Shown piece by piece: positions 1 to 64,000 of a DNA stretch of 64,000 nt. Position 1 is the first letter of the stretch, and the number at the start of each line of letters is the position of its first letter. Source of the stretch: Flavobacteriales bacterium (GTDB taxonomy: Bacteria > Bacteroidota > Bacteroidia > Flavobacteriales > JASBRU01); the NCBI GenBank assembly GCA_030149285.1, contig JASBRU010000006.1, positions 1 to 64,000 of the forward strand, written 5' to 3'. The position numbers and the translations under genes were made by a program. The notes under the pieces are model-generated. The model did not search any database. It saw only the letters and a list, made by a program, of their open reading frames with translations, and was not told the origin of the DNA.

Positions 1-676
<676 letters not shown>

Positions 677-804
677 TAAAAAGTTTGTATTATTTAGACT
701 TGGCTCAAAGAAATTTCTGGTTGTGCTTTCTTACCTTCTATTTTCCAATATGTTCAAAGAACTAATTCAATCTTAAAATCCGTTTCGTTTTTCAAACGGG
801 ACGG

Positions 805-834
805 CAAAGGTAAAACCTTTTTTTAAACTCGCAA
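805..834 (-). promoter_or_regulatory. rRNA promoter P1 (TTG-N19-TACCTTTG)
   Basis: Minus strand TTGCGAGTTTAAAAAAAGGTTTTACCTTTG fits the Bacteroidetes -33 TTG / -7 TAnnTTTG consensus; upstream of 16S. Confidence 0.8.
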
Positions 835-919
835 TAGTTTTTCAAAATTTTTTCAGTTTTTTTTCTTTCGAATTTCTACTGATTTTGAAAAGAACTTTTC
901 CCTGTTTTAAAAGGGACTG

Positions 920-949
920 CAAAGATAGTTTGTTTATTAAAACACCCAA
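920..949 (-). promoter_or_regulatory. rRNA promoter P2 (TTG-N19-TATCTTTG)
   Basis: Minus strand TTGGGTGTTTTAATAAACAAACTATCTTTG. Confidence 0.78.
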
Positions 950-1015
950 ACTTTTTTGTGTATTTTTTTTAACTTTTTATCTGTGTAAAAGAACCTCTTT
1001 TTGCTAATGCGGCTG

Positions 1016-1045
1016 CAAATGTATGCTAAGATTTTAATCTACCAA
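1016..1045 (-). promoter_or_regulatory. rRNA promoter P3 (TTG-N19-TACATTTG)
   Basis: Minus strand TTGGTAGATTAAAATCTTAGCATACATTTG. Confidence 0.75.
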
Positions 1046-1110
1046 ACATTTGGTAACATTAATTTCATAATAATTTACAATACGCTGTTTTACAGCTAAT
1101 TATTTTTTAA

Positions 1111-1803
1111 CTAAGGTGTAGATATTGATACCTGCAATGTTTTACCATTATAATATTGGTTTCCGGTTAGTGCAAAATTGCACAAATAGGTTGCCATCTC
1201 TTTTGCAGATAATGGAGCTTTGTATCCCGGAAATGCCTCATTTAACATTTCGGTTTGCACAGCACCTAATGCCAAACAATTAAATGAGTAGTTTGTATTC
1301 TTATATTCTTCTGCCAACATCTCTGTTAAATTAATTAATGCTGACTTGCTAGAACTGTATGCAGATAGCCCAGGGAATTTTACTGACCCCTGAATTCCGC
1401 CCATAGAACTTATATTAATTATGTGTGCTTTGGGAGAAAAATACGGAAACACATGTCTTATAGTTTTAAAAACCGATAGTACATTTACATTATATACATT
1501 ATATATGTCTTCATCTGTTAGCTGAGTAAATGGTTTATTAACTAATAAACCTGCATTGTTTATTAAAACATCTACCCTACCCTCTAACTTATCTTGTATA
1601 AGAGGTACTAAAGTTTCATTGAAATTTGCCGTGGCTAAATCTAAAGGACATGTATATATATGTGTATTGTATTTTTTTAGCGCCTCTAGTTTTTCTTTGT
1701 TTCTGGATATGGCTATTACCTTATGCCCTTCATCTGCCATTATTTTTGCAGTTTCAAAACCTATCCCTCTACTGCATCCTGTAATAATTATGTTTTTACT
1801 CAT
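1111..1803 (-). CDS. SDR family NAD(P)-dependent oxidoreductase
   Basis: TGxxxGIG (TGCSRGIG), NNAG, S...YSSSK motifs. Confidence 0.92.
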   Translation of the reverse strand: MSKNIIITGCSRGIGFETAKIMADEGHKVIAISRNKEKLEALKKYNTHIYTCPLDLATANFNETLVPLIQDKLEGRVDVLINNAGLLVNKPFTQLTDEDIYNVYNVNVLSVFKTIRHVFPYFSPKAHIINISSMGGIQGSVKFPGLSAYSSSKSALINLTEMLAEEYKNTNYSFNCLALGAVQTEMLNEAFPGYKAPLSAKEMATYLCNFALTGNQYYNGKTLQVSISTP

Positions 1804-1910
1804 ATATATATGTATACTTTTTTATAAAATGAAAAGACTTTAACGTTTCTTTATGATTTAGCGAAGTTAATAAAACCTAAATTGCGTTCGTTAAATCAAA
1901 CTATATCAAA

Positions 1911-3722
1911 ATGAAAAAACTAAACTTTTTATTTGGCGCTATGTTGGTAGTTAGCGCTTCGGCTTTTGCACAATCTAAACAACAAATTGTTAGCCAAAAG
2001 GCACAAGAAATATTAAACAAGAAAATGCATGTTGACATTAACAACATTAATAATGCTCAACAAGCAAACACATCTTTACTAAAAACTGCTGCCGCAACAG
2101 AGCAAAATGTTATTAATACAAATGCAACAGAGTCTGAAGTACATGCAGCTATTAACCCAACGGATAGTAATAACGTTATTATCTCTTCTATACAAAATGG
2201 AGCAAGTGGTTTTACTACACCTATATATTATACTACAGACTTTGGTACTACATGGCAACAGTCATCTTTTGTGGCTAAACCAGATGCTGAACCTAACCCA
2301 TTAATAGCAGGTGGTGGAGACCCTGTACTTACTTTTGATAAAAATGGTACAGCATATATGTCATGGATAAACTTATACCTGGATAGTAATACTGATACCG
2401 ATACTTTAAGCTGGGGTTTATACTGGGCATCATCTACAGATGGTGGGGCAACTTGGCAAAGTGGTACCAGACAAGATATAGCTTTTAGTACTGGTCCTAT
2501 TGCTACATTTTTAAATACAGAAGGATCAGTATATGACAAACAATGGTTTGCAGTAGATAACTCTAGCTCTGCTTTTGCCAATACTGTATACTGTACATTT
2601 TTTGAAGTTGATATTACCAATGCTGCTCAGTTTATAGGTATCAGAAAAAAAGGACCATCACAAACTGAATTTACTAACACATCTGTAAACGTATCTGGTG
2701 GAAGCTTTTCAGATATACAGTTTGCAAATGTTGGAGTTGACAATGCAGGAACTGTACATGTAAGCTTCTTTGGATCTTTAGATGGCAGTAATTTTGCAAT
2801 GTGGCATGCTTCTTCTACAGATGGTGCTGCTACATTTAGTACTCCAACAAAAATTGCCGATGTAAACATTACCGGTTTTACTTCAGGTTCTACCAGCAGT
2901 CAAGTTACCGGTATTGATAGCGATCGTTTTTACCCTAGCCCTTATATGAGTGTAGACCAAAACAATGGCAACATCTATTTAACTTGGACAGCTAGCGGTG
3001 TAAGCTCACAACTAACCAATGGTAATGACATTTACTTTACACGCTCAACCGATGGCGGGACTACTTGGGATACACCTAAAGTAATTAACGATAACTCTGA
3101 TGCAAATAGCGATGAGTTTTACTCTAGTATATATGTTGATGAAACCGGAGACTTATCTATTAGTTGGTATGATAAAACAGGAGATGCTAATAATATAAAT
3201 ACAGATTATTATATGGCCTACTCTACTGATGGTGGTGTAACTTTTAACAGAGCTAAGGTTACATCTACAGCTACAGACTTTACTACAGTAGGTAATAACA
3301 ATGGTAACTTTGGTATTGGAGAGTACACACAAATAGTATCATCTGCCGGACATTTAATACCTGTATGGTCTGATGGACGATTGAACAATGGTAACCTAGA
3401 TATATATGTATCGTTTATCCCAAAGAGTAATACGATAGGTATACATGAAACATCCACTTTAAACAGCCGTTTTAATGTTTCGGCAATTTACCCTAACCCA
3501 GTTGTAGATGAACTGAAATTCAATATCGGGCTATTACAGCCTACAAATATTACCATTCAAATAATCAATCAAAACGGACAAGTGGTAATGGATGGTATTG
3601 AAAAGAGTTTAGTAAAAGGTACACATACTATTAGTACACCTATCAGCCTAGCTTCAGGTAACTACTTCTTATCTGTAAGCAGTAAACAAGGTATTGCTGT
3701 AAAGAAATTTATAGTGCAGTAA
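1911..3722 (+). CDS. Sialidase/BNR-repeat secreted protein with T9SS C-terminal sorting domain
   Basis: Signal peptide; repeated Asp-box-like SxDGGxTW motifs; C-terminal YPNPVVDELKF...ISLASGNYFLSV...KKFIVQ type A CTD. Confidence 0.85.
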   Translation: MKKLNFLFGAMLVVSASAFAQSKQQIVSQKAQEILNKKMHVDINNINNAQQANTSLLKTAAATEQNVINTNATESEVHAAINPTDSNNVIISSIQNGASGFTTPIYYTTDFGTTWQQSSFVAKPDAEPNPLIAGGGDPVLTFDKNGTAYMSWINLYLDSNTDTDTLSWGLYWASSTDGGATWQSGTRQDIAFSTGPIATFLNTEGSVYDKQWFAVDNSSSAFANTVYCTFFEVDITNAAQFIGIRKKGPSQTEFTNTSVNVSGGSFSDIQFANVGVDNAGTVHVSFFGSLDGSNFAMWHASSTDGAATFSTPTKIADVNITGFTSGSTSSQVTGIDSDRFYPSPYMSVDQNNGNIYLTWTASGVSSQLTNGNDIYFTRSTDGGTTWDTPKVINDNSDANSDEFYSSIYVDETGDLSISWYDKTGDANNINTDYYMAYSTDGGVTFNRAKVTSTATDFTTVGNNNGNFGIGEYTQIVSSAGHLIPVWSDGRLNNGNLDIYVSFIPKSNTIGIHETSTLNSRFNVSAIYPNPVVDELKFNIGLLQPTNITIQIINQNGQVVMDGIEKSLVKGTHTISTPISLASGNYFLSVSSKQGIAVKKFIVQ

Positions 3723-3750
3723 TTCACACACTATATTATATATGTGTTCA

Positions 3751-3776
3751 GCCCGACTATATAGTCGGGCTTTTTT
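3751..3776 (+). terminator. Rho-independent terminator
   Basis: GCCCGACTATATAGTCGGGC followed by TTTTTT. Confidence 0.85.
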
Positions 3777-3839
3777 ATTGCATACATATATATGTACTTA
3801 ATGTAAAATTGCTACGTTAGTAATTGCAAATCCCATTTT

Positions 3840-5504
3840 ATGAGTAAACAGGTTTCTATACTAGGCATCTTTCTGCTGGTAATAGTAAATAGCTTTGGCC
3901 AAACAGAACAAAGTGTTATTAATTCTAGCGAGGCAGAATCTGAAGTTCATGCCACTATTAACCCTACAGATAGTAATAATATAATAGTGTGTGCCATTAA
4001 AGCTACTACAGATAGTTTTTCATTACCCATCTATTACACCAAAGATTTTGGAGCGAGCTGGCAACAATCTACTTTCAATGCATCTGTTCCACCTCAACTT
4101 AGCACTTATTTTACACAAGGGAGTGCAGACCCAGTACTCACATTTGATAATAACGGAACAGCATACCTATCTTGGATAACTACTGCCTACAAAACGGCTA
4201 CAGATCAGGACACCGTATATTGGGGCTTATACTGGGCGTCATCTACTGATGGAGGCGAAAACTGGAACTTTAGCCCGAGAGGAGACATTGCTTTTAGCCA
4301 AAACAATACTCGATATGATAAACAGTGGATGGCTACCGACCTTTCAAACTCCATTTATCAAAACAATATTTACTGTGTTTTTTGGGAGCAAGGCCCTGGA
4401 GGAAGCTTTATTGGTTTGAGAAAAAAAGAAGCCGGTCAGCCCGAATTCAGCAATACTTCAGTAAATATATCAGGTACAGGTTTCTCCTATTTTAGGTTTC
4501 CATCCGTTGGAGTAGATAAAAACGGAACTGTGCATGTTAGCTTTTTTGGGGCTCAAGCTGGTAATAACAATCACTTATGGCATACTTTTTCAACTGATGG
4601 CGGAAATACTTTTTCTGTACCCACAGCAATTACTGAATTAGAAACGGCGAGCCACCCAAACACAATGAATAATGGTAGTAAAGTATTAGGCATACAGGAT
4701 ATTCGGTTTTACCCCTGCCCCTATATGACTGCCAACCCTAATAGCGATAACCTTTATATCACATGGACCGGAATTGGTATTGCCTCCCAAGCTACTGTTG
4801 GGAATGATATTTACTTTACGAGTTCATTAGATGGTGGATTGACTTGGGATACTCCAAAAATATTAAATGATAATACTGACCCCAATAGCGATGAGTTTTA
4901 TTCTAGCATATTTGTAGATAGTACCGGAGATGTGTCCGTTAGTTGGTACGATAAGTCAGCCGACGCTACCAACATTAATACCGATTATTATGTAGCTTAC
5001 TCTTCAGACTCCGGGCAAACTTTTAGCAGAGCAAGTGCTACTTCTACCCCAACAGATTTTAACACTGTTGGCAATATGAATAATGCCTTTGGTATTGGAG
5101 AATATACACAAGTTGTTGCATCGCCGGGGTATATAATTCCGGTTTGGGCAGATGGCAGGTTAAATAATGGCAACCTTGATATATATGTGTCTTTTATTAA
5201 AAAGAGTCATAATGGCTTGACGCTTGAGCAAACCTCAACGCTTAATAGCCGTTTTAATGTTTCGGCATTATATCCAAACCCCGTAAGTAATAGAGTGAAA
5301 TTTGATATAGAACTGGCTCAAGAAACTGATATTACCATTCAGGTTTTAAACCTAAACGGACAAGTTGTAGTAGATGATATAGAAAAAAGGCTTGCAAAAG
5401 GTGAGCATACAATCAGCATCCCTATCAATATGGCAGCGGGCAATTACTTTTTATCTATTACCAGTAAGCAAGGTATAGCAATAAAAAAGTTTGTGGTAAA
5501 CTAA
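3840..5504 (+). CDS. Sialidase/BNR-repeat secreted protein with T9SS CTD (tandem paralog of 1911..3722)
   Basis: Signal peptide; near-colinear protein identity to the preceding ORF; CTD YPNPVSNRVKF...KKFVVN. Confidence 0.85.
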   Translation: MSKQVSILGIFLLVIVNSFGQTEQSVINSSEAESEVHATINPTDSNNIIVCAIKATTDSFSLPIYYTKDFGASWQQSTFNASVPPQLSTYFTQGSADPVLTFDNNGTAYLSWITTAYKTATDQDTVYWGLYWASSTDGGENWNFSPRGDIAFSQNNTRYDKQWMATDLSNSIYQNNIYCVFWEQGPGGSFIGLRKKEAGQPEFSNTSVNISGTGFSYFRFPSVGVDKNGTVHVSFFGAQAGNNNHLWHTFSTDGGNTFSVPTAITELETASHPNTMNNGSKVLGIQDIRFYPCPYMTANPNSDNLYITWTGIGIASQATVGNDIYFTSSLDGGLTWDTPKILNDNTDPNSDEFYSSIFVDSTGDVSVSWYDKSADATNINTDYYVAYSSDSGQTFSRASATSTPTDFNTVGNMNNAFGIGEYTQVVASPGYIIPVWADGRLNNGNLDIYVSFIKKSHNGLTLEQTSTLNSRFNVSALYPNPVSNRVKFDIELAQETDITIQVLNLNGQVVVDDIEKRLAKGEHTISIPINMAAGNYFLSITSKQGIAIKKFVVN

Positions 5505-5505
5505 A

Positions 5506-5533
5506 AAGCCCTGCTATTATAGCAGGGCTTTTA
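5506..5533 (+). terminator. Bidirectional terminator hairpin
   Basis: AAGCCCTGCTATTATAGCAGGGCTTTT. Confidence 0.8.
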
Positions 5534-5549
5534 ATCAAACATTTATTGA

Positions 5550-5924
5550 TTATTGATTTGTTGAATGGAATGCTACTCTGTTTCCTTCAGAATCTATAAA
5601 CATTCCTACAAAACCATGCTCTCCAATACTCATAGATTCAGTTATTGGGGTACCACCTGCATTTTTTGCACGAACTAAAGCGTCTGCAACACTATCTACA
5701 GAAAAGTATACTACTGTACCTTCTTGCGAAGGCTTATACCATTCTTTGTTATGAACTAGAGCACCAGCCGAACCCGGCTCTTCATGATTCCATGGAAACA
5801 TAGCCATGAGCATACCATCGCCCATGTCCATATCTTGGAACTCAATATTTAATACTTCTCCATAAAACTTTTTAGCTCTCGCTAAATCTGTTGTGGCAAT
5901 TTCAAACCAATTTACTGCATTCAT
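5550..5924 (-). CDS. VOC family protein (glyoxalase/bleomycin-resistance fold)
   Basis: NWFEIATTDLARAKKFYGEVL...GNRVAFHS layout. Confidence 0.88.
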   Translation of the reverse strand: MNAVNWFEIATTDLARAKKFYGEVLNIEFQDMDMGDGMLMAMFPWNHEEPGSAGALVHNKEWYKPSQEGTVVYFSVDSVADALVRAKNAGGTPITESMSIGEHGFVGMFIDSEGNRVAFHSTNQ

Positions 5925-6002
5925 AGTTTTTACAATTTGGGATTAATGAACGGCTAGTATACTAAATTCTTAGACGCAGAAATCTTAAAAAATTGTTAAA
6001 AA

Positions 6003-6027
6003 AAAACCCGACTTCTCAGTCGGGCTC
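6003..6027 (-). terminator. Rho-independent terminator
   Basis: Minus strand GCCCGACTGAGAAGTCGGGTTTTTT. Confidence 0.8.
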
Positions 6028-6048
6028 CTGTAAAATGCTGCTACAATT

Positions 6049-7314
6049 TTAAGCTAAAATTGTAACCGGATTTTCCATCATCATTTTAAATGTCTGTAAG
6101 AATTGTGCACCTGTAGCACCGTCTACTACTCTATGGTCGCATGATAAAGTAACTTTCATTACGTTACCCGGCACAACTTGTCCATTTTTTACAACCGGTA
6201 CTTGGCGTATACCACCAACTGCCATAATACATGCAGCCGGATCGTATATAATTGCTGTAAACTCTTCTATACCAAACATGCCCAAGTTAGAAATTGTAAA
6301 GGTGCTTCCTTCCATTTCATCCGGGTGTAGTTTTTTAATCTTCGCTTTACCTGCTAATTCTTTTACCTCATTATTAATTGCAGTAAGTGGTTTGTTATCT
6401 GCAAAACGGATAACCGGCACCAATAAACCTTCGTCTACAGCTACAGCCACACCAATATGTACGTGATTATTGTAGCGTATTGTATCGCCATGCCAAGCAG
6501 AGTTTACTGCCGGATGCTTTTTTAATGCTGCTGCTGCTGCCTTAATTACCATATCGTTAAAAGATACTTTGGTATCCGGCATTTCGTTTATTGCCTTGCG
6601 TGCTGCAATCGCATTATCCATATCTAACTCTATAGTTAAATAGAAATGTGGTGCAGAAAACTTAGACTGAGATAATCGTTTGGCAATGGCTTTACGCATT
6701 TGCGAAACATTCTCTTCTCTATAGCTTTCTTCGCCAACTGCTACAGTGCTTACTGCACTTGCTGCTGATACGGCAGATTCTTTATAAGAATCTATATCTC
6801 TTTTTACAATTCTGCCACCATCACCTGTACCGTTTACACGGTTAATATCTATACCTTTTTCTTCTGCCAAACGCTTAGCCAATGGCGATGCCACTACTCT
6901 ACCATTGTTATTTGATACAGGAGCAGGACTTGCTGCCGGTGCTGGGGTTGATTTTGCTTCTTGCTTTGGAGCTTCAGCTTTTGTTTCTTCTTTTGGAGCA
7001 GGTGCTTCTTCTTTTTTCTCTTCAGGAGCACTTGCATCGTTTCCATCTGCTTTTATAATTGCCTCTACATCTTCGCCTTCTTCACCTAATATTGCCAAAA
7101 TAGAATCTACTGGAGCAGTTACTCCTTCTTGTATACCTATATGTAATAGTTTTCCTTCCTGAAAAGACTCAAAATCCATAGTGGCTTTGTCAGTTTCAAT
7201 CTCTGCCAATAAATCTCCTTCAGAAACACTATCACCTACTTTTTTATGCCATTTAGCTACCACACCTTCTTCCATGGTGTCACTTAAACGGGGCATTCTT
7301 ACAATTTCAGCCAT
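6049..7314 (-). CDS. pdhC: Pyruvate dehydrogenase complex dihydrolipoamide acetyltransferase (E2)
   Basis: Lipoyl domain ETDKATMDFES, Ala/Pro linker, peripheral subunit binding domain, DHRVVDGATGAQF active site. Confidence 0.95.
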   Translation of the reverse strand: MAEIVRMPRLSDTMEEGVVAKWHKKVGDSVSEGDLLAEIETDKATMDFESFQEGKLLHIGIQEGVTAPVDSILAILGEEGEDVEAIIKADGNDASAPEEKKEEAPAPKEETKAEAPKQEAKSTPAPAASPAPVSNNNGRVVASPLAKRLAEEKGIDINRVNGTGDGGRIVKRDIDSYKESAVSAASAVSTVAVGEESYREENVSQMRKAIAKRLSQSKFSAPHFYLTIELDMDNAIAARKAINEMPDTKVSFNDMVIKAAAAALKKHPAVNSAWHGDTIRYNNHVHIGVAVAVDEGLLVPVIRFADNKPLTAINNEVKELAGKAKIKKLHPDEMEGSTFTISNLGMFGIEEFTAIIYDPAACIMAVGGIRQVPVVKNGQVVPGNVMKVTLSCDHRVVDGATGAQFLQTFKMMMENPVTILA

Positions 7315-7341
7315 TGTACTGTATTGTTTTTCTTTTCTTAA

Positions 7342-8343
7342 TTAGCTTTTTATAAACGGATAATCTTCTTGCATGTATACATCTGCATACAAATCTTCTG
7401 CATCTGGGAATGGAGAAGCTTCGGCAAAATCAACACATTCATTTACCAAGTTCTTCACTCTCTCATCTATCTCTTCAATTTCTTTTTTGGTTGCATATTT
7501 TTTGTCCATAATTACATCTAGTACTTGTGTAATTGGGTCAATTTTTTGGTACTCTGCAACCTCTTCTTTTGTACGATAATGTTGAGCATCACTCATAGAG
7601 TGTCCCTTATATCTATATGTTTTTATCTCTAATAAAGTAGGGATATTCTCTTTTCTGGCACGGTCTACTGCTTCTTGTACACCATTGTATACCTCTACAG
7701 GGTTCATACCATCTATTTGAGCACATGGCATATCATAACCCAAACCTAATTTGTAAATATCAGTATGGTTTGCAGTACGCTCTACAGATGTACCCATTGC
7801 ATAGCCATTGTTTTCTATAATAAATACAACCGGTATCTTCCATAGCATAGCTAAGTTCATGGTCTCGTGAAACGAGCCTTGACGCACAGCACCATCACCC
7901 ATATAACATAGGGTTACAGCATCGCTACCATTGTACTTATCGGCAAAGGCTAAACCTGCACCTAAAGGAATTTGTCCGCCAACAATACCATGACCTCCGT
8001 AGAAATTATACTCTACAGAAAACATGTGCATAGAGCCACCATTTCCTTTAGAAGTACCGCCTTTTTTACCAAACAGTTCTGCCATAATACGGCGTGGGTC
8101 TACACCCATACCTATTGGCTGAACGTGGTTACGGTAAGCAGTAATCATTTTATCGCCTTTTTCTAAATCCATAGCGAATAATGAACCTGCCAATACAGCT
8201 TCTTGACCATTATATAAATGTAAAAAACCTCTGATTTTTTGTTGGATATAAAGGGCACCCGCCTTGTCTTCAAACTTTCTCCATAAAAGCATGTCTTCGT
8301 ACCATTTAAGGTAGGTAGCCTTTGTAATTTTTTTCTTCGCCAT
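7342..8343 (-). CDS. pdhA: Pyruvate dehydrogenase E1 component subunit alpha
   Basis: GDGAVRQGSFHETMNLAMLWKIPVVFIIENN TPP-binding motif; RYKGHSMSD. Confidence 0.96.
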   Translation of the reverse strand: MAKKKITKATYLKWYEDMLLWRKFEDKAGALYIQQKIRGFLHLYNGQEAVLAGSLFAMDLEKGDKMITAYRNHVQPIGMGVDPRRIMAELFGKKGGTSKGNGGSMHMFSVEYNFYGGHGIVGGQIPLGAGLAFADKYNGSDAVTLCYMGDGAVRQGSFHETMNLAMLWKIPVVFIIENNGYAMGTSVERTANHTDIYKLGLGYDMPCAQIDGMNPVEVYNGVQEAVDRARKENIPTLLEIKTYRYKGHSMSDAQHYRTKEEVAEYQKIDPITQVLDVIMDKKYATKKEIEEIDERVKNLVNECVDFAEASPFPDAEDLYADVYMQEDYPFIKS

Positions 8344-8463
8344 TGCTCAACAATTGTTATTAAGGGAAGCAAATTTAATATAAATAACAGAGTTAGCCTA
8401 TTAAACTATATAAATCCATTCTTAAAGATAAAACAGCTAGTATTGATAAAGGTTTAGAAATAA

Positions 8464-8490
8464 AAAAAGCCCCCATAAATGGAGGCTTTA
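8464..8490 (-). terminator. Rho-independent terminator
   Basis: Minus strand AAAGCCTCCATTTATGGGGGCTTTTTTT. Confidence 0.75.
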
Positions 8491-8507
8491 GAAGTGTTTT
8501 TGTTTGC

Positions 8508-9707
8508 TTATTCTTGTCCGCCTTGGTCGCCAAATGCTTCTAAATCGAAGTTAAGGCTAAAGCGAAGTGTATTTTCTAATGGGCTTTTTACATCAAATTT
8601 TGCTGGAATAAGGTATGCCATATCTATACCAAATACATTGTATTTTAATCCGGCACCTATTGTAAAAAACTGTCTATTTCCTTTTGTTTCGTGCTCGTAA
8701 AAGTAACCACCTCTAACTGCAAATTTATGGTCATACCAATACTCTACACCTATAGCATACGTGATTTCTCTAAGCTCTTCTGTACTACCATTTGGTGCAT
8801 CTCCAAATGATTGGAAGATACCGGTAATTACACCCACATTAGGGTCTTCTCCGGCAACAATGTTTCCATTATCATCTCTAATTGGTGGTGTAGGTACTAA
8901 TAGTTTATTTGCATCTACAGCAATTGTAAACTCATTGTACTTATCAAATATCATGGTAAAGGCACCGCCCAAACGAAGGTTGGTTGGTAAAAAGTCTTCG
9001 TCTCCAGACTCTGTATAAGCAATTTTTGCTCCAATGTTAGAGATGTTTATACCTGCAGCCCATTTTGCATCCATATCATCTAATCTAAACTTATCACTCT
9101 CGTAATAAGCAGAAATGTCTGATGAAAAAGATGTACCCGGTTGAGTTTGTAAACCCGAAACACTTTGTCCTGCAGTAAGGTTTGAGTATATATATCTTAA
9201 ACCAATACCTACAGAAAACTCATCGAATAATTTAAGTGCGTATGAACCTCCAATAGCAAATTCATTAGGGTTAAATGTTCCTAAATCTTCACCATCATTA
9301 CCTGTAAAGTTTATTTCTCCTAAAGAAAAATAGCGCATAGTTATGGCAAAACCTTGGCGGTCATCTATCTTATTATAATAGTTTACGTAAGCTAAATCTA
9401 TATCCGGCACTAAACGACTTAACCATGGTGTGTAAGAAAGAGTTACACCTTGGCTTTTATCTGGTAAAAAAGCCAATTTAGCAGGGTTCCAATGTGCAGA
9501 GTTTCCATCTGCAGTTGTAGCCACACCCGCATTACCCATACCACCCGAACGTGAGTCAGGGGCAATTAATAAAAAGGGGACAGCTGTAGTAATGGTATTA
9601 TTCTCATCTAAATCACCAAAAGCATTTTGTGCCTTAACCGTAGTGATACTACCCGCTAAAGCTAATATAGAAAGAATAAATCCTGTTTTTTTCATCATAA
9701 AAAGCAT
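8508..9707 (-). CDS. porV: Type IX secretion system outer membrane channel protein PorV
   Basis: Signal peptide; PFLLIAPDSRSGGMGNAGVATTADGNSAHWNPAK N-terminus typical of PorV; adjacent to porU. Confidence 0.93.
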   Translation of the reverse strand: MLFMMKKTGFILSILALAGSITTVKAQNAFGDLDENNTITTAVPFLLIAPDSRSGGMGNAGVATTADGNSAHWNPAKLAFLPDKSQGVTLSYTPWLSRLVPDIDLAYVNYYNKIDDRQGFAITMRYFSLGEINFTGNDGEDLGTFNPNEFAIGGSYALKLFDEFSVGIGLRYIYSNLTAGQSVSGLQTQPGTSFSSDISAYYESDKFRLDDMDAKWAAGINISNIGAKIAYTESGDEDFLPTNLRLGGAFTMIFDKYNEFTIAVDANKLLVPTPPIRDDNGNIVAGEDPNVGVITGIFQSFGDAPNGSTEELREITYAIGVEYWYDHKFAVRGGYFYEHETKGNRQFFTIGAGLKYNVFGIDMAYLIPAKFDVKSPLENTLRFSLNFDLEAFGDQGGQE

Positions 9708-9747
9708 CTATAGTCGGCAAATATAACGCTAATAAATTAAATTTAGT

Positions 9748-12700
9748 TTACCGTAGTATCACCAACTTTTCATATTCCTCATCAGAAGAGTTGTCTATTA
9801 AAGAACGTACTCTTATTCTATAAACGTACACGCCTCTACCAATTTTATCTCCATAGTCGTCTAACCCATCCCAAGCAATAGGAGCAACCCTTGTACCCTG
9901 AGACTGAACTGTTGTATTTAATGTTTTTACCAGCTTACCACTTACTGTTAGCACCTGTACCTGTACTTGTAAAGGCTCATTTGGTCTGTTATGCTCAAAC
10001 TGAAACTCTGTATAGGTTGTAAATGGGTTTGGATAATTTAGTACTCTTTCTAAAGCCAGTTCTGCAGACTCGGCCACTATAAACTCTGTTTTTGCTATAC
10101 CCGGATTATTATGCACATCCCATACTCTCAAAGAAATTGTATGGCGCCCCGGTTCAATATCAAAATATGGGAAGCGAATGGTTCCACTTTGATAACTGTT
10201 TAGGTCTGCTTCAAAAAATTCATTTAATATCTCTTGCTGATCTGTATCATCATCTAGCGTAGCAATTATATCATGACCAATACCATTACCTACTGTATTT
10301 ACCCCAGAAGAGTCTATAACTTTTGCCAGCAAAACAGGATCTTCATCAGTTAAGCCACCAAACACAAAGTTCTCATCATTCATAAATAGTTCTACTGCCG
10401 GTCCGCCATTGTCATTTACGGCAGAACCATCTATACCTGCTACTATAAAGTCTTCAAAATAACCTGCGGCATCTACATTACCATCTTCGGCATAATAACT
10501 TATACGCCCGTTACCAACTGTAAATGATATATCTCTGGGTACTACAAAAGAAAAACTAAACACTCCGTTTTGTACTTGCACTTTTCCTTTAAATAATACA
10601 TTTTCTTGTGCCTCATAATTTATAGGATTCCCTACTCCATCATTTACTAATGTAGACCTTTGCTTTGCCTTATCATACACAGCGGGTGTTACTACACCAT
10701 TAAAGTTGGTCATTAGCTGATCATTATCGTCTCTTACCTCACCTGTTATTGTTACAAAGCTTAAGGCAGAAATAGTATCTACCGCACCTGTGGTTACATC
10801 AGTACCATTTATTGTGGTAGTTACTACATTGTATTCCGGTACTGCCATTCGCATAGCCGGGTCTCCAATTAATGCAAAGTTCAGCTTATCATTATCGCTA
10901 CCAGTTTTAGAGTTTTTGGCAATACGTATAATTTCTCCCATACGTAGATACTCCCCATTAACTTGAGTAAATACAGTATCAAAAAAGTGTCCATTTAAGT
11001 CATTTGCACTAGACTCAAACACTACCCTTGTAGTAGAGAATAATGCTGCCGCTGCACCTGTTGGACTTAAAAAGGCTTGTTCGCCGGCAGACACTCTTAA
11101 AGGATCATCATACCTAGAAAACTCACAGGTAATGGTTACAAAAATGGGGGTATTATTGTAGTTTTTCCAAGCATTTACTTGCGATAACTCTAGCACACGC
11201 TCTGTTGCCCAACCTACTTCTCCTCCATGTCCTACCCAAGATACTAACAAAGCACCTCTCTCTGCCTTACGGAAGAAATCATTACTTGCATCTGGGTATC
11301 GCTCACCGCCTACACCCGAAGTTTGCACATAAGAGTCTAAGTATATTTTAGTGAGGTTAAATATTTTATGATCTTGCTCTACCTTTTGTGCTACATCTTC
11401 TGCACCACCTATTAAGGCGCTTTCCCAGCCTTCATCTCTATCGTCGGCCACAAAAATCACTTCATTTCTCCAGTCGCCAAGAGTATTAGAGCTTGCATAG
11501 TTTATGGCTTTATCTACTGCAATTCTTGCCTCTGCAACAGACTTTACAGGAAAACGACCAATACCAATATCCAACAACTCATTAATCATTACCTTTCCTT
11601 CGTTATCATCTAAAAAGCCAAAATAATCGTCAGTGGCATAAGAATTATACAATGTAAAAGATGCGGGAGATTGGTATATAGGCACAAAGTTGGTATTATC
11701 CGGAAAAATGTCTTTGTAATCATAAGAGGCATCACCAAATAACAATAGATACTTAGGAGCATCTGCAGGTGTTACAGCATCTTTGTACAACATACGCATT
11801 AGGTCTTTTATGGCCGTAATATCTTGCGCACCGGAGCTAAACTCATTATATACTTGTGTAGTGGTTACTACCTCTACAGTCATCCCATCATTATTTCTAT
11901 GAAACTCTGCCAGTCTTTCTGCTTCGGTGGCCAAAGAAGGGTGAGATACTATTATATACTCTATCTGTTGTAAAGCATGTAAGTTTTGATTGGCAACTGT
12001 ACCAATAAAATCAGGCTCCGGAAAATTATTGTTTGTTCTGTTAAAGGCAACATACTCTCTTAGTTCATCTGCATCAGCAATAAAATTTAAATCTCCGCCA
12101 ACAGAAGTAGTATTTTGGTTTTGCGCATTTATAGGGTCTGTAATATCCCATACCATTGTATTAGCGCTTACATTACTTATGGTATAAGCTACTGTATTAC
12201 CTGCTCCTACTGATGGCTGGTCTCTAAAAAACAATTGTCCTCTTTGCCCAATACCTACCATATTTAACTCTCTACGTACTTGCATTTCTATGTAATCCAT
12301 CCATGCAAATGCAGATGGGTTTACAGAGTTATCATAGCTTATGGTAAAGGTTATATTATCGGTATTAGTAGCATTTAAAGCCAGTGTTCCGCTATCTACT
12401 GTTTGAGATACAAAAGACGAACTAACATTACTGGTTACCGGCGAAAAAGAAAAACTACCAATATCAGTTCCGTTATATTTTAAATCCATTTTAGTGCCCG
12501 CTACAGATGATCTTGCTACTGCAACTATTTTATACAAAGCAGGGTCTGATTGTACAGCATTTGGGAAATTAAAGGGGAAGTTATAGGAATTGGTAAAGTC
12601 ATAAAACTCTCCAAACCACCTTCTACCGGAGCCTACTAAGTTTTCTTCTTCAGACTCTAAAAACTTATAATCATCAAATGTATTGATGTTATGAGTAATG

Positions 12701-13635
12701 GTATTGGTGCTTTGAGGCTTAGCTGCAAGCCTTTTACCGGCGCCTGCATCTACAGTAATAAAATAGAATGTACGCTCTGAGTATATGTTATATATATGTC
12801 TAAATCTTTGTTCGGTGTCATTATAAACCCATCTGTGCTGAGATTGGCCGTAAAACAATACATAATCGTTCTGATTAAAAGTGCCGTCTGCCTCACCCTC
12901 TACATAAATAGCATTTTCTTGTAAATCATCGTATCTAAACTCATCATTAGCCTCCGGCAACATACCTCCGCCATTACCATAAATTCTAATGTTTCTGGGG
13001 TCTATAGAACCGGGTGACAAACCCATTTGCTGAAAAAACTCTCTATCTAATTTATATATACCGTCTTGGTTTACAGCAATTTTATACCAATTGCCGGTAC
13101 TTAATACAGATTGTCCTGCTCTACTACTTCTCTTTTGATTGGCTGAACTAGAAGTAAATGTAGTTTTAGGTGTAGCATTTATTTCAAATGCAACTAGTTT
13201 CTCGTATTGCCCGGTAGTAGGGTTTTTTCTGATAGGCGAAAAGCAATAATTTAGGTAGGCTTCGCCTTTTTCGTAAGCTATATTTGCATTTATAGTAACA
13301 TTTTCAGCTACCTTTTGCTTTTTTATCAAATTTATTTCTTGCTGGGTAAGCGTTGTAAAAGAGGTGCTGGTAAAAACAACATCTACATCATTTGGGTTAC
13401 CACCAATACGAGTTCTATCGCAAAAATCGGGTAAAATAGACTCTGTAATTCTATAACTAGCCGTCTTAAAGTAAGGCACAGTAATAGGTTTAGCCAAAGA
13501 ACCTTCGCCTTCGCTAAAGATTTTAGGGCTTTCCCATTCTATAGTTTTTTTTATAGTATTTTTTTGCTGAGCAACAACAGATATAGTTATTAACAAAAAA
13601 CTAAGAGCCAAGAGATTACGATTTAATCGCAGCAT
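9748..13635 (-). CDS. porU: Type IX secretion system sortase PorU
   Basis: Gingipain-like C25 peptidase region (SWVGHGGEVGWATERVL..., TCEFSRYDDP), length about 1295 aa, C-terminal FlgD-like region, adjacent to porV. Confidence 0.93.
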   Translation of the reverse strand: MLRLNRNLLALSFLLITISVVAQQKNTIKKTIEWESPKIFSEGEGSLAKPITVPYFKTASYRITESILPDFCDRTRIGGNPNDVDVVFTSTSFTTLTQQEINLIKKQKVAENVTINANIAYEKGEAYLNYCFSPIRKNPTTGQYEKLVAFEINATPKTTFTSSSANQKRSSRAGQSVLSTGNWYKIAVNQDGIYKLDREFFQQMGLSPGSIDPRNIRIYGNGGGMLPEANDEFRYDDLQENAIYVEGEADGTFNQNDYVLFYGQSQHRWVYNDTEQRFRHIYNIYSERTFYFITVDAGAGKRLAAKPQSTNTITHNINTFDDYKFLESEEENLVGSGRRWFGEFYDFTNSYNFPFNFPNAVQSDPALYKIVAVARSSVAGTKMDLKYNGTDIGSFSFSPVTSNVSSSFVSQTVDSGTLALNATNTDNITFTISYDNSVNPSAFAWMDYIEMQVRRELNMVGIGQRGQLFFRDQPSVGAGNTVAYTISNVSANTMVWDITDPINAQNQNTTSVGGDLNFIADADELREYVAFNRTNNNFPEPDFIGTVANQNLHALQQIEYIIVSHPSLATEAERLAEFHRNNDGMTVEVVTTTQVYNEFSSGAQDITAIKDLMRMLYKDAVTPADAPKYLLLFGDASYDYKDIFPDNTNFVPIYQSPASFTLYNSYATDDYFGFLDDNEGKVMINELLDIGIGRFPVKSVAEARIAVDKAINYASSNTLGDWRNEVIFVADDRDEGWESALIGGAEDVAQKVEQDHKIFNLTKIYLDSYVQTSGVGGERYPDASNDFFRKAERGALLVSWVGHGGEVGWATERVLELSQVNAWKNYNNTPIFVTITCEFSRYDDPLRVSAGEQAFLSPTGAAAALFSTTRVVFESSANDLNGHFFDTVFTQVNGEYLRMGEIIRIAKNSKTGSDNDKLNFALIGDPAMRMAVPEYNVVTTTINGTDVTTGAVDTISALSFVTITGEVRDDNDQLMTNFNGVVTPAVYDKAKQRSTLVNDGVGNPINYEAQENVLFKGKVQVQNGVFSFSFVVPRDISFTVGNGRISYYAEDGNVDAAGYFEDFIVAGIDGSAVNDNGGPAVELFMNDENFVFGGLTDEDPVLLAKVIDSSGVNTVGNGIGHDIIATLDDDTDQQEILNEFFEADLNSYQSGTIRFPYFDIEPGRHTISLRVWDVHNNPGIAKTEFIVAESAELALERVLNYPNPFTTYTEFQFEHNRPNEPLQVQVQVLTVSGKLVKTLNTTVQSQGTRVAPIAWDGLDDYGDKIGRGVYVYRIRVRSLIDNSSDEEYEKLVILR

Positions 13636-13800
13636 ATCGTAAGATTTAATATATACAACCTAATAAAAATGACTATATTAGATGGTAACAAAGATACCAA
13701 AAACCAATATATGTATCTACCTCAAAACGATGGTTTATATATATAATTGTGCAATAACTGAGTTTAAATAACTGTTATTAATGAAAAAATATTTGTATAA

Positions 13801-14820
13801 TTGTCCTTCGAAATCATAATGTGTGCAATGACTAAGAGGTATTTACTATTAGTTGTAGGGTTGATTTGTTTATTAGGTGGCAATGAGTTACATGCTCAGG
13901 ATCCGCACTTTACGCAATTCTACTCTAACCAACTTTACTTAAACCCGGCTTTCGCAGGATCAGGCATTTGCCCTCGTGTGAACACTAGCTATAGAAATCA
14001 ATATCCTGATTTAGGGGCATATGAGACATTCTCTGTTTCATACGATCAGTATGTAGAAAGATTAAAAGGTGGACTTGGTATTCAAGTAGTTCGAGATAAT
14101 GCTGGTGACGGTGCACTAAGTATGACCGAAGTAAGCGGTATGTACGCATACCACTTAAATGTAAACAGAAAACTTACAATTAATGCAGGTTTTCAGGCAT
14201 CTTTTAGACAAAGAGCTTTAGATGCATCAAACTTTATTTTTCCAGACCAAATAGACCAGATATACGGTATTGTACTACCAACTAATGCAAATGTTGGTAA
14301 TGAGTCTGTAGCTTATGTAGACCTTTCTGCAGGTTTATTGGCATATACAAAAAGAATGTTCTTAGGTGTTGCTATGCATCACTTAACAGAACCGGATGAA
14401 GCATTTTTATCTACTAGCAACTTACCTACCAAACTTACTATACATGGTGGTTACGCTATTCCTTTAGGTAAAAAACGATTGGCAAACAGTACAGAAAACC
14501 AATTGATACCAAATATTATGTACCAAACACAAGGCGATTTTAACCAATTAAACGTTGGTTTATCGTTTAGTAGAGGTAAAATATCGGGGGGGCTTGCATT
14601 TAGATCTAACAACGCAGACGGTTTAAAGTCTGATGCAATGATGATTACAGCAGGTTTTCAACCGGAAAAGCTAGGATGGAGATTTGGATATAGCTATGAC
14701 TATACTATTTCTGAGTTTACAAACGTGGCAGGTGGTGCTCATGAAGTTACACTTGCATACTACTTTAAGTGTCGTCCGGCTAAAATTTCTCGCAAGCCAA
14801 ATGCTTGTCCAAAGTTTTAA
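13801..14820 (+). CDS. PorP/SprF family type IX secretion system membrane protein
   Basis: AQDPHFTQFYSNQLYLNPAFAGS signature; beta-barrel with C-terminal YYFKC. The true start is probably at the internal MTKRY Met. Confidence 0.92.
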   Translation: MSFEIIMCAMTKRYLLLVVGLICLLGGNELHAQDPHFTQFYSNQLYLNPAFAGSGICPRVNTSYRNQYPDLGAYETFSVSYDQYVERLKGGLGIQVVRDNAGDGALSMTEVSGMYAYHLNVNRKLTINAGFQASFRQRALDASNFIFPDQIDQIYGIVLPTNANVGNESVAYVDLSAGLLAYTKRMFLGVAMHHLTEPDEAFLSTSNLPTKLTIHGGYAIPLGKKRLANSTENQLIPNIMYQTQGDFNQLNVGLSFSRGKISGGLAFRSNNADGLKSDAMMITAGFQPEKLGWRFGYSYDYTISEFTNVAGGAHEVTLAYYFKCRPAKISRKPNACPKF

Positions 14821-14880
14821 TCAAACGCAATATTATTCTTAATTTAGAGTTAGAAAATATAGAACGAAACGTTTCACGAT

Positions 14881-16506
14881 ATGAAAAAATTAGTTAAACC
14901 CTTTTACCAAATCTTAAGCATTACTGCTTTAGTAGGATTGGCTTCTTGTGGAGGAGCTAAATCTGATGGTACTGGATGGAAAATTAATGATAAAAAGAAT
15001 GGTGGTTTTCAGGCAAACTTAAAGTTTGACGGAATGGAAAACGGACCAGGTCTTGTTTTTGTAGAAGGTGGTACCTTTACAATGGGACGTGTTGAAGAAG
15101 ATTTTATTAAAGATTGGAACAACATACCACGCCAAGTAACCGTATCTTCTTTTTACATGGATGAGCACGAGGTAACCAATATTATGTACCAAGAGTACTT
15201 ATACTGGATAGACCGTGTGTATGACAGAGATTATTACCCGGAAATTTATAACTCTGCTCTACCTGATAGTTTAGTATGGAGAAATAAACTAGGGTATAGC
15301 GAGCATCTAGTAAAATACTACTTTAAATACCCTGCTTATAACTTTTACCCTGTTGTAGGTGTAAGCTGGTTACAAGCATCTCGTTACGCAGCTTGGAGAA
15401 CAGACCGTGTAAATGAGCAAATACTTATTGATGAAGGTATATTTAATGTATACCCAGACCAAAGAGATGCAGACAACTTTAATACAAATGTGTATTTGTA
15501 TAAAGAAGGTGAATATGCACAACAAAACAAAAAGGGATTAAAAGACTTAGACCCAGAAAGTCCATATGGCAAAGAAGGCCGCCCTGCAAGAATACAAGAT
15601 GGTATTTTATTACCTGAGTATCGTTTACCAACAGAAGCTGAGTGGGAATTTGCTGCTATATCTGCTATTGGTAACCGTTTATACGAAAACACTTATGAAG
15701 GCAAGAAATTTGGATGGTCTGGTAATAATGTACGTAACGGTGAAGGGAACAAGCGTGGTGAAATTTTAGCTAACTACCGTAGAGGACGTGGTAATAACAT
15801 GGGATCTGCAGGTTTCTTAAATGACGAAGGTGATTACACTATACAAGTAAAACATTACCCTCCTAATGACTACGGTTTATATGATATGCAAGGTAACGTT
15901 GCAGAATGGGTAATGGATGTATACCGTCCGTTAACTCCGGAAGATGCAAATGACTTAAACCCTTTCCGTGGTAACGTTTATAAAAAGTTTGATAATAACT
16001 ACAATGAGAGTGGTGGCTATACTGAGGTTTTAGTAGATCCACAATTTAAACTAGACGAAAACGGAGATACTGTATACGATTCTCATGGTGAGAAAATTAT
16101 CTTAAACTTACCTGGTGAATTACCTACTAAACAAGTTACCGAAGAAGATAATTTAGGTAGAAGAAACTATCAAGAAGCAGATAACATTGACTTCTTAGAT
16201 GGTGATGTAGAATCTAGTATCTATTATGATAAAGGTGGTTCTCCTGATGGTGGCCCTGTAATGTATGACTACTCAAAAACATCATTAGTAAATGACCACG
16301 TAAGAGTATATAAAGGTGGTTCTTGGAGAGACGGAGCATACTGGTTAGTACCAGGTACTCGCAGATACTTAGAAGAAGACCAAGCAACAGACTATATTGG
16401 TTTCCGTTGTGCAATGTCTCACTTAGGTGCACAAAACCGAGGAGAGAAAAACAAAAAGAAACACAAAGCACCAAAAGCAGATAAGTTTAGATGGTACAGA
16501 AAATAA
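14881..16506 (+). CDS. gldJ: Gliding motility lipoprotein GldJ (FGE-sulfatase-like fold)
   Basis: Lipobox LASCGG; FVEGGTFTMGR, YRLPTEAEWEFAA, GNVAEWVMDVY, YKGGSWRDGAYWL; synteny with porU/porV and murF. Confidence 0.9.
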   Translation: MKKLVKPFYQILSITALVGLASCGGAKSDGTGWKINDKKNGGFQANLKFDGMENGPGLVFVEGGTFTMGRVEEDFIKDWNNIPRQVTVSSFYMDEHEVTNIMYQEYLYWIDRVYDRDYYPEIYNSALPDSLVWRNKLGYSEHLVKYYFKYPAYNFYPVVGVSWLQASRYAAWRTDRVNEQILIDEGIFNVYPDQRDADNFNTNVYLYKEGEYAQQNKKGLKDLDPESPYGKEGRPARIQDGILLPEYRLPTEAEWEFAAISAIGNRLYENTYEGKKFGWSGNNVRNGEGNKRGEILANYRRGRGNNMGSAGFLNDEGDYTIQVKHYPPNDYGLYDMQGNVAEWVMDVYRPLTPEDANDLNPFRGNVYKKFDNNYNESGGYTEVLVDPQFKLDENGDTVYDSHGEKIILNLPGELPTKQVTEEDNLGRRNYQEADNIDFLDGDVESSIYYDKGGSPDGGPVMYDYSKTSLVNDHVRVYKGGSWRDGAYWLVPGTRRYLEEDQATDYIGFRCAMSHLGAQNRGEKNKKKHKAPKADKFRWYRK

Positions 16507-16513
16507 ATACTAC

Positions 16514-16541
16514 AAACCCCAACTTTTAGTTGGGGTTTTTT
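16514..16541 (+). terminator. Rho-independent terminator
   Basis: AAACCCCAACTTTTAGTTGGGGTTTTTT. Confidence 0.85.
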
Positions 16542-16552
16542 ATTTTTACCAT

Positions 16553-17821
16553 ATGCTTAACGAACTCTATAAAGTCTACTGCAAACACTATGCTGTATGC
16601 ACAGACACTAGGAAAATAATACCTCACAGTATTTTCTTTGCCCTTAAGGGCGATAACTTTGACGGCAACAAATATGCACAACAAGCTATAAAAGATGGTT
16701 GTGATTATGCAGTTATAGATAACCCCCATTACAAATTAGATGACAGGTACTTTCTGGTAGATGATGTACTTACTACATTACAACAGTTAGCTATACATCA
16801 CAGAGAGCAACTGAGCATCCCTTTTATTGGCATTACAGGTAGTAATGGCAAAACCACCACAAAAGAGCTTATACGCGAAGTATTGAGCCAAAAATTTAAG
16901 GTTTTGGCTACGACAGGTAACCTCAACAACCATATAGGTGTACCATTAACTATACTATCTATTACACCCGATGTAGAAATGGCTATTATAGAAATGGGTG
17001 CCAATCATCAAAAAGAAATTGAGTTTCTAAGCTCCATATCTTTACCCGATTATGGTTTTATTACCAATTTTGGTAAAGCGCACCTAGAGGGTTTTGGCGG
17101 TGTAGAAGGTGTAATAAAAGGCAAAAGTGAGTTATACGATAACTTGAGAAGCAGAAATAAAACCGCTTTCATCAACTATGATGATGAAAAACAAATAGAA
17201 AAAAGCCAAGGAATTGAAACCATAACATTTGGCACTACAGCTCAGGCTGAATATACAATTGAGTTAAAAAGCAGCACTCCTACCCTATCTATACAGTGGA
17301 ATAATACCACTGCCCAAAGCAACCTTATTGGCAATTATAACTTCTATAATATAGCGGCAGCTATTGCTATGGGTATATACTTTGGTGTAGAAGATGAAAA
17401 AATAAAAGAAGCTTTAGAAAACTACACACCCACAAACAATCGCTCACAGCTATTAAAGACTGAAAATAACGAGTTAATATTAGATGCTTACAATGCAAAC
17501 CCAACCAGTATGCACCAAGCAATCGTTAACTTTAGTAAGAATACTAGCGGCAAAAAAATGGCAATACTAGGTGATATGTTTGAAATGGGCGATTATGCTG
17601 AACAAGAACACCAAACCATTGCCAAGCTTGCTGAGGAAATGATTGATGGAGACGTACTACTTGTAGGTGAAAATTTTGCAAAAACTACAAGTAAATGCAT
17701 AAAGTTTGATAGTACTGATGAAGTGTATAATTATTTAAAAAATCTAAATCCGCAGGGATTTAGTATATTAGTTAAGGGTTCTAGAGGTATGAAGCTAGAG
17801 CTCCTAACCGAAGTTCTGTAA
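16553..17821 (+). CDS. murF: UDP-N-acetylmuramoyl-tripeptide--D-alanyl-D-alanine ligase
   Basis: GITGSNGKTTTKE P-loop; DAYNANPTSM; ATG at 16553 (downstream of the terminator) preferred over the ORF-track start at 16427. Confidence 0.93.
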   Translation: MLNELYKVYCKHYAVCTDTRKIIPHSIFFALKGDNFDGNKYAQQAIKDGCDYAVIDNPHYKLDDRYFLVDDVLTTLQQLAIHHREQLSIPFIGITGSNGKTTTKELIREVLSQKFKVLATTGNLNNHIGVPLTILSITPDVEMAIIEMGANHQKEIEFLSSISLPDYGFITNFGKAHLEGFGGVEGVIKGKSELYDNLRSRNKTAFINYDDEKQIEKSQGIETITFGTTAQAEYTIELKSSTPTLSIQWNNTTAQSNLIGNYNFYNIAAAIAMGIYFGVEDEKIKEALENYTPTNNRSQLLKTENNELILDAYNANPTSMHQAIVNFSKNTSGKKMAILGDMFEMGDYAEQEHQTIAKLAEEMIDGDVLLVGENFAKTTSKCIKFDSTDEVYNYLKNLNPQGFSILVKGSRGMKLELLTEVL

Positions 17822-17828
17822 CAAACAA

Positions 17829-18836
17829 ATGCTTAAAAAGTTATTCATATTGATAGCTATGCTTGCATTGCCCTTTGCGGTAGTAAAAGCACAGTACAAT
17901 GCCATCCACTTTGACTTGGTAGGAGTTACACCTGCAATAGATGGTGGTGTTTTAAGAGTAGGTTACGAAAGAACTTTTGGCTCTAAGTTTTCTGCACGTT
18001 TATCATTTGAGACCGGTGTATACCGAAAAGGCTTGCAAACAATAGGTCCTTTAAGTGAGCAGGTATACTCTGTAGAGGGCTGGGGCATTATGCCGGAGCT
18101 GCGTTTTTATCCTTTTACAAATAACTTTTATGCACCCGAGGGACTTTTTGCAGGTGTGCATTACCGCTACAGATCTGTAGAAGAAAAATATACCGAAAAT
18201 ACAAACATCAAAACCAAGGGTATTGCACACAATGCCGGGCTATTTGTGGGGTACAAATACGTATATAACAATTTTGGTTTTGAAGCCTTAGTGGGTATGG
18301 GTGGTGCAACAGGCACTTACAATACTCCAAATGACAGAGCCTTAATAAGCGATGAATTTAGAACCGAGTTAAACGACTTAAATAATGCAGCCAGACTTGA
18401 GGTATCGGTATCTTATGTTTTTCCGAAGGTAAAGCGGAAAAGCGATGTAGTAACAGCTCCGCCGTTTTTAGATACACACTCTGAAAGCACCGACCCCGAT
18501 TCTGCTAAAATGGTAATTGTATACCTATACAGACCTGATAAAACAGAAGGTAAGTTTTTATCCTACCCTATTTTTCATGATAATAAACTGATTGCAGAAG
18601 CCGAAAATGGTTTTTACACAAAATATATAGTAGAAGACTTAGAGCAAGTAGAGTTAAATGTACTTACACGTAGCGCACATGGCATTACTTTTAATGTGCA
18701 ACCCGGCAGAACCTACTTTGTAGAATGCAACATCAAAAGAGGGCCCTTAGGTGGTAGCAAACCTGTACTTAAAGTTGTGCCTGCCACAGAAGCATTACCT
18801 ATTATAGAAGCTCTAAAAGCTAAAAGAGAAGAATAA
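17829..18836 (+). CDS. Outer-membrane beta-barrel-like protein with C-terminal DUF2846-like domain
   Basis: Signal peptide; barrel-like N-terminal half; C-terminal VYLYRPDKTEGKFLSYPIFHDNKLIAEAENGFYTKYIV...GRTYFVECNIKRG. Confidence 0.6.
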   Translation: MLKKLFILIAMLALPFAVVKAQYNAIHFDLVGVTPAIDGGVLRVGYERTFGSKFSARLSFETGVYRKGLQTIGPLSEQVYSVEGWGIMPELRFYPFTNNFYAPEGLFAGVHYRYRSVEEKYTENTNIKTKGIAHNAGLFVGYKYVYNNFGFEALVGMGGATGTYNTPNDRALISDEFRTELNDLNNAARLEVSVSYVFPKVKRKSDVVTAPPFLDTHSESTDPDSAKMVIVYLYRPDKTEGKFLSYPIFHDNKLIAEAENGFYTKYIVEDLEQVELNVLTRSAHGITFNVQPGRTYFVECNIKRGPLGGSKPVLKVVPATEALPIIEALKAKREE

Positions 18837-18837
18837 A

Positions 18838-18865
18838 AAAAGCCCGAGCAGTGCTCGGGCTTTTA
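18838..18865 (+). terminator. Bidirectional terminator hairpin
   Basis: AAAAGCCCGAGCAGTGCTCGGGCTTTT. Confidence 0.85.
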
Positions 18866-18888
18866 CTTATATCGTAATGTTTATCTAA

Positions 18889-20031
18889 CTACTCTGTTAA
18901 TACAGAACGAGAGATTACTAATTTTTGAATTTCTGAAGTACCTTCATAAATCTGAGTAATTTTTGCATCACGCATTAAACGCTCTACATGGTACTCTTTT
19001 ACAAAACCATAACCACCGTGTACTTGTACAGCCTCCACTGTAGTTTCCATAGCCACACGAGAAGCAAATAGCTTAGCCATTGCGCCCTCTTTGTCATAGT
19101 TCATACCGTTGTCTTTCATCCAAGCAGCACGTAAGCAAAGCATACGAGCAGCATCAATTTCGGTAGCCATATCTGCTAGTTTAAAAGCAATAGCTTGGTG
19201 TTGGCTTATTTCTTTTCCGAAAGCCTTACGCTCTTTAGAGTAAGCCTTTGCCAACTCATAAGCACCACTTGCAATACCCAATGCTTGAGAAGCAATACCT
19301 ATACGTCCACCAGATAAGGTTTTCATGGCAAATTTAAAACCAAAGCCATCTTCGCCAATACGGTTTTCTTTAGGCACTTTTACATCTTGGAACATCAAAG
19401 AGTGTGTGTCAGAACCTCTAATACCCAACTTATCTTCTTTTTTACCTACTACAAAACCTTCCATTCCTTTTTCTACAATAAAGGCATTAATACCTCTATG
19501 TCCTTTTTCTACATCGGTTTGTGCAATTACAAGGTATACTGATGCTGTACTACCGTTGGTAATCCAGTTTTTAGTACCATTTAGTACGTAATGGTCTCCT
19601 TTATCTATAGCAGTAGTACGTTGCGATGTAGCATCCGATCCTGCTTCAGGCTCTGATAAACAGAATGCACCAATTTGCTCGCCTGTAGCTAATTTGGTTA
19701 AGTATTTTTGTTTTTGCTCTTCAGTACCAAACTTCTCTAATCCCCAACATACCAATGAGTTGTTTACAGACATTACTACAGATGCAGAAGCATCAATCTT
19801 AGAAATTTCTTCCATTGCTAATACGTAAGAAATGGTATCCATACCGCCACCGCCGTATTTTGGGTCTACCATCATTCCTAAGAAACCAAGCTCACCCATC
19901 TTCTTAATCTGCTCTGCAGGAAACTGTTGTTTATCGTCTCTTTCTATTACACCCGGTAATAATTCTGTTTGAGCAAAATCTCTTGCCGCTTGCTGAATCA
20001 TTAAATGTTCTTCTGATAATTCAAATCTCAT
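18889..20031 (-). CDS. Acyl-CoA dehydrogenase
   Basis: GAFCLSEPEAGSDA, KNWITNG, QVHGGYGF...YEGTSEIQK. Confidence 0.96.
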   Translation of the reverse strand: MRFELSEEHLMIQQAARDFAQTELLPGVIERDDKQQFPAEQIKKMGELGFLGMMVDPKYGGGGMDTISYVLAMEEISKIDASASVVMSVNNSLVCWGLEKFGTEEQKQKYLTKLATGEQIGAFCLSEPEAGSDATSQRTTAIDKGDHYVLNGTKNWITNGSTASVYLVIAQTDVEKGHRGINAFIVEKGMEGFVVGKKEDKLGIRGSDTHSLMFQDVKVPKENRIGEDGFGFKFAMKTLSGGRIGIASQALGIASGAYELAKAYSKERKAFGKEISQHQAIAFKLADMATEIDAARMLCLRAAWMKDNGMNYDKEGAMAKLFASRVAMETTVEAVQVHGGYGFVKEYHVERLMRDAKITQIYEGTSEIQKLVISRSVLTE

Positions 20032-20135
20032 AGTCTTTGGCTATTACGTTCGTTTAATGAATGTCTTACTAACAATGCGCAAATGTAATTGTTTTGAATT
20101 TATTTTGACTAATATTGAGGCATTAATTACCCAGT

Positions 20136-21203
20136 ATGAGCGACTTGCAAGATACATTTTCGGTTTTAGGATTAATGTCGGGCACCTCTTTAGACGGACT
20201 TGATATTTGCCATTGCACCATTAGCAAAACAGCCAATGGCTGGGAGTACACAATTCTCAACACAGTTACCTACCCTTATACAGTGGCTTGGGCCAAAAAA
20301 CTAAAGGATGCTTTTTATTTTGATAAAAGCGAGCTGGAAAAACTGGATTTGGAGTATGGAGCCTTACTAGCCGAATTCGTAAACCGTTTTTTGAGTGAAC
20401 AGCAAATTGATGTCAATTTTATTGCTTCACATGGACATACAATCTTTCACCAACCGGAAAATGGTTACACTTTACAAATCGGAAACGGAAAAATACTGGC
20501 CAATAAAACAAACTGTACAATTATTAATGATTTTCGCAGCCAAGATGTAAAAATGGGCGGACAAGGTGCACCATTAGTTCCTATTGGAGACCAATTGTTA
20601 TTTAAAAATTACGATGCTTGTATCAATTTAGGTGGCTTTGCCAATATTTCTTTCAATGAAAACCAAAAACGCATTGCTTTTGATATTTGCCCCATCAATA
20701 TTGTATTGAATAAACTGAGCCAAGAAATCGGCTTACCTTATGATAAGGGAGGCACTTTAGCCAGAAGTGGTAAAATAAATAAAGAACTCTTAGAAAAGCT
20801 GAATTCACTACCCTATTACCAACAAAACCCGCCAAAATCGTTGGGGGTAGAATGGCTAAACGAAACTTTTTTACCTCAACTTGATACCACTTTACCAACC
20901 GAAGACTTATTGCGTACTATTACCGAGCATGCAGCTATACAAATTGCTAAGGCCATCCCTACTGTAGCAAAAAAAGTATTGGTTACAGGTGGCGGTGCTT
21001 ACAACAGCTTTTTTATTAAACGCTTACAAAGCTATACTGAGGCAGAAATTATAGTACCCAACAAAGAGCTGGTAGAGTTTAAAGAAGCCTTGGTTTTTGC
21101 CTTTTTAGGTGTATTACGTATTCATAATCAGGTAAATGTGTTGAGCTCTGTAACAGGTGCAGAAAAAGACCATAGTAGCGGTGTAATTATTGAACCTGTG
21201 TAG
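20136..21203 (+). CDS. anmK: Anhydro-N-acetylmuramic acid kinase
   Basis: GLMSGTSLDGLD, GSHGHT-like ASHGHTIFHQP, NLGGFANIS, VTGGGAYN. Confidence 0.94.
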   Translation: MSDLQDTFSVLGLMSGTSLDGLDICHCTISKTANGWEYTILNTVTYPYTVAWAKKLKDAFYFDKSELEKLDLEYGALLAEFVNRFLSEQQIDVNFIASHGHTIFHQPENGYTLQIGNGKILANKTNCTIINDFRSQDVKMGGQGAPLVPIGDQLLFKNYDACINLGGFANISFNENQKRIAFDICPINIVLNKLSQEIGLPYDKGGTLARSGKINKELLEKLNSLPYYQQNPPKSLGVEWLNETFLPQLDTTLPTEDLLRTITEHAAIQIAKAIPTVAKKVLVTGGGAYNSFFIKRLQSYTEAEIIVPNKELVEFKEALVFAFLGVLRIHNQVNVLSSVTGAEKDHSSGVIIEPV

Positions 21204-21275
21204 CAACACTTTTCAATTAAAAAACCCGTTTTTTAACTCTTGTTTTTTACATTTGCCCTACCATAAAAAATAGCA

Positions 21276-22502
21276 ATGAAGGACTTATTAGAAAAGTACG
21301 AAAACAAACCCGCAGAAATTGTATTCCACTGGAATGATAGCGAAACAGAAGCTGAAGGTTGGGTAGTAATTAATTCTTTAAGAAATGGTTCTGCCGGTGG
21401 TGGAACAAGAATGAGAAAAGGCTTAAATGAGCACGAAGTGCTTTCTTTAGCCAAAACTATGGAGGTAAAGTTTACCGTTGCAGGTCCTCCTATAGGTGGT
21501 GCAAAATCAGGTATCAATTTCGATCCGAATGATCCTCGCAAGAGAGAAGTGTTAGAGCGTTGGTACAAGGCGGTTCGCCCATTACTAAAAAGCTATTACG
21601 GTACAGGTGGAGACTTGAACGTTGATGAAATACATGAGGTTATTCCAATTACATCTGAGTTAGGGATATTACACCCACAAGAAGGTACTTTGGTAGGGCA
21701 TCACAAGCCTACCGAAGAAGATAAAAAAGTAAAAATAAAACAACTACAAACAGGTGTTTTATTGCCGATAAAAGATAAAGACTTAAGCCCGAATCCGGAG
21801 CGTAAGTTTACAGTTGCTGATATGATTACTGGGTACGGTGTATCAGAATCTGTGCGTCATTACTACGATATTTATGGCGGCAGTATCAAAGGCAAAAGAG
21901 TAATTATACAAGGCTGGGGTAATGTAGGTGCAGCAGCAGCTTATTACCAAGCACAAGCAGGTGCTAAAGTAGTAGGTATTATAGACCGCGTAGGTGGTTT
22001 ACTAAAACCGGAAGGCTTTACGTTTGAAGAAATTAAAGACTTGTTCTTGAACAAAACGGGTAACTTCTTAGTTGCTTCAGATATACTTCCGTTTGATGAA
22101 ATAAACGAGAAGATATGGGAAGTTGGTGCAGAAGTATTTATTCCGGCAGCAGCCTCTCGTTTGGTTACTAAAGAGCAAGTAGATATGATGAGTGCTAACG
22201 GACTGGAAGTAATTGCTGCAGGTGCTAATGTACCTTTTGCAGATAAAGAAATTTTCTTTGGGCCTATTAGCGAGTACGCAGATGATAAAGTAAGTATTGT
22301 ACCCGATTTTATTTCTAACTGCGGTATGGCAAGAGTATTTGCCTACTTAATGCAAAGCGATATAGAGTTGACAGACAAAGCTATTTTTAGCGATACTTCT
22401 GAAACAATACGTAAGGCATTGGTTAAATCTCACGCAAAAAATAGTAGCAAAACACATATTGCAAAAACAGCTTTTGAAATTGCTTTAAACCAATTGGTAT
22501 AA
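21276..22502 (+). CDS. Glu/Leu/Phe/Val dehydrogenase family protein
   Basis: GGAKSGINFDP catalytic Lys region; VIIQGWGNVGAAAA NAD-binding motif. Confidence 0.93.
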   Translation: MKDLLEKYENKPAEIVFHWNDSETEAEGWVVINSLRNGSAGGGTRMRKGLNEHEVLSLAKTMEVKFTVAGPPIGGAKSGINFDPNDPRKREVLERWYKAVRPLLKSYYGTGGDLNVDEIHEVIPITSELGILHPQEGTLVGHHKPTEEDKKVKIKQLQTGVLLPIKDKDLSPNPERKFTVADMITGYGVSESVRHYYDIYGGSIKGKRVIIQGWGNVGAAAAYYQAQAGAKVVGIIDRVGGLLKPEGFTFEEIKDLFLNKTGNFLVASDILPFDEINEKIWEVGAEVFIPAAASRLVTKEQVDMMSANGLEVIAAGANVPFADKEIFFGPISEYADDKVSIVPDFISNCGMARVFAYLMQSDIELTDKAIFSDTSETIRKALVKSHAKNSSKTHIAKTAFEIALNQLV

Positions 22503-22505
22503 TAG

Positions 22506-23606
22506 ATGGAATGGCTAAGTAGGGTTTATTTCGGAAATACTGTTGAGGATTATGCCTGGTTTGTAGGCATGGTGTTATTGGCACTTATCTTCCGTAAGTT
22601 TATTTCTCGCTACATCAGTCATATTATTTATTTACTATTCAAAAAATCATCTTACGAGGTAGGCAGAGACCAATTTGATGAGATGCTGAGAAAGCCGCTC
22701 AACTTTTTGGTGCTGATATGTACACTATATGTTGGCAGTAATCACCTAGAGTTTCCTGTAGAATGGCATTTGGCTACGCCCGATAAGTTTGGCTGGAGAA
22801 TGGTATTGGTCAGAGTTTTTCATGTAGCATTTATCTATGCCATTACTTGGCTAATTATGCGCATGACGGATTACCTTGGGCTTATATTTTTACAAAGAGC
22901 AGAACGTACAGAATCTAAACTAGATGACCAATTAGTACCTTTTATGGTAGACGCCATAAAGGTAATAGTGGGCATTATGGCTGTTTTCTTGGTGCTTGCC
23001 GAAGTATTTAATGTAAACATTACTACCCTTATTGCAGGGCTAGGTGTTGGGGGTATTGCCCTAGCATTGGCTGCAAAAGAAAGCTTAGAAAACTTACTGG
23101 GGTCTATCACCATATTTTTTGATAAACCTTTTGCCGTTGGCGATTTAATTACCGTTGGTGATACAACCGGTACCGTAGAAAAAGTGGGGTTTAGAAGTAC
23201 ACGTTTACGTACACCCGACAAGACCTATGTAACCGTACCCAATAAATTACTAACCAACACTGAGCTAGATAATTTAACATTAAGAACACATCGTAGAGCA
23301 CGCTTTTTTATAGGTTTGACCTACGACACAAGTGTTGCTCAAATGAAAGCTGTTGTAGCTGATATTCAGAAATTAATAGACGACCACCCACGTACTACCA
23401 ATGATGGTAAAGTACGTTTTCAGGAGTTTAATGCTAGCTCTTTAGATGTATTGGTTCAGTACCTGGTAGACTCTATGGATTGGACAGAATACCTTGACGT
23501 TAAAGAAGAAATCAATTATAAAATAATGGAAATAGTAGAGAAGCATGGCTGTAGTTTTGCTTTCCCTTCTACCAGTGTTTACATAGAAAAAAATAATCCC
23601 TCATAA
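22506..23606 (+). CDS. Mechanosensitive ion channel family protein (MscS)
   Basis: GLGVGGIALALAAKESLENLLGSITIFFDKPFAVGD. Confidence 0.95.
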   Translation: MEWLSRVYFGNTVEDYAWFVGMVLLALIFRKFISRYISHIIYLLFKKSSYEVGRDQFDEMLRKPLNFLVLICTLYVGSNHLEFPVEWHLATPDKFGWRMVLVRVFHVAFIYAITWLIMRMTDYLGLIFLQRAERTESKLDDQLVPFMVDAIKVIVGIMAVFLVLAEVFNVNITTLIAGLGVGGIALALAAKESLENLLGSITIFFDKPFAVGDLITVGDTTGTVEKVGFRSTRLRTPDKTYVTVPNKLLTNTELDNLTLRTHRRARFFIGLTYDTSVAQMKAVVADIQKLIDDHPRTTNDGKVRFQEFNASSLDVLVQYLVDSMDWTEYLDVKEEINYKIMEIVEKHGCSFAFPSTSVYIEKNNPS

Positions 23607-23608
23607 CA

Positions 23609-25054
23609 ATGATATATACTATCCTTATTATCGTATTTGTACTTGGTTATATAGCTATAGCCTTAGAGCATAACATTCATGTAGATAAAGCTGCTTCTGC
23701 CCTAATTACGGGTGTGGTATGTTGGGCACTATATGTTGTATCTACCCATCAAGAGCCTGCTGTACAACATGCAACAGAAACGCATGTAGAGCAAAGTCAT
23801 TCGGGTACAGATACAGACTTAGCGGTCACAGAACATTCAGAGGCCACAATGGAAGCTGATGAAAGCCATGGTAGCGGACACGCAGGGCAAACACCTGATG
23901 AAAGCTTATTACACCACTTAAGTGAGATTGCTTCTATCCTATTCTTCTTACTGGGTGCTATGACTATTGTAGAACTGGTAGATGCGCACGAAGGTTTTGC
24001 CGTCATTACAGACAAGATTAAAACCACCAATAAGGTAAAGCTCCTATGGATTATAAGTATACTTACTTTCTTCTTCTCAGCGGCCTTAGATAACCTGACG
24101 ACGTCTATTGTAATGGTCTCTTTACTACGTAAGTTAATAGGAGACCAAAAAGAACGTTGGTTCTTTGCGGGTATGGTTATAGTTGCTGCAAACGCAGGTG
24201 GTGCATGGTCGCCAATTGGTGATGTTACTACTACGATGCTATGGATTAAAGGCCAGTTACCAAATACGGGTACATTAATTACCACACTTATATTACCATC
24301 AATGGCTACTTTATTAGTGCCACTTATTTTCCTTTCTTTCAAAATGAAAGGAAATGTAAAGCGACCATTAAAAGCAGAAGGTGCAGAACATTATACCAAT
24401 CCAACTACAAGTTTTGAGCGTAATCTTATCTTTTTTATGGGGGTAGCAGGCTTGTTATTTGTACCGGTATTTAAAACCGTTTTCCACTTACAACCATTTA
24501 TGGGTATGATGTTTAGCTTAGGTGTGCTATGGGTAACTACAGAGCTATTACACAAGAGTAAAAACAAAGAAGCTAAAAACGAGCTATCGGTAATTAGTGT
24601 ATTACAAAAGATAGATGTTGCTTCGGTACTCTTTTTCTTAGGTATCTTATTAGCCGTTTCTGCCTTACAAACATCAGGTCACTTACGTGATTTGGCAATG
24701 GGCTTAGACAGCTCTATTGGTACTGATACAGCTACCGGAGTATTCTCTGTAAACATTATTATTGGTCTATTATCATCTATAGTAGATAACGTACCATTAG
24801 TTGCTGCTGCACAGGGTATGTACGAGACTACCTTAAACACAGGCGGTTTCTTCTCGGCAAACGGTATGTTCTGGCAGTTCTTGGCGTACTGTGCCGGTAC
24901 AGGTGGTAGTGCTTTAATTATAGGTTCTGCGGCAGGTGTTGCTGTAATGGGCTTAGAAAAAATAAGTTTCGGGTGGTACCTAAAACGTATCTCATTGTTA
25001 GCTATACTAGGCTATTTTGCAGGTGCAGCGGTATTTATTTTAATGCATATGTAA
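23609..25054 (+). CDS. nhaD: Sodium:proton antiporter NhaD
   Basis: LDNLTTSIVMVSLLRKL, ANAGGAWSPIGDVTTTMLWI, SIVDNVPLVAA; multiple TM segments. Confidence 0.93.
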   Translation: MIYTILIIVFVLGYIAIALEHNIHVDKAASALITGVVCWALYVVSTHQEPAVQHATETHVEQSHSGTDTDLAVTEHSEATMEADESHGSGHAGQTPDESLLHHLSEIASILFFLLGAMTIVELVDAHEGFAVITDKIKTTNKVKLLWIISILTFFFSAALDNLTTSIVMVSLLRKLIGDQKERWFFAGMVIVAANAGGAWSPIGDVTTTMLWIKGQLPNTGTLITTLILPSMATLLVPLIFLSFKMKGNVKRPLKAEGAEHYTNPTTSFERNLIFFMGVAGLLFVPVFKTVFHLQPFMGMMFSLGVLWVTTELLHKSKNKEAKNELSVISVLQKIDVASVLFFLGILLAVSALQTSGHLRDLAMGLDSSIGTDTATGVFSVNIIIGLLSSIVDNVPLVAAAQGMYETTLNTGGFFSANGMFWQFLAYCAGTGGSALIIGSAAGVAVMGLEKISFGWYLKRISLLAILGYFAGAAVFILMHM

Positions 25055-25080
25055 GGTTAACCACCACATAATATTATTAT

Positions 25081-25109
25081 AAATGAGGAGCTAAATAGCT
25101 CCTCATTTT
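25081..25109 (+). terminator. Terminator-like hairpin after nhaD
   Basis: Perfect 12-bp stem AAATGAGGAGCT-AAAT-AGCTCCTCATTT followed by TT. Confidence 0.65.
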
Positions 25110-25156
25110 GGTTTCACTACTTTCTATTAATAAAATTATAATCCATCTTCTTCATT

Positions 25157-25502
25157 TTCTTTGCTTGTCCAAAGAAAACGAAGCAAAAGAAAAGACCGCC
25201 TTCCCAAGGTATTTTTAGCCTTTAGGCTAAAACCGTACTTGTTTTGCTAAATTTTCTCCAAGGCTTCGAAAATTATTAACGCAAACCAAGCACTATACTG
25301 AGGGAAGACCTGTTGCCTTCAAAGAAGGCAACCAAAGGGCATCTTAAAACTCACGTGAAGAAAAACAAGTTTTTAAACGTTTAGAAACAAAAGCTGTTTG
25401 AGCCTGAAAGGCGAGTTCTTTTGTTTTAGTGTAAAACGCAGTTTTTTAGTGAGTTTTGAGCGGCCTTGATTTTTTGTTCCTTTTGTATCAAGACAAAAGG
25501 AA
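25157..25502. repeat. Hairpin-rich noncoding intergenic element, putative repeat
   Basis: At least four perfect stem-loops (25157-25176, 25213-25232, 25313-25331, 25477-25502) plus long-range inverted repeat AAAACTCAC/GTGAGTTTT (25346-25354 / 25449-25457); no ORF. Repeat status cannot be tested within this window. Confidence 0.5.
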
Positions 25503-25587
25503 GTACAGAAGCTTCTTTTGCTTTCAAACAAAATGAACAAGAGTAAAAATGTTTTATCTTACACTCGCTTTCTATAAAGTAAAGTTC

Positions 25588-26280
25588 ATGAAGAGAATCC
25601 TATTTTTAATTGGATTAATTGCATTTAATCTAACCTGTTTTGCACAATCATCTCTTAATACCAAAGCTCCTGACTACGATAAAATAGAAAAAAATATTCA
25701 GAATAAGGGATCAAACCTCTATTACCCTAAACTGATGGAGCGTTATGAAAAAGGAGACACTACATTAACATTAGAAGAAAAAAGACATTTATACTATGGA
25801 TATCCATTCCAGTCTGAATATAGACCCAGAATTGGTAATGAAAAATATAGTGATAGTTTGAGAATAATACTTTCGAAAGAAGATTATTCAGAAAAAGATT
25901 TAAGGCAAATTATTATTTATAGCGACTCTGTTTTAAAAGAAACCCCATTTAGCCTCAATACTCTAGAGTACATTGTTAATGCATATAAACAATTGGGAGA
26001 CACTACAAACTATAAAGTCTATTCTACAAGAATACATATAATTATTGATGCTTTTTCAAGTTCAGGTAATGGCTTTAGTGAAGAAACAGCTTTCTATGTA
26101 ATCTATACATATCACGAATACTTTTTCATAAATATGATGGGGTTTTCATTTCATACAAATCAACAGAGAGTTGGAGAACTAGAGTATTTTAAATTAGATG
26201 AGAACAATATTGGGCTTAAAGGACTATATTTTAATATTAGTCCATCTTTAAATTATCAAAAAAAGCATTCTAAAAACTAA
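25588..26280 (+). CDS. Secreted hypothetical protein, DUF4919-like
   Basis: Signal peptide MKRILFLIGLIAFNLTCFAQ; YYPKLMERYEKGDTTLTLEEKRHLYYGYPFQ; ATG 25588 preferred over 25549. Confidence 0.65.
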   Translation: MKRILFLIGLIAFNLTCFAQSSLNTKAPDYDKIEKNIQNKGSNLYYPKLMERYEKGDTTLTLEEKRHLYYGYPFQSEYRPRIGNEKYSDSLRIILSKEDYSEKDLRQIIIYSDSVLKETPFSLNTLEYIVNAYKQLGDTTNYKVYSTRIHIIIDAFSSSGNGFSEETAFYVIYTYHEYFFINMMGFSFHTNQQRVGELEYFKLDENNIGLKGLYFNISPSLNYQKKHSKN

Positions 26281-26467
26281 ATAATACATATTTATTTACA
26301 ATAATATCCCCCTAATCCCCCGTTATAAACCCGAAGGCTTGTTCACAAATCACTGTTTATAATTTTGTGTTATTCTGCCTGTTACAGGGCTTCCTTCAAG
26401 TATCTTAGTACTGCTAATTATACCCAATTGTTGGGTACTTGCATATAACATAAAATACATCGGGTAA

Positions 26468-27181
26468 ATGCTGTTATCATTTTTATTGCAAATCACGCAA
26501 AACGGTGCTGAAACTGCCGAAACAACAGGCGAGGTAGTACCACAAGAAAAAACATTATCTATTATAGAGCTACTTACCAGTGGCGGTATTGGTGGGCAAA
26601 TAATTATGCTTACGCTACTTATCTTTTCTGTAATAGCTATTTACATATTTGTAGAGCGATTGAGCGCTGTAAACAAAGCCGCTAAAATAGATGAGAACTT
26701 TATGAATAACATAAAGGACCACGTACTAAGCGGGAAAATAGATGCAGCCAAATCTTTATGCCAGTCTACCAACTCACCTGTTTCTCGTATGATAGAAAAA
26801 GGGATAAGCCGTATAGGCAAACCCCTAGGCGATGTGAGTGCTGCTATAGAAAACTCAGGTAAGCTAGAAGTTTATAAACTAGAGAACAACCTCTCTACCC
26901 TAGCCACCATATCTGGTGCGGCACCTATGATTGGTTTCTTGGGTACGGTAATCGGTATGATTTTAACCTTCCACGAAATGACTTTGGCAGGTGGACAAGT
27001 AAACCTAGATATGTTATCAGAAGGAATATTTACTGCCATGACCACAACAGTAGCCGGTTTAACGGTAGGTATTGTAGCCTATATAGCCTATAATATGCTA
27101 GTATCTAAGGTATCTAAGGTTATTTACAAGATGGAAGCTACAGCAACTGAGTTTATTGATGTATTACACGAACCTGCTTAA
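26468..27181 (+). CDS. MotA/TolQ/ExbB proton channel family protein
   Basis: Three TM layout; ATISGAAPMIGFLGTVIGMILTF; AMTTTVAGLTVGIVAYIAYN. Confidence 0.95.
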   Translation: MLLSFLLQITQNGAETAETTGEVVPQEKTLSIIELLTSGGIGGQIIMLTLLIFSVIAIYIFVERLSAVNKAAKIDENFMNNIKDHVLSGKIDAAKSLCQSTNSPVSRMIEKGISRIGKPLGDVSAAIENSGKLEVYKLENNLSTLATISGAAPMIGFLGTVIGMILTFHEMTLAGGQVNLDMLSEGIFTAMTTTVAGLTVGIVAYIAYNMLVSKVSKVIYKMEATATEFIDVLHEPA

Positions 27182-27183
27182 GT

Positions 27184-27579
27184 ATGAATTTAAGAGGAAG
27201 AAATAAAGTTGATCCGAGTTTTAATATGTCATCCATGACGGATTTCGTGTTCTTGCTCCTTATCTTTTTTATACTGGCATCTACATTGGTTACCACCAAT
27301 GCTTTGGATATGATTTTACCTAAAAGCGAAGCGGCCAGTAACTCACAACCTGCTTTATCTATAAACATTACACAAGACTTGGCTTATTCTATAGATGACG
27401 AAGCTACATCTCCGGAGTTTATAGAGTCTATACTAAGAAACAAAATTACAGACCCCGAGAATGACATCATTATACTTAGAGCAGCAGAAGGTGTAGGTAT
27501 AGAAAAAGTGGTAGAAGTACTGGATATTGCTTACCGTAATAAATACAAAATAGTTTTAGCAACTGAGCAGCCAAAATAA
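27184..27579 (+). CDS. ExbD/TolR family biopolymer transporter
   Basis: VDPSFNMSSMTDFVFLLLIFFI N-terminal TM with conserved Asp. Confidence 0.94.
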   Translation: MNLRGRNKVDPSFNMSSMTDFVFLLLIFFILASTLVTTNALDMILPKSEAASNSQPALSINITQDLAYSIDDEATSPEFIESILRNKITDPENDIIILRAAEGVGIEKVVEVLDIAYRNKYKIVLATEQPK

Positions 27580-27606
27580 GGGCATACTATTTGCCGTTAT
27601 AGCATT

Positions 27607-28377
27607 ATGAAGATTTGGGAAGATAAAGATAAACGCAAAGGATTAATTACAACAGTAAGTGTACATGTTGTACTACTGCTATTGTTTATCTTTTTTGGCT
27701 TGGGTTATACCGAACCAAAAGAGCGTGCGGGTATACCCATTAACTTTGGAGACTCCTTTACCGGAGGTGGCGAAGAATTTCAAGAAAACGCATCTGTACC
27801 GGAGCCGGTAGAAGCTACACAGTCTGATGTACCCGATGTGGTTACCCAAGATGCAGTAGATGCATTGGCAGTAGACACCAAAGAAGACCCCATTACAGAA
27901 ACAACTACTCAACCCAAAAATACAGACGAAACCAAACCCATTGAGCCTAAAAAAGAAGACCCGAAGCCAAGTGATGATTTACAAAACTTACTGAACGACT
28001 TTAACACAGCTCCATCCGGGCAAGGCGACGGTACCGGCAATACAGACCAAGGAAGACTAGACGGTACAGGAAACCAAAACGGACAAGGCGGAGATGGTGG
28101 TGGAGATGGTTATGACTTAGCAGGAAGAGCGCCTCGTAGCAAACCAAAACCAACCTACGATTGCGGTAACGAAGCGGGTAAAGTAAAAATAAAAGTTTGG
28201 GTAAATAGAGATGGAAAAGTTGTTCGTGCAGAATTTGAACTGAAAGGCTCTACCACCAGTAATACCTGCTTAGTTAAATCAGCCAAAACGGCTGCATTAA
28301 AAACCACTTGGAGTGGCGATAACAACGCCCGACAAGAACAGGTGGGATATATTACCTACGACCTAGGAAGAAAATAA
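27607..28377 (+). CDS. TonB-like energy transducer
   Basis: Single N-terminal TM, Pro/Glu/Thr-rich linker, C-terminal TonB-like domain; follows ExbB/ExbD. Confidence 0.8.
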   Translation: MKIWEDKDKRKGLITTVSVHVVLLLLFIFFGLGYTEPKERAGIPINFGDSFTGGGEEFQENASVPEPVEATQSDVPDVVTQDAVDALAVDTKEDPITETTTQPKNTDETKPIEPKKEDPKPSDDLQNLLNDFNTAPSGQGDGTGNTDQGRLDGTGNQNGQGGDGGGDGYDLAGRAPRSKPKPTYDCGNEAGKVKIKVWVNRDGKVVRAEFELKGSTTSNTCLVKSAKTAALKTTWSGDNNARQEQVGYITYDLGRK

Positions 28378-29589
28378 ATGAACTATACCGAAACACTTGC
28401 GTGGCTATATAATCAGCTACCCATGTACCAGCGTGTAGGCAAAGCGGCCTACAAAGCCGACCTCAACAATACAATTGCCCTTTGTAAACTTTTGGGCAAC
28501 CCCGAAAAAAAATTAAAGAGCATACATATTGCCGGAACCAATGGCAAAGGCTCAACGGCACACATGTTGGCTTCTGTACTGCAAACTGCGGGCTACAAAA
28601 CAGGCTTATATACTTCGCCTCACCTCAAAGATTTTAGAGAGCGCATTAAAATAAACGGGCAAGAAATTACCGAAGATTATGTGGTAACTTTTATAGATAA
28701 ATATAAAGAGAAGTTCAGCACAATGGGCTTATCGTTTTTTGAAATGACTGTAGGCTTAGCCTTTGATTATTTTGTAGCTGAAGAAGTAGATATTGCCGTT
28801 GTAGAAGTAGGTATGGGCGGCCGACTAGACTCTACCAATGTACTGCAACCCGAAGTATCTGTAATTACCAATATAGGCCTAGACCATACTCAGTTTTTAG
28901 GAGATACCTTAGCTAAAATTGCAGGCGAAAAAGCAGGTATTATTAAAGCTAATACTCCTGTAGTTATTGGTGAAACTCAGTCTGAAACTAAACCTGTATT
29001 TACAGCCAAAGCACAAGAACTAAATGCTCCCATATACTTTGCAGATGAAATGCAACTCCCTACCTACAACACAGACTTAAGGGGTAATTACCAAGTACAC
29101 AACATCAAAACAGTTTTACAAACAATAGCCCTGCTAAAGAACTACCCTGTAGATACTAATTCTATAATTTCCGGATTGGCTAATACCGTAAAAAACACCA
29201 ATTTAATGGGCAGGTGGCAAACCTTGGGCACAGAACCCTTAATTATATGTGATGTAGCCCATAACATTGCCGGATTAACCGAGACCATGCAACAGGTTGC
29301 CAACACCAATTACAACAAGCTACATATTGTATATGGTATGGTAAATGATAAAGACCCAAATACAGCTTTAAACCTCTTACCGAAAGACGCTACCTATTAC
29401 TTTTGCAAACCCGATATACCCCGTGGTATGGAAGCAGAAGAATTAAAAGAAATTGCCGCTCAAACAGAACTAAATGGTAATGCTTACCCTACAGTTACAA
29501 AAGCATTAGAAGCAGCTAAAAAAGCAGCCAGTGCAGATGATATGATATATGTTGGCGGCAGTGTATTTGTAGTAGCCGAAGTGGTATAA
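28378..29589 (+). CDS. folC: Bifunctional folylpolyglutamate synthase/dihydrofolate synthase
   Basis: HIAGTNGKGSTAHML, GLYTSPHLKDFRERIKING, NIGLDHTQFLGDTLAKIAGEKAGI. Confidence 0.96.
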   Translation: MNYTETLAWLYNQLPMYQRVGKAAYKADLNNTIALCKLLGNPEKKLKSIHIAGTNGKGSTAHMLASVLQTAGYKTGLYTSPHLKDFRERIKINGQEITEDYVVTFIDKYKEKFSTMGLSFFEMTVGLAFDYFVAEEVDIAVVEVGMGGRLDSTNVLQPEVSVITNIGLDHTQFLGDTLAKIAGEKAGIIKANTPVVIGETQSETKPVFTAKAQELNAPIYFADEMQLPTYNTDLRGNYQVHNIKTVLQTIALLKNYPVDTNSIISGLANTVKNTNLMGRWQTLGTEPLIICDVAHNIAGLTETMQQVANTNYNKLHIVYGMVNDKDPNTALNLLPKDATYYFCKPDIPRGMEAEELKEIAAQTELNGNAYPTVTKALEAAKKAASADDMIYVGGSVFVVAEVV

Positions 29590-30447
29590 TTACATACAAC
29601 CCTCTTTAAATACCTCCCAGTCTATAGTTGGTGCAGTTGGGTATTTTTCTACTAACTCTTTATGCAGTTGTTCTAGCATTGTATTGTAAGATAGCCCATA
29701 AATACTCTCAAATGCTGCTAACTCGCTTTGCCAAAATTGCTGAAACTTCTCAACACCGTATTTATCAATTAAATACTGTATAATATATGCACTCTGGTGA
29801 TAGCCTATCATCTCTTCGGTAGCAAAAAAATCTGTGGTGAAAGAATCAATTGGGTATAGCAAATCTTCTTCCATAAAAAAGCGATAAATCTGCTCTACTG
29901 TATATCCGTTACACTCATTTGCCGCTAATGTTGCAAAACCTTCGTTCAACCACATTTGGCTTTGAGTAGGGTAACCCCATAATGCCGGAGCCATTATATG
30001 CATTAACTCGTGTTTGATAGGTGGGTTGATAATCTTTTCATCCTTAGTTTCATCTTCATTAGTTACCACTAAGTATAGTTTTCTAACCCAAAAATTAGCT
30101 AAGCCAGATGCTCTTGTTCCGGTTTCTCTTTCCATCTCATCTCTAGAGGTTAAGAACAACACTTTGGTAGGTCCGGTATATTCTGTTTGTCCTAATAATT
30201 TGTTGTTGCTTTCTACAGCATCAAAGCACTCCTTTACATAATGCTCTCTGTTTTCATAGGCATAACCTTTGTTCGGAAACCTAAATTGTAGGTTGTCTAC
30301 TCGCTTAGTTACAAACTGCTCTAAAGCCCAACCATCAGTTCTTTCTTGGGTTTGTGCTTCGGTAAGTTCTTCAGATTTTTTTGGATTTTGGCAACTAAAA
30401 AGCAATAGCGTTAACGCCATCGGTAAATGGTGTTTTACAATTCTCAT
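29590..30447 (-). CDS. Lipoprotein, M1-like (gluzincin) metallopeptidase
   Basis: Lipobox LLFSC; HELMH-X18-E with NEGFAT. Confidence 0.7.
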   Translation of the reverse strand: MRIVKHHLPMALTLLLFSCQNPKKSEELTEAQTQERTDGWALEQFVTKRVDNLQFRFPNKGYAYENREHYVKECFDAVESNNKLLGQTEYTGPTKVLFLTSRDEMERETGTRASGLANFWVRKLYLVVTNEDETKDEKIINPPIKHELMHIMAPALWGYPTQSQMWLNEGFATLAANECNGYTVEQIYRFFMEEDLLYPIDSFTTDFFATEEMIGYHQSAYIIQYLIDKYGVEKFQQFWQSELAAFESIYGLSYNTMLEQLHKELVEKYPTAPTIDWEVFKEGCM

Positions 30448-30508
30448 GATGTCGGAGTTTGTTTTCTACTTACTTAATAACTCCTATAAAAATAGAATTA
30501 TTGCACTA

Positions 30509-31132
30509 TTAGAATACCACTTTATGATATAAGGTATCAAATGGGGGTTGATAAAACACCTCTTGTGGTAACACATCATAAGTATACTCCCCAAACCAAG
30601 TATATTTTTCTGATGTTACATTCACCCCACCATAGGTTTGAAAATCGTTAACATATGTACCTGCTTCTCCTATACGAATAGTTACTGTTCCAATCTTCAG
30701 GAAAAAATATTCTGATTGACGCAAACTCCAAGGTCTTACCGTTACATCTAATACAAGCCAAGAGTAGGGATATAACTCAACATTTACTCTTTGGTTTTCA
30801 CCATCATAAACCGGGGTTAGCTTACTCGTATAATAATGCATAGGTGGCATACTGGTCTGTGGTACTTTTAAGCCATACTTCTTACCATCCTCCGGGTTCC
30901 ACTCAAAGTAGTATCTACCATAACTATCCGTAAACTGTGAGCGTATAACACTCTCATTTGCACCGTTGTTATCTGTTTCTACTAACTGTACTTCTATCGG
31001 GCTTGCAGATGCATGGTCATAGGTGCCTTTGGTAAACACCTCCCCCACTACAGAGCTAGGTTCATCTTTACTACAGCTAGTAATGAGCAACACCCCTAGT
31101 AGTAATAAAAAATGTAAGTTTTTCAATTTCAT
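30509..31132 (-). CDS. Hypothetical lipoprotein
   Basis: Lipobox LLITSCSKDE; Ig/transthyretin-like beta-rich sequence. Confidence 0.65.
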   Translation of the reverse strand: MKLKNLHFLLLLGVLLITSCSKDEPSSVVGEVFTKGTYDHASASPIEVQLVETDNNGANESVIRSQFTDSYGRYYFEWNPEDGKKYGLKVPQTSMPPMHYYTSKLTPVYDGENQRVNVELYPYSWLVLDVTVRPWSLRQSEYFFLKIGTVTIRIGEAGTYVNDFQTYGGVNVTSEKYTWFGEYTYDVLPQEVFYQPPFDTLYHKVVF

Positions 31133-31142
31133 TATAGCAGGT

Positions 31143-31682
31143 TTATATGTTTTCTTCAGCTAGTGCATTTTTACGAGCCTCAGCCAATTGCATCCAGCTT
31201 GTAGCAGCCTCTTCAAAATCTTCAGTTTCAGGGTCTATTTCTTTGTTATCAAAGCCTTTCCAATAAAGCATCTCTCCTTTATTAAAATAGTAAGTAGCTT
31301 TTAAAATAGATACATCTACAATTTCTGCAGATACTTGATCTTGTATCATTGCAATCTCTTCTTCCAATACAAATATCAATTCTCCCTCGTGGTAATAGTA
31401 GTCCTCTATCATTTGCCCGTTAGGGTTGTATAAAGTAACTAATACTCTTCTCAGCTCTCCACTATCAAAGTAGCCTTCTATAGTACCTCCCTCAACACTC
31501 TCAAAAATATCTTTGGTTACTACATCCATACCATTGGTGGTGTATACATCTACATATACATCGTTAATGGCACTTACATAGTCTTGTAAACTAGCTTCTT
31601 CGGGTTGAGTAGTATCAACAGACTTTTTATCTGTACAAGAAAAAGCAAAAAGAGCTACCAATAGAAAAGGAATAATGCGCAT
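31143..31682 (-). CDS. Hypothetical lipoprotein
   Basis: Lipobox LFAFSCTDKK. Confidence 0.65.
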   Translation of the reverse strand: MRIIPFLLVALFAFSCTDKKSVDTTQPEEASLQDYVSAINDVYVDVYTTNGMDVVTKDIFESVEGGTIEGYFDSGELRRVLVTLYNPNGQMIEDYYYHEGELIFVLEEEIAMIQDQVSAEIVDVSILKATYYFNKGEMLYWKGFDNKEIDPETEDFEEAATSWMQLAEARKNALAEENI

Positions 31683-31714
31683 TAGTCTATATTTTTCAGC
31701 AAGTTAATTACTTT

Positions 31715-32446
31715 TTAAGAAATTACTAGGTTACTTAATGTTATTAGACCGATAATCAGTATAAAAATTAAAGATAGTCTCCTGAATTTGGATTGTGGTA
31801 TATATGCCAATATTTTCTTGCCTATAAACGAACCTACTAAGCCAATAACAAATAGATAAGGTACATATTTCAGATCATGATTATGAATATACCCGTTGTT
31901 ATAGTATACAAAGGTTCTAGAAAAATCAATCATAAAATCTATAAACGCAGAGGTTGCTATAAATACACTTTTCTCTAAATTAAAAGCAGCCATAGTTAGC
32001 CCTCTTATTGCTCCTCCAGTGCCCAACAAACCGGCAGAAAATCCTGAAAAAGAACCTCCTATAATGGCATTTTTACGATTTGGAGAAACAACTATTTTAC
32101 TTTTTATAAGAAACAACAGGCTAAGCCCAACTAAAAAGAGACCTAAGATTATCTCCAAAAAATCAGTTTTTATAACCCTAGAAAGAAAGCCACCCACTAT
32201 AACAAATACTACCGAAGGGACGCCAATAGTTAATAAGAGCCTTTTGTTGAGCCCTTTTTTAAACAAAAATATCTTGCTTAAATTACTTGAAAGATGAAAT
32301 ATAGCCGTAAGACCTAATACAGAATGGAAGTCGAAATAAAAATTACCAATTGGCACAAAAAAAACCGATGAGCCAAAACCACCAATTGTACCAATAATCT
32401 CTGCTACCAGCGCTAAGAGTAAAAATATAAAATTGACATCTCTCAT
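31715..32446 (-). CDS. Sulfite exporter TauE/SafE (TSUP) family protein
   Basis: Multi-TM; GTIGGFGSSVFFVP, GGSFSGFSAGLLGTGGAIRG. Confidence 0.85.
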   Translation of the reverse strand: MRDVNFIFLLLALVAEIIGTIGGFGSSVFFVPIGNFYFDFHSVLGLTAIFHLSSNLSKIFLFKKGLNKRLLLTIGVPSVVFVIVGGFLSRVIKTDFLEIILGLFLVGLSLLFLIKSKIVVSPNRKNAIIGGSFSGFSAGLLGTGGAIRGLTMAAFNLEKSVFIATSAFIDFMIDFSRTFVYYNNGYIHNHDLKYVPYLFVIGLVGSFIGKKILAYIPQSKFRRLSLIFILIIGLITLSNLVIS

Positions 32447-32457
32447 TCAGTATATTA

Positions 32458-32853
32458 TTACCCCTCTATTTTTTCAAGCAAGCTAATTACTTTTTCCTTA
32501 ATCAAATCTCGGATTACATTAAAATCTTCGGGTTCTAAATATTTAGGGTCGGGTATTTGCCAATCATCTCTATGGTTGCTCTTAAACCAAGGGCATTCTT
32601 CGCCACAACCCATTGTTATTAGATATTCATATTCTTGCTCAGGTAAATCGTCTAAAGATTTTGAATCGTGTTTGCTTAAGTCATAATCCAACTCAGCCAT
32701 AGCTGCTATAGCTTTTGGGTTTACCACACCAGACGGACGAGAGCCTGCACTGTATGCCTGTACTTTATCTGTCCCGTAAATATTGGCAAAAGCTTGCGCC
32801 ATTTGGCTTCTATTAGAGTTTTCTACACAAGCAAATACAATGTTTTTTTTCAT
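32458..32853 (-). CDS. arsC: Arsenate reductase, LMW-PTP/thioredoxin-coupled type
   Basis: CX5R loop CVENSNRSQMAQAF; downstream MGCGEECPW cysteines. Confidence 0.88.
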   Translation of the reverse strand: MKKNIVFACVENSNRSQMAQAFANIYGTDKVQAYSAGSRPSGVVNPKAIAAMAELDYDLSKHDSKSLDDLPEQEYEYLITMGCGEECPWFKSNHRDDWQIPDPKYLEPEDFNVIRDLIKEKVISLLEKIEG

Positions 32854-32855
32854 GC

Positions 32856-33545
32856 TTATTTTTTATTGAAAATTTTAGCAATCAATACTGCAAACAATGC
32901 CCCCAGTATAGTTGCCACTATGTATATCCATAAATGTTGTAAATGCCCCGATGCTATAGCCGGACCTATAGACCTAGCCGGATTCATAGATGCACCCGAA
33001 ACAGGACCTGCAAACAAGGCTTCTAACCATACGGTAAAACCAATGGCCAAGCCTGCTGTTATCCCCTTTTCTTTAGAACCGCTAGAAACCTGAATGATAA
33101 CCAACATCAATATAAAAGTGAGTAAAAACTCAAACACAAAAGTTTGATAAACCGTATCGGCTGGTAAGGTTGCACCTAAGTAAGTATAATCTAATGGAAA
33201 TAAGGACTTTAATAAAAAAGAAGCTGCTAATGCACCTAATAATTGTACTACTATATAGGGCAACACCTTTTTAGCTTTAAACCTACCCGCAGCCCAAAAA
33301 CCTATGGTTACTGCCGGATTGATGTGTGCCCCGGATGTTTCGCCAAACGTATAAATCATGGCTATAACCACCAAACCAAAAGAAGCGGCAATACCGGGGT
33401 GTCCAATAGCTCCACCCGAAAAACTATCAATTACTATTGCCCCTGTTCCGCAAAAAACCAGTGCAAAAGTTCCTATAAACTCGGCTATATACTGCCTATA
33501 CTTAACAGCAAGTTCCATCTGTAGTACAGCTGTTATAACTCTCAA
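32856..33545 (-). CDS. Aquaporin/MIP family channel
   Basis: Two NPA boxes: HINPAVTIG and SMNPARSIGPAI; start may be 33518 (MELAVKYRQY). Confidence 0.92.
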   Translation of the reverse strand: MRVITAVLQMELAVKYRQYIAEFIGTFALVFCGTGAIVIDSFSGGAIGHPGIAASFGLVVIAMIYTFGETSGAHINPAVTIGFWAAGRFKAKKVLPYIVVQLLGALAASFLLKSLFPLDYTYLGATLPADTVYQTFVFEFLLTFILMLVIIQVSSGSKEKGITAGLAIGFTVWLEALFAGPVSGASMNPARSIGPAIASGHLQHLWIYIVATILGALFAVLIAKIFNKK

Positions 33546-33840
33546 ACAATCCGTTAAAAATGGTACTTAATGTACCCCAAGCCTCAGGGTTTATACAGTA
33601 GCAAATGCTATTGCCTTCTATCTCCCCTTTTATCAATCCGGCTTGTTTCAGCTCTTTTAAATGTTGCGAAACAGTAGACTGCGAAAGCGGAAGCTCATCT
33701 ACAATATCTCCGTTTACGCATTTATTTACTTTTATAAGGTGCTGTACAATAGCTATTCTTGCAGGATGCCCCAGTACTTTGGCTAGGTTTGCCAACCTCA
33801 TCTGCTCCTCAGAAAAACCATCTGTTTTTGTAATTCCCAT
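33502..33840 (-). CDS. arsR: ArsR-family winged-helix transcriptional regulator
   Basis: LPLSQSTVSQHLKELKQAGLIKGEIEG; Cys-rich C-terminus CTTDGTCC; ATG 33840 preferred over 33966. Confidence 0.9.
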   Translation of the reverse strand: MGITKTDGFSEEQMRLANLAKVLGHPARIAIVQHLIKVNKCVNGDIVDELPLSQSTVSQHLKELKQAGLIKGEIEGNSICYCINPEAWGTLSTIFNGLFESYNSCTTDGTCC

Positions 33841-33856
33841 ATCTAATACCCGTATA

Positions 33857-33882
33857 GTAATATTTATATATCGCGATATTAC
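33857..33882 (-). promoter_or_regulatory. Candidate ArsR operator
   Basis: Inverted repeat GTAATAT-N12-ATATTAC enclosing perfect palindrome ATATCGCGATAT, directly upstream of arsR. Confidence 0.5.
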
Positions 33883-33926
33883 GATAATGATAAAGAATAA
33901 CAAAAGATAATTAAAAGAAAAAAAGT

Positions 33927-33956
33927 TTGTGCAAATGCATAATTGATTTATATTTG
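33927..33956 (+). promoter_or_regulatory. Promoter of tRNA-Val (TTG-N19-TATATTTG)
   Basis: Bacteroidetes consensus with the same N19 spacing as the rRNA promoters, about 19 nt upstream of the tRNA. Confidence 0.75.
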
Positions 33957-33974
33957 CACTCCTCAAATGAAAGA

Positions 33975-34049
33975 GGGCGCGTAGCTCAGTTGGTTCAGAG
34001 CACTTGGTTTACACCCAAGGGGTCAGGGGTTCGAATCCCTTCGCGCCCA
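33975..34049 (+). tRNA. tRNA-Val(TAC)
   Basis: Acceptor GGGCGCG/CGCGCCC, D-arm TAGCTCAGTTGGTTCAGAGCA, anticodon stem-loop CTTGG-TTTACAC-CCAAG, T-arm GGGGTTCGAATCCC; no encoded CCA. Confidence 0.96.
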
Positions 34050-34053
34050 CTAC

Positions 34054-34087
34054 AAAATCCCGAAGCAGTTAGCTTCGGGATTTTTTG
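34054..34087 (+). terminator. Rho-independent terminator after tRNA-Val
   Basis: AAAATCCCGAAG-CAGTTAG-CTTCGGGATTTTTTG. Confidence 0.85.
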
Positions 34088-34123
34088 TTTTTAGTATCTT
34101 CCTAAAAACAAAATCCTATCAAT

Positions 34124-34684
34124 ATGGAAATCAAAAAAAAATACATCCAATCAATTAATGATTTTGGAAAATATATTGATGACAACACAAAAGAGGTTGC
34201 AGAATACTTACGAGAAAATAACATAACATCTATTGAAGACTTTGATGAAAATCATAAGAAGGAAATTAAAAACCAGTTTGGGGTCTATTGTTTTTTCATA
34301 AGACTTAAAACCAACAAAACACTTAATAAAGATAAGTTTGAGAAGGAATGGAATAACGAAGATTTTATAAAATACCCACAAATTATAAAAGATAGATACA
34401 ACTTTTCTGAATTAAATAATAAAACCTTTATCCCTTTTTACATTGGTAAATCTGAAGAGTTAGGAAAAAGAATATTTCAACATATTAATCATTCTCCTCA
34501 AATAACTACTTATAGCCTAAAGTTAAAAGAGAGGGAATTTCTAAAAGAAACACTTGACATCAGAGTATCTTGGTGGAAGCTGCCTAAAATTGATACTGAT
34601 GATAAATCAATCAAACAATTCATTATTACAAGAATTGAATCACAGCTCCGAAAGGAACTAAAGCCCTGGGTTGGTAAACAATAA
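34124..34684 (+). CDS. Putative GIY-YIG-like nuclease-fold protein
   Basis: FGVYCFF...FIPFYIGKSEELGKRIFQH...RIESQLRKEL arrangement of GIY, YIG, Arg and Glu. Confidence 0.5.
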   Translation: MEIKKKYIQSINDFGKYIDDNTKEVAEYLRENNITSIEDFDENHKKEIKNQFGVYCFFIRLKTNKTLNKDKFEKEWNNEDFIKYPQIIKDRYNFSELNNKTFIPFYIGKSEELGKRIFQHINHSPQITTYSLKLKEREFLKETLDIRVSWWKLPKIDTDDKSIKQFIITRIESQLRKELKPWVGKQ

Positions 34685-34750
34685 AGCTGCAAGAACAAAA
34701 TAGTAAATAGTGTTCTATCCAATTAAAGGATATAATTATATTTGACATCG

Positions 34751-35929
34751 ATGAAAGAGCAAAGCCCTATCCCCCATTTTGATGTTGCCATTATTGGTGC
34801 CGGACCTGCCGGTACTGCTGCTGCATTGGCATTCAGAGAAAGTGGTTTAACCGTTGCTTTGCTAGACAAAAAAACATTCCCTAGGCATAAAACCTGTGGC
34901 GATGCCATACCTAGCCCCAGCTTTAAATACCTCCGAACGATTATCCCTGATTTTGATAATGAATTAGAAGGCTTAGAGCTAAAGCAAAGAATAAAAGATG
35001 CAGATGTTTACAGTACCAACGGAAAGTCTTTTAAGGTAGAATGGACCATGCTTGCTTACAATAGTAAACGCCTAGATTTTGATAGTTTTCTGTTTAACCA
35101 AGTAAAAAAGCATACCAATACTACTTTGCTTGAAGAAACAGTAGTGAAATCCATCCAAAAAGCAGAGAACCAATTTACTGTAAATAACAAGCAAGGAGAA
35201 GCACTACTTACTGCAACTCTTATTATTGGTGCAGATGGTGCCAACTCAGTTGTGGCTAGAGAATTGTTGGATGCTCCCTTAGATAAAGAGTACCATTGTA
35301 CTGCGGTTGCTGCCTATTACAGCGGTATTGATTGCCATGATGAAACCAATGAAGTATACCTGTTTAAAAAACATTTACCCGGTTATTTTTGGATTTTCCC
35401 ACTCGGTAATAATCAATACAATGTGGGGTTTGGACTGATGACAGCAAAGGCAGAAGAAGAAAAAAGAAACCTGAAGCAAAACCTCAGCACTATTATTGAA
35501 GAAGAACCGCTGCTAAAAGAGAAGTTTAAAAACGCAAAAGCATTATCAGACACCAAAGGTTTTGGCTTACCATTAGGCGGAAAAGAAAGACCTATAAGTG
35601 GAGACGGTTTTATGATACTGGGCGATGCTGCTTACCTAATAGATCCCTTACAAGGGCATGGAATTGATAAAGCCATAAGAAGTGGTATTACTGCTGCCAA
35701 ATACGCTAAAAGAAGTTTTAATGAAAATGACTTTAGGGCTGAAAAATTGCAAGAATATGATGCCGAAGTATACCGTACAATGGGTGGTGAATTGAGTAGA
35801 AACTACCGATTAATGAAATGGTTTTACAAGCGTATGTATGTGCTAAACTTTATTACCATAGTACTTAATATTGGCTTTGTAAAAAAGGTACTTGTAAAGC
35901 TTTTCTACAAGAAAAAGCCTCAGTTATAA
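34751..35929 (+). CDS. FAD-dependent NAD(P)/FAD oxidoreductase, geranylgeranyl reductase-like
   Basis: DVAIIGAGPAGTAAALAFRESG, PRHKTCGDAI, GDGFMILGDAAYLIDPLQGHGIDKAIRSG. Confidence 0.88.
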   Translation: MKEQSPIPHFDVAIIGAGPAGTAAALAFRESGLTVALLDKKTFPRHKTCGDAIPSPSFKYLRTIIPDFDNELEGLELKQRIKDADVYSTNGKSFKVEWTMLAYNSKRLDFDSFLFNQVKKHTNTTLLEETVVKSIQKAENQFTVNNKQGEALLTATLIIGADGANSVVARELLDAPLDKEYHCTAVAAYYSGIDCHDETNEVYLFKKHLPGYFWIFPLGNNQYNVGFGLMTAKAEEEKRNLKQNLSTIIEEEPLLKEKFKNAKALSDTKGFGLPLGGKERPISGDGFMILGDAAYLIDPLQGHGIDKAIRSGITAAKYAKRSFNENDFRAEKLQEYDAEVYRTMGGELSRNYRLMKWFYKRMYVLNFITIVLNIGFVKKVLVKLFYKKKPQL

Positions 35930-36210
35930 AGCACCTCGTCTTTTAAGTCTTCAATTGCCTTATTCATGTGCTGCATTACTGCATTCATTAACCTGTTGGG
36001 CACATTTATACCAATAAATTTACATTTACAAAGGGTTGCCAGCTCTACTTTTACCCCAAAATCATTTGCTACTAAATACTTGGCCTCGCTTTTATCAAAG
36101 CTCTCTATAATTCTATCATATAATTTAGATTCGTAGGTATTCTTTATCCGCATATAATCCGGAGAATGTATAGCATTTAAGCCACAATAGGTTCTAATTA
36201 CAACTTCCAT
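35920..36210 (-). CDS. Hypothetical protein
   Basis: Intact ORF of 96 aa, ends overlapping the convergent reductase gene. Confidence 0.6.
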   Translation of the reverse strand: MEVVIRTYCGLNAIHSPDYMRIKNTYESKLYDRIIESFDKSEAKYLVANDFGVKVELATLCKCKFIGINVPNRLMNAVMQHMNKAIEDLKDEVLYN

Positions 36211-36419
36211 GGTGTTCGGTTTTTCTTACAAACAGCCTTCCTCATAGGCTGTTACTTTGCGTTTACACAAAGTACTTACGTACTAAAATAAGTTTTGGAT
36301 TTCATATATCTTAAAAAAAGTAATTATTTTTTTCGTATCTTGGTTGTGCTATGAATACTAAACTTACTTGCTATGGAAAATGTATTTTCGATTAAACATT
36401 TCCTAACCAATATTTATAA

Positions 36420-36521
36420 TGATGCTTGATTACACTGGAAAAGAGGTGCAGATGAACCAATCTGACCTAAAGCCCGGTGTATATACTTGCTCTATTATAT
36501 ATGTTCGGACGGGTTTTTAGG
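36420..36521 (+). other. Short ORF resembling an isolated T9SS C-terminal sorting-domain fragment
   Basis: Translates MMLDYTGKEVQMNQSDLKPGVYTCSIIYVRTGF*, like the TGKEV...L.PGVY core of type A CTDs; followed by a terminator at 36558. Confidence 0.35.
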
Positions 36522-36557
36522 AGCCGGAATGGTTCTATTGATACAAACACCTCTTAG

Positions 36558-36585
36558 GGCCCTGCTTATAGCAGGGCCTTTTTTT
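36558..36585 (+). terminator. Rho-independent terminator
   Basis: GGCCCTGC-TTATA-GCAGGGCC followed by TTTTTTT. Confidence 0.85.
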
Positions 36586-36706
36586 ATAGGGTGTTATTTT
36601 TTTGCTTCGTGATTTTAGAGATTACTGTTATGCCTAGCATTATAAAATATCCTATTGCTATCATTGCAAATGCTACGGTTTCATAATTTTTTACAATCTC
36701 TTTCAT
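36584..36706 (-). CDS. Single-TM microprotein (40 aa)
   Basis: MKEIVKNYETVAFAMIAIGYFIMLGITVISKITKQKNNTL; one hydrophobic helix with basic C-terminus; ATG 36706 preferred over 36790. Confidence 0.5.
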   Translation of the reverse strand: MKEIVKNYETVAFAMIAIGYFIMLGITVISKITKQKNNTL

Positions 36707-36734
36707 CTTATTTATTTTAGGCTTTTTTATGTTC

Positions 36735-36860
36735 TTATTGGTGCAATTTCTTTTTGCTATTTCTACCAAAAAGAGCAGCCGTAAAACCAATAAGCATAAA
36801 CATGAAATAAACAGTTACTGCCATTACAAAAAATGCTGTTTCCATTATTGATGTTTCCAT
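36735..36860 (-). CDS. Single-TM microprotein (41 aa), not in supplied ORF track
   Basis: METSIMETAFFVMAVTVYFMFMLIGFTAALFGRNSKKKLHQ; one hydrophobic helix with basic C-terminus. Confidence 0.45.
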   Translation of the reverse strand: METSIMETAFFVMAVTVYFMFMLIGFTAALFGRNSKKKLHQ

Positions 36861-37049
36861 ATCTATATAATTTTATTGTTCTTTATCTTAATTACACTGC
36901 TAAAGTATAGGCATGATAGAAGAAGCCTTAAAATTATCGGTGAAACACATTTTTTATTCGATAATATGCATGCACAACATATTTTTGGCGCGTAATTTGC
37001 TAAATACTCGCAATAGATAATTAGTACATTTGATAGAAATTAACACAGC

Positions 37050-37700
37050 ATGAAAACCAAAGTATTATTAGCAACAATATGTATAAGTCTGCTTTCGGCT
37101 TGTAGCCAGAACAAGAACATTTACAAGGTAGATAACCTAAATACAGAAATACAAAGCCATAAAACAATTGCTATTTTACCGGCTCAAATAGAAAACAGCA
37201 TCAATAAGTTTGTTTTCTCTGAAGAGCAGATAAAACAAATAAAAGCAGAGGCCGCTAAAGAAATAGAAGATGTACAAGGTTATATGTATAACAGACTACA
37301 GGAATATGATGGAGAGTATAGAGTACATATACAAACTCCGCAAGAAACCAATAGACTGTTGCAAGAAGCAGGCATCAATTTAGATGACCTAACGGGTAAC
37401 AGTAAACTACACCTAAACAAAATACTAGGCACTGATGCCGTAGTAGAAACAAAAATTGTACGCACTTATTTAATACCTATTGCCGGTGCCACTACCCTAT
37501 CTATTTTACAAGGAGATGATAGAAAAGTAAATGATGATGCCGGTAATGTGGTAAATACAACTGCTATATATGATAAAAATGGCACTGAATTATGGAACAT
37601 ATATACAGAGGCAGACCACAACACCTTTGTAACCCATAAAGAGGCTACCCGTAAAACACTAAAAAAGGTAATTAAAAAACTGCCTTATAAAAACTACTAA
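37050..37700 (+). CDS. Hypothetical lipoprotein
   Basis: Lipobox LLSACSQ; intact ORF followed by a terminator. Confidence 0.7.
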   Translation: MKTKVLLATICISLLSACSQNKNIYKVDNLNTEIQSHKTIAILPAQIENSINKFVFSEEQIKQIKAEAAKEIEDVQGYMYNRLQEYDGEYRVHIQTPQETNRLLQEAGINLDDLTGNSKLHLNKILGTDAVVETKIVRTYLIPIAGATTLSILQGDDRKVNDDAGNVVNTTAIYDKNGTELWNIYTEADHNTFVTHKEATRKTLKKVIKKLPYKNY

Positions 37701-37701
37701 T

Positions 37702-37729
37702 AAAAAAGCCCCTCACAGAGGGGCTTTTT
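37702..37729 (+). terminator. Bidirectional terminator between convergent genes
   Basis: AAAAAAGCCCCTC-ACA-GAGGGGCTTTTT. Confidence 0.85.
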
Positions 37730-37748
37730 AGTTTACTATAGTATTGTG

Positions 37749-38882
37749 TTATTTAGAGAGTACAGCGTGTAAAACGGTTATTACTCTATTTCTGTCTTCA
37801 TCAGATAAGTTACTACCACTTGGTATACATAAGCCCATATTAAATAAGCGCTCTGATGTACCATCGCCATAAAACGGATGAGCTTCATAAGCAGGTTGCA
37901 GATGCATTGGTTTCCATAAAGGGCGAGACTCTATGTTCTCTGCCTCTAAAGCCAAACGAATATCATCTCTGGTAATACCACCTGTTTTAGCAGGGTCTAC
38001 CAAAATACAAGTCAACCACATATTAGCAAAAGAGTTTTCCGGCTCTTCTAAAAAGGTAATGCCCTCGTACTTTGCCAATTCTTCTTTATAAAAAGCATAG
38101 TTCTTTCTGCGTAAAGCAACGTGCTCATCTAATACTTTCATTTGCCCTCTACCAATACCGGCACATATATTACTCATACGGTAGTTATACCCTACATGTG
38201 TATGTTGGTAATGCGGAGCATTGTCTCTGGCTTGTGTAGCCAAAAAGCGTGCTTTAGTTATGTACTCTTCGTTATCAGATATTAAAGCACCACCACCGGA
38301 TGTGGTAATAATTTTATTTCCGTTAAAAGATAATATACCCATTACACCAAATGTACCTAAGGCTTTGCCCTTGTAAGTAGCTCCTAATGCTTCTGCCGCA
38401 TCTTCTATCAATGGTATTTCGTAGCGGTTACATATCTCTACAATCTCATCTATCTTGGCAGATACGCCATATAAATGAACCAATACTACTGCTTTTGGCT
38501 TTTTACCATTGGCAATACGATCTTTTATGGCTTCCTCTAAAAACTTAGGACTCATGTTCCAGGTTTCCTCTTCAGAGTCTATAGTTATAGGTGTAGCAAA
38601 TTGGTAACGGATTGCATTGATGGTTGCACTAAATGTAAAGCTAGAGCAAATAACCTCATCGCCGGGTTGTACCCCCAACATTATTAATGAAAGGTGTAAT
38701 GCCGCCGTACCCGAGCTTAATGCTGCTGCATATTTTGCTCCGGTATAGTTTTGCAAATCTTCTTCAAAACCATTTACATTAGGGCCCAATGGGGCTACCC
38801 AATTGGTATCAAACGCTTCTTGTACAAACTTGATTTCATCGCCTCCCATGTGTGGTGAAGAGAGCCAAATTTTATCTTTCAT
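37749..38882 (-). CDS. DegT/DnrJ/EryC1/StrS family aminotransferase
   Basis: ALSSGTAALHLSLIMLGVQPGDEVI, EDAAEALGATYKGKALGTFG, SFNGNKIITTSGGG (PLP Lys). Confidence 0.94.
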   Translation of the reverse strand: MKDKIWLSSPHMGGDEIKFVQEAFDTNWVAPLGPNVNGFEEDLQNYTGAKYAAALSSGTAALHLSLIMLGVQPGDEVICSSFTFSATINAIRYQFATPITIDSEEETWNMSPKFLEEAIKDRIANGKKPKAVVLVHLYGVSAKIDEIVEICNRYEIPLIEDAAEALGATYKGKALGTFGVMGILSFNGNKIITTSGGGALISDNEEYITKARFLATQARDNAPHYQHTHVGYNYRMSNICAGIGRGQMKVLDEHVALRRKNYAFYKEELAKYEGITFLEEPENSFANMWLTCILVDPAKTGGITRDDIRLALEAENIESRPLWKPMHLQPAYEAHPFYGDGTSERLFNMGLCIPSGSNLSDEDRNRVITVLHAVLSK

Positions 38883-38979
38883 TAGATGAGAATTAAATCG
38901 TTAACAGATTTTTACGTGACAAATGTACATTATCCCAATTAAAAAATAAGTGTAAAAATGGGCTTATAAAATTAGATTT

Positions 38980-39954
38980 TTACTCTCCTCGGTAATTGTG
39001 TTTCATTACTTCATTATCATACCTGAGCATCAATAAATTATTTTCCCAAGTATCATAATAAGTATGGTCTTTACCTTCAAAGTATTCTTCAATCAACCAC
39101 TTTGGGTAATTAGCTCCTGCATTATAGCTTAGCGGGTATCCACCACCAAATCGTGGGTTTATCTCAATACCATATACTTTACCGCTCTTTTTATTCATAA
39201 AAAACTGAGCTGTAATACAACCCCTTGCTCCTTTTATAGCACCTAGTTTATCTATGATATCATTTACCAAATGGCTTTTAACTGTTAAGCCTTTACTTAC
39301 CTCTCCATCTCTTACTTCTATTCGTTTTCTGGGTACAGCACATTTTAGCTCACCTTTATCAGAATAGTATAAATCTACTGTATACTCATCATGGGTATTA
39401 TGGTCTAAATACTCCATAAAAAGCAAGCCATCGCCTTTCATTATATTTTCTGATAAATCTCCTAATGTTATTATGTGCTTAGCATCAATACCGTTACTCC
39501 CTTGTTGTGGTTTTACAAATAAGGGAAAGCTTAAGGCAGACCTATCCATAATTTTAGGGACTAAGAAGCCTCTCTCTTTAAAAAAGTCATACGCCTGTGC
39601 TTTATCGTCACAGGTTTTTACAAAATCTACTGAAGAAATAATCAGGTTAATTCCTTTTTCCAAGAATTTATCTCTGTTTAAGGCCAACACCTCCAACTCG
39701 GTATCAATAGTTGGGACAACCATTCCTATATCATTCGTTTCGCACAACTCTAATAGCTGTTGAATAAAATTGGGGTGATTTGCCGGATGTGTTTCAAAAA
39801 AACCATCAACTACTTGGCAGGCAGCAGCCATATTTGGGTTCATATCTGCTGCATAAACCCTTGCTTCTGGGTACTTTTTATTTAACTCTTTACTAAAACT
39901 TTTTATCAAAGAAACTCTTCTTCCTGCAGCCGTAATTAAAATATTAGTCTTCAT
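38980..39954 (-). CDS. ATP-grasp domain protein (CarB-like)
   Basis: TNILITAAGRRVSLIKSF; FVKPQQGSNGIDAK; GIEINPRFGGGYPL. Confidence 0.85.
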   Translation of the reverse strand: MKTNILITAAGRRVSLIKSFSKELNKKYPEARVYAADMNPNMAAACQVVDGFFETHPANHPNFIQQLLELCETNDIGMVVPTIDTELEVLALNRDKFLEKGINLIISSVDFVKTCDDKAQAYDFFKERGFLVPKIMDRSALSFPLFVKPQQGSNGIDAKHIITLGDLSENIMKGDGLLFMEYLDHNTHDEYTVDLYYSDKGELKCAVPRKRIEVRDGEVSKGLTVKSHLVNDIIDKLGAIKGARGCITAQFFMNKKSGKVYGIEINPRFGGGYPLSYNAGANYPKWLIEEYFEGKDHTYYDTWENNLLMLRYDNEVMKHNYRGE

Positions 39955-40558
39955 CTGTGTTTCCTTTAAAATAAGGCATTGGCACAGATGCTTGATTATT
40001 TACACCTTCACTCTTCACCACCTTTTGTACGGTTTTCAGTAAAATTTTTAGGTCTAAGCCCAATGAAATATTATCTACATACCATATATCTAATGCAAAT
40101 TTCTCATCCCAGGTTAAGGCATTTCTTCCATTTATTTGTGCCCAACCTGTAATACCGGGTAACACTTCGTGCCTACGTTTTTGGTAGTCTGAGTATAAGG
40201 GCAAATACTGTATTAGTAATGGTCTGGGACCAATAAGGCTCATATCGCCTTTGATAACATTTAGCAGTTGTGGCACCTCATCTAATGATGTTTTTCTTAC
40301 AATTTTACCTACAACCGTTAGGCGCTCAGCATCAGATAACAATTCGCCATTGGCATCTTTCTTATCATTCATTGTTTTAAACTTAATGATGGTAAAGATG
40401 TCTCCGTTTTTACCGGGTCTTTGCTGTAAGAAAAAAGGCTTGCCGTTATTGGCTATAAACAAACATATAGCCACAATAATAAATATAGGGCTAATGATAA
40501 CAAAGCCTATTAGGGCTATCAGTAAATCAATTAGTCTTTTAAAAAAGTGCTGATACAT
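39944..40558 (-). CDS. Polyprenyl-phosphate sugar-1-phosphate transferase (bacterial sugar transferase)
   Basis: KRLIDLLIALIGFVIISPIF, KFKTMND, RKTSLDEVPQLLNVIKGDMSLIGPRPLL, GITGWAQINGRN. Confidence 0.95.
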   Translation of the reverse strand: MYQHFFKRLIDLLIALIGFVIISPIFIIVAICLFIANNGKPFFLQQRPGKNGDIFTIIKFKTMNDKKDANGELLSDAERLTVVGKIVRKTSLDEVPQLLNVIKGDMSLIGPRPLLIQYLPLYSDYQKRRHEVLPGITGWAQINGRNALTWDEKFALDIWYVDNISLGLDLKILLKTVQKVVKSEGVNNQASVPMPYFKGNTDED

Positions 40559-41706
40559 CAGGCAGTATATTTATCGTATGTTTCTTTTACAAATTTAAAA
40601 GATTCATCGGCACATTTCTCCCAAGAATAGGTTTTTGAATTTGCCAATGATATTTCTGCTTTCTCTTTTCGTATCTGTGGATTATCTACAAATTCTTTAA
40701 TCGCTTTTTCAATGGTACTTGGTTGCTCAGGGTCAAAATAGATACCTGCTTCATCTAAAAACTCAGGCATAGGCCCCAATTTAGAGCACGCTATTGGCAA
40801 GCCCGATGACATGGCTTCAATTAGGGTATTTGGCATATTCTCACAAGAAGATGCAAATACAAAAAGTTCTGAAGCTTTGTATATCTTATCAATATCTTCA
40901 TAATCTACATGCCCATGGTAAGTAACCCATTCGCCTTTAGGGTCATGTTCTGCTATGGCTTTGTCTAGCGTAACTTTTGCATCAGGCACTGACTTACCTA
41001 CTAGCGTAAGTGCCAAAGGATATCCCTTTTTACGCAATTCTGCAACGGCTTTTACTACATTCCATTGGTGCTTGTATACATATACCGGAGATACGTACAA
41101 CACATTGTAAGGGTTCTCAAAAGAATATTCCTCAATGGGTTTTTGCTCTTTTACGGTTTCTCTAAACACATTAGACATACCGTGGTTAATTACCTTGGTG
41201 TTTTTATTCTTCAGGTTTATTTTTTTGCTGATGTATTCTTTGGCATAGTTAGAGATGAATATCATCCCCGCTGCTTTTTTAAATGACTTTGATTGAACCG
41301 AAAACAGCATTAAAAAACGGAAATAATCTAGCTTATAACGATACCTGTTTCTTTCTTTAGCCTCAAAAACAAGCATATTACGAGACATAGAAATATAAGG
41401 CTGAAAGTCTCCGGCATAACCACCACCCGGAGCCCACAACACATCGCACATGCCACTAACTTCTTTTTCAAAAACGGTGCGTTGCCATTTTAATCGGGCT
41501 TTTACATTTTGCTCTAAGGCAGGATGATGTACTTTTTCTAGCCAATCTACATCGGGTAATACATCTAAAGTAGATTTGCAAGACCATACCACTACTTTAT
41601 CAAAGCCATACTCTTGTGGTTTTGCCACTTTAAGCACCTCTCTTAAATGCGTTACTCCGCCACCTGCTCTTAAGTTTGATGCTAATATACCTAGTACTTT
41701 ACCCAT
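40558..41706 (-). CDS. Glycosyltransferase family 4/1
   Basis: GT-B architecture; ELFVFASSCENMPNTLIEAMSSGLPIACS. Confidence 0.92.
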   Translation of the reverse strand: MGKVLGILASNLRAGGGVTHLREVLKVAKPQEYGFDKVVVWSCKSTLDVLPDVDWLEKVHHPALEQNVKARLKWQRTVFEKEVSGMCDVLWAPGGGYAGDFQPYISMSRNMLVFEAKERNRYRYKLDYFRFLMLFSVQSKSFKKAAGMIFISNYAKEYISKKINLKNKNTKVINHGMSNVFRETVKEQKPIEEYSFENPYNVLYVSPVYVYKHQWNVVKAVAELRKKGYPLALTLVGKSVPDAKVTLDKAIAEHDPKGEWVTYHGHVDYEDIDKIYKASELFVFASSCENMPNTLIEAMSSGLPIACSKLGPMPEFLDEAGIYFDPEQPSTIEKAIKEFVDNPQIRKEKAEISLANSKTYSWEKCADESFKFVKETYDKYTA

Positions 41707-43564
41707 TTGTTTTTTCTATCCAAGCCTCATACCATTGTACATACATAACCAAACGGAAACGGTACATATCCGTCATATAATCGGTTTTGTGTAAGGGTAC
41801 GGGCATTATTTTTTCTTTATAAAACTTATATAGCTCTACATCATGATTTTTAATCAGCTCAAAACCTTTTTTAAAGGCCTCGGCAAACTTGTCATCCTGA
41901 ACCCAGCCTTTTATGGGTGGTGTAAAACCATGTTTAGGTCTATCAATACAGTCATCTGGTATATAGCCTCTGGCCATATCTTTTAGTAATATTTTGGTAT
42001 TGTGCTCATCCTGTTTCCAGTCTGATGGGATAGTTTGTGCAAACTCTGCAAAATGGTAATCTAAAAACGGACTACGCACCTCTAAGGCATACTGCATAGA
42101 TGCTCTATCTACTTTTACCAAATAACAATCCGGTAACGAAGCATACAGCAAATCGAAAATACGCAAGGCTTCACCCAATGAGTTCCCCCCTTTGTTTAAG
42201 CAATCTTTCAGTTTTTCTCTTGTCCAGTTTTGGTATACTACGGGTTTGTAGCGTCTTTTGGCAAAAGTAATTACATGAAAATCTTCGGGTTTGCCCAAAG
42301 ATACCTTTAGGGCATCTGCTATATTGGCAAACTTGGTATTGAAAGATGATAGTATACTAAGGGGCGCCAAGCTTATCCAACGGATAAATGCAGGTACTTT
42401 TTTTATCTTATCTATCTTTTTACCGATAGAATGTATGGGGTAACCACCAAAAACCTCATCGCCACCATCTCCACTTAAACTTACCGTTACATTTTGCTTG
42501 GCAAGCTCAGATACTTTTAGGGTTGAGTAGCCTGAGTAATCTGAGAAAGGCTCATCATAAGCCTTTGTATATAAATCAAACTGCGAGCGGAAATCAGCCT
42601 CTTCATAGTAATAATGATGATGCTTTGTGCCCATATAGTCTTTGGCAATATTGATAAACTCTGTTTCATCATTACCCTCTTTAAAACCAATAGAAAAGGT
42701 ATGTAACTTATCCATTTCGGTAAAGTCTTTCATCATACCTACTACAGATGTACTATCTATACCTCCACTTAAAAACGAGCCTACCTCTACATCACTTCGC
42801 ATTCTATACTTTACGGCTTGCTTAAAAATTTCTCTACCCTCTTCTATAAACTCTTCTTTGCTCTTTTTTACAGGTGCATAATTAGGCAACTCGTAATAGC
42901 GCCATACTTTCAGGTTATTGGTTTTTAAATCATATGTAATATTATGACTTGCAGGTAATTTACTTACGTTGCTATATATGGTATAAGGTGCCGGTATGTA
43001 TCCTAATGAGAAATAAAAATCGGTTCCTTCTTTACTAATGTTTTCAGGAGTATTGATGTTTAAATCTGCATGTGCTACAATAGCTTTTACCTCTGAACTG
43101 AAAATAAACTTACCGTCTTGGTGGTAATAATAAAATGGTTTTTGCCCTAATCTGTCTCTAGAGCAAAAGAGTGTTTGCTTATCTACATCATATATACATA
43201 AAGCCCACATTCCATTAAAATGCTCTACACATTTCTCGCCATACTCTAGGTAGGCCGCCATCATCACTTCGGTATCTGTGGTAGACTTAAAAGTATAGCC
43301 TTTGGCTTCTAACGTAGGTCTAAGCTCTTCAAAATTATATACCTCACCGTTAAACACCATTTGTAGTGTACGTCCATTATGGGTATACTCCATAGGTTGT
43401 TTACCAAGGTCTGATAAATCTAAAATAGAAAGCCTTACGTGCCCCAAAGAAACCTTTTCATCTGTAAATACACCCTGAGCATCAGGCCCACGATGTATGA
43501 TGGTTTGGTTCATTTTAGTTGCCTGTTCGGCATTAGAAAAATTAAATCCGTTTATACCACACAT
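41699..43564 (-). CDS. asnB: Asparagine synthase (glutamine-hydrolyzing)
   Basis: MCGINGF N-terminal Cys; RGPDAQG; SFLSGGIDSTSV; VSLSGDGGDEVFGGY. Confidence 0.95.
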   Translation of the reverse strand: MCGINGFNFSNAEQATKMNQTIIHRGPDAQGVFTDEKVSLGHVRLSILDLSDLGKQPMEYTHNGRTLQMVFNGEVYNFEELRPTLEAKGYTFKSTTDTEVMMAAYLEYGEKCVEHFNGMWALCIYDVDKQTLFCSRDRLGQKPFYYYHQDGKFIFSSEVKAIVAHADLNINTPENISKEGTDFYFSLGYIPAPYTIYSNVSKLPASHNITYDLKTNNLKVWRYYELPNYAPVKKSKEEFIEEGREIFKQAVKYRMRSDVEVGSFLSGGIDSTSVVGMMKDFTEMDKLHTFSIGFKEGNDETEFINIAKDYMGTKHHHYYYEEADFRSQFDLYTKAYDEPFSDYSGYSTLKVSELAKQNVTVSLSGDGGDEVFGGYPIHSIGKKIDKIKKVPAFIRWISLAPLSILSSFNTKFANIADALKVSLGKPEDFHVITFAKRRYKPVVYQNWTREKLKDCLNKGGNSLGEALRIFDLLYASLPDCYLVKVDRASMQYALEVRSPFLDYHFAEFAQTIPSDWKQDEHNTKILLKDMARGYIPDDCIDRPKHGFTPPIKGWVQDDKFAEAFKKGFELIKNHDVELYKFYKEKIMPVPLHKTDYMTDMYRFRLVMYVQWYEAWIEKTNG

Positions 43565-43570
43565 ACAGAT

Positions 43571-45019
43571 TTAGATTGTTTTAGCTGTTCGTACTTGAAC
43601 AATTACATTATAAATTGGGTAGGCTATTAATGCCATCATCATAATTCTGATGAAATACATATCTCCGTACCAAAACCAGTGCAAAGAAACTACAAATAAA
43701 GAGCCATATATAAATCTGGACCAAAAAGATGGTTTGGATCTAAAAAACACCTCGGCTCTGGCAATTATATAACCAAAAATTGCCATAAATATCAATACTC
43801 CAAAAGCGCCAAAGTTTTTAAAATGCACTACCACAGGGCTATTACCACCTACTGTATATCCTACATACCACCTACTGGGGCTATTGTCTTTGTTAATAGG
43901 GCGCTCATAGCCAATAAAGTTTGCTACAGGACCGGGTGGTATAGATAAAACATAATCTATATAGGTTTGTCCATTTAAAAATTCTAAGTCATAATCTTTG
44001 TACTCCTGCATCATACCAACAGTGGCAGAAAAGCCACCAAACCAAGTACCATTTTTATAAATCGATTCGAATTTTTGTCCTACTCTACTACTTTGATAAC
44101 CACTTTCTGCTATTGAGTTACGTACAGCATCAATCACAAAAAATATAAGCATAACAGCCATAAACGGTATAAGTCTTTTTATAGCCCTTTTTCTAATGAA
44201 CTTAATTTGGCTCTTTTCAATAAAATTGTGGTATTTTATATTAAGTATAGAGAGCACAAAAACTGCTATTATTAGGCCGGTAGTATCCCTGTCTCCCCTT
44301 AAAATATCAAACCATATTACATGAAAGAATAGAAAAACCAGGTAAATACGAGTTTTTATTTTTCTGGTTTTTTTCTTTGGTGTAAACTCAATATCTAGCC
44401 ACAAAAGCAATAAAAAACCAATAACCAAATAGGTAATGGTAGATCCAAAAACGTTTGTTTCGGAAAACGAGTCGCTAATGTTTGTTGCGTAGGCTTGGGT
44501 AAATATAGTTTTGCTGGATGTTGTGGCAGATTTAACAAGTGTAAGCAAAAGACCAAAAGCCACAAAAACGGGTAATGATAATGTTTTTCTTGGCTTATAT
44601 GCGCTTACCGTTTCATCAACAATTTTGGGTTTCCTGTAGTTAAAAGTGGCTATAATTATACCTATCAATAAGCCTATTAATCCTATTAGAGCTATGTTGG
44701 CAATAGCAGATTGTATAAAACTACTTTTTAATGCATCCCGTACTAAAAAGAAACCATACTCAACATTTACTTTTCCGTAAAACAGCACATCTATGAGCGC
44801 CGCATATAGCATAAAATAAACCAATATAAAAAACCTTGGGAGTATTGAGTAGGGCACTACATGCGCAAGCTTGTACATACCCAAACCTGCCAGAATTAAA
44901 TATATATAGCTTGTATATTTTATATCTAAAAATGCATTAGCAGAAAACGAAACGGCCAGTACCAACCCTGCGATTGATAGAATAATTAGCCATATAAATT
45001 TTCCTTTAATACTTAGCAT
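43571..45019 (-). CDS. Multi-TM membrane protein, putative O-antigen polymerase (Wzy-like)
   Basis: Many TM helices, position in polysaccharide cluster. Confidence 0.6.
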   Translation of the reverse strand: MLSIKGKFIWLIILSIAGLVLAVSFSANAFLDIKYTSYIYLILAGLGMYKLAHVVPYSILPRFFILVYFMLYAALIDVLFYGKVNVEYGFFLVRDALKSSFIQSAIANIALIGLIGLLIGIIIATFNYRKPKIVDETVSAYKPRKTLSLPVFVAFGLLLTLVKSATTSSKTIFTQAYATNISDSFSETNVFGSTITYLVIGFLLLLWLDIEFTPKKKTRKIKTRIYLVFLFFHVIWFDILRGDRDTTGLIIAVFVLSILNIKYHNFIEKSQIKFIRKRAIKRLIPFMAVMLIFFVIDAVRNSIAESGYQSSRVGQKFESIYKNGTWFGGFSATVGMMQEYKDYDLEFLNGQTYIDYVLSIPPGPVANFIGYERPINKDNSPSRWYVGYTVGGNSPVVVHFKNFGAFGVLIFMAIFGYIIARAEVFFRSKPSFWSRFIYGSLFVVSLHWFWYGDMYFIRIMMMALIAYPIYNVIVQVRTAKTI

Positions 45020-45029
45020 TTCAGTTGTT

Positions 45030-46376
45030 TTATGCTTTCTCTATAGAGTACACCTCTTTAGTACCGGGTATATGTTTTACAATGTATTTACTATCATCAT
45101 TGTATATTTTTTTAAACCTCTCTATACCCTCTTCAACTTCGTGTATTTTAAGCCCTGGGAATTTTTGTTTTAAATAATTATGCCCTTGTTTTACACTTGG
45201 TCTAAGAGCATACATAAGTTCTCTTACCACAGGATACTTAGATATATGGTGTGCTTTTTTAGAGTTTGTCCACTTATCATGTTCCTTGTTTATTACATAG
45301 GGGCGCATTTCTAAACTATCTATAAAGTTTGCTACCAAATCTGTTGAAGATTCTTTAGCATTGATTATATACTTTGACAAAGTATCTACCTGCTCTTGTG
45401 TTACGTTTCTCTGCCCTTCTTCTCTTGCCAAACACTCTTCTACAAGTTTTAACAATTCATCCATGTTAAAAGCCTCTAGGCTTACCATATTTGGTAATGG
45501 CAAATCAAAACGTTCATCAACATGCGGGCGGTAAGCAATAACATTTCTATCCATCAACACACCTTCTACACCTGTTGTACAGCCATTGTGTATAATAGCT
45601 TTACACGCCAACAACCAACTATATACACTACCCTCGTGTTTTACAGATACATTTTTAAGGTCTTTAAACTCTTTTCTGTAATAATCATGATTCTCTGATG
45701 GGTGAGGTCTTAATACAATATTCAGGTCAGGGTATTTTTTAGATAAGGTATGCACTACCTCAACTAAACCGCTCATAATAGCCTCAAAAAACACAGATTC
45801 ATCCGGTGTTACCGGGCGTGCTACTGTAAGATAATTATAAGGGTTATGACGACCAAAATTGGTGTTTACCAATATAAAGTCTCCATTTTCTTTTTTTATC
45901 TGATCAGCCTCAGCTTGATATACAGTACGTAATGTTTTGTTTGTAAAGTCTAGCGGTGGATAGCCTGATATAAATACTTTTTCTGCAGGAGTTTGTGCTT
46001 TATACTCTGTGCTCATAAACTCTTTTGCAACCTCTCCCCAGCACATAAAGTAATCTAGCTTACCCAAAATTTCTTCTGAGTGTCTCCAAGAATGGTCTTT
46101 ATAGCTACGTACAATGGCTCCTTCATTCTCTAAAACAGTAACATAGCAACCCGAAGCATGTAGTTTATCAAAAAGGATAGCACGGTCTTCACTAGGGTTT
46201 GCATTACCACCTATATATAGGTTGGGTTTAATCTTATCAATATCATAATCAATACTATTAAAAACCCCTATTACCGATTTGAACCCTTTTTGAGCCAATT
46301 TATACCCCAATAAAAGCTTACCATTCAGCTCTCTTACTTTGGTCTCAATAGGTATTGCTACTACGTTTTTTTTCAT
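45030..46376 (-). CDS. Surface carbohydrate biosynthesis-type protein, GT-B/CDP-glycerol-transferase-like
   Basis: IVLRPHPSENHDYYRKEFKDLKNVSVKHEGSVYSWLLACKAIIHNGCTTGVEGVLM. Confidence 0.6.
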   Translation of the reverse strand: MKKNVVAIPIETKVRELNGKLLLGYKLAQKGFKSVIGVFNSIDYDIDKIKPNLYIGGNANPSEDRAILFDKLHASGCYVTVLENEGAIVRSYKDHSWRHSEEILGKLDYFMCWGEVAKEFMSTEYKAQTPAEKVFISGYPPLDFTNKTLRTVYQAEADQIKKENGDFILVNTNFGRHNPYNYLTVARPVTPDESVFFEAIMSGLVEVVHTLSKKYPDLNIVLRPHPSENHDYYRKEFKDLKNVSVKHEGSVYSWLLACKAIIHNGCTTGVEGVLMDRNVIAYRPHVDERFDLPLPNMVSLEAFNMDELLKLVEECLAREEGQRNVTQEQVDTLSKYIINAKESSTDLVANFIDSLEMRPYVINKEHDKWTNSKKAHHISKYPVVRELMYALRPSVKQGHNYLKQKFPGLKIHEVEEGIERFKKIYNDDSKYIVKHIPGTKEVYSIEKA

Positions 46377-46389
46377 TTATTAAGCACTC

Positions 46390-47673
46390 TTATTTTGCCG
46401 AAAACCACGGCATTTTTATAATCTTGTTGCTATAGTACCATGTTACTACAAACTGAAACAAGAATGTAATAACAGTAGCTTGTGCAGCTCCTACTGCACC
46501 GTACATTTTTATGAATGTATAGTTTAATACAATGTTCAAAGCTAAGGCAAAAAATGTAATAGTAGATAGGCGTTTTGTTTTTTCGGCAAAGGTCAAAAAG
46601 TTTGTTACCACAAAGTACATTCCTCTAAACGCATACCCAAAAGCTATCCATGCTACAAATTTGCTAGACTCTATAAATTCGGGGTCTACATAAAAGTTTA
46701 AGAACGGTTTTGCGATAAGCGATAAAACACTTGCTATCAATATCAATGCAAAGAAAAAGCCATAACAAAGCTTTACTATTTTTTTGCGCATTGCATTATC
46801 TGGGTTTTCCAGCCTTGTATACAACCAAGGTGTCCAAGCACGGTTAAAGGATACTGCCAAGAAATAAATAATTAATCCCACCTTGTACCCTACTTCGTAC
46901 AAACCCGCTGTTTCTGCACCCAGCATTTTAATGATAAATACTTTATCGGTAGCAGAAATCATCATGGCACTTAAAGTATGTGGTACCAATGGTAAGCTAT
47001 AGGTAAGTGCATTTTTTATGTAGTCTTTTCTGAAACTAAATTTTAAGTACCCCGCTTTTGCAAGTATTACAATACTTATAATAAATAGTAATAAAGAAGT
47101 AATTATCAGTGAGTAAATTCTCCCGGTCCAGTCATACCCCAAATACACAATAAAAAATAGGGTAAGACTTACATTCATTATGGTTGAAAAAACCTGTGCA
47201 CCCCCATATTGCAATGCTTTGGTTTGTGCTTGCCATACAAATTTTATAACATCAAAAATAAAGTAGGCTCCACTTACTACCAGTAATGCCATCAGCCAAT
47301 TTGAGGGTAATTCTATGGCATGAGATATAGGATTTTTGAAAAAGAAAAAACCAACAGCCAGTATACCAATAATAATAAGGCTTAAAAAAAAGTTACTACT
47401 TAAATAAGCCGGGTAATCATATTTTTTTCTTTCGTAAAACCTTCTGTGGATGGCAGTTTCGGTATTTAAGCCTACCATTGGTTTTAAAATAGCTACATAA
47501 ATTACAAATACACTTAAATACCCATAGTCTTCTCTGCTTAGGTATTTTGTAAGAACAGGTAATAATAAAAATGGTACCGCTTGCTCTAATATATTAGCTA
47601 CCATATAAATGACAGAAGTTCGCCCAAGCGAACTCTTAAATACAGTGTTATATAATTTGGCAAATATGTTCAT
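46390..47673 (-). CDS. Oligosaccharide flippase (Wzx/MATE-like)
   Basis: Polytopic; VANILEQAVPFLLLPVLTKYLSREDYGYLSVF. Confidence 0.88.
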   Translation of the reverse strand: MNIFAKLYNTVFKSSLGRTSVIYMVANILEQAVPFLLLPVLTKYLSREDYGYLSVFVIYVAILKPMVGLNTETAIHRRFYERKKYDYPAYLSSNFFLSLIIIGILAVGFFFFKNPISHAIELPSNWLMALLVVSGAYFIFDVIKFVWQAQTKALQYGGAQVFSTIMNVSLTLFFIVYLGYDWTGRIYSLIITSLLLFIISIVILAKAGYLKFSFRKDYIKNALTYSLPLVPHTLSAMMISATDKVFIIKMLGAETAGLYEVGYKVGLIIYFLAVSFNRAWTPWLYTRLENPDNAMRKKIVKLCYGFFFALILIASVLSLIAKPFLNFYVDPEFIESSKFVAWIAFGYAFRGMYFVVTNFLTFAEKTKRLSTITFFALALNIVLNYTFIKMYGAVGAAQATVITFLFQFVVTWYYSNKIIKMPWFSAK

Positions 47674-47678
47674 GTAGC

Positions 47679-48377
47679 TTATTGCTGTTTGCGTGCGGTA
47701 ATAAACTCGGCAACATCCCAGTCTAGTGGTGTATCTAAGTCTATAGATGAATACTCATCCATCATGTATTTTCTAATGCGGGTAAAATCTCTATGGCTAT
47801 ACTTACGTAAGGATTTTACATTCATTACATACACGGCACCATTTACCTCATATACCATTGGGCAATCTTGCCTACGAACAAAAGTTCCTTTTTTAGACTT
47901 CTCTAATAAGCCTTCTTCATTTTCTTCATACAAAAGGTAATACGGATTCGATTTGGTTTCGGTTACTCCTACTACCATATCTATATCATCAGTATACAAT
48001 TCTATGGCATTGGTAATATCCTCCGGCTTACGGAATGGTGATGTGGGTTGCAATAATACCAAAGCATCATACTCCTTGCCTCTCTCTTTGTAATAATCTA
48101 AGGCATGGACCATTACCTCATAAGAGCCTGCAGTATCTGTAGCTAACTCATCAGGTCTTTTAAAATCTACCTTAAAGCCACTGCTTTCTACAACTTCTAT
48201 AATCTCATCAGAATCTGTAGACACACAAATATCTGCCTCATCGGCAACAGCCAAAGCATGCTCTAGCGTATGTAAAATAAGTGGCTTACCGTTTAGTGGC
48301 TTTATGTTTTTGCCCGGTATACCTTTACTTCCGCCTCTGGCAGTAATTAAATATAAGATTGATAAATCTTTTGCCAT
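47679..48377 (-). CDS. Acylneuraminate cytidylyltransferase family (CMP-nonulosonate synthetase)
   Basis: YLITARGGSKGIPGKNIKPLNGKPLI; LLQPTSPFRKPEDI. Confidence 0.93.
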   Translation of the reverse strand: MAKDLSILYLITARGGSKGIPGKNIKPLNGKPLILHTLEHALAVADEADICVSTDSDEIIEVVESSGFKVDFKRPDELATDTAGSYEVMVHALDYYKERGKEYDALVLLQPTSPFRKPEDITNAIELYTDDIDMVVGVTETKSNPYYLLYEENEEGLLEKSKKGTFVRRQDCPMVYEVNGAVYVMNVKSLRKYSHRDFTRIRKYMMDEYSSIDLDTPLDWDVAEFITARKQQ

Positions 48378-48378
48378 A

Positions 48379-49422
48379 CTACAGTTTTAGGTGCTTTACG
48401 TCTTCTTGTGCTTTGGTAAAATCTTCGTGCTTACCAATGTCTAACCAGTAGCCCAAAATTGGATACTGCACTACTTTTTTACCTTGCTTTATCAATTCTT
48501 CCATTAAGTCGGTAGCATTGTAAAAGCTGTTCTTGGGTACCATTTCGGCAACCTCTCTCTTCATAATGTAAATACCACCGTTGGAGTAATAAGTATAGGT
48601 TGGTTTCTCTTTAAAAGAAACAATCTTCTCTCCATTTAGCTCTAGTACTGCATAAGGTACTTTTACATCATAAGGTACTGTGGCTACCGCCATATCAGCC
48701 CCTTTTTTAATAAAGTCCAGATAGAAATCTTCATAATCTATATCAGTCAATAAATCTGAGTTCATTACCAATACATAGTCGTTATGAATATTTTTTACTT
48801 GCGCTAATGCACCAATAGTACCTAGTGGTTCATCTTCACCAATGTAATCCATCTCTAAACCGCGTTCTGCTCCGTTGCCAAAGTACTCTACCAACTGCTC
48901 TCCTAAATACTTTATAGAGATGTTGATGAAGTGTACACCAAACTTAGATAGCCTGTCTACATTGTATTCTATAATAGGTTTATCGCCAACTTTTAATAAA
49001 GGCTTTGGTGTATTCTCCGTAAGCGGGCGTAACCTTGTACCCTTACCACCTGCCATAATTAAGGCGTCTAATGGTAAGATAGATTTCTTATCATTAAAGT
49101 TTACAATGCGTAAAATCTTGCCCTCTGCATCTACTTCAGGTAAAATACGTATTGATTTTCTCAATTCTTTAACCTCAGCAATGGTATACTCTCCTTTGGT
49201 TAGATATCTAAAAGAGGTATTCATAAACTCAGAAACAGGTGTTTCTAAGCCTAAGTCTTTTACCAAACCTCTACGAATATCGCCATCGGTTAATGAACCT
49301 ACCAGTTTTTCGTTTTCATCTACCACAAACAAAGTAAGGTCTACACGCAATACGTTTAGCTGGTTTAAGGCATCTTTTACGGTAGCTGCTCCGCTAATTA
49401 TATGTCTTCTGTAGTCTTTCAT
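48379..49422 (-). CDS. CBS-domain nucleotidyltransferase (PtmE/LegX-like sugar-1-P nucleotidyltransferase)
   Basis: N-terminal CBS pair (VGSLTDGDIRRGL) then ALIMAGGKGTRLRPLTENTPKPLLKVGDKPII. Confidence 0.88.
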   Translation of the reverse strand: MKDYRRHIISGAATVKDALNQLNVLRVDLTLFVVDENEKLVGSLTDGDIRRGLVKDLGLETPVSEFMNTSFRYLTKGEYTIAEVKELRKSIRILPEVDAEGKILRIVNFNDKKSILPLDALIMAGGKGTRLRPLTENTPKPLLKVGDKPIIEYNVDRLSKFGVHFINISIKYLGEQLVEYFGNGAERGLEMDYIGEDEPLGTIGALAQVKNIHNDYVLVMNSDLLTDIDYEDFYLDFIKKGADMAVATVPYDVKVPYAVLELNGEKIVSFKEKPTYTYYSNGGIYIMKREVAEMVPKNSFYNATDLMEELIKQGKKVVQYPILGYWLDIGKHEDFTKAQEDVKHLKL

Positions 49423-50096
49423 TAGTCTTTGTCTATGTATTTAACCAACTGATATGCTTCGGCATATTGGGTACCTATCATGGCTCCTCTAAAGTGAGCT
49501 AAGGCTCTAATATTATCTAAGCTTCTTGGGAAAGGATGTTCTCCTATCTCTGAAGCAAATATTTTCATAATCTCTAATTTCTCCTCCATATAATCAGAGA
49601 TATCTACGAAGTAATTAGGGATAAAGACTTTCTCCGGCAATGCAGGTGCAAACTCGGTTTCAGAGATGCACTCATACATCAATACTTGCTTGATGAATGG
49701 GTAACGGAATGATTTACTACATGCCGCAACCGCATCAAATATTACTCTATGGTCAGAGTGTGCATCAGAGCGGTTCATGGTGTACACAACCTCCGGTTTG
49801 TACTCATTAAATACCTTAGAGATATCCGGAATTAAAGTCATCAATGTTTCTGATGTAAGGCTACCCGTAGGGTAATCTAACTTTACGGTTGCATCTACTT
49901 TAAAGCGATTCGCCACCTCAACAATTTCTTGTTGACGTTCTGCAATTCTCTCTTTTGTGAAGCCCTGGTTTTCAAAAACATTGGTAATGATAAGCCATAT
50001 TACCTTATCGCCTTTGGCTTTATGCCTAAGCATGGTGCCACCTGCGCCAAGTGTTTCATCATCCGGGTGTGCTGATACTACAACTACTGTTTTCAT
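49422..50096 (-). CDS. PIG-L/LmbE family deacetylase
   Basis: VVSAHPDDETLGAGGTMLRH; NRSDAHSDHRVIF. Confidence 0.92.
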   Translation of the reverse strand: MKTVVVVSAHPDDETLGAGGTMLRHKAKGDKVIWLIITNVFENQGFTKERIAERQQEIVEVANRFKVDATVKLDYPTGSLTSETLMTLIPDISKVFNEYKPEVVYTMNRSDAHSDHRVIFDAVAACSKSFRYPFIKQVLMYECISETEFAPALPEKVFIPNYFVDISDYMEEKLEIMKIFASEIGEHPFPRSLDNIRALAHFRGAMIGTQYAEAYQLVKYIDKD

Positions 50097-50974
50097 AAGT
50101 AAGTTCCTATAGCGGGTAATTCGGCAAACTCATGCTCTACAATTTTAATAGCTCCATCGGCCGTTTTTACGGTAATGGTTTTGCCATCATTGGCAAGCAC
50201 TTTGCCAAACTCCAAATTATCTTCGTTATTCTCTACAATTTCTGTTTTCCAAACCTTTACATCCTCATCATTATAAAAAATATGAGCCCCAACATAAGGT
50301 CTGGTTAAACCACGTACTAGGTTGTATATGGTTTTGCTGTGCATTCTAAAATCAATCTGTCCGTCTGCTCTCCCTCTTTTTCTCCAGTTGTTGGCTTTAG
50401 AGTGGTCTTGTTCTATTCGGGGGTAATCTCCACTTTCTAGTTGTGGTAAGTATTCTTCTATTTGTTGCTTGGCAACTTCAATCAGCTTGGCGTATAAATC
50501 TGCTGCATCATCTTCAAAGGCAATATCCACCGGTTTTTGAGATAGAATATAACCTGAATCAGCGCCTTCATCCATAAAAAAGAAGGTAGAAGCCGTTTTA
50601 TCTAAGCCCAATATCAAGGGCCAAATAGATGGGTGTCTTCCTCTGTTTTTTGGTAATTCAGATGGATGATAACCAACCACTCCCATTGGGGTTAGCTCCA
50701 ACAATTCTTTTTTGATTAGGTACGACCAACCAAAGCAAAAAATAATATCAGGGTTTAATGACTTTACCCAACTGATACATTCTTCGCTATTTACATTTGG
50801 GAAGTATTTACATGGAATTCCTGCACTATCAGCCAAGGGCTTTAAATCGGTAAAGTCTGCGTTAAAAGCAGACTTCTCTCGTGTTATCACACCAACCACC
50901 TCAGCTTTTTCAGCTATCAGCTTTTTGAGCATCTGCTCAGAAAATTCTATCGAACCTATAAATACTATCTTCAT
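50093..50974 (-). CDS. Methionyl-tRNA formyltransferase-like protein (putative sugar N-formyltransferase)
   Basis: GYHPSELPKNRGRHPSIW...FFMDEGADSGYILSQ. Confidence 0.82.
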   Translation of the reverse strand: MKIVFIGSIEFSEQMLKKLIAEKAEVVGVITREKSAFNADFTDLKPLADSAGIPCKYFPNVNSEECISWVKSLNPDIIFCFGWSYLIKKELLELTPMGVVGYHPSELPKNRGRHPSIWPLILGLDKTASTFFFMDEGADSGYILSQKPVDIAFEDDAADLYAKLIEVAKQQIEEYLPQLESGDYPRIEQDHSKANNWRKRGRADGQIDFRMHSKTIYNLVRGLTRPYVGAHIFYNDEDVKVWKTEIVENNEDNLEFGKVLANDGKTITVKTADGAIKIVEHEFAELPAIGTYL

Positions 50975-50975
50975 A

Positions 50976-52016
50976 TTATCCTAAATCAGACCACATTAAG
51001 GTATGGTCTTCTTCTAAATCTTTATTTGCTTTTTTACCAATCACAATATCAATATCCATTGGCGATATACCTGTTGCCGGACGACGAGTTACCAAATGTT
51101 CTTCGGTGATTTCCTCACCTGCCTTTAGTGGCTTTATAATATGGATACTCTTACGTACAATTTGTATGTTTTTTTGCTCAGATGGCGATGGTTGCTTAAT
51201 ACCATTACCCTTTGCAATTTCTATATTACGGATAGCCTTTACCATGGCTCTCAACTCATCCGGCTCTAATGATGCCTTATGGTCTGGGCCTGGCATATTC
51301 TTGTCTAAGGTAAAGTGCTTTTCTATAACCGTTGCACCCATTGCTACTGCTGCCACAGAAATTTCAATCCCCTCGGTATGATCAGAGTAACCTACTGCTA
51401 CTTTTAAGGCATCCTTAATAGTTTGCATAGCATTTAGGTTTACATCCTCCATTGGAGTTGGGTAATCTGTATTACAATGCAACACAGTAATATCTTCTCT
51501 TGTTAGGTTACCACCTTCTAGTAATACATCTACCGCCTCTGCAATCTCGCTCATCTTTGCCATACCCGTAGACAATATCACAGGTAGTTTTTTACTACCT
51601 AGCTTACGTAAGTACTGCAAGTTGATAATCTCACCAGATGGTACTTTAAAACGGTCTACCAAACCTTCGTTTACCAACTCATCAATACTATCCGTATCAA
51701 AAGGAGATGATAAAAACTGAATGCCTTTAGACTCGCAATATTTTTTAAGCATGTGCGCACTCTCGGTAGTAATAGAAAGCTTCTTTAGCATTTCATACTG
51801 ACTACTTTCGGCATCGCCTGTATTCTTTAATTGGTAATCTGCCTTACGGGCATTTTTAGACACCAATTTATCTAGCTTAAAGCTTTGAAACTTTACAATA
51901 TCAGCACCGGCATCTGCAGCTACATCTATTAGCTGTTTTGCCAATTCCATATCGCCATTGTGGTTTACACCTGCTTCTGCTATGATTAATGTTTTTTGCA
52001 TGCTCTTATTTTTCAT
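50976..52016 (-). CDS. N-acetylneuraminate synthase family protein (NeuB/LegI-like)
   Basis: IAEAGVNHNGDMELAKQLIDVAADAGAD; VGYSDHTEGIEISVAAVAMGATVIEKHFTLDKNMPGPDH; C-terminal SAF domain. Confidence 0.94.
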   Translation of the reverse strand: MKNKSMQKTLIIAEAGVNHNGDMELAKQLIDVAADAGADIVKFQSFKLDKLVSKNARKADYQLKNTGDAESSQYEMLKKLSITTESAHMLKKYCESKGIQFLSSPFDTDSIDELVNEGLVDRFKVPSGEIINLQYLRKLGSKKLPVILSTGMAKMSEIAEAVDVLLEGGNLTREDITVLHCNTDYPTPMEDVNLNAMQTIKDALKVAVGYSDHTEGIEISVAAVAMGATVIEKHFTLDKNMPGPDHKASLEPDELRAMVKAIRNIEIAKGNGIKQPSPSEQKNIQIVRKSIHIIKPLKAGEEITEEHLVTRRPATGISPMDIDIVIGKKANKDLEEDHTLMWSDLG

Positions 52017-52638
52017 ACTTTTTTGCGGGTACGCCTATTACGGTAGTATCGTTTTCCAAATCTTTGGTAACTAAACTAGCCGCACCAATAACATTGTTAC
52101 TACCCACTTTTAAATACTGTAAAATGGTAGACTTTACCCCAAAGTAATTAGAATCTCCTATCTCTACACCACCCGATACATTTACGCTTGGGCTAAAAAT
52201 GTTATAGTCGCCAATTACCACATCGTGGTGTACCACACTACCAATGTTAAACACATTGTACGAACCTATTTTTAAAGCCGTAGTAATGGTATTGTTGGGC
52301 GATATTACATTGCCTACTCCCATTTCTATATTCTCTAAGCAAGTTACAACAGATGGGTCAATTAAGTTCGGAAACTCAAACTTACCACTGTAACGGGTAA
52401 CCATGTTCTTTAATATTTTTACGGAGCCTGCTATGCCTATAACTAAGCATACATTTTCTCCGTCTATCTCATCTAGCATAGACTCGCTATACACAGGCAC
52501 TTCTTTACCGGCAATGATTACAGGGTCCGCAGGATTTAAATCTAACATCCCTTTGATGTTCCACTTACCAATGCGCTCTGCTAAAAAGTAAACCTCTTTT
52601 GCATGTCCTCCTGCCCCTAAGATGTATAAGTCTTTCAT
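52006..52638 (-). CDS. NeuD/LegH-like sugar O/N-acyltransferase, left-handed beta-helix
   Basis: LYILGAGGHAKEVYFL; hexapeptide repeats; VIGAASLVTKDLENDTTVIGVPAK. Confidence 0.9.
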   Translation of the reverse strand: MKDLYILGAGGHAKEVYFLAERIGKWNIKGMLDLNPADPVIIAGKEVPVYSESMLDEIDGENVCLVIGIAGSVKILKNMVTRYSGKFEFPNLIDPSVVTCLENIEMGVGNVISPNNTITTALKIGSYNVFNIGSVVHHDVVIGDYNIFSPSVNVSGGVEIGDSNYFGVKSTILQYLKVGSNNVIGAASLVTKDLENDTTVIGVPAKKYEK

Positions 52639-53786
52639 AATGCTTCTACTCTTACGCTACTTGGTATGTTTACTACTCTTTCTTCTAGCCACTCTGCATT
52701 GGTTACATCCTCTACTTGGCAGTCTTTAAACATCTCTAAAGTATGCATCAACTTCCAAATAGGTCTGGTCATTACTTTATGCTCGTTGGTATACTTCAAG
52801 AAGTCATTACGTTGGTCGCCATCTTTTAAGATAACCGCCATTAACCAATAGTTTGAGTATGAATCAGGACCCTCTAATGCAAAGTCGAATGATTTTTCTT
52901 TGAAGAAATCAGCATAAATTAATGCCAATTCTCTTTTGTTTTTTACGTAGGCATCTAACTGCTCTAACTGTGCGCAAGCCAAGGCTGCGTTTAGGTTAGG
53001 CATACGGTAGTTATACCCTACCATATCATGCTCGTACTCCCACGGGTGAGGTACTTTTGCAGTAGTGGTAATGTGCTTTGCCAGTTTAGCTAACTTCTCA
53101 TCATCCGTAACAATAGCGCCACCGCCACCACAAGTAATGGTTTTGTTTCCGTTAAAGCTATATACACCCAGTTTACCAAATGTACCTGTGTGCTTGCCTT
53201 TGTATGAGCTACCTAAAGATTCTGCTGCATCTTCTACAACCGGAATGCTAAACTCATCACAAATAGCTACAATCTCATCTATACGACAAGGGAAACCAAA
53301 AGTGTGCATAGGCATACAAGCCGCTAGTTTTGCACCTGTTTTTTTGTTGTAAGCTGCACCGTCTCTTACCTCTGCATTGGCTTCTAAAAAGGCTCTCAAC
53401 TTAGTTGGAGATAAGCCCATGGTGTCTCTATCTACATCTAAAAAAACACATTTTGCATTGGCATAAGCAATTGCATTTGCTGTTGCTACAAAGGTTAGGG
53501 GTTGTGTAATTACCTCATCATTGGGTTGTACACCTGCCATTAATAAAGCTATGTGTAATGCCGATGTACCATTGCTGGTTGCAATTGCATATTTAGCTCC
53601 TGTTTTTTGAGCTACTATTTCCTCAAACTTATCTACATAGGCACCTACAGATGACACAAATGTAGAGTCGATAGCATCCATTACATACTCTTTTTCTTTC
53701 CCTACAAAGCGAGGCTCATGTAGTGGAATAAAAGCTTCCGGCGTATTGAATTGCTCTCTTATAAATGCTACTGTTTCTTTAAACAT
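52635..53786 (-). CDS. LegC-family PLP aminotransferase
   Basis: IPLHEPRFVGKEKEYVMDAIDSTFVSSVG; EDAAESLGSSYKGKHTGTFGKLGVYSFNGNKTITCGGGG. Confidence 0.9.
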   Translation of the reverse strand: MFKETVAFIREQFNTPEAFIPLHEPRFVGKEKEYVMDAIDSTFVSSVGAYVDKFEEIVAQKTGAKYAIATSNGTSALHIALLMAGVQPNDEVITQPLTFVATANAIAYANAKCVFLDVDRDTMGLSPTKLRAFLEANAEVRDGAAYNKKTGAKLAACMPMHTFGFPCRIDEIVAICDEFSIPVVEDAAESLGSSYKGKHTGTFGKLGVYSFNGNKTITCGGGGAIVTDDEKLAKLAKHITTTAKVPHPWEYEHDMVGYNYRMPNLNAALACAQLEQLDAYVKNKRELALIYADFFKEKSFDFALEGPDSYSNYWLMAVILKDGDQRNDFLKYTNEHKVMTRPIWKLMHTLEMFKDCQVEDVTNAEWLEERVVNIPSSVRVEAL

Positions 53787-53794
53787 CTCTTCTC

Positions 53795-54709
53795 TTATTT
53801 AGTAGTTGGAGGAATAATATCAAAACGGTCTCCTACTCTTACCACACCATCGTACTCAAACTCTACTACTTCTACTACGGTATCGGTAGTTTTTACAATT
53901 AGGTTCTTACCGTTTTTACCTACTATTTGTCCTACAGTATTGATGTAAGGCACTGCGCCTTCTACCATCTTTACTTTATTAATTTTCATTTCTTTACCCT
54001 TAAGCATAGCTGTTGCCATTGGGCAAGGGTAACATACAGAACGTACAAAGTTAAATACCTCTCTAGAGGTTTGTAACCAACTTAATTTTACATCGTCTAA
54101 ATTTCTTCTACCACAGTAAAATCCTACCGGGTGAATATCTGTTTGAACGATAGGCGTAAAGTTTCCTTCTTGTACTCTTTTTACTCCTTTGTACAACAAT
54201 TCGCTACACTCTACATAAGCAGTTTCTACCAATGTTTTGTAATCATCCTCATCGGTAATAGGGTAGGTTTGTTGTATAATAATGTCTCCGGTATCAATAC
54301 CTTCATCAATGTAATGTACAGTAATACCAAACTCTTTTTCATCATTAATCAATACCCAGTTTAAGATATTTCTACCACGATAAAAAGGCAGTTTACCTGC
54401 ATGGCAGTTAATAGTTTTTAAAGGGGGTAAGTTGATGATACGCGTTCTAAAAATCTGATTGAAACTCATAGAGATGAATAAATCACACTCGTATTTTTTA
54501 GCCGTTTCATAAAACTCATCAGAGTTTAGTTGTACGTTTTCTATATAATCTATGTTGTACTCTGTTGCAAAGTTCTTAAGCGTTTCATCTTGTGTATCTG
54601 CTCTAGGTACAATAAAACCAAACTCAATAGTTTCGTCTTTTATTAGTTTTTTAAAAGTTTCATGAGACCAAGGTCCATCGGCAAAGTAGCCTATCTTTAA
54701 CTTTTTCAT
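53795..54709 (-). CDS. Formyltransferase family protein
   Basis: INCHAGKLPFYRGRNILNWVLINDEKEFGITVHYIDEGIDTGDII (NxH...D triad). Confidence 0.88.
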   Translation of the reverse strand: MKKLKIGYFADGPWSHETFKKLIKDETIEFGFIVPRADTQDETLKNFATEYNIDYIENVQLNSDEFYETAKKYECDLFISMSFNQIFRTRIINLPPLKTINCHAGKLPFYRGRNILNWVLINDEKEFGITVHYIDEGIDTGDIIIQQTYPITDEDDYKTLVETAYVECSELLYKGVKRVQEGNFTPIVQTDIHPVGFYCGRRNLDDVKLSWLQTSREVFNFVRSVCYPCPMATAMLKGKEMKINKVKMVEGAVPYINTVGQIVGKNGKNLIVKTTDTVVEVVEFEYDGVVRVGDRFDIIPPTTK

Positions 54710-54714
54710 ATACC

Positions 54715-55860
54715 TTATTTCTTTTCGGTGCGGTTTGGTAAAATTTCGTTGTTGTAATAGTCTTTCATAATGGTCAACATCTTATCGCAAGTGTCGCCAT
54801 TACCGTATATGTTTCCATCGGTAAACGGTGGTCGTTCGGCAATTTTATTAGCTGCATCTACAATCGCATCAGCATCTGCAGGAACATGTATTACGTTTGC
54901 TCCGGCTTCTCTACCCTTTTGTCTGTCTGCAAGGTCTATTACATATCTGTCAAAAGAAGCTGCCTCTACAATACCACTAGATGTATTCCCCAATAAGAAC
55001 TCGCAATGTCTCATACAAGAGTAATACCCTACAGCACCTAATACCTCAACAATTTTGTATTTCTCGGTATTATCACCTACAAATTTCAAAATCTCTTGGC
55101 GTACCACAGTACCCATCGTATCATTGTTAGGCATGGTAATGATAAACTGCTTATCTAAGCGGTCCATCGCCTTACAAAGCTCACGTACATACTCTACATT
55201 CTTATGGATAGCAATTGTTTCCGGATGGAAGGTTACCAATACTGTTGGCTTGCTTAAGTCTATATTCCAAACCTCTTTAAACTCCTCTATAGAAAGTAGT
55301 TTTAAATCGTTTAGATTATCCAAAGCAGGTGCACCAACATGGTGAATATTCTTATCATCTCTGCCCAAAATTTGTGCTACACGCTTGGCATGGTTGGGTG
55401 TACTTACAAAATGTACTTTAGACATGGTTGTAATACTGTGTCTAAAGGTATCATCGTATAAACCCTCTGTTGCTTCGCCACCATGTAAATGCCCAACCGG
55501 GATATTAAATGGTATAGATGCCGCTATGGCAGAGAACATCTCGTATCGGTCTCCCAATACCAGAATCATATCATAATCTTCGCGTGCCCAAATAGATGAG
55601 AACTTAATGGTAGTTAAACCCATTGCCGTAGCAATAGCCTCGGGAGAGTCTCCTAATACCAAAGATTCTAACTCATAAGCCACATCAAATCCGTCTTTGT
55701 AAAACATATCTACAGTTCTATCATAAAACTGAGATACGTGTGTACCAAATGCTATGATGTCTAAATCAAAAAACGGATCGGCGTTCAGCTTCTTTATCAA
55801 TGGTAAATAGATACTGTAGTCTGAGCGTCCGCAACTTATAAGAGCAACCTTCATCGTCAT
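54715..55860 (-). CDS. Hydrolyzing UDP/GDP-N-acetyl-sugar 2-epimerase (NeuC/LegG-like)
   Basis: GRSDYSIYLPLIKKL; LGDRYEMFSAIAAS; GHLHGGEATEGLYDDTFRHSITTMSKVHF; LLGNTSSGIVEAASF. Confidence 0.93.
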   Translation of the reverse strand: MTMKVALISCGRSDYSIYLPLIKKLNADPFFDLDIIAFGTHVSQFYDRTVDMFYKDGFDVAYELESLVLGDSPEAIATAMGLTTIKFSSIWAREDYDMILVLGDRYEMFSAIAASIPFNIPVGHLHGGEATEGLYDDTFRHSITTMSKVHFVSTPNHAKRVAQILGRDDKNIHHVGAPALDNLNDLKLLSIEEFKEVWNIDLSKPTVLVTFHPETIAIHKNVEYVRELCKAMDRLDKQFIITMPNNDTMGTVVRQEILKFVGDNTEKYKIVEVLGAVGYYSCMRHCEFLLGNTSSGIVEAASFDRYVIDLADRQKGREAGANVIHVPADADAIVDAANKIAERPPFTDGNIYGNGDTCDKMLTIMKDYYNNEILPNRTEKK

Positions 55861-55900
55861 TTCAAGTGGGGTTTAGTATTTTAAAAAATTGTAGTGTAGT

Positions 55901-56899
55901 TTATTCAAAAACCTCGCTACCCGATTGGATATAGTTTACATACCAGTCCACTGTTTTCTTCACGCCTTCTTCCCAGTGTACTTTTGGTTCGTAACCAATC
56001 ATTTTTTCTGCCTTAGTTGTATCAGGGCATCTACGAGATACAGAACCTGAATGTGCACCTTGGCGCTCATATGTTCCTTTGTATCCCATTAAGTCTCCCA
56101 TGTAGTGGATTAATTGCTCAATGGTAATTTCAGATTTCATATCACCAATGTGTAAAATCTCACCATTGGTGTTTTTAGCTTCCATTGCGCCAATTGTACC
56201 TGCAACTGCATCATCAATGTAGTTAAACGCACGAGTTTGGTCGAAACCATATACTTTAAACGGATCTTCGTTTTTTAAGAAACGTTGTACCACTTGAGGA
56301 ATAACGTGTTTGAAGCCCATACGTGGACCATATACGTTGTGGTAACGTACAATAGTACACTCAAAGCCGTATACTTTTGAGTACTGCATAAAACCAGACT
56401 CACCTAACATCTTAGTTACTGCATAGGTAAAACGTGGGTGTGTAATATCATCTATACACAATGGCACTTCTTCAGGTGTTGGCACTTGGTAATCAAATGC
56501 CTCTATTGTACCTGCGTAGCACTCACTTGTAGAGGTAAATAATACTTTTTTACACTTTGTAGTTTTTACCCACTCTAATGTGTTTAGAATTAAAGCTGTG
56601 TTGATACGAATCAACTCATTAGGTACTTTTTGTGTGTACTCTACACCTACTACAGATGCTAGCATGTACACATAGTCATAATCATTTTCTAATTCGTTAA
56701 AAGCAGATGCTTCTGTAAAATCAGCAGAAATAACCTTGATGTTATTGTCTTCTACCAATTTGGTTAGTTGCTCATCCATTTTACCACGGAAAAAGTTGTC
56801 TCCGATAGTAATTTGATAACCGCCTCTGCTTCCTAATTCTTTGATAATGTTCATGCCGATGAAACCGGCACCACCTAATACTAATACTTTTTTAGACAT
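55901..56899 (-). CDS. Extended SDR NAD-dependent epimerase/dehydratase
   Basis: GGAGFIGMNI; TSTSECYAG; YAVTK. Confidence 0.9.
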   Translation of the reverse strand: MSKKVLVLGGAGFIGMNIIKELGSRGGYQITIGDNFFRGKMDEQLTKLVEDNNIKVISADFTEASAFNELENDYDYVYMLASVVGVEYTQKVPNELIRINTALILNTLEWVKTTKCKKVLFTSTSECYAGTIEAFDYQVPTPEEVPLCIDDITHPRFTYAVTKMLGESGFMQYSKVYGFECTIVRYHNVYGPRMGFKHVIPQVVQRFLKNEDPFKVYGFDQTRAFNYIDDAVAGTIGAMEAKNTNGEILHIGDMKSEITIEQLIHYMGDLMGYKGTYERQGAHSGSVSRRCPDTTKAEKMIGYEPKVHWEEGVKKTVDWYVNYIQSGSEVFE

Positions 56900-58349
56900 C
56901 TCCTCTTCCTATTATTTTAAATTCGTGGTTCGTATGTTTTTTTCTTAATTCGTCTCCGATAACTCCATGCGAATCGAACACTACTAAGTTATCCGATTTA
57001 GATAAGAAAGCATCCAGCTTTCCTTCTTTCACATAAATATCATGTGGTGTACCAATAATTACTGCATCGTAAGTACCGTCAAAGGCATCATCTCCGCCAT
57101 CAATCATCATATCTTTCTCCGGCCAGTGTGGCACAAATGGGTCGTGCAATACAATCTCTGCACCATCTGCCGCTAATTTATCATATAGCAACTCTACCGG
57201 TGTGTATCTTGTATCTCCTACGTTTTGCAGATAAGACACTCCTAATACCAATACCTTTTTGCCAGATAAATCAGCACCAAAGTGTTTGGTTATTGTTTTG
57301 TGTGTATGCAATGGCATACGATCGTTAATACTTACTGCTTTTTCACTTTGGCTTAGTGTAATAGAGTCAAAAAGCTCTTGGCTTGCCCAACTTGCCAATA
57401 ATGGGTCTTTGGTAAGGCAGTAACCGCCTACTCCTAAGCCCGGGCGCATAATGTTTTGGTGCGTAGGACGCATACGTATTGCACTTACAACCTCGTATAA
57501 GTTTACGCCTGCACTCTCTGCAAATTCTGTCCACTCTTGGATGAAAGCAATGTTCATTGCACGGAAAGAGTTTTCTAATACCTTGCTCATTTCTGTAGCG
57601 TTGGTATTACCCAATCTCGTTAATGGGTACTCATCTGTAGTGATGATGGTATGTAAAAACTTCTCTACAGCATCTGCACTTTCTTCGTTAATACCGGAAA
57701 ATACACGGTAAAAATTCTTAATAGAATCTACATAACCCGGTCCCGGCATTACACGCTCATATGAGTGACCAATTTTAAATGTTGGTGCCAAGCCTCTTTT
57801 CTCAAACTCTTCTTCAAAAATTGGTCTAACAATTTTCTGGCTTGTTCCCGGAGGCACAGTGGTTTCTACCAATATCAATACATCTTCTTTACAACGAGAT
57901 GCGATGGTACGCATGGCAGCTTTAAAGCCATCCATGTTTACACTGTATCCTTCTAATTTCTTATCTGCACCTACTTCTTTAGCAACATCTAGGTTGATAT
58001 CTACAATTACAACATCTGCTTTGGTGTATGCATAGTTGTCTGAGGTAGCATAAAAAGTATTGCGTTTGCGAGCATTCTCAAAGTACTCATACACCTTTGC
58101 ATCGGTAGAGTGTATTGGAAATTCGCCATTATTTAATGCGTCAATTACAGGTTTTCTGTTTGGTAAGTCTACACCTATTACAGCATATTCATTTGCATCT
58201 GAATTTGCCACAACAATAGACATTACAGCGCCTACAAAACCCAAACCCTGTACTACTACTACTTTTTTGTCTGCATTTGCAGCTAAAAAAGCATCTATAT
58301 TCTTCTGTTCTTCAGTAACTTCGTTTATCACTGTATCGTTTTGTTTCAT
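56892..58349 (-). CDS. Nucleotide sugar dehydrogenase (UDP-Glc/GDP-Man DH family)
   Basis: VVVQGLGFVGAVMSIVVAN; ETTVPPGTSQKIV; GVGGYCLTKDP catalytic Cys. Confidence 0.93.
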   Translation of the reverse strand: MKQNDTVINEVTEEQKNIDAFLAANADKKVVVVQGLGFVGAVMSIVVANSDANEYAVIGVDLPNRKPVIDALNNGEFPIHSTDAKVYEYFENARKRNTFYATSDNYAYTKADVVIVDINLDVAKEVGADKKLEGYSVNMDGFKAAMRTIASRCKEDVLILVETTVPPGTSQKIVRPIFEEEFEKRGLAPTFKIGHSYERVMPGPGYVDSIKNFYRVFSGINEESADAVEKFLHTIITTDEYPLTRLGNTNATEMSKVLENSFRAMNIAFIQEWTEFAESAGVNLYEVVSAIRMRPTHQNIMRPGLGVGGYCLTKDPLLASWASQELFDSITLSQSEKAVSINDRMPLHTHKTITKHFGADLSGKKVLVLGVSYLQNVGDTRYTPVELLYDKLAADGAEIVLHDPFVPHWPEKDMMIDGGDDAFDGTYDAVIIGTPHDIYVKEGKLDAFLSKSDNLVVFDSHGVIGDELRKKHTNHEFKIIGRGDV

Positions 58350-58452
58350 AGCTGCGAAATTATGAATTTACTCGCTAATTATCCTTAATTATCAATAGTT
58401 TATCTCTTTAAGTTTACATGAACAAGCCTTAAGCTAATGTTAAGATAAATGC

Positions 58453-59643
58453 TCAATTAAAAACTTTTTCTGCAATGGTTTTTCCAATAGCCAATGAAGC
58501 TGTAGCTGCCGGCGATGGGGCATTGCAAACGTTTATTATTCTCTCTTGCTCAAAAAACACAAAATCATCCAGCAAATTTCCTTTGCTATCACAAGCTTGT
58601 GCACGTACACCGCTACCTCCTGTCATCAAATCATCTTCTTGTACTTCGGGCAATAATCTTTGTAAGGCTTTTGTAAAAGCAGATTTAGACCATGAACGGT
58701 GCATTTCGCCCAAACCATCTTTCCAATATTTGCCTGCAATTTTTAAAAACCCCGGATAAGTAAGTGTTTCTAATAACTCACTTAAATTTATATCCGATTT
58801 CTTATACCCTTCTCTGGCAAATGCCAGTACTGCATTAGGCCCTGCTTCTACTCCGCCTTTTATCATACGGGTAAAATGCACTCCTAAAAATGGGAATTCA
58901 GGGTTTGGCACCGGATATACCAAATTGTTAATTAAGTATTCTTTTTCGGGCTTTAGCTTATAGTATTCCCCTCTAAAGGGAACTATTTTTACATCAATAT
59001 CTTTTTGGGTAAGCTTGGCTACTTTATCAGAGTACAAACCTGCACAATTAATTACCAAATTTGCAGTATAGGTAGCATTTTGGGTAATTACTTCTGCCTG
59101 CTTATCGCTTACCTTTATATCTTTTACTCTAGAGTCAAAGAACAGCTCTGCCCCTTTTTCTTCAATTAAGTTTGCTATGGTTTGGCTTACCTGCTTGTAG
59201 TTTACAATACCGGTTTGCGGTACCCATAAACCCTCAACCGCATTTATGTGTGGTTCTATTTCTTTTACCTCAGCGGCAGTAAGTTTACGTAAGCCCTCTA
59301 AGCCATTTTCTTGCCCTCTTAAATATAGCTGATGCAAGCCTTCTCTTTCAGACTCATCTGCTGCGGCAATAATTTTTCCGCATAGCTCATACTCCACTCC
59401 ATTTTCATTACAAAAATTGATGAGTAGCTTGTATCCTTCAATACAATTTTTGGCTTTAAGGCTATTGGGTTTGTAGTAAATACCGGAGTGGATTACCCCG
59501 CTATTGTGGCCCGTTTGATGCACTGCAACGCTAGACTCTTTTTCTATGATGGCAATTTTATAGTCTGGTTTTAGGTCAAGCAGATTTTTTGCGGTTGCTA
59601 AACCTACAATTCCGGCACCAACTATAATTGCATCATAATGCAT
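58453..59643 (-). CDS. lhgO: L-2-hydroxyglutarate oxidase-like FAD enzyme
   Basis: DAIIVGAGIVGLATAKNLL; HQTGHNSGVIHSGIYYKPNSLKAKNC. Confidence 0.9.
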   Translation of the reverse strand: MHYDAIIVGAGIVGLATAKNLLDLKPDYKIAIIEKESSVAVHQTGHNSGVIHSGIYYKPNSLKAKNCIEGYKLLINFCNENGVEYELCGKIIAAADESEREGLHQLYLRGQENGLEGLRKLTAAEVKEIEPHINAVEGLWVPQTGIVNYKQVSQTIANLIEEKGAELFFDSRVKDIKVSDKQAEVITQNATYTANLVINCAGLYSDKVAKLTQKDIDVKIVPFRGEYYKLKPEKEYLINNLVYPVPNPEFPFLGVHFTRMIKGGVEAGPNAVLAFAREGYKKSDINLSELLETLTYPGFLKIAGKYWKDGLGEMHRSWSKSAFTKALQRLLPEVQEDDLMTGGSGVRAQACDSKGNLLDDFVFFEQERIINVCNAPSPAATASLAIGKTIAEKVFN

Positions 59644-59677
59644 TCAATTAATTTTAAATGATTAAAAAAACGCTCGT

Positions 59678-60934
59678 TTATAAACGAGCATCAATTTTAT
59701 CTTTTGGTAAAACAGCTTTTACATCAAACACAACGGTATCCTTGTTTGTAAACGAATCGAAATCCATTTCTAAAAACTCTTTATGAGAAACCGCTAGTAT
59801 TACAGCATCGTAATCTTTACCAATGGCATCAACCATATCAATACCATACTCATGCTTCACTTCTGCTTTATCTGCCCAAGGGTCATATACCTCTACATTG
59901 GTTCTAAACTCTTGTAATTCGTTTATTACATCTATTACCTTAGAGTTACGGATGTCAGGACAGTTTTCTTTAAAGGTCATACCCAGTACCAATACCTTAG
60001 CACCTTCTATACGATGTCCTTTTTTAATCATCAGCTTTACTACCTGATTGGTTACGTAAAGCCCCATATTATCATTCAATCTTCTACCTGCCAAGATAAT
60101 CTCAGGGTTATGCCCTACTTCTTGTGCTTTTTGAGTAAGGTAGTAAGGGTCTACACCTATACAGTGACCACCCACCAATCCCGGACGGAATGGCAAGAAG
60201 TTCCACTTAGTACCTGCTGCTTCTAATACCTCAACTGTGTCTATACCCAGTTTATTAAAGATAACAGCCAATTCGTTTACAAATGCAATGTTGATGTCTC
60301 TTTGCGAGTTCTCAATTACCTTAGCCGCCTCTGCTACCTTTATAGATGGTGCTAAGTGCGTACCTGCAGTAATAATGCTTTTGTATAAATCATCTACTCT
60401 TTTTGCTACCTCTGGCGTAGAGCCCGATGTAACCTTAAGTATTTTTGTTACGGTATGTACTTTATCACCCGGGTTGATACGCTCAGGTGAGTACCCGCAG
60501 TAAAAGTCTTGGTTAAACTTCATACCCGATACACGCTCTAATACCGGTACACAATCTTCTTCTGTAGCACCAGGGTAAACAGTAGATTCGTAAATAACAA
60601 TATCGCCTTTGCTTAATACTTTACCCACAGTTTCACTGGCTTTTACAAGCGGAGTTAAATCTGGGCGTTTGTTTTTATCAATTGGGGTTGGTACGGTAAC
60701 AATGTATATGTTACAGTCTTTTATCCCCTCTAAGTCTGTTGCGTAGCTTAAGTGTGTAGATGTTTTTAGTTCTGCATCATCTACTTCTAAGGTGCGGTCG
60801 TGCCCCTTACGAAGCTCATCAATACGACCTTGGTTGATATCAAAACCTACAGTAGGCATTTTTTTACCAAACTCTACAGCTAATGGCAAACCTACGTATC
60901 CTAAACCTATTACAGCAATTTTTGTGTTTTCCAT
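59678..60934 (-). CDS. Nucleotide sugar dehydrogenase (UDP-HexNAc dehydrogenase-like)
   Basis: [55 protein letters not shown]. Confidence 0.95.
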
Positions 60935-60942
60935 GATGTGGA

Positions 60943-61995
60943 TTATACCTTAAAAAAGTCTCTATACCAAGCTATAAATTTTGCAATTCCTTCTTCAATA
61001 GAAGTAGCCGGTTTATAATCTAAATCTCTTACCAAGTCATCTACATTTGCGTAGGTAGCAGGTACATCTCCTGCTTGCATTGGCATCATATTCTTTTTGG
61101 CAGTCTTGCCTAGTACTTTCTCAATGCTTTCTATAAAATCCATTAAGCGTACTGGCGCGTTGTTACCAATATTGTAAATCTTGTATGGCGATTTTGCACT
61201 ACCCGGATCCGGGTTTTTACCATCCCATTCCGGATTCCCTTTTGGCGGGTTGTCTATTACTCTTACAATACCCTCTACAATGTCATCAATATAGGTGAAG
61301 TCGCGTTGCATCTCTCCGTTATTGAATACATTAATAGGCTGGTCTTCTAATATAGCTTTGGTAAATAAAAACAAGGCCATATCCGGTCTGCCCCAAGGGC
61401 CATATACCGTAAAGAAACGCAAACCTGTAGTTGGCAAACCAAATAAGTGGCTATACGTATGAGCCATTAGCTCATTGCTTTTTTTACTGGCAGCGTATAA
61501 TGATATTGGATGGTCTACATTATCTGATGTAGAAAATGGCATCCCTTCGTTTATACCATACACACTAGAGCTACTTGCGTATGCCAAGTGCTTAATATCA
61601 TTATGGCGGCATGCTTCTAGTATATTGGTAAAACCAATAATGTTACTGTTTATGTAAGCATCCGGGTTTGTTAAACTATAACGCACACCTGCTTGTGCAG
61701 CAAGGTTACATACTTTATCAAATTTTTCTGAAGCAAAAAGAGCGTTCAAATTCTCTTTATCCTCTAAATTCATTTTAATGAATTTGTAGTTTGGATATAC
61801 AGAGCTCTGAATTAGTTTGTTATACTCAATATCGTTTTCAGCTATACCTGCACGATCTAATCTACCATACTTTACACTTATATCGTAGTAATCGTTTATA
61901 CTATCTAAACCAACAACTTCATCTCCTCTTTCTAACAAGTATTTTGCTAAGTGAGAGCCAATAAAACCTGCTGTTCCTGTAACTAGAATTTTCAT
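60943..61995 (-). CDS. NAD-dependent epimerase (UDP-glucuronate 4-epimerase-like)
   Basis: [62 protein letters not shown]. Confidence 0.94.
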
Positions 61996-62005
61996 CTATT
62001 GTGTT

Positions 62006-64000
62006 TTATCTAGAGAATAATTTTTTAAAGAATGATTTTGGTTTGTTACCGCCTTCATCGTCATAGTAACCATACCCGTAGCCGTAACCATACCCGTAAC
62101 CATAACCGTAGCCATAACCATAGCCGTAACCATAGCCGTAACCATAACCAGAGCTTACTTTAAAGTCGTTAAGGATAATACTAATATCAGATACTGCATT
62201 TTGTGCGTACTGATCGTTAATATATCCTAATAAGGCTCTATTTGTATAGTTTTGACGCACAACATATAGGTTGATGTCACTATGTTTCATTAAGTCAAAT
62301 GCATCTGCTACTAAACCTACAGGAGGTGTGTCCATCACTATATAGTCATAGGTTTGTTGTAGCTCTTTCATCAAATTAGTTAAGCGGTCGCTCATTAATA
62401 ACTCCGATGGGTTTGGAGGAATAGGACCGGCAGAAATAATATCTAAGTTTGGTAGATCTGTTTGTTGTATTACCTCATTTTTGGTGGCTTGGTTTATTAA
62501 GTAATTAGTTAAACCAAGGTTGTTGCTTAAGTTAAAGTCGTTATAAATTTTCGGCTTTCTTAAGTCCATACCTATCAATAAGGTTTTCTTTTCACTTAAG
62601 GATAATACCAATGCCAAGTTTATAGCACAGAAAGTTTTACCCTCACCCCCTACAGATGATGTTACTAATACTGTACGGTTGTTTTTCTCTAAATCTCTAG
62701 CTACAAACTGCATATTGGTACGCAATGCTCTAAAGGTTTCTGAGATAGATGATTTTGGTGAGTTGGTAACAACTAGGTTGGTATCCTTATCACTATGCCC
62801 AACCACCCCTAAAATAGGAATGGCAGTTAGTTTTTCTAATTCTTGTCTGCTAGCAATTTTATTGTTAAAGTACTCTCTTAGTAAGATAATTACCATTGGT
62901 ATAACTAAGCCAAAAATTACTGCTAAACCAAAGCTGTAAGATTTTCTTGGATAAACCGGAGTATCTACTTTACTAGCTACATCTATAACTTTATTGTCTG
63001 CCAAGTTTGATGCTTTAGCTATAGCTACTTCGGCGCTTTTTTGAGCTAAGAAGTTATAAATATTCTCACTCAACATTACCTTACGGTTGATGTTTAATAA
63101 GTCTTTTTCTTTTTTAGGTAGTTTTATCAATTCATTTTCCACCTCAGCAATACGTGTATTAAGCTCTGCTATTTGGTTTTCAGAGTTGATAATTAAGTTC
63201 TCTACGTTTTCTGCTAATGACTGTGTAGTAGCCTCTATTTTAGAATTGATAAGATTCATGGTTGGTGTACCTGCTCTAGTGGTAACAGCCAGCCTGTTTT
63301 TTTCTTGATATAAAGATGCTAATTCGCTTACATAGCTGTTTAAAGTAGGGTCGTTTATACCCATAATAGATGGGGCCGGTACAGATGACATATCTGCCTT
63401 TTCATCCGTATACTTTTTTATTTGCTTGTAAGAGCTTAGTCTCATTTTTTCAGCAGACCTATTGTCTTCTACTTTTGATAAGCGCTCTAATATGGCTTTG
63501 CCTTGTATACTTAAATCTAAAGTTTTGTTATCAGACCTAAATACTTGCAATGCATTCTCTGCATAATGAAGAGAATCTCCAATCAACGACAATTGCCCCT
63601 CAATAAATTCTAGGGTAAGGTTTGCCATTTGGTTTTTATTTTCTAGGCCCATTTTTATGTATACCTCAGAAAGCTTATCTAAATAAGCAATATCTTTTTC
63701 CGGTACAGAACCTGTAAGAGATAGGGTTACAGCAGAAGCACCTTTGGCGGTAGGCTCTACTTTCAAACTATTTCTGTAATACTTTACAACTTTTACAAAG
63801 TTGTTTAACCTAAACTTTATACGGTTATCAGTATCTCTGTTTTTACCTCTTAAGTTTACTTTAAAACGGTAGTTTTTTGATTCAATGGTTTCGCCAAAAG
63901 CATATCTACCACCTTCAAACTTCACACCACCTTCTGCCGATTTATTTGTTATGGGGTTAAACTCTACAAAATTGTCGTTAGAGCTTATCTCAAATTCGTT
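62006..64000 (-). CDS. Wzc-type polysaccharide copolymerase/tyrosine autokinase, 5' end beyond window
   Basis: VTSSVGGEGKTFCAINLALVLSLSEKKTLLIGMDLRKP Walker motifs; YDYIVMDTPPVGLV; coiled-coil periplasmic region; reading frame stays open upstream of the GTG at 63925 to the window end. Confidence 0.93.
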   Translation of the reverse strand, partial: NEFEISSNDNFVEFNPITNKSAEGGVKFEGGRYAFGETIESKNYRFKVNLRGKNRDTDNRIKFRLNNFVKVVKYYRNSLKVEPTAKGASAVTLSLTGSVPEKDIAYLDKLSEVYIKMGLENKNQMANLTLEFIEGQLSLIGDSLHYAENALQVFRSDNKTLDLSIQGKAILERLSKVEDNRSAEKMRLSSYKQIKKYTDEKADMSSVPAPSIMGINDPTLNSYVSELASLYQEKNRLAVTTRAGTPTMNLINSKIEATTQSLAENVENLIINSENQIAELNTRIAEVENELIKLPKKEKDLLNINRKVMLSENIYNFLAQKSAEVAIAKASNLADNKVIDVASKVDTPVYPRKSYSFGLAVIFGLVIPMVIILLREYFNNKIASRQELEKLTAIPILGVVGHSDKDTNLVVTNSPKSSISETFRALRTNMQFVARDLEKNNRTVLVTSSVGGEGKTFCAINLALVLSLSEKKTLLIGMDLRKPKIYNDFNLSNNLGLTNYLINQATKNEVIQQTDLPNLDIISAGPIPPNPSELLMSDRLTNLMKELQQTYDYIVMDTPPVGLVADAFDLMKHSDINLYVVRQNYTNRALLGYINDQYAQNAVSDISIILNDFKVSSGYGYGYGYGYGYGYGYGYGYGYGYGYGYYDDEGGNKPKSFFKKLFSR
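62066..62149 (-). repeat. In-frame hexanucleotide repeat encoding (Gly-Tyr)14
   Basis: 14 consecutive RTAnCC units on the plus strand within the kinase C-terminus. Confidence 0.95.

Follow-up and report, generated by a model that had tools for sequence, protein, structure and literature searches.

The 64,000-nucleotide stretch of a Flavobacteriales contig analysed here (the window) carries a hairpin-rich, non-coding block, flanked on one side by the gene of a CitMHS-family (NhaD-like) transporter (gene end 25054) and on the other by a DUF4919 gene (25549). A sequence-only reading had proposed either a dispersed repeat or a structured RNA, and our analysis revealed that both alternatives are true together: a BLAST search of the window's own genome returned 12 further matched stretches (the best of 355 bases at 88% identity), and strong covariation points to a structured single strand, probably RNA. 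The absence of coding sequence from the block was likewise borne out, apart from a single ORF of 55 aa that is attributed to chance. Recurrence in Bacteroidetes, suggested by the same reading, was confirmed by homologues across the phylum Bacteroidota; the sequence is thus neither single-copy nor devoid of homologues or covariation.

The element is gene-free, intergenic, dispersed and conserved across Bacteroidota, and one of its strands forms a long multi-loop hairpin with a 3' pseudoknot. With modest confidence we favour the explanation that the block is a divergently arranged pair of copies of a non-autonomous mobile element, ~160-230 nt long, the folded form of which would be recognised by an enzyme acting in trans. 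The family is best read as new: apart from an Acido-Lenti-1 match outside the elements, neither the element nor six loci with relatives matched any Rfam 15 family above the gathering threshold, and no description of it was found in open-access papers, PMC8040213 and PMC2864571 among them.

Architecture of the non-coding block

The block is composed of two related, divergent modules, A and B, which lie back to back with their hairpin/pseudoknot ends directed outward (Table 1). The four hairpins named from the sequence (25157-25176, 25213-25232, 25313-25331 and 25477-25502) were all found at these positions, the first of them reaching further, to 25150-25183, and the proposed long-range pair 25346-25354/25449-25457 is present as part of a longer pairing, 25338-25354/25449-25465, that is 82% complementary. 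Both modules fold more stably than dinucleotide shuffles of their sequence, module A at -49.2 kcal/mol (shuffles -34.5 +/- 3.5; z -4.2) and module B at -58.8 kcal/mol (shuffles -36.7 +/- 3.9; z -5.6), and for each of them 0 of 200 shuffles folded as well. The division into two modules, the covarying pseudoknot and a folded strand that can be identified by its G.U excess are points that go beyond the sequence-only reading.

Table 1. Coordinates of the parts of modules A and B in the window.
Feature	Position	Strand	Remarks
Module A, full-length family member (model R1)	25338-25502	+	cmsearch, fold z -4.2; folded strand +, pseudoknot at 3' end
Module A basal stem P1, 5' arm	25338-25354	+	pairs with 25449-25465; homologue of P1 in the family alignment
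Module A basal stem P1, 3' arm	25449-25465	+	pairs with 25338-25354
Module A pseudoknot strand a (CTTGAT)	25465-25470	+	pairs with hairpin loop; last base covaries with loop
Module A T-rich connecting loop	25471-25476	+	TTTT conserved in family alignment
Module A 3' terminal hairpin, stem b/b'	25477-25502	+	loop a' ATCAAG 25487-25492; stem pairs covary
Module B, cousin module, pseudoknot end outward at 25149	25149-25312	-	fold z -5.6
Module B 3' terminal hairpin, loop GACAAG	25150-25183	-	matching strand GTC at 25194-25196
Module B internal hairpin TTTTAGCC-TTTA-GGCTAAAA	25213-25232	not assigned	sequence and fold
Palindrome TTGCCTTCAAAGAAGGCAA at A/B module junction	25313-25331	not assigned	recurs in other copies

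The assignment of module A was obtained with a covariance model (R1) built only from 25 Chryseobacterium-type copies, none of them from the window's own genome. The cmsearch of the window with R1 returned exactly 25338-25502 on the plus strand, covering model positions 1-201 (108.3 bits, E 2e-24), and in this full-length match the pseudoknot pairing is kept (CTTGAT with ATCAAG). For module B the match to R1 did not rise above noise (E 0.005), and this module is best read as a cousin of module A. The internal loop GCGTTAA..TTTAG of module B is common to two B relatives from other families, and B-type ends (loop GACAAG or GGCAAG) have an upstream match in 9 of 9 cases, GAC with GTC and GGC with GCC; one of the nine sits on a Pseudoalteromonas replicon. 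The strict B-type pattern found no match in IMG/VR.

The same B + A arrangement occurs in another copy of the own genome, 88% identical. Compared side by side, the own-genome copies are mosaics of half-modules, several of which are joined back to back near TTGCCTTCAAAGAAGGCAA with hairpins outward, and this palindrome also lies at module junctions or beside module A in three of them (L010, L011, L015). In the surroundings of the block, a perfect terminator-like hairpin follows the transporter gene at 25081-25108, ~40 nt before the repeat, and several Chryseobacterium-type copies are likewise located directly behind terminator-like hairpins. Just outside module A, at 25512-25560, a weak minus-strand match to the model (E 0.1) may be what is left of a third pseudoknot end, and the copy in locus L009 has a remnant of this kind beside it.

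The pseudoknot end and the conserved fold

On the folded strand the 3' end comprises, in this order, strand a (CTTGAX'), the T-rich loop, stem b, loop a' (XTCAAG) and stem b'. In 80 loci picked by a degenerate A-end pattern, with covariation scored at pattern-free positions, the pair that closes the loop was Watson-Crick in all 80 (shuffled 41.7), in 77/80 (shuffled 26.9) the final base of the loop matched the first base of the downstream strand (hairpin-first reading), and the four outer stem pairs matched in 62-73 of the 80 (shuffled 25-38). Since the loop covaries with a strand outside the hairpin, the end forms an H-type pseudoknot. The X/X' pair matched in all 60 distinct rows of a 62-copy alignment (UA 33, CG 14, AU 13); this pairing is not part of model R1, and its covariation is independent of the model fit.

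The consensus derived with RNAalifold from the 25 Chryseobacterium-type copies (183-202 nt) contains 47 pairs, 27 of which show compensatory double changes. In the 62-copy alignment, which was fitted to the model and leans to its structure except at the pseudoknot, 91.3% of the cells pair, versus 64.5% in shuffles, and all helices show compensation. Compensatory double changes were seen in 43 of 52 pairs and double-change cells numbered 803 (230 when shuffled, at most 175 with partners slid), these being raw counts that ignore kinship and carry no phylogeny correction, with many of the loci chosen by their end motif. Among unpaired positions, the internal loops C[GUUAA]G/U[A]G (present twice) and CUGUUUGA../..GAGUU are conserved, and the internal loop C[GUUAA]/[A]G recurs within the long hairpin of each copy.

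Opposite the T-rich loop lies a stem segment, TTTT/AAAA, that hardly varies. In U.A-U triple-helix pseudoknots a T/U-rich loop faces an A-U stem in a similar manner. Judging from these conserved letters, the loop at 25471-25476 could act as a triplex strand in the groove of the T4/A4 stem, and such U.A-U triples would explain why the T4/A4 letters are nearly invariant while the rest of the stem changes.

Mispairs indicate which of the strands is folded. In 181 unique ends, the hairpin-first reading contains 46 A.C and 12 G.T mispairs, equivalent to 46 G.U and 12 A.C on the opposite strand; the body of the family alignment holds 89 G.U and 24 A.C, though its fitting to the model favours G.U, and 18 of the 25 Chryseobacterium-type copies have G.U at two wobble positions. 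As the mispairs favour G.U on one strand, it is a single strand that folds, and the tolerance of G.U suggests that this strand is probably RNA, with ssDNA as the alternative.

These properties bear on the alternative that the copies are either MITEs derived from a DDE transposon or plain palindromes maintained by template-switch correction in replication, the fold itself being functionless. Some units do have inverted hairpin ends (L089, L011, L020), and possible 4-bp flanking repeats (AATT, GATT) occur at two sites; the modules of Chryseobacterium, by contrast, stand singly and have a hairpin at one end. However, the two ends of the L089 unit differ at X (T/A in one, C/G in the other) and each keeps its own loop/guide match, so that the pseudoknot pairing is local; the mispairs are asymmetric between strands, unlike those of a palindrome, the unpaired loops keep their motifs across the phylum, and most sites examined lack a flanking duplication. 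We regard this alternative as quite unlikely.

Dispersal, apparent mobility and decay

In the window's own genome R1 found 9 matches, 5 of them strong. Across the phylum at least 82 of 396 sampled Bacteroidota genomes, in 39 of 172 genera, were positive (E <= 1e-6), often with several copies each; scoring covered the six best candidates of each genome, and these counts are lower bounds. The degenerate A-end pattern was found in 30 of 148 Flavobacteriales genomes and its reversed control in 0. Full-length R1 matches also came from a MAG labelled Neomarinimicrobiota (108.5 bits), from one labelled Ignavibacteria (72) and from Balneolota (67-76). Among the matches listed in a scan of a genome collection, in which the taxon labels of MAGs may be wrong, almost all belonged to Bacteroidota, with some in Balneolota, Ignavibacteria and Fusobacteriota. 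Carriage by phages or plasmids was rejected, as the phage collection gave no match to the element, plasmids gave stray short matches and IMG/VR yielded 20 stretches. Outside the elements, between element arrays of a Chryseobacterium-type genome (L168, 3773-3818), the Acido-Lenti-1 RNA (RF01687) was detected just above threshold.

The copies appear to be mobile and dispensable, as judged from near-identical copies in unrelated flanks and from a decayed old copy. Copies up to 94% identical stand in unrelated flanks in the own genome and in two others (G477, G444); in the clusters G541, G537, G547 and L100 the flanks are partly shared and tandem duplications are included. A search of 90 congeners with the flanks of five Chryseobacterium-type insertions, joined as if empty, revealed one site with an intact element in some species and differing internal deletions in others, for instance between CTAA or ACAAAAG repeats. 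This orthologous copy, variously deleted, is therefore an old decaying insertion that is not needed. Another site was apparently empty in some species; the sites examined yielded neither an insertion caught in the act nor a clean series of empty sites that agree on one junction. In L259 (G186), the position that holds the element in a sister species (the L235 insertion) is taken by another short intergenic repeat, CCATAGGTTTCACCTACGGCTACTC.

The flank just before the 5' end is pyrimidine-rich (C or T at -1 in 50/55), the ~9 nt after the 3' end are rich in A/purine (A 49%, T 17%), possible flanking duplications of 4 bp (AATT, GATT) were seen at two sites and none at most sites examined, and 0 of 88 sites lie inside an ORF of at least 150 aa. 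Gene orientation is unbiased, at 35 to 22 in one count and 27 same/same, 24 opposite/opposite and 14 and 11 mixed in another. The element lies closer to stop codons than to the start codons of genes that diverge from it, a pattern that selection against insertion into promoters would produce. Next to the 80 loci no protein cluster recurred beyond common families (SDR, sugar transferase), and an autonomous, gene-carrying version was rejected on this ground.

Several arrays were observed in addition. Nine copies lie on one strand over 40 kb in genome G477 (L319/L320, G477:C1:594000-634000), where a stretch of ~12 kb in a glycosyltransferase/radical-SAM cluster has one copy per one or two genes, resembling a cassette array. 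In L164 (3200-7000) and similar Chryseobacterium arrays, long AT-rich tracts of degenerate, AATTCAAAATCTAAAATTTATAATC-like units separate tandem copies.

The copies might alternatively encode a structured RNA that serves the host (a small RNA, a 3'-UTR stabiliser, an antitoxin or a sponge RNA) in several gene copies. This would account for the complex fold, the strong compensation, the G.U pairs on one strand and the frequent location of copies just after stop codons or terminators. Against it stand the patchy distribution (82/396 genomes), the lack of a recurring neighbour gene family among the loci, the unbiased orientation, on which the 3'-UTR model in particular was rejected, the decay of orthologous copies and the observation that no Y1, Y2 or RT partner follows the element. 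We consider a host-serving RNA unlikely.

Candidate enzymes and known systems

A very unlikely possibility, in our assessment, is a REP/REPIN-like or IS200/IS605-derived element whose hairpin ends are processed as ssDNA in trans by a Y1 HUH transposase (RAYT/TnpA). The hairpin ends, the inverted ends of some units and the intergenic dispersal are consistent with it, and the presence of Y1_Tnp correlates in Flavobacteriales with that of the end motif (22/30 positive versus 22/118 negative genomes, p 3e-8) and weakly with R1 over the phylum (67/82 versus 200/314, p 0.002), although genome size and clade confound this association. Y1_Tnp has, however, no match in 15 R1-positive genomes, including the near-complete, multi-copy G541, G444, G405 and G531, nor in the own genome (76% complete); RAYT-like Y1 genes are flanked by other, GCTG-tagged hairpins, and the fold of the element is ~10x larger than a REP. 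In 20 Y1 loci no hairpin with a CTTGA loop was found apart from one weak CTTGGA candidate, and RAYT genes were rejected as carriers of the element because other REPs lie beside them. The flanks of ~185-aa Y1 genes (L177-L189) carry GC-rich hairpins, GCTGSCGCGAGCGTCCCGCTCGTGC / GCTGCCGCGCGATTCCATCGCGTGGC, which form a separate, GCTG-tagged type of REP found in Chryseobacterium-type and other Flavobacteriales genomes.

The Y2 (IS91) transposase showed no association (3/30 versus 8/118, p 0.70), and the reverse transcriptase RVT_1 was present in 9 of 30 pattern-positive genomes and not found in the own genome (76% complete). Since presence and absence do not fit, Y1 (IS200/RAYT), Y2 (IS91) and reverse transcriptase were all rejected as required partners, although an RT elsewhere in the history of the cell could have played a part.

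Under the preferred explanation, that of a non-autonomous mobile element, the folded strand, likelier RNA than ssDNA, would be recognised in trans by an enzyme, chiefly via the pseudoknot end, and the element would then be copied to new intergenic sites. Single copies would escape selection and be eroded as deletions arise between short repeats, and the fold would persist because only folding copies are copied on. A more far-reaching reading, which we hold to be rather doubtful, is that of a bacterial counterpart of SINEs: a short, structured RNA would spread as RNA through Bacteroidota by means of a putative polymerase, integrase or ribonucleoprotein, with a triple-helix pseudoknot as its 3' recognition end. 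Identification of the copying enzyme could bring to light a mobilisation system not recognised so far, and with R1 such copies can be annotated throughout Bacteroidota.

Among known systems, REP/REPIN with RAYT (TnpA-REP) resemble the element in being short, gene-free, intergenic and multi-copy, with hairpin ends that are sometimes inverted and a presumed mobility in trans. REPs and REPINs are palindromes of 20-40 bp, whereas the element is a conserved 200-nt fold with a pseudoknot and lacks the GTAG/CGTC tag, and the defining tests failed (Y1 missing in several multi-copy genomes, other REPs beside the RAYTs here). Integron attC sites share the folded single strand and, at the G477 locus only, the placement of a copy behind each of several successive genes. 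Unlike attC, the element has neither a fixed gene orientation overall (27/24/14/11) nor the attC core sequence, and attC-like cassette arrays, suggested by G477, were rejected on orientation. H-type triple-helix pseudoknots, in which loop 1 is rich in U and lies against a stem 2 of A-U pairs, are known from telomerase RNA, and type III antitoxin RNAs have related folds. The likeness to these knots is one of shape alone, with the triples of the element inferred from conserved letters, and the element has no telomerase, toxin or reverse-transcriptase partner that we could find.

MITEs, e.g., those of Porphyromonas gingivalis (PMC4596501), are likewise non-autonomous and dispersed, and some units of the element have inverted ends as well; unlike in MITEs, no related transposase or consistent target duplication was found, and one strand, not the duplex, is selected. 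The STAXI pseudoknot repeats (PMC2864571), an example of structured motifs near mobile DNA, occur in other phyla as tandem arrays close to ssb, integrase and antirestriction genes; both they and the element are pseudoknot-based and may be RNA or ssDNA, whereas the element has a long hairpin and neither a gene neighbourhood nor an Rfam match. Most bacterial dispersed intergenic repeats are simple palindromes or transposon remnants, while the element described here is a compensated, phylum-wide fold of ~200 nt with a pseudoknot, present in multiple copies in genomes without the usual hairpin transposases.
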